Of a stretch of DNA of 10,749 nucleotides, positions 1 through 10,749 are shown in pieces (position 1 is the stretch's first letter; each line of letters begins with the position of its first letter). The position numbers and the translations under genes were made by a program. The stretch is taken from positions 1 through 10,749 of the forward strand of contig JAQUXG010000038.1 in NCBI GenBank assembly GCA_028692515.1, in the 5' to 3' direction. The notes under the pieces were generated by a model that was given only the letters and a program-made list of their open reading frames with translations, had not been told where the DNA came from and made no database searches. The DNA is from Kiritimatiellales bacterium. Lineage in GTDB: Bacteria; Verrucomicrobiota; Kiritimatiellia; Kiritimatiellales; Tichowtungiaceae.

Positions 1-1002
1 ATCGAATGTTTTTCTCAACTGGCTATCCGCATCGACATCCAGAAAGATAAAACGTCCAGCGCGCAAAAGGTTCTCGCGGGCTCGCTCGGCATTCTTGCGG
101 ACTAACTCATTTTGACTCTTTAGCCCCAATTGGAGGATCGGTTTGGCTTTATCCGGCTGAACATAAAAGCTTCTGTCTTTAGATGCCGAATCAGTCAATT
201 TGGCGAAACACTCGACAACGAGTGCCGGATACTCGTCCAACAGCTTTCGTAGAGTTTCCAGACAAATTGACGTTTTTACATCATCTGCTTTGCTCACATC
301 CAGTGTTCGAGAAAAGGCCTTGAGCCGCCACTCTGCATCCAAACACTCCGCTCCCAGCCAAAAAGTGAACTCTTTCATTTCCGCCGGATTTTTTTGCTCA
401 CAGCGCCAGTCGAAAAACTCAATAACTTTGTCCTTAAGGGCCTCGCCCAACTGCTTTCCGCTGTTTTTTAGATTACGTCCGATGCGATCAAATAAATGAG
501 CCCAGCGTCCATCATCATGTTTTGTCTGCTCATAGAACCGGGCTAAGAGGCTGGCATCCCCCGTCAGCGGGAAAATACCCCACAGATAATAGGTAAAAAG
601 ATGATCACCCAAGGAGTCGACCAGAGTTTTCCATTTATTATTCTCTGCCTTGTCTTGCGGAATATTTTCCAAGGCAAACTCCATGTCGTCTTGAACAACC
701 AAAAAGAGGGGCTTATAGGGTCGGCTATGACGAAGAAAAAGGTCAAATGCTTCCATCCATACCCGCAGATTGCCTTGAGGGAAGAGCCAATCTTTGTGAC
801 GCTTAGCTCAATCGGCATCAAGCGTAAAAATGCGTCCATAGTATAATCCCAGAAGCGCGTGTTCAGGCAGTGTCAATGGTCGCGTTGCCCCCATTCGCTT
901 CTCGAGAATAGGAGTGGCGCTACTCCCACGATATAAAATGGCTTTAAGTTCCGTTATCGGCACACTTTTCTGCCTGTTCTTTATATTTCCTAAGAAGCTC
1001 AC
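1..1002 (-). pseudogene. Decayed C-terminal region of a SIR2-associated DUF4020-like defence protein (partial)
   Basis: On the minus strand one frame stays open from about 1002 to the left edge except for a single TGA at 808-810. After the stop it is open for 269 codons and continues outside the window. The frame reads sensibly on both sides of the stop: upstream LPEHALLGLYYGRIF and TLDAD, downstream AKRHKDWLFPQGNLRVW, YKPLFLVVQDD, HLFTYYLWGIFPLTGD, FDWRCEQKNPAEMKEFTFWL and, near the edge, ARENLLRAGRFIFLDVD. From memory this matches the helical DUF4020 region found C-terminal to SIR2-like domains in bacterial antiphage proteins; I could not search to confirm. No N-terminal SIR2 or NTPase domain is present upstream: the frame closes at 1009-1011 and PIN-like sequence takes over. 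The block is visibly more AT-rich than hisD or mutS, as expected of acquired DNA. The likely reading is a broken remnant of a defence gene. Alternatives are a functional shorter protein starting downstream of the TGA, or a sequencing error. Confidence 0.6.
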
Positions 1003-1147
1003 GCTCCATCACAGCTGGCATAACTAAACGCAAGCTGCCTTTCTTGAATCGTTCCTTTAATGATGAGAAATCCTTTGTATCAAGCCGATACCCTTGCTTC
1101 ACATATACCTGTGTATCAATGTAAAGCGCTGTAGGAACATGTCGCAT
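944..1147 (-). pseudogene. N-terminal fragment of a PIN-domain protein (PIN_12/DUF4935-like)
   Basis: A 67-codon frame starts at ATG 1147, only 3 nt after the hisD stop, with no convincing ribosome-binding site. It begins like a PIN nuclease domain: TALYIDTQVYV with the first acidic metal ligand at Asp11, a predicted helix, then the strand LRLVMPAVMERELLRKYKEQ with the usual Glu near residue 46. PIN domains normally need about 120-150 residues and further acidic residues. This one ends at ADNGT, so it lacks the rest of the active site. Sequence of the DUF4020-like remnant takes over in another frame at about 960; a one-base shift near AAGTGTGCCG would join the two. I infer either a deletion fusing two neighbouring defence genes, or a single gene broken by a frameshift. 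The PIN identity is moderately sure; that it is non-functional is likely. Confidence 0.5.
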
Positions 1148-1150
1148 AGC

Positions 1151-2464
1151 TCAGGTCTTATTTCCAAGCCGAATAGTGGCGGAGCGGGCGTGGGCGTCGA
1201 GGGTTTCGACGCGACCGAAGGCTTCGACAACCGAAACGGTTTCTTCGAGATCTTCTTTGGTGAAGTGAATGAGGCTGATGCGTCGGCGGAAGTCTTCGAC
1301 CGTCAGGCCGGAGAAAAAAGCCGCGGTGCCGCCAGTCGGCAGAACATGGCTCGGCCCGGCGGCGAAGTCGCCGACGGCTTCGGGCGTCCACGGACCCATG
1401 AAAATCGCGCCGGCGGTGTTGATCTTTTCAGCCACCTTTTCGGCATTCTTCACGATCACTTCCATGTGTTCGGGCGCAAAGCGGTTGCAGAGCTCGATGC
1501 CTTTTCCAATGGTTGGAACCACGACCAGAATACAGCCGCGCGCCATCACTTTGGCAACCGGCTCTTTGCGACTGAGCGTTGCCGCCTGCGTTTCAAGTTC
1601 GGCGCGAACGGCCTTGGCCAGTTTTTCGGAGGGGGTAATCAAGAGCGCTTTTTCGGAGCCGGTTCCGTGTTCGGCCTGCGAGAGCAGGTCGGCGGCGACG
1701 TGCGCCGGATTAGCAGAGTCGTCGGCCAGTACGGCAATTTCACTCGGGCCAGCGACCATGTCGAGGGCGACATCGCCGTAAACGAGGCGTTTGGCTGCGG
1801 TAACGTACGGCCCGCCGGGGCCGACAATTTTCTGCACTTTGCCGATGGTTTTCGTGCCGTAAGCCATCGCACCGATGGCTTGAATTCCGCCAATTTTATA
1901 AATTTCGGTTGAGCCCGCCAAATCGAGCGCAAAGAGGATGTAGGGATTCACCGTGCCGTCCGCTCGCGCTGGCGTACAGGCGACACGTTCTTTGACGCCG
2001 GCAACTTCGGCGAGCGTGAGGGTCATGAGTGCGGTGGAAGCAAGCGGCGCGGCACCGCCGGGGATGTAGGCACCGACGCGGTCGAGCGCGACAAATTTTT
2101 CGCCGAGCCAGCCGCCCTGCGGCGCGGGCATGCACCAGTCTTCCCGAAGTCCGGCGATGGCAAATTCGGCAATGCGTTTGTGCGCCTCCTTGGCGGCCTT
2201 TTTAAACGCGGCGTCGACTTCTTTTTTGGCGGCGGCGATTTCGACTTTGGTGACGCGCAGTGTAGCGAGCGTGACCGGCGAGCGGTCGAACTGCCGGGCG
2301 AATTTGACGACGGCGCGATCGCCCTTCTTTTTAATCTCGGAGAGCACGTCGGCGGCGATTTTGTCAGCGCCTTTTTCGACCGGCGGGCGGAGCAGGAAAT
2401 CTTCAATTTTTACGGAGCACCCTTTGGCGCTGTATTTCAGAATGGGAGCATCGGTCTTTTTCAT
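1151..2464 (-). CDS. hisD: Histidinol dehydrogenase
   Basis: A 437-residue protein of normal family length (E. coli about 434). HisD is a cytoplasmic zinc enzyme that oxidises L-histidinol to L-histidine in two NAD-dependent steps, the end of histidine biosynthesis (EC 1.1.1.23). Family motifs appear in order: AYIPGGAAPLAST (132-144), GGIQAIGAMAYGT (192-204), GPGGPYV (215-221), DMVAGPSEIAVLAD (235-248), QAEHG (263-267), RFAPEH (328-333) and GPSHVLPTGGTAA (370-382). The expected zinc and catalytic residues are present: Gln263, His266, Glu332, His333, Asp366 and His425. The start is ATG 2464 with no clear Shine-Dalgarno sequence; a TATAGC box (2476-2481) 11 nt upstream suggests a very short leader. 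No other his gene is in the window, so it is not in a compact his operon here. Codons 316-322 (VPTIGKG) carry one copy of the dispersed TTCCA-N5-TGGAA palindrome. Confidence 0.97.
   Translation of the reverse strand: MKKTDAPILKYSAKGCSVKIEDFLLRPPVEKGADKIAADVLSEIKKKGDRAVVKFARQFDRSPVTLATLRVTKVEIAAAKKEVDAAFKKAAKEAHKRIAEFAIAGLREDWCMPAPQGGWLGEKFVALDRVGAYIPGGAAPLASTALMTLTLAEVAGVKERVACTPARADGTVNPYILFALDLAGSTEIYKIGGIQAIGAMAYGTKTIGKVQKIVGPGGPYVTAAKRLVYGDVALDMVAGPSEIAVLADDSANPAHVAADLLSQAEHGTGSEKALLITPSEKLAKAVRAELETQAATLSRKEPVAKVMARGCILVVVPTIGKGIELCNRFAPEHMEVIVKNAEKVAEKINTAGAIFMGPWTPEAVGDFAAGPSHVLPTGGTAAFFSGLTVEDFRRRISLIHFTKEDLEETVSVVEAFGRVETLDAHARSATIRLGNKT
1504..1518. repeat. Dispersed palindrome TTCCA-N5-TGGAA, copy 1
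   Basis: TTCCA ATGGT TGGAA inside hisD. On the coding strand it reads as Pro-Thr-Ile-Gly and is followed by an A-rich tail. It sits in a segment between the nucleotide-binding core and the APEH motif. Confidence 0.7.
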
Positions 2465-2532
2465 GCGACTAGGTTGCTATACAGTGCTTCGCATCGCAAG
2501 AGCAGAATGATTCCGCTCAACGATCGACCTCC

Positions 2533-2548
2533 CTGTGTCGTCACACAG
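2533..2548. promoter_or_regulatory. Possible operator palindrome upstream of hisD
   Basis: CTGTGT-CGTC-ACACAG is a perfect inverted repeat with 6-bp arms, about 70-85 nt upstream of the hisD start. It could bind a dimeric regulator or form a small hairpin. There is no second copy in the window and no regulator gene nearby, so its role is unknown. Confidence 0.3.
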
Positions 2549-2554
2549 TGGATT

Positions 2555-2569
2555 TTCCAATGTCTGGAA
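2555..2569. repeat. Dispersed palindrome TTCCA-N5-TGGAA, copy 2
   Basis: TTCCA ATGTC TGGAA in the spacer between the UDP-glucuronate decarboxylase gene and hisD, extending to TTTT/AAAA on both sides (2553-2571). This 19-mer is the exact reverse complement of the one at 7791-7809 upstream of mutS. Confidence 0.75.
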
Positions 2570-2581
2570 AAATTCTGAAAT

Positions 2582-2594
2582 CCGGCCACGCCGG
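2582..2594 (-). terminator. Weak candidate terminator after the UDP-glucuronate decarboxylase gene
   Basis: Read on the minus strand about 22 nt after the stop codon, CCGGC-GTG-GCCGG forms a 5-bp GC stem with a 3-nt loop. A T-rich stretch (ATTTCAGAATTTTT) follows, but the T-run begins some 9 nt after the stem, so an intrinsic terminator is only possible. It lies between palindrome copies 2 and 3. Confidence 0.3.
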
Positions 2595-2609
2595 TTCCAG
2601 CCATTGGAA
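2595..2609. repeat. Dispersed palindrome TTCCA-N5-TGGAA, copy 3
   Basis: TTCCA GCCAT TGGAA, 8 nt beyond the stop codon of the UDP-glucuronate decarboxylase gene and 40 bp from copy 2. Confidence 0.7.
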
Positions 2610-2616
2610 ACTGCGA

Positions 2617-3567
2617 TTATGCGTACTGTTTGAAGTATTTGATGGTGTGCTTGAGGCCTTCTTCGAGCGGCACTTTCGGTTCCCATCCCAGTTTTTCTTT
2701 GGCAACGGTGATATTCGGCTGGCGCTGTTTCGGGTCATCAGACGGAAGCGGCTCGAAAATCAGTTCGGATTTGGAGCCGGTCAGTTTGATGACCGTTTCA
2801 GCCAATTCAAGCATGGTGAATTCACCGGGGTTGCCAAGGTTGACCGGGCCGGTAACGTCGTCGGGCGAGTCCATCAGCTTGAGGAAACCTGCGATCAGAT
2901 CGCTGACGTAGCAGAAGGAGCGGGTCTGCTGGCCGGAGCCGTAAATGGTGATCGGCTCACCGCGCAGCGCCTGCATGATGAAGTTGCTGACGACGCGGCC
3001 GTCGTGCGGGTGCATGTTCGGGCCATAGGTGTTGAAGATGCGGGCGACTTTGATTTGCACGTTGTTCTGGCGGTAATAGTCGAAGAAGAGCGTTTCGGCG
3101 CAGCGTTTGCCTTCGTCGTAGCAGGAGCGCGTTCCGATGGGGTTGACGCGGCCCCAGTAGGTTTCCGGCTGCGGGTGGACTTCCGGGTCGCCATACACTT
3201 CGCTGGTGGAGGCCTGGAAAATTTTTGCGCCGACGCGTTTAGCGAGGCCAAGCATGTTGATGGCCCCGATGACGCTGGTTTTGGTGGTCTGCACCGGGTC
3301 GTGCTGGTAGTGAGGCGGAGAGGCCGGACAGGCCAGATTGAAAATTTCGTCCACTTCAACAAAAAGCGGGAAGGTGATGTCGTGCCGCAGGATTTCAAAG
3401 CGAGAGTTATCAAGCAGGTGCGCCACGTTACCGCGCTGGCCGGTGAAAAAATTGTCCGCACAAACAACGGCGTAGTCACGTTTCAGCAGGGCTTCGCATA
3501 GATGGGATCCGAGAAATCCAGCGCCGCCCGTGACCAGAACCCGTTTATTGAAGTGGTATTTCTTCAT
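2617..3567 (-). CDS. UDP-glucuronate decarboxylase (UDP-xylose synthase)
   Basis: A 316-residue soluble extended-SDR enzyme. It should convert UDP-glucuronate to UDP-xylose with bound NAD (EC 4.1.1.35), supplying a pentose donor for surface polysaccharide. Visible features are the Rossmann loop GGAGFLG (14-20), the UXS signature [21 protein letters not shown] (78-98, in two adjoining pieces), the catalytic [15 protein letters not shown] stretch (121-135), the Tyr150-x3-Lys154 pair within RSCYDEGKR, and the nucleotide-sugar segment [10 protein letters not shown]. These distinguish UXS from UDP-glucose 4-epimerase and dTDP-glucose dehydratase. It lacks the N-terminal membrane anchor of eukaryotic UXS, as is usual in bacteria. 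The start is ATG 3567, with AGAGGA about 11 nt upstream as a plausible ribosome-binding site. It diverges from maf across 53 bp. No UDP-glucose dehydrogenase gene is seen beside it. Confidence 0.94.
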
Positions 3568-3603
3568 GCTTTGTTTATCCTCTGCTTTTTAAAACCTGCG
3601 TGA

Positions 3604-3612
3604 TGCTATCTT
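3604..3612 (+). promoter_or_regulatory. Extended -10 promoter of maf, nearly leaderless
   Basis: TGCTATCTT is an extended -10 box (TGC plus TATCTT) ending 8 nt before ATG 3621. Transcription would start at or just before the ATG, so the mRNA would be leaderless. I see no good -35 box at 16-18 bp. mutS has the same arrangement. The neighbouring palindrome copy 4 shares its last base and covers the start codon. Confidence 0.5.
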
Positions 3613-3626
3613 TCCACCCTATGGAA
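3612..3626. repeat. Dispersed palindrome TTCCA-N5-TGGAA, copy 4
   Basis: TTCCA CCCTA TGGAA overlaps the maf start codon (ATG 3621-3623). A protein bound here would cover the predicted transcription and translation start of maf. Confidence 0.65.
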
Positions 3627-4181
3627 ACCAACCAAAAACTGATTCTCGCCAGCACTTCGCCCAGGCGCGCCGAACTGCTCACCAGTGCGGGGCTTGTCTT
3701 CGCGGTGCAACCTCCGAATGCCGATGAAAAACTGCATGCCGGAGAAACGCCGGTGGAGTATGCCGTACGCACAGCGCGCGAAAAAGCGGAGAGTCTTCCG
3801 ATTGATTCCGGATCTGTTGTAATCGGCGCGGACACGGTGGTCGCCGCTGAAGGACACATTCTCGGCAAACCGGCGGATGCGGAAGATGCAACCGCCATGC
3901 TCCGCCTTCTTTCCGGCAAGCTTCACGAGGTTGTCACGGGGGTTTGTTTAAGGTCTTCTGAAAAGACCGTCTGTTTCCATGTGGCGACAGCGGTGCTGTT
4001 CCGTGATCTTTCCGATACGGAAATCTCGGCCTACGTTGCGACCGGCGACCCGCTGGATAAAGCGGGTGCTTATGCGATTCAAAACGGAGCGGCGGGCATG
4101 GTGCGGCGCATCGACGGCTCCTACTCGAACGTGGTCGGCCTGCCGCTCTGTGAGGTCATCGAAGCACTGGAGAATTTCTGA
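3621..4181 (+). CDS. maf: Maf-family nucleoside triphosphate pyrophosphatase
   Basis: A 186-residue protein, normal for the family. Maf proteins of the YhdE type hydrolyse dTTP/UTP and modified nucleotides to monophosphates and pyrophosphate, and have been linked to septum inhibition. Visible motifs are the substrate loop ASTSPRR (10-16), GADTVV with the catalytic Asp71 (69-74), LGKP (81-84), the TGV strand, DKAGAYAIQ (146-154) and GSYSNVVGLPL (166-176). Together they favour the dTTPase/UTPase class over the YceF class. Upstream in-frame GTG 3600 and ATG 3603 exist, but I chose ATG 3621: it opens METNQKLILAS as in homologues, and the extended -10 box overlaps the longer forms. The gene overlaps rsmI by one base (TGATG), so the two are probably co-transcribed and translationally coupled. 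Confidence 0.94.
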   Translation: METNQKLILASTSPRRAELLTSAGLVFAVQPPNADEKLHAGETPVEYAVRTAREKAESLPIDSGSVVIGADTVVAAEGHILGKPADAEDATAMLRLLSGKLHEVVTGVCLRSSEKTVCFHVATAVLFRDLSDTEISAYVATGDPLDKAGAYAIQNGAAGMVRRIDGSYSNVVGLPLCEVIEALENF

Positions 4182-4858
4182 TGGATGCGGGACTTTATAT
4201 CGTGGGCACACCGATCGGACACCTCGGCGACATGACCGCGCGCGGCATTGAAACACTCAAAGAGTCCTCGCTGATCCTCGCGGAGGACACGCGTACGACA
4301 CGCAATCTGTTAAATCATTTTGAGATTAAAACGCATTGCATCAGTTGCCATAAATTCAACGAAGCACAACGGTGCGACGAGATTATCGCCCGCATCCGTA
4401 ACGGCGAAGCAGTGGCGATGGTGACGGACTCGGGGATGCCCTGTATTTCCGACCCCGGCGCGCGCGTCGTCGGGGCCTGCCGTGCGGCAGGCGTCATGAT
4501 TACCTCCGCCCCGGGTCCGACTGCAGTCACGACCGCACTGGCGCTGAGCGGTTTCGGCGGACACGGGTTTCTCTTTGCCGGGTTTCTCGCGCGCAAGAGC
4601 GGCGCGCGGCGCCGGACGCTCGAACAGTGCGCCGCCCTGCCCGTGCCGGTGATTCTATACGAATCGCCCTACCGCCTGTTGAAACTGCTCGAAGAAATCG
4701 AAGCCGTTATGGGCGCAACGCGACGCGTTTTTGTGGCGCGCGAGCTGACAAAAAAATTCGAGGAACTGCTCAGCGGAACACCGGTAGAGATCCGGCAACA
4801 GTTCGGCGAACGTACCGTCAAGGGGGAGTGCGTTGTGATTGTTGATTCCGCCGGATAA
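4181..4858 (+). CDS. rsmI: 16S rRNA (cytidine(1402)-2'-O)-methyltransferase
   Basis: A 225-residue SAM-dependent tetrapyrrole-methylase-fold enzyme that 2'-O-methylates C1402 in the ribosomal P site, aiding decoding fidelity. Family motifs are IVGTPIGHLGDMT (7-19), LAEDTRTTRNLLNHF (33-47), TDSGMPCISDPGARV (82-96), SAPGPTAVTTALALSG (109-124), FAGFLARKSGARR (132-144) and LYESPYRL. Most family members read TDAGTPGISDPG, so Ser84, Met86 and Cys88 are mildly unusual. The protein is at the short end: it ends soon after GECVVIV and lacks the C-terminal helical extension of E. coli RsmI. Its ATG shares a base with the maf stop codon, so translation probably depends on termination of maf. No strong terminator follows. 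Confidence 0.95.
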   Translation: MDAGLYIVGTPIGHLGDMTARGIETLKESSLILAEDTRTTRNLLNHFEIKTHCISCHKFNEAQRCDEIIARIRNGEAVAMVTDSGMPCISDPGARVVGACRAAGVMITSAPGPTAVTTALALSGFGGHGFLFAGFLARKSGARRRTLEQCAALPVPVILYESPYRLLKLLEEIEAVMGATRRVFVARELTKKFEELLSGTPVEIRQQFGERTVKGECVVIVDSAG

Positions 4859-4876
4859 GGTTTTACATCTTATCAT

Positions 4877-4905
4877 TTGCACTGCTCTGGGGTGCCGACT
4901 AGACT
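4877..4905 (+). promoter_or_regulatory. Sigma70-like promoter for the STAS-phosphatase pair
   Basis: TTGCAC (4877-4882) and TAGACT (4900-4905) are separated by exactly 17 bp. Transcription would start near 4912, giving a leader of roughly 26 nt that contains TAGGGG (4921-4926) ahead of ATG 4938. The octamer ACTAGACT recurs at 10369-10376 before the last gene. Confidence 0.6.
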
Positions 4906-4937
4906 TTGGATGTTTAGAAATAGGGGTTTTTTGATTT

Positions 4938-5459
4938 ATGCAGGAAATGGAACAAAACAAAGACGATTTGCAGGCTGCCATTGCCGGCGACAAAATTTTC
5001 ATCCGGGTGACCGGACGCGGTTCCTTCAGGGTCAGCGCCACGCTGAAGCAGTTTATTGCCGAGATGATCTCGAAACAGACCATCTCCGCCGTAGTACTTG
5101 ATCTGGCCGATTGTATCGGCATGGACAGTACCTTTATGGGCGTGCTCGCCGGACTCTCCGGGCGTCTGAAGCTGACGGGACAGGCTCTGGAACTGATCAA
5201 CCTTTCTGAAAAAAACGAGAACCTGCTGGCCACGCTGGGCGTTGATCAAGTCATCACCCACTACAGCCACAGCCACGGACACTCCCTGCCCGAACAATCT
5301 GCGGAGTCGCTTCCCACCGCCGCGGCCACCAAAAAAGATCTGGCCGAAACCGCCTTGCAGGCCCACGAAACGCTGGTTGAACTCAGCGAGGAAAACCGCC
5401 CGCGGTTTAAACGGGTTATTGAATATTTGAAGGTGGATGTAGACCGACTGAATAGATAA
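4938..5459 (+). CDS. STAS-domain anti-sigma factor antagonist-like protein
   Basis: A 173-residue cytoplasmic protein. Residues about 15-110 form a STAS domain: GDKIFIRVTGRGSF, then VVLDLADCIGMDSTFMGVLAGL, where Ser64 after Met-Asp is in the position phosphorylated in SpoIIAA/RsbV antagonists, and LINLSEKNENLLATLGVDQVI. The last ~55 residues (DLAETALQAHETLVELSEE onward) are a predicted helical extension beyond the minimal ~110-residue antagonist. In known systems an unphosphorylated antagonist binds a kinase/anti-sigma partner and releases its target; the phosphatase encoded 4 nt downstream should dephosphorylate Ser64. The likely start is ATG 4938, with TAGGGG 11 nt upstream; in-frame ATG 4947 is an alternative. 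No kinase or sigma factor lies in the window, so the final target is unknown. Confidence 0.85.
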   Translation: MQEMEQNKDDLQAAIAGDKIFIRVTGRGSFRVSATLKQFIAEMISKQTISAVVLDLADCIGMDSTFMGVLAGLSGRLKLTGQALELINLSEKNENLLATLGVDQVITHYSHSHGHSLPEQSAESLPTAAATKKDLAETALQAHETLVELSEENRPRFKRVIEYLKVDVDRLNR

Positions 5460-5463
5460 ATCT

Positions 5464-6918
5464 ATGGAATCATCCATTCCAATCTGGCTTGTTGAACTGC
5501 TGATTTTTCTTTTTGGCGCACTGCTGTCCGCCGTGATCTGCCGGATACTGTGCAGAAGCCGGAAAACCCGGAAAAAGAATATGGAGCTCCGGCAGGAGCG
5601 CGAAATCATCTTCGATTTCATCCATAACATCGGCGAGGTTTTTGCCAACGCCGAGGAGATCAACATTGAATCCCTGCTCAAGCGGATTCTTTTCTTCGCA
5701 ACCAAGACGGGCAAATCCGCTTCCGGAGTTATTTACCTCTACAACGAAGATCGCACCCGGCTCTTCGCCCGCGCCGTCTCCGGAATTTTTCCCCCGCTTT
5801 ACGATGTCGAACAGGTGCACACCGAGCAGCTTCTTGCCAAATCCCAGCACCTTGAAACGCTGGTTAAAACCCGCCCGGTCGACAACGGAGAAGGTCTGAT
5901 CGGGACTTCCGCCGCCGTCGGAAGCGGCATTGTCATCGAAGACGCGGAGCTGGATGCGCGCGTTCCGGTCTATCATGACGCTTTTCTCCGGATTCATTCG
6001 CTACTGATCGTTCCGATGCGTTTTGGGAACGAAGTCCTTGGCGTCATCGCGCTGGCCAACCGAACCGATGGACAGCCCTTTACCGCCGGAAACCTTAATC
6101 TTCTTCAGGCGATGGCGGATCAAGCCTCCGTGCCGGTTCACTACGCCGGACTTAAAGCCGATCTGGATCGCAAGCGTCAGCTTGACCGCGACATGCAAAC
6201 CGCGCAACAGATTCAGATGTCACTCCTCCCGCTGGAGCTGCCCGAAAGCGAAGGCGTCCGGATCGCCGCCAGCAATCTGCCCGCATTCAATATCGGCGGC
6301 GACTACTACGACGTGATTCAGATCGACAGCGAACACCTTGGAATCGCCATCGCCGATGTCTCCGGCAAAGGGATCGGCGGCGCGATGATGATGGCGGTCT
6401 GTCAGGGCGTTCTACGAGCCCGCGCGCCGCAGGAGCAAAGTCCCGCACGCATGCTCTCGGAACTCAACCGTGTCTTGAGTGCCAACCTCGCCGAAGACAT
6501 GTTTATCACCATGCTTTATATGGTCTTCAACACCCGCACCCGCGAACTCAAGTTTGCACGCGCCGGCCACGAACGCCCGCTACTCAAGCGCCCCGGCGCC
6601 AAATCATCCGAAGCGCTTGATGCGGCCGGTATCGCCATTGGTCTGGCTGATGAGAAAATTTTTGACAGCGCCATTCAGGATGCCTCGGTGCAACTCTCTT
6701 CCGGGGATGTTGTTGTCATCTACACCGACGGGGTCACCGAAGCCCTTAATGACAAAAACGAGGAGTGGGGATCCGACCGTCTTCTGCAGGCCATCGATGA
6801 TAAGTCGGCATCCGGCGTTGACGAGCTGATTCAAACCGTCCGCACCCGGCTGGCGCGGCATATCGGTGCGCAACCGCAATACGACGATATCACCCTGCTC
6901 GCGTTAAAGGTCGATTAA
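5464..6918 (+). CDS. Membrane-anchored GAF-PP2C (SpoIIE/RsbU-type) serine phosphatase
   Basis: 484 residues. An N-terminal membrane segment (about 6-29, IWLVELLIFLFGALLSAVIC) is followed by basic RSRKTRKK, which places the rest in the cytoplasm. A GAF-like sensor domain spans about 45-225 (SGVIYLYNEDRT, GEGLIGTSAAVGSG, LLIVPMRFGNEVLGVIALANR). The linker DMQTAQQIQMSLLP (243-256) is typical of RsbU-like phosphatases. The PP2C domain keeps its metal ligands: GGDYYD (278-283), ADVSGKGIGGAMM (297-309), YTDGVTEA (420-427, Asp422) and YDDITLL (473-479). It should dephosphorylate the adjacent STAS protein in response to a ligand or state sensed by GAF. It begins 4 nt after the STAS stop without a strong ribosome-binding site, suggesting coupling. 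Its stop overlaps the convergent gene by 4 bp. Confidence 0.93.
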   Translation: MESSIPIWLVELLIFLFGALLSAVICRILCRSRKTRKKNMELRQEREIIFDFIHNIGEVFANAEEINIESLLKRILFFATKTGKSASGVIYLYNEDRTRLFARAVSGIFPPLYDVEQVHTEQLLAKSQHLETLVKTRPVDNGEGLIGTSAAVGSGIVIEDAELDARVPVYHDAFLRIHSLLIVPMRFGNEVLGVIALANRTDGQPFTAGNLNLLQAMADQASVPVHYAGLKADLDRKRQLDRDMQTAQQIQMSLLPLELPESEGVRIAASNLPAFNIGGDYYDVIQIDSEHLGIAIADVSGKGIGGAMMMAVCQGVLRARAPQEQSPARMLSELNRVLSANLAEDMFITMLYMVFNTRTRELKFARAGHERPLLKRPGAKSSEALDAAGIAIGLADEKIFDSAIQDASVQLSSGDVVVIYTDGVTEALNDKNEEWGSDRLLQAIDDKSASGVDELIQTVRTRLARHIGAQPQYDDITLLALKVD

Positions 6919-7700
6919 CACCGCTCTTGCAGGAAGCGCAGATTTTTCACCGCCTGATCAAACAGGCTGGCGGGTTCGTCTTCCCCCTTTTTCACCGTGC
7001 CCCTCACAAACTCAATGGCATAGCTGCCGCAAAACCCCGACGTATGCAGGACGCTGATCTGCTGCGCGCAATAATCCGCACGATCTTCCAAATTCAGAAA
7101 AAAGAACGGCTCGGCAACATCCCGAACCTGAACGTGCGCATGCACAATCCGCACGCCCAGTGCCTGCAGCCAACGTTCAACCTCTTCGCCGGTGAGCATG
7201 AATGGATGAAATATGGCCTTCACCCTTTTTTCAGAAAGCTGATCCAGACAGGCTTTGGCCAGCGCCGGGGTTTCGGCCGATGTGCCCGGATGACATTCGC
7301 ACCACGCCTCCACGCCGGCAGGAAGCGCTTCCATCCAGCGCTCGAAACAGCGCATCTCATCGCGAAGATTTTCAGGCTCCTTCCCGAAATTAAATTTGAA
7401 GGCTTTCGGCTTCAGCCGGGTAATCGCTTCCGCCGCCTTCTGCCGCAATGCCTCGCCGGCCGGGTCAAACGTAATGTAACTGTTGTACACCCTGACCGGC
7501 AGTGTTGCCTGACAGATCCGCTGGCGCTCCTGCTCATCCGGCTCCAGATAATGAGACTCAAAAAGTTCGATGCCGGAAAACCCGGCATCCTGCGCCGGCG
7601 AAAACCACTCACTGGCCACCAGAAGATTCGGCTGTCCCTGATGCTTGACCCACCGGTTCGGTTCCAGACCCACAGTCGCCAGATAAATTTCAGGTGTCAT
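6915..7700 (-). CDS. Sugar phosphate isomerase/epimerase-like TIM-barrel protein
   Basis: 261 residues matching the xylose-isomerase-like/AP-endonuclease-2 TIM-barrel superfamily, close to the usual 250-290. Candidate metal and catalytic residues at strand ends are Glu45 (GFSGIELFES), Glu135 (AWCECHPGT), His165 (AIFHPF), His188 (IVHAHVQVRD) and Glu230 (YAIEFVRGT), the pattern expected of a divalent-metal sugar isomerase or epimerase. The substrate cannot be read from sequence. A role in sugar or sugar-acid catabolism is the family norm, and members are abundant in polysaccharide-degrading bacteria. No signal peptide is seen. It is transcribed alone, convergent with the phosphatase gene; both stop codons use the same TTAA at 6915-6918. 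AGAGAG about 6 nt before ATG 7700 is a weak ribosome-binding site. Confidence 0.82.
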   Translation of the reverse strand: MTPEIYLATVGLEPNRWVKHQGQPNLLVASEWFSPAQDAGFSGIELFESHYLEPDEQERQRICQATLPVRVYNSYITFDPAGEALRQKAAEAITRLKPKAFKFNFGKEPENLRDEMRCFERWMEALPAGVEAWCECHPGTSAETPALAKACLDQLSEKRVKAIFHPFMLTGEEVERWLQALGVRIVHAHVQVRDVAEPFFFLNLEDRADYCAQQISVLHTSGFCGSYAIEFVRGTVKKGEDEPASLFDQAVKNLRFLQERC

Positions 7701-7792
7701 AACAACTCTCTTTCTTCAGATTCCGAAAAGCCGGGGCATTTTGCCGCAGGACGGGCGGGATTGAAAGCCCGACGATATGCGAACTGATTTTT

Positions 7793-7807
7793 TTCCAGAC
7801 ATTGGAA
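7793..7807. repeat. Dispersed palindrome TTCCA-N5-TGGAA, copy 5
   Basis: TTCCA GACAT TGGAA with TTTT/AAAA flanks (7791-7809), immediately upstream of the mutS -10 box. It is the exact reverse complement of the 19-mer at 2553-2571 upstream of hisD. Confidence 0.75.
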
Positions 7808-7815
7808 AAGGGCTC

Positions 7816-7824
7816 TGCTAACTT
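7816..7824 (+). promoter_or_regulatory. Extended -10 promoter of mutS, nearly leaderless
   Basis: TGCTAACTT ends 7 nt before ATG 7832, so transcripts would begin at or next to the start codon. No good -35 box lies 16-18 bp upstream; palindrome copy 5 occupies that place. No Shine-Dalgarno sequence precedes the ATG. maf has almost the same box (TGCTATCTT) at the same distance. Confidence 0.5.
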
Positions 7825-7831
7825 GTGCGCT

Positions 7832-10321
7832 ATGGTAGAAAAGAGCACACCGATGATGGATCAGTACCGGAGTATCCGTCGCGAACTCCCGGAAAACACC
7901 ATCCTCTTTTTCCGCCTCGGCGACTTCTATGAAATGTTTATGGACGATGCCAAGGAAGCCGCGCGCATTCTCGACATCACCCTGACCAAGCGCCACGACA
8001 TTCCCATGTGCGGAATTCCGTACCACGCCGCAGAGGGCTATCTGGCTCAGCTGATCGACGCGGGCAAAAAAGTCGCCATCTGTGAGCAGGTTGAAGATCC
8101 CGCCGCCGCCAAAGGAATCGTCAAACGCGCGGTGACGCGGATTGTAACGCCCGGCACGATTCTCGACGAAGGGACGCTTGACCGCGCCAAAAATAATTAT
8201 CTCGCGGGACTCGTGCGCGACGGCGAACGCTTCGGTCTCGCCATGCTCGACCTTTCCACCGGCGCGTTCTGGATCGAAGAATCGTCCAGCACCGGCGCGC
8301 TGGCGGGCAACCTCGCGCGCTACGCGCCGCAGGAGTGTATCGTGGCCGAGGCCTCTGCGAGCGATGAGGTTCTTCTTCCAATCCTTGGAAAAACACTCCA
8401 GACCGTTTGCGAAGACTGGACTTTCGAAGCGGCCAACGCCGAGGACACGCTGCTGCGTCACTTTAAGGTGCACTCGCTCAAAGGCTTCGGCTGCGAAAAC
8501 TCGCCGCTCGGCCTGCGCGCGGCGGGCGCGGTGCTTCATTATGTCGCCACCGAACTGCGCCGCAACCTCGCGCATGTCCGCCGCATTCAGGTGAAAAATC
8601 CCGACGACTATCTGCTGCTCGACGAAACGACGGTGATGAATCTCGAACTGGTTGCGCCGCTCAACCCGGCGCGGCAGGGCCCGAAGTCCACTCTGCTCTC
8701 CGTGATCGACACGACGCGCACGGCGATGGGCGCGCGGCTTCTGCGCGACTGGATTGTCCGCCCGCTGCGCGACCTCAGCGCGATCAATGCACGGCTCGAT
8801 GCGGTGCAGGCTTTTACGGATAATCGCACGCTGCTGGTGCAGACGCGCGAACTGCTCGGCGACATGCGCGACCTCGAGCGGATGATGTCGCGACTCGGCT
8901 CGGGCGGCGGCAACGCGCGCGACCTGCGCGCCGTCGGCGAATCGCTCGGCCAGATTCCAAAACTAAAAGAGCTGCTGGCGGCCAACCCGAATTTCCAAAC
9001 CTTGGAAAAATCACTGACGGAACTTCCAATCATTGGAAAAATCATTGACGAAGCGATCGACGACGAGCCGGCCGTTTCGACGAAAGAAGGCGGAATGATC
9101 CGTCGCGGCTTTTCGGCGGATCTCGACGAGTTGCGCGACGCGGCCGGCAAGGGCAAACAGTGGCTGGCGGAGTTTCAGGCGACGGAGCAGGAGCGTACCG
9201 GCATCAAGTCGCTGAAGGTTCGTTACAATAAAGTGTTCGGCTATTTTATCGAGATCACGAACAGCAATCTGTCGATGGTTCCGGAGAGCTACATTCGCAA
9301 GCAGACGATGACCAACGCGGAGCGGTTTATCACGCCGGAGCTGAAAGAGTACGAAAACAAGATTCTCGGCGCGCAGGAGCGGGCCGTCGCTCTGGAGTTC
9401 GAACTTTTCACGCAGATCCGCGGCGAGGTCGTGAAACAGATTGATGAAATTCAGCGCAACGCCCGCGCCGCGGCCGAGGCCGATGTGCTGGCCGCATTTG
9501 CCGAGAACGCGCTGACGCGCCGCTATGTGCGGCCGATGATGAGCGATGGCGATGAACTGCTTCTGCGCGACGGCCGCCATGCGGTAGTCGAACAGATGCC
9601 GGATGCCGAACGGTTCGTACCGAATGATACGACGCTGAATTGTTCCGATCATCAGCTGATTGTGATTACCGGCCCGAACATGGCGGGAAAATCAACCTAT
9701 ATCCGGCAGGTGGCACTGATTACGATTATGGCGCATATCGGTTCGTTTGTTCCGGCGAACGAAGCAAAAATCGGGCTGGTCGATCGCGTGTTCACCCGCG
9801 TCGGTGCCAGCGATGATCTGGCGCGCGGACGTTCGACGTTTATGGTGGAGATGCAGGAAACGGCGAACATTTTGAATAATGCGACGCCGAAGAGTCTGAT
9901 TGTGCTCGATGAAATCGGGCGCGGCACGAGTACGTTTGACGGCATCAGCATCGCGTGGTCGGTGGCGGAATTTCTCTGCACCAATCCGGCGGTTCGTGCC
10001 AAGACACTGTTTGCGACGCACTATCACGAATTGACCGATCTAAGCCTGACGATGCCGGGCGTGCAGAATGCCAACGTGCTGGTGAAGGAGCGCGGCGACC
10101 AAATCACCTTTCTGCGCAAGATTGTTCCCGGCGCGGCAGACAAGAGCTACGGAATACACGTCGCGCGGCTGGCGGGTCTGCCGCAATCGGTGCTCGAACG
10201 GGCCAATGAGATTCTGCGCAACCTCGAAGAGGGCGAGTTTGAGGCAGAAGGCGCACCGAAGATTGCACGGCATGGATCGCGCCGGAAAAAACCGAATGAC
10301 TCGCAATTGGATCTTTTTTAA
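7832..10321 (+). CDS. mutS: DNA mismatch repair protein MutS
   Basis: 829 residues (E. coli 853). MutS recognises mismatches and small loops and recruits MutL. N-terminal mismatch-binding domain: GDFYEMF, with the Phe-x-Glu pair Phe32/Glu34. Connector, lever and clamp domains follow. The ABC-type ATPase has Walker [10 protein letters not shown] (614-622), STFMVEMQE, Walker B with Asp693-Glu694 ([15 protein letters not shown]) and ATHYHEL. The protein ends in SQLDLF, a good match to the QLxLF beta-clamp-binding motif, placed at the very C-terminus with no tetramerisation tail like that of E. coli. An upstream in-frame TTG (7802) exists, but ATG 7832 is preferred: it opens [12 protein letters not shown] as in homologues and TTG lies in palindrome copy 5. 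Three more copies of that palindrome lie inside the gene. No mutL is in the window. Confidence 0.98.
8376..8390. repeat. Dispersed palindrome TTCCA-N5-TGGAA, copy 6
   Basis: TTCCA ATCCT TGGAA followed by AAA, inside mutS, read as Leu-Pro-Ile-Leu-Gly-Lys. It lies in the connector domain. Confidence 0.7.
8993..9007. repeat. Dispersed palindrome TTCCA-N5-TGGAA, copy 7
   Basis: TTCCA AACCT TGGAA in mutS, read in frame as FQTLE; first of the close pair. Confidence 0.7.
9024..9038. repeat. Dispersed palindrome TTCCA-N5-TGGAA, copy 8
   Basis: TTCCA ATCAT TGGAA in mutS, read in frame as LPIIGK; second of the close pair, 31 bp after copy 7. Confidence 0.7.
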
Positions 10322-10347
10322 TGGCGGACGAGAGCCGGGGATTCCTG

Positions 10348-10376
10348 CTTGTAAAAAGAGCTTGATCTACTAGACT
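10348..10376 (+). promoter_or_regulatory. Candidate promoter of the last membrane-protein gene
   Basis: A TAGACT -10 box (10371-10376) lies 17 bp after CTTGTA (10348-10353), or 16 bp after TTGTAA in the next register. The -35 match is weak, but the -10 octamer ACTAGACT is identical to that of the STAS promoter. The leader would be about 29 nt and contains AGGGAG (10396-10401). Confidence 0.45.
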
Positions 10377-10411
10377 CCGACCAATTGTTTCAATCAGGGA
10401 GTTCTTGCCTT

Positions 10412-10749
10412 ATGAGTAACAAAAAGTCGCTTGGCGTCATTCTCGTTGTCTTCGGGTTATTCCTTCTTGCCCTCACGGGAATCCGCACCATTAGCAGTCC
10501 GGACATCTTCACGCATATCGCGCTGGGGCAGGCACATAGCGTAAAAGCCGACACTCTGGCCTACACCATGGCCGGAAAACAGTGGATCAATCTGAATCCA
10601 CTCTATAACAGTCTGGTTGCTCTGCTCTGGTCACTCGGCGGCGCAGGACTGGTTACTCTGGTTCATGTACTGGCCGTTACAGCCGCCTTTGTCTTAATGC
10701 TTAATTTCGGCAGAAAATGGGGCGGCTCGCTGAGTCAGGGACTGGCTCT
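10412..10749 (+). CDS. Polytopic membrane protein, GT-C glycosyltransferase-like N-terminus (partial)
   Basis: 112 codons are visible before the window ends. Start ATG 10412 has AGGGAG 10 nt upstream. Residues 7-24 form a first hydrophobic helix preceded by basic SNKK, probably a signal anchor. A periplasmic-loop-like stretch follows (SSPDIFTHIALGQAHSVKAD, then LAYTMAGKQWINLNPLYNSL), and then a second hydrophobic region (about 67-98). The pattern of an acidic-x3-His site near the first loop, D-x-Y/S-T, then G-x-x-W before a helix resembles uncharacterised bacterial families of GT-C type multi-membrane sugar transferases. The Asp/His around 31-35 would be the candidate catalytic or metal site. 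Without the remaining ~400 residues the assignment is tentative. It is separated from mutS by 90 bp and seems to have its own promoter. Confidence 0.55.
   Translation, partial: MSNKKSLGVILVVFGLFLLALTGIRTISSPDIFTHIALGQAHSVKADTLAYTMAGKQWINLNPLYNSLVALLWSLGGAGLVTLVHVLAVTAAFVLMLNFGRKWGGSLSQGLA

What the first reader, a model, noticed from the sequence alone, without database searches (positions are those of the whole stretch)
1504..9038. TTCCA-N5-TGGAA palindrome occurs eight times in 10.7 kb
Seen directly: copies start at 1504, 2555, 2595, 3612, 7793, 8376, 8993 and 9024, all with an exact 5-bp spacer. Ten fixed bases predict about 0.01 copies in random sequence of this length. Copies lie in spacers, in two coding genes and over one start codon; most have extra T before or A after (TTTTCCA...TGGAAAA). 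The core five bases vary, so this looks like a protein-binding site or a tiny mobile or selfish palindrome rather than a copied long repeat. CCA-N5-TGG is also the architecture of the PflMI restriction site, but a restriction target would tend to be depleted, not enriched. Candidate roles are a nucleoid or chromosome-segregation mark (compare parS, matS, Noc sites), a global operator, an uptake or recombination signal, or a palindromic element tolerated in ORFs like Rickettsia RPEs.
Basis: partly seen in the sequence, partly recalled or inferred. Interest (0 to 1): 0.8.

Follow-up and report, generated by a model that had tools for sequence, protein, structure and literature searches.

The report
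Helically phased genome-wide palindrome in Kiritimatiellia
The chromosomes of many bacteria of one class are dotted with hundreds to thousands of copies of one short mirror-image DNA word, kept exact even inside genes and spaced so that neighbours face the same side of the double helix, which points to an unknown chromosome-coating protein.

Summary
All eight TTCCA-N5-TGGAA copies are real. The window's genome carries 754, against 0 for the reversed control. In 272 kb of it N5 has 133 copies, each other spacer length from 0 to 15 has 0-3. Enrichment is clade-bound: 34 of 43 genomes of the order and 23 of 84 other sampled genomes of the class have at least 50 copies, against 0 of 191 other genomes of the phylum. 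The full site is TTTTCCARNSNYTGGAAAA with a C/G centre. New and strongest: neighbouring sites lie whole helical turns apart, 126 of 129 within 1.5 bp of a multiple of 10.5 bp (about 44 expected), also when both sit in one gene (47 pairs). Arms are kept between species more than spacers. Three mutS sites arose by substitution, not insertion. Sites crowd just after stop codons and are not favoured between divergent genes. Best reading: the DNA site of a cooperative, sequence-specific chromosomal protein, not identified. Lrp, AbrB, MraZ and one XRE protein fail as the determinant; a Fis-type protein is an incomplete match.

The parts
1504..1518 (.). palindromic site TTCCA-ATGGT-TGGAA inside hisD
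   Evidence: exact match; gene by Pfam Histidinol_dh
2555..2569 (.). site TTCCA-ATGTC-TGGAA, intergenic, after the stop of the epimerase gene (minus strand, 2617-3567) and before hisD
2595..2609 (.). site TTCCA-GCCAT-TGGAA, intergenic, 7 bp past the epimerase gene; 40 bp from the previous site (about 2 bp off helical phase)
3612..3626 (.). site TTCCA-CCCTA-TGGAA spanning the maf start codon (ATG 3621-3623)
7793..7807 (.). site TTCCA-GACAT-TGGAA, 39 bp before the mutS ATG at 7832; identical in G002 and in L016, absent in L017 and L074
8376..8390 (.). site TTCCA-ATCCT-TGGAA inside mutS; identical in G002, one arm mismatch in L016, absent in L074 and L017 without any gap
8993..9007 (.). site TTCCA-AACCT-TGGAA inside mutS; arms kept in G002 and L016, not in L074 and L017
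9024..9038 (.). site TTCCA-ATCAT-TGGAA inside mutS, 31 bp (three helical turns) from the previous one and in another reading frame; arms kept in G002 only of the four relatives

Best explanation
TTTTCCARNSNYTGGAAAA is the binding site of a sequence-specific, dimeric, self-associating chromosomal protein of the class Kiritimatiellia (a nucleoid-associated or chromatin-like protein). Dimers sit on the 15-19 bp palindrome; dimers on neighbouring sites 2, 3, 4 or more helical turns apart contact each other on one face of the DNA, so selection holds site spacing at multiples of 10.5 bp. The protein is tolerated in genes and gene ends but kept away from promoters, so new sites arise by point mutation where they do least harm, chiefly just after stop codons. 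Shown: the site, its clade, exact spacer, phasing, arm conservation, origin by substitution in mutS, genomic placement. Inferred: that one protein binds it, that dimers touch, and that the role is architectural. The protein is unidentified.
For: 754 sites against 0 control; 34 of 43 order genomes have at least 50. Only N5 is enriched. Adjacent sites: 126 of 129 within 1.5 bp of a 10.5-bp multiple, about 44 expected; inter-site DNA in 31/32-bp pairs is about as alike as unrelated inter-sites (0.31 vs 0.36 in G000; highest 0.38 vs 0.34 in other lineages), so not tandem copies. 47 pairs within single genes: R=0.91 at 10.5 bp against 0.27 at 3 bp. G000 to G001: arms kept at 8 of 14 distinct aligned sites, control positions 16 of 628; arm identity 0.92, spacer 0.61, control 0.71. 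Convergent intergenic DNA denser than divergent in 6 of 6 groups; peak just after stops. No ori-ter gradient seen in the sampled parts of G001.
Against: No binding protein was found: Lrp/AsnC, AbrB-type, MraZ and an XRE protein do not track the site; a Fis-type protein tracks it only in family f2. Copy number varies greatly among relatives (5-2297 within genus g3), odd for a core chromatin protein. Exactness differs: G001 has 148 one-mismatch copies beside 165 exact ones, background about 24-48. Some f2 genomes have almost no triple arrays (0 in G015, 1 in G034). Phasing beyond 160 bp is weaker and mixed. Conservation counts are small; arms were kept at 0 of 3 sites in each of L017 and L074, and in G002 the spacer is nearly as conserved as the arms (0.92 vs 0.98). 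No binding or methylation data exist here.
Confidence: 0.56

Rival explanations
1. A DNA uptake signal: a competence receptor prefers DNA carrying the palindrome, and biased uptake plus recombination drive it to exactness in the core genome, as with DUS and USS.
For: Exact copies outnumber one-mismatch copies in the own genome (136 vs 37 in 284 kb); copies in coding and intergenic DNA, clade-bound, varying between relatives. DUS accumulate in core genomes with thousands of copies (PMC3630211, passages). ComEC is in 39 of 43 order genomes, and three of the four without it (G018, G020, G024) have 6-7 sites.
Against: Known DUS/USS are not palindromes (PMC1939737, passages). Uptake gives no evident reason for 10.5-bp phasing of neighbours inside genes. 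ComEC is also in low-site genomes G019, G022, G023 and G030.
Confidence: 0.13
2. A very large transcription regulon: a global regulator with tandem, phased operators.
For: Phased tandem sites are usual for cooperative repressors (recalled); some arrays sit upstream of genes, for example before a lysA-like gene (named by eye) in L223 and L226; a secondary rise occurs 0-100 bp upstream of starts.
Against: Most sites in G000 and G001 are in coding DNA (55% and 75%), though only 8-23% in G053 and the other MAGs; density is lowest or equal-lowest between divergent genes in all six groups. Genes beside the 14 array loci read are mixed (by eye).
Confidence: 0.15
3. Gene-end roadblock or insulator: the bound arrays stop or slow RNA polymerase after genes.
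For: Density in the first 50 bp after stops is 2.96/kb in G000 against 0.2-0.7 in the last 300 bp of genes; codirectional gaps: 21 of 24 sites nearer the upstream gene's end in G000. The window's 2540-2625 stretch folds well as RNA (-28.2 kcal/mol, z -3.1, 0 of 200 shuffles as good), so an RNA role of that pair is not excluded.
Against: 55-75% of sites are inside genes in G000 and G001. G001 shows a weaker bias (14 vs 10) and G125 the opposite (0 vs 4). A single palindrome is a weak hairpin (-5.1 kcal/mol) ending in A, not U, so no intrinsic terminator; the mutS pair folds no better than shuffles (z -0.6).
Confidence: 0.1
4. A mobile or selfish palindromic element (REP/BIME or RPE type) copied into spacers and genes.
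For: Many copies, intergenic enrichment, clusters.
Against: The three sites inside mutS align gap-free with site-less relatives; flanks beyond the T/A extension show no consensus and inter-site DNA is unlike; arms stay more than spacers.
Confidence: 0.03

Closest known systems
Fis and Fis-type HTH proteins (Fis site architecture recalled)
   Same: 15-bp odd palindrome with a 5-bp core, pyrimidine-purine step at -4/-3, many sites in and between genes, sites about 3 and 4 turns apart at rrnB P1 (all recalled). A Fis-type HTH with an invariant LGTTRRILxYR segment (18 aligned sequences) occurs at E below 1e-20 in 22 of 43 order genomes.
   Different: Fis prefers an A/T core (recalled), here the centre is C/G. 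No match below 1e-20 in site-rich G008 (989) and G013 (579), nor in G053, G102, G125, G139, G181, G194; in G008, G053, G102, G181 and G194 only 19 of 20-36 candidates were scored.
AbrB of Bacillus subtilis
   Same: Half-site TGGNA, bipartite, pseudo-consensus TGGNA-N5-TGGNA, cooperative, many genomic sites (PMC11135676, PMC11497800, PMC9598496, PMC4022651, passages).
   Different: As printed that consensus is a direct, not inverted, pair; PF04014 has no match in site-rich G001, G005 and G034.
DNA uptake sequences (DUS/USS)
   Same: Thousands of copies, clade dialects, core genome, coding and intergenic (PMC3630211, PMC1939737, passages).
   Different: Not palindromic; helical phasing not mentioned in the passages seen.
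HIP1 of cyanobacteria
   Same: A short palindrome strongly over-represented in one bacterial clade (table mention and reference title seen in PMC1939737; rest recalled; one paper on it was not held).
   Different: HIP1 is one contiguous octamer; here two arms flank a fixed 5-bp spacer, with phased arrays.
H-NS phased high-affinity sites
   Same: A nucleoid protein nucleating at helically phased sites (PMC5418058, abstract and one passage).
   Different: H-NS reads an AT-rich motif (abstract), not an exact palindrome.

Membership tests
DNA uptake sequence (DUS/USS) | genome-wide over-representation in a clade | tested here: met
DNA uptake sequence (DUS/USS) | non-palindromic word | tested here: not met
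   site is an exact dyad; known ones are not palindromes
DNA uptake sequence (DUS/USS) | promotes DNA uptake | not testable with these tools
   ComEC present in 39 of 43 genomes, some low-site ones included
parS/matS/Noc-type segregation mark | concentrated or depleted near origin or terminus | tested here: not met
   density 0-0.65/kb in 28 sampled stretches of G001 without gradient relative to the GC-skew switch; stretches partly hand-picked
REP/BIME or RPE mobile palindrome | inserted as a unit, empty sites in relatives | tested here: not met
   gap-free substitution origin at three mutS sites; intergenic sites not tested
Transcription-factor operator | placed in promoters | tested here: not met
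   divergent spacers less dense than convergent in 6 of 6 groups, few sites in some
AbrB-bound site | AbrB/SpoVT protein present with the site | tested here: not met
   PF04014 no match in G001, G005, G034
Lrp/AsnC-bound site | protein presence or HTH tracks the site | tested here: not met
   match in 38 of 43 genomes, similar HTH in G030 (20 sites) and G034 (1554)
Fis-type nucleoid protein site | this Fis-type protein in every site-rich genome | tested here: not met
   no match below 1e-20 in G013 or G125 (all candidates scored) nor in G008, G053 (19 of 22 and 19 of 36 scored); f2 median 186 vs 27 sites/Mb with vs without, p=0.0015, f1 p=0.84, no phylogenetic correction
Cooperative nucleoid-associated protein site | helically phased neighbouring sites | tested here: met
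   126 of 129 adjacent pairs
Cooperative nucleoid-associated protein site | a purified protein occupies the sites | not testable with these tools
   none

The most novel reading that the evidence does not exclude
Kiritimatiellia own a chromatin system of their own: an unknown dimeric protein reads an exact 15-bp palindrome, oligomerises along one face of the helix, and has selected its sites into hundreds to thousands of places, bending protein sequence inside genes to keep both the palindrome and its helical phase. Some lineages lack it; in the two such genomes sampled no replacement palindrome showed up.
Probability: 0.45. Interest if true: 0.87.

Novelty: new variant of a known kind. Interest (0 to 1): 0.74.

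Why it matters
Nucleoid proteins usually read loose or degenerate motifs, so where they sit must be mapped by experiment. Here the genome itself seems to write out the occupancy map in exact letters, with the spacing rule included, across a whole class with natural absences. That would make two open questions directly testable: how a bacterial chromatin protein assembles along DNA, and how far selection for chromosome architecture can reshape protein-coding sequence. It would also give a handle on the biology of a little-cultured group.

Tried and rejected
Lrp/AsnC (PF01037) as binder: a match in 38 of 43 genomes, similar HTH in low- and high-site genomes (several of the eight loci taken over were read on the wrong strand there and were ignored). 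AbrB/MazE fold (PF04014): 23 of 43, missing from site-rich genomes. MraZ (PF02381): 40 of 43, low-site genomes included, site-rich G014 and G028 without. XRE coiled-coil protein L147:9255-9701: 19 of 43; absent from G003, G004, G005, G033 and G034, present in G030. Fis-type HTH (PF02954, then alignment A1): E below 1e-20 in 22 of 43 order genomes, but not in site-rich G008, G013, G053, G102, G125, G139, G181, G194, and present, in long frames, in site-poor class members such as G159 (11 sites), G200 (3) and G248 (1). Kept only as a lead.

A replacement palindrome in low-site genomes: none with 6 or more copies stood out in 173 kb of G030 and 112 kb of G022, and no excess of one-mismatch copies there. 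Terminator hairpin: weak stem, A-ended; window terminator scan at background, 13 found vs 15.0 in shuffles. Islands free of sites: G001 100-120 kb and 170-210 kb hold none and carry sulfatase-like and other accessory genes (named by eye), but 10-kb bins with a sulfatase signature as a whole differ only as a trend (10 vs 51 bins, mean 1.70 vs 2.90, p=0.07), so not claimed.

Literature: searches listed no paper that I recognised as describing the motif (one search matched 712 papers on two of three loose terms, 20 listed, none read); open-licence PMC only. Find-in-text on two Pontiella papers gave nothing on palindromes.

Limits: gene calls are home-made (hexamer model). Of the 20 own contigs, 14 were chosen because listed sites lay there; the other 6 and the 20 were picked by number. 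G001 stretches were chosen with the site list in view, the three because they were empty, those at set steps. Phyla other than the window's were not surveyed.
Full report
OBSERVATION. The eight exact TTCCA-N5-TGGAA copies are at the stated places; 200 shuffles give a mean of 0.01 and at most 1. The window is G000:C134, in a 1.81-Mb assembly of 288 contigs with 754 copies; the same pattern read backwards has 0. MutS relatives place it in Kiritimatiellia, order Kiritimatiellales (record titles). In 272 kb of this genome N5 has 133 copies, all other spacers from 0 to 15 have 0-3. The site reads TTTTCCARNSNYTGGAAAA; the centre is C/G in 96%.

NAMES. G handles are nameless. G001 (one 3.88-Mb contig; G+C about 53%) fits Tichowtungia aerotolerans (3.88 Mbp, 53.1%), and G015, G016 and G042 (4.4, 8.7, 7.4 Mb) fit the three Pontiella species (4.44, 8.66, 7.40 Mbp; PMC10880615, passages). 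So family f1, the window's, is probably Tichowtungiaceae and f2 Pontiellaceae. This is inference from size; the title of one close relative, L017, says Pontiellaceae.

WHO HAS IT. Family f1, one genus: 14 of 14 genomes, 181-1091 copies, control 0-5. Order: 43 of 43 have a match, but only 34 have at least 50 copies; range 5-2297, control 0-9. Phylum sample of 288: 11 of 13 order members, 23 of 84 other class members and 0 of the remaining 191 have at least 50 copies (counted by hand; the highest outside the class is 30). Low-site genomes G030 (173 kb) and G022 (112 kb) show neither a substitute palindrome nor decayed copies. So the site is clade-bound and lost, or never gained, in several lineages.

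PHASING. Distances between neighbours cluster at 22, 31, 42, 53, 63, 73 and 84 bp. Of 129 adjacent pairs up to 160 bp apart (37 in G000, 22 in G001, 8 in G002, 62 in other class lineages) 126 lie within 1.5 bp of a multiple of 10.5; about 44 are expected. Pooled, 152 pairs up to 160 bp give R=0.89 at 10.5 bp, and 69 pairs R=0.82 with the 31-bp lattice removed; beyond 160 bp the signal is weaker and mixed. In 47 pairs with both sites in one called gene R is 0.91 at 10.5 bp and 0.27 at 3 bp; 29 intergenic pairs give 0.88. The DNA helix, not the codon, sets the spacing. Inter-site DNA in 31/32-bp pairs is no more alike than unrelated pieces in G000, G001 and G002 and barely more in the other lineages (0.38 vs 0.34), so arrays are not tandem duplications. 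The window itself has one pair in phase (8993/9024, 31 bp) and one off by about 2 bp (2555/2595, 40 bp). Triple arrays: 17 in G000, 24 in G005, 82 in G014, 209 in G053, 233 in G125, but 0 in G015 and 1 in G034; the reversed control has 0 in all 16 genomes searched.

SELECTION. In gap-free alignments G000 to G001 all ten arm bases are kept at 8 of 14 distinct sites against 16 of 628 control positions (identity: arms 0.92, spacer 0.61, control 0.71). Others: G002 4 of 5 (control 28 of 156; spacer also 0.92), G004 1 of 1, G005 1 of 1, L016 1 of 3, G003, G009 and G013 0 of 1 each, L017 and L074 0 of 3 each. In mutS the three internal sites align without gaps to relatives that lack them; they arose by substitutions, some changing amino acids by eye. 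In genes the commonest reading is F-Q-x-L-E. Exact copies dominate in G000 (136 vs 37 with one mismatch) but less so in G001 (165 vs 148).

PLACEMENT. 55% of sites in G000, 75% in G001 and 76% in Pontiella stretches are coding, but 50% in G125 (7 of 14), 23% in G053 and 8% in seven other MAG loci; intergenic density is higher in all six groups (for example 1.76 vs 0.30/kb in G000). Convergent spacers are denser than divergent ones in all six: G000 4.5 vs 1.8, G001 1.2 vs 0.55, G053 4.25 vs 0, G125 2.74 vs 0, other MAGs 6.08 vs 1.87, Pontiella 1.85 vs 0.41 per kb; several groups have few sites. Density peaks in the first 50 bp after stops (2.96/kb in G000, 0.88/kb in G001), with a smaller rise before starts. 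Sampled density along G001 shows no origin-terminus gradient.

MECHANISM. A dyad with fixed half-site distance, arms kept more than spacers, and same-face neighbours over two to many turns is what a dimeric protein with dimer-dimer contacts demands. Placement in genes and gene ends rather than promoters argues for an architectural rather than a regulatory role. Those two sentences are inference.

THE BINDER. Not found. Lrp, AbrB, MraZ and an XRE protein fail. A Fis-type HTH with an invariant LGTTRRILxYR segment (18 sequences), fused to what looks by eye like a receiver domain in f1 and G014 and apparently stand-alone in Pontiella (start codons guessed), is present at E below 1e-20 in 22 of 43 order genomes. 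It tracks site density in f2 (12 with, 17 without; median 186 vs 27 per Mb; p=0.0015 without phylogenetic correction) but not in f1 (10 with, 4 without; p=0.84). It is missing from site-rich genomes elsewhere in the class and present in some site-poor ones, with the caveat that only 19 candidates were scored in several genomes. It remains a lead. Its nearest solved relative is the small regulator 2m8g (E=8.2e-12), then a NifA-type regulator, ZraR and FleQ.

KNOWN THINGS. DUS/USS share scale and clade-boundness but are not palindromes (PMC1939737 and PMC3630211, passages). AbrB shares the TGGNA half-site but the protein does not go with the site. HIP1 is the nearest precedent for an over-represented palindrome (mention seen, otherwise recalled). 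Five searches listed no paper on this motif that I recognised; the library is open-licence only.

Noticed in passing
G098: This genome of another class has 55 copies of the reversed control pattern and 0 of the motif itself; a different enriched palindrome may exist there.
   Followed up: no
G001 stretches: A second palindrome family, CCACG-N6-CGTGG with longer symmetric flanks, about 30 copies in 540 kb; possibly a CRISPR repeat.
   Followed up: no
L418, L422-L425 and others: Apparently stand-alone Fis-type proteins of about 60-70 aa in Pontiella-like genomes, with a receiver-fused form in the window's family.
   Followed up: partly
L100:1-12400: The contig with the ribosomal-protein genes (by eye) carries no site in its first 12.4 kb, while seven follow in the last 6.5 kb.
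   Followed up: no
G001:C1:170001-210000 and 100001-120000: 60 kb without one site, holding sulfatase-like, LacI-like and transporter genes (by eye); a trend only when tested over all bins.
   Followed up: partly
L070:3631-4496: Two similar arrays of palindromes (3631-3761 and 4387-4496) end in the same flank, suggesting one local duplication; the core there mostly begins with T or C.
   Followed up: no
G018, G020, G024: Small order members with 6-7 sites also lack a ComEC match; they are incomplete MAGs.
   Followed up: no
L260-L271: Only 12 stretches of the 2.9 million viral contigs carry a 31/32-bp pair of sites; whether these are host flanks was not checked.
   Followed up: no
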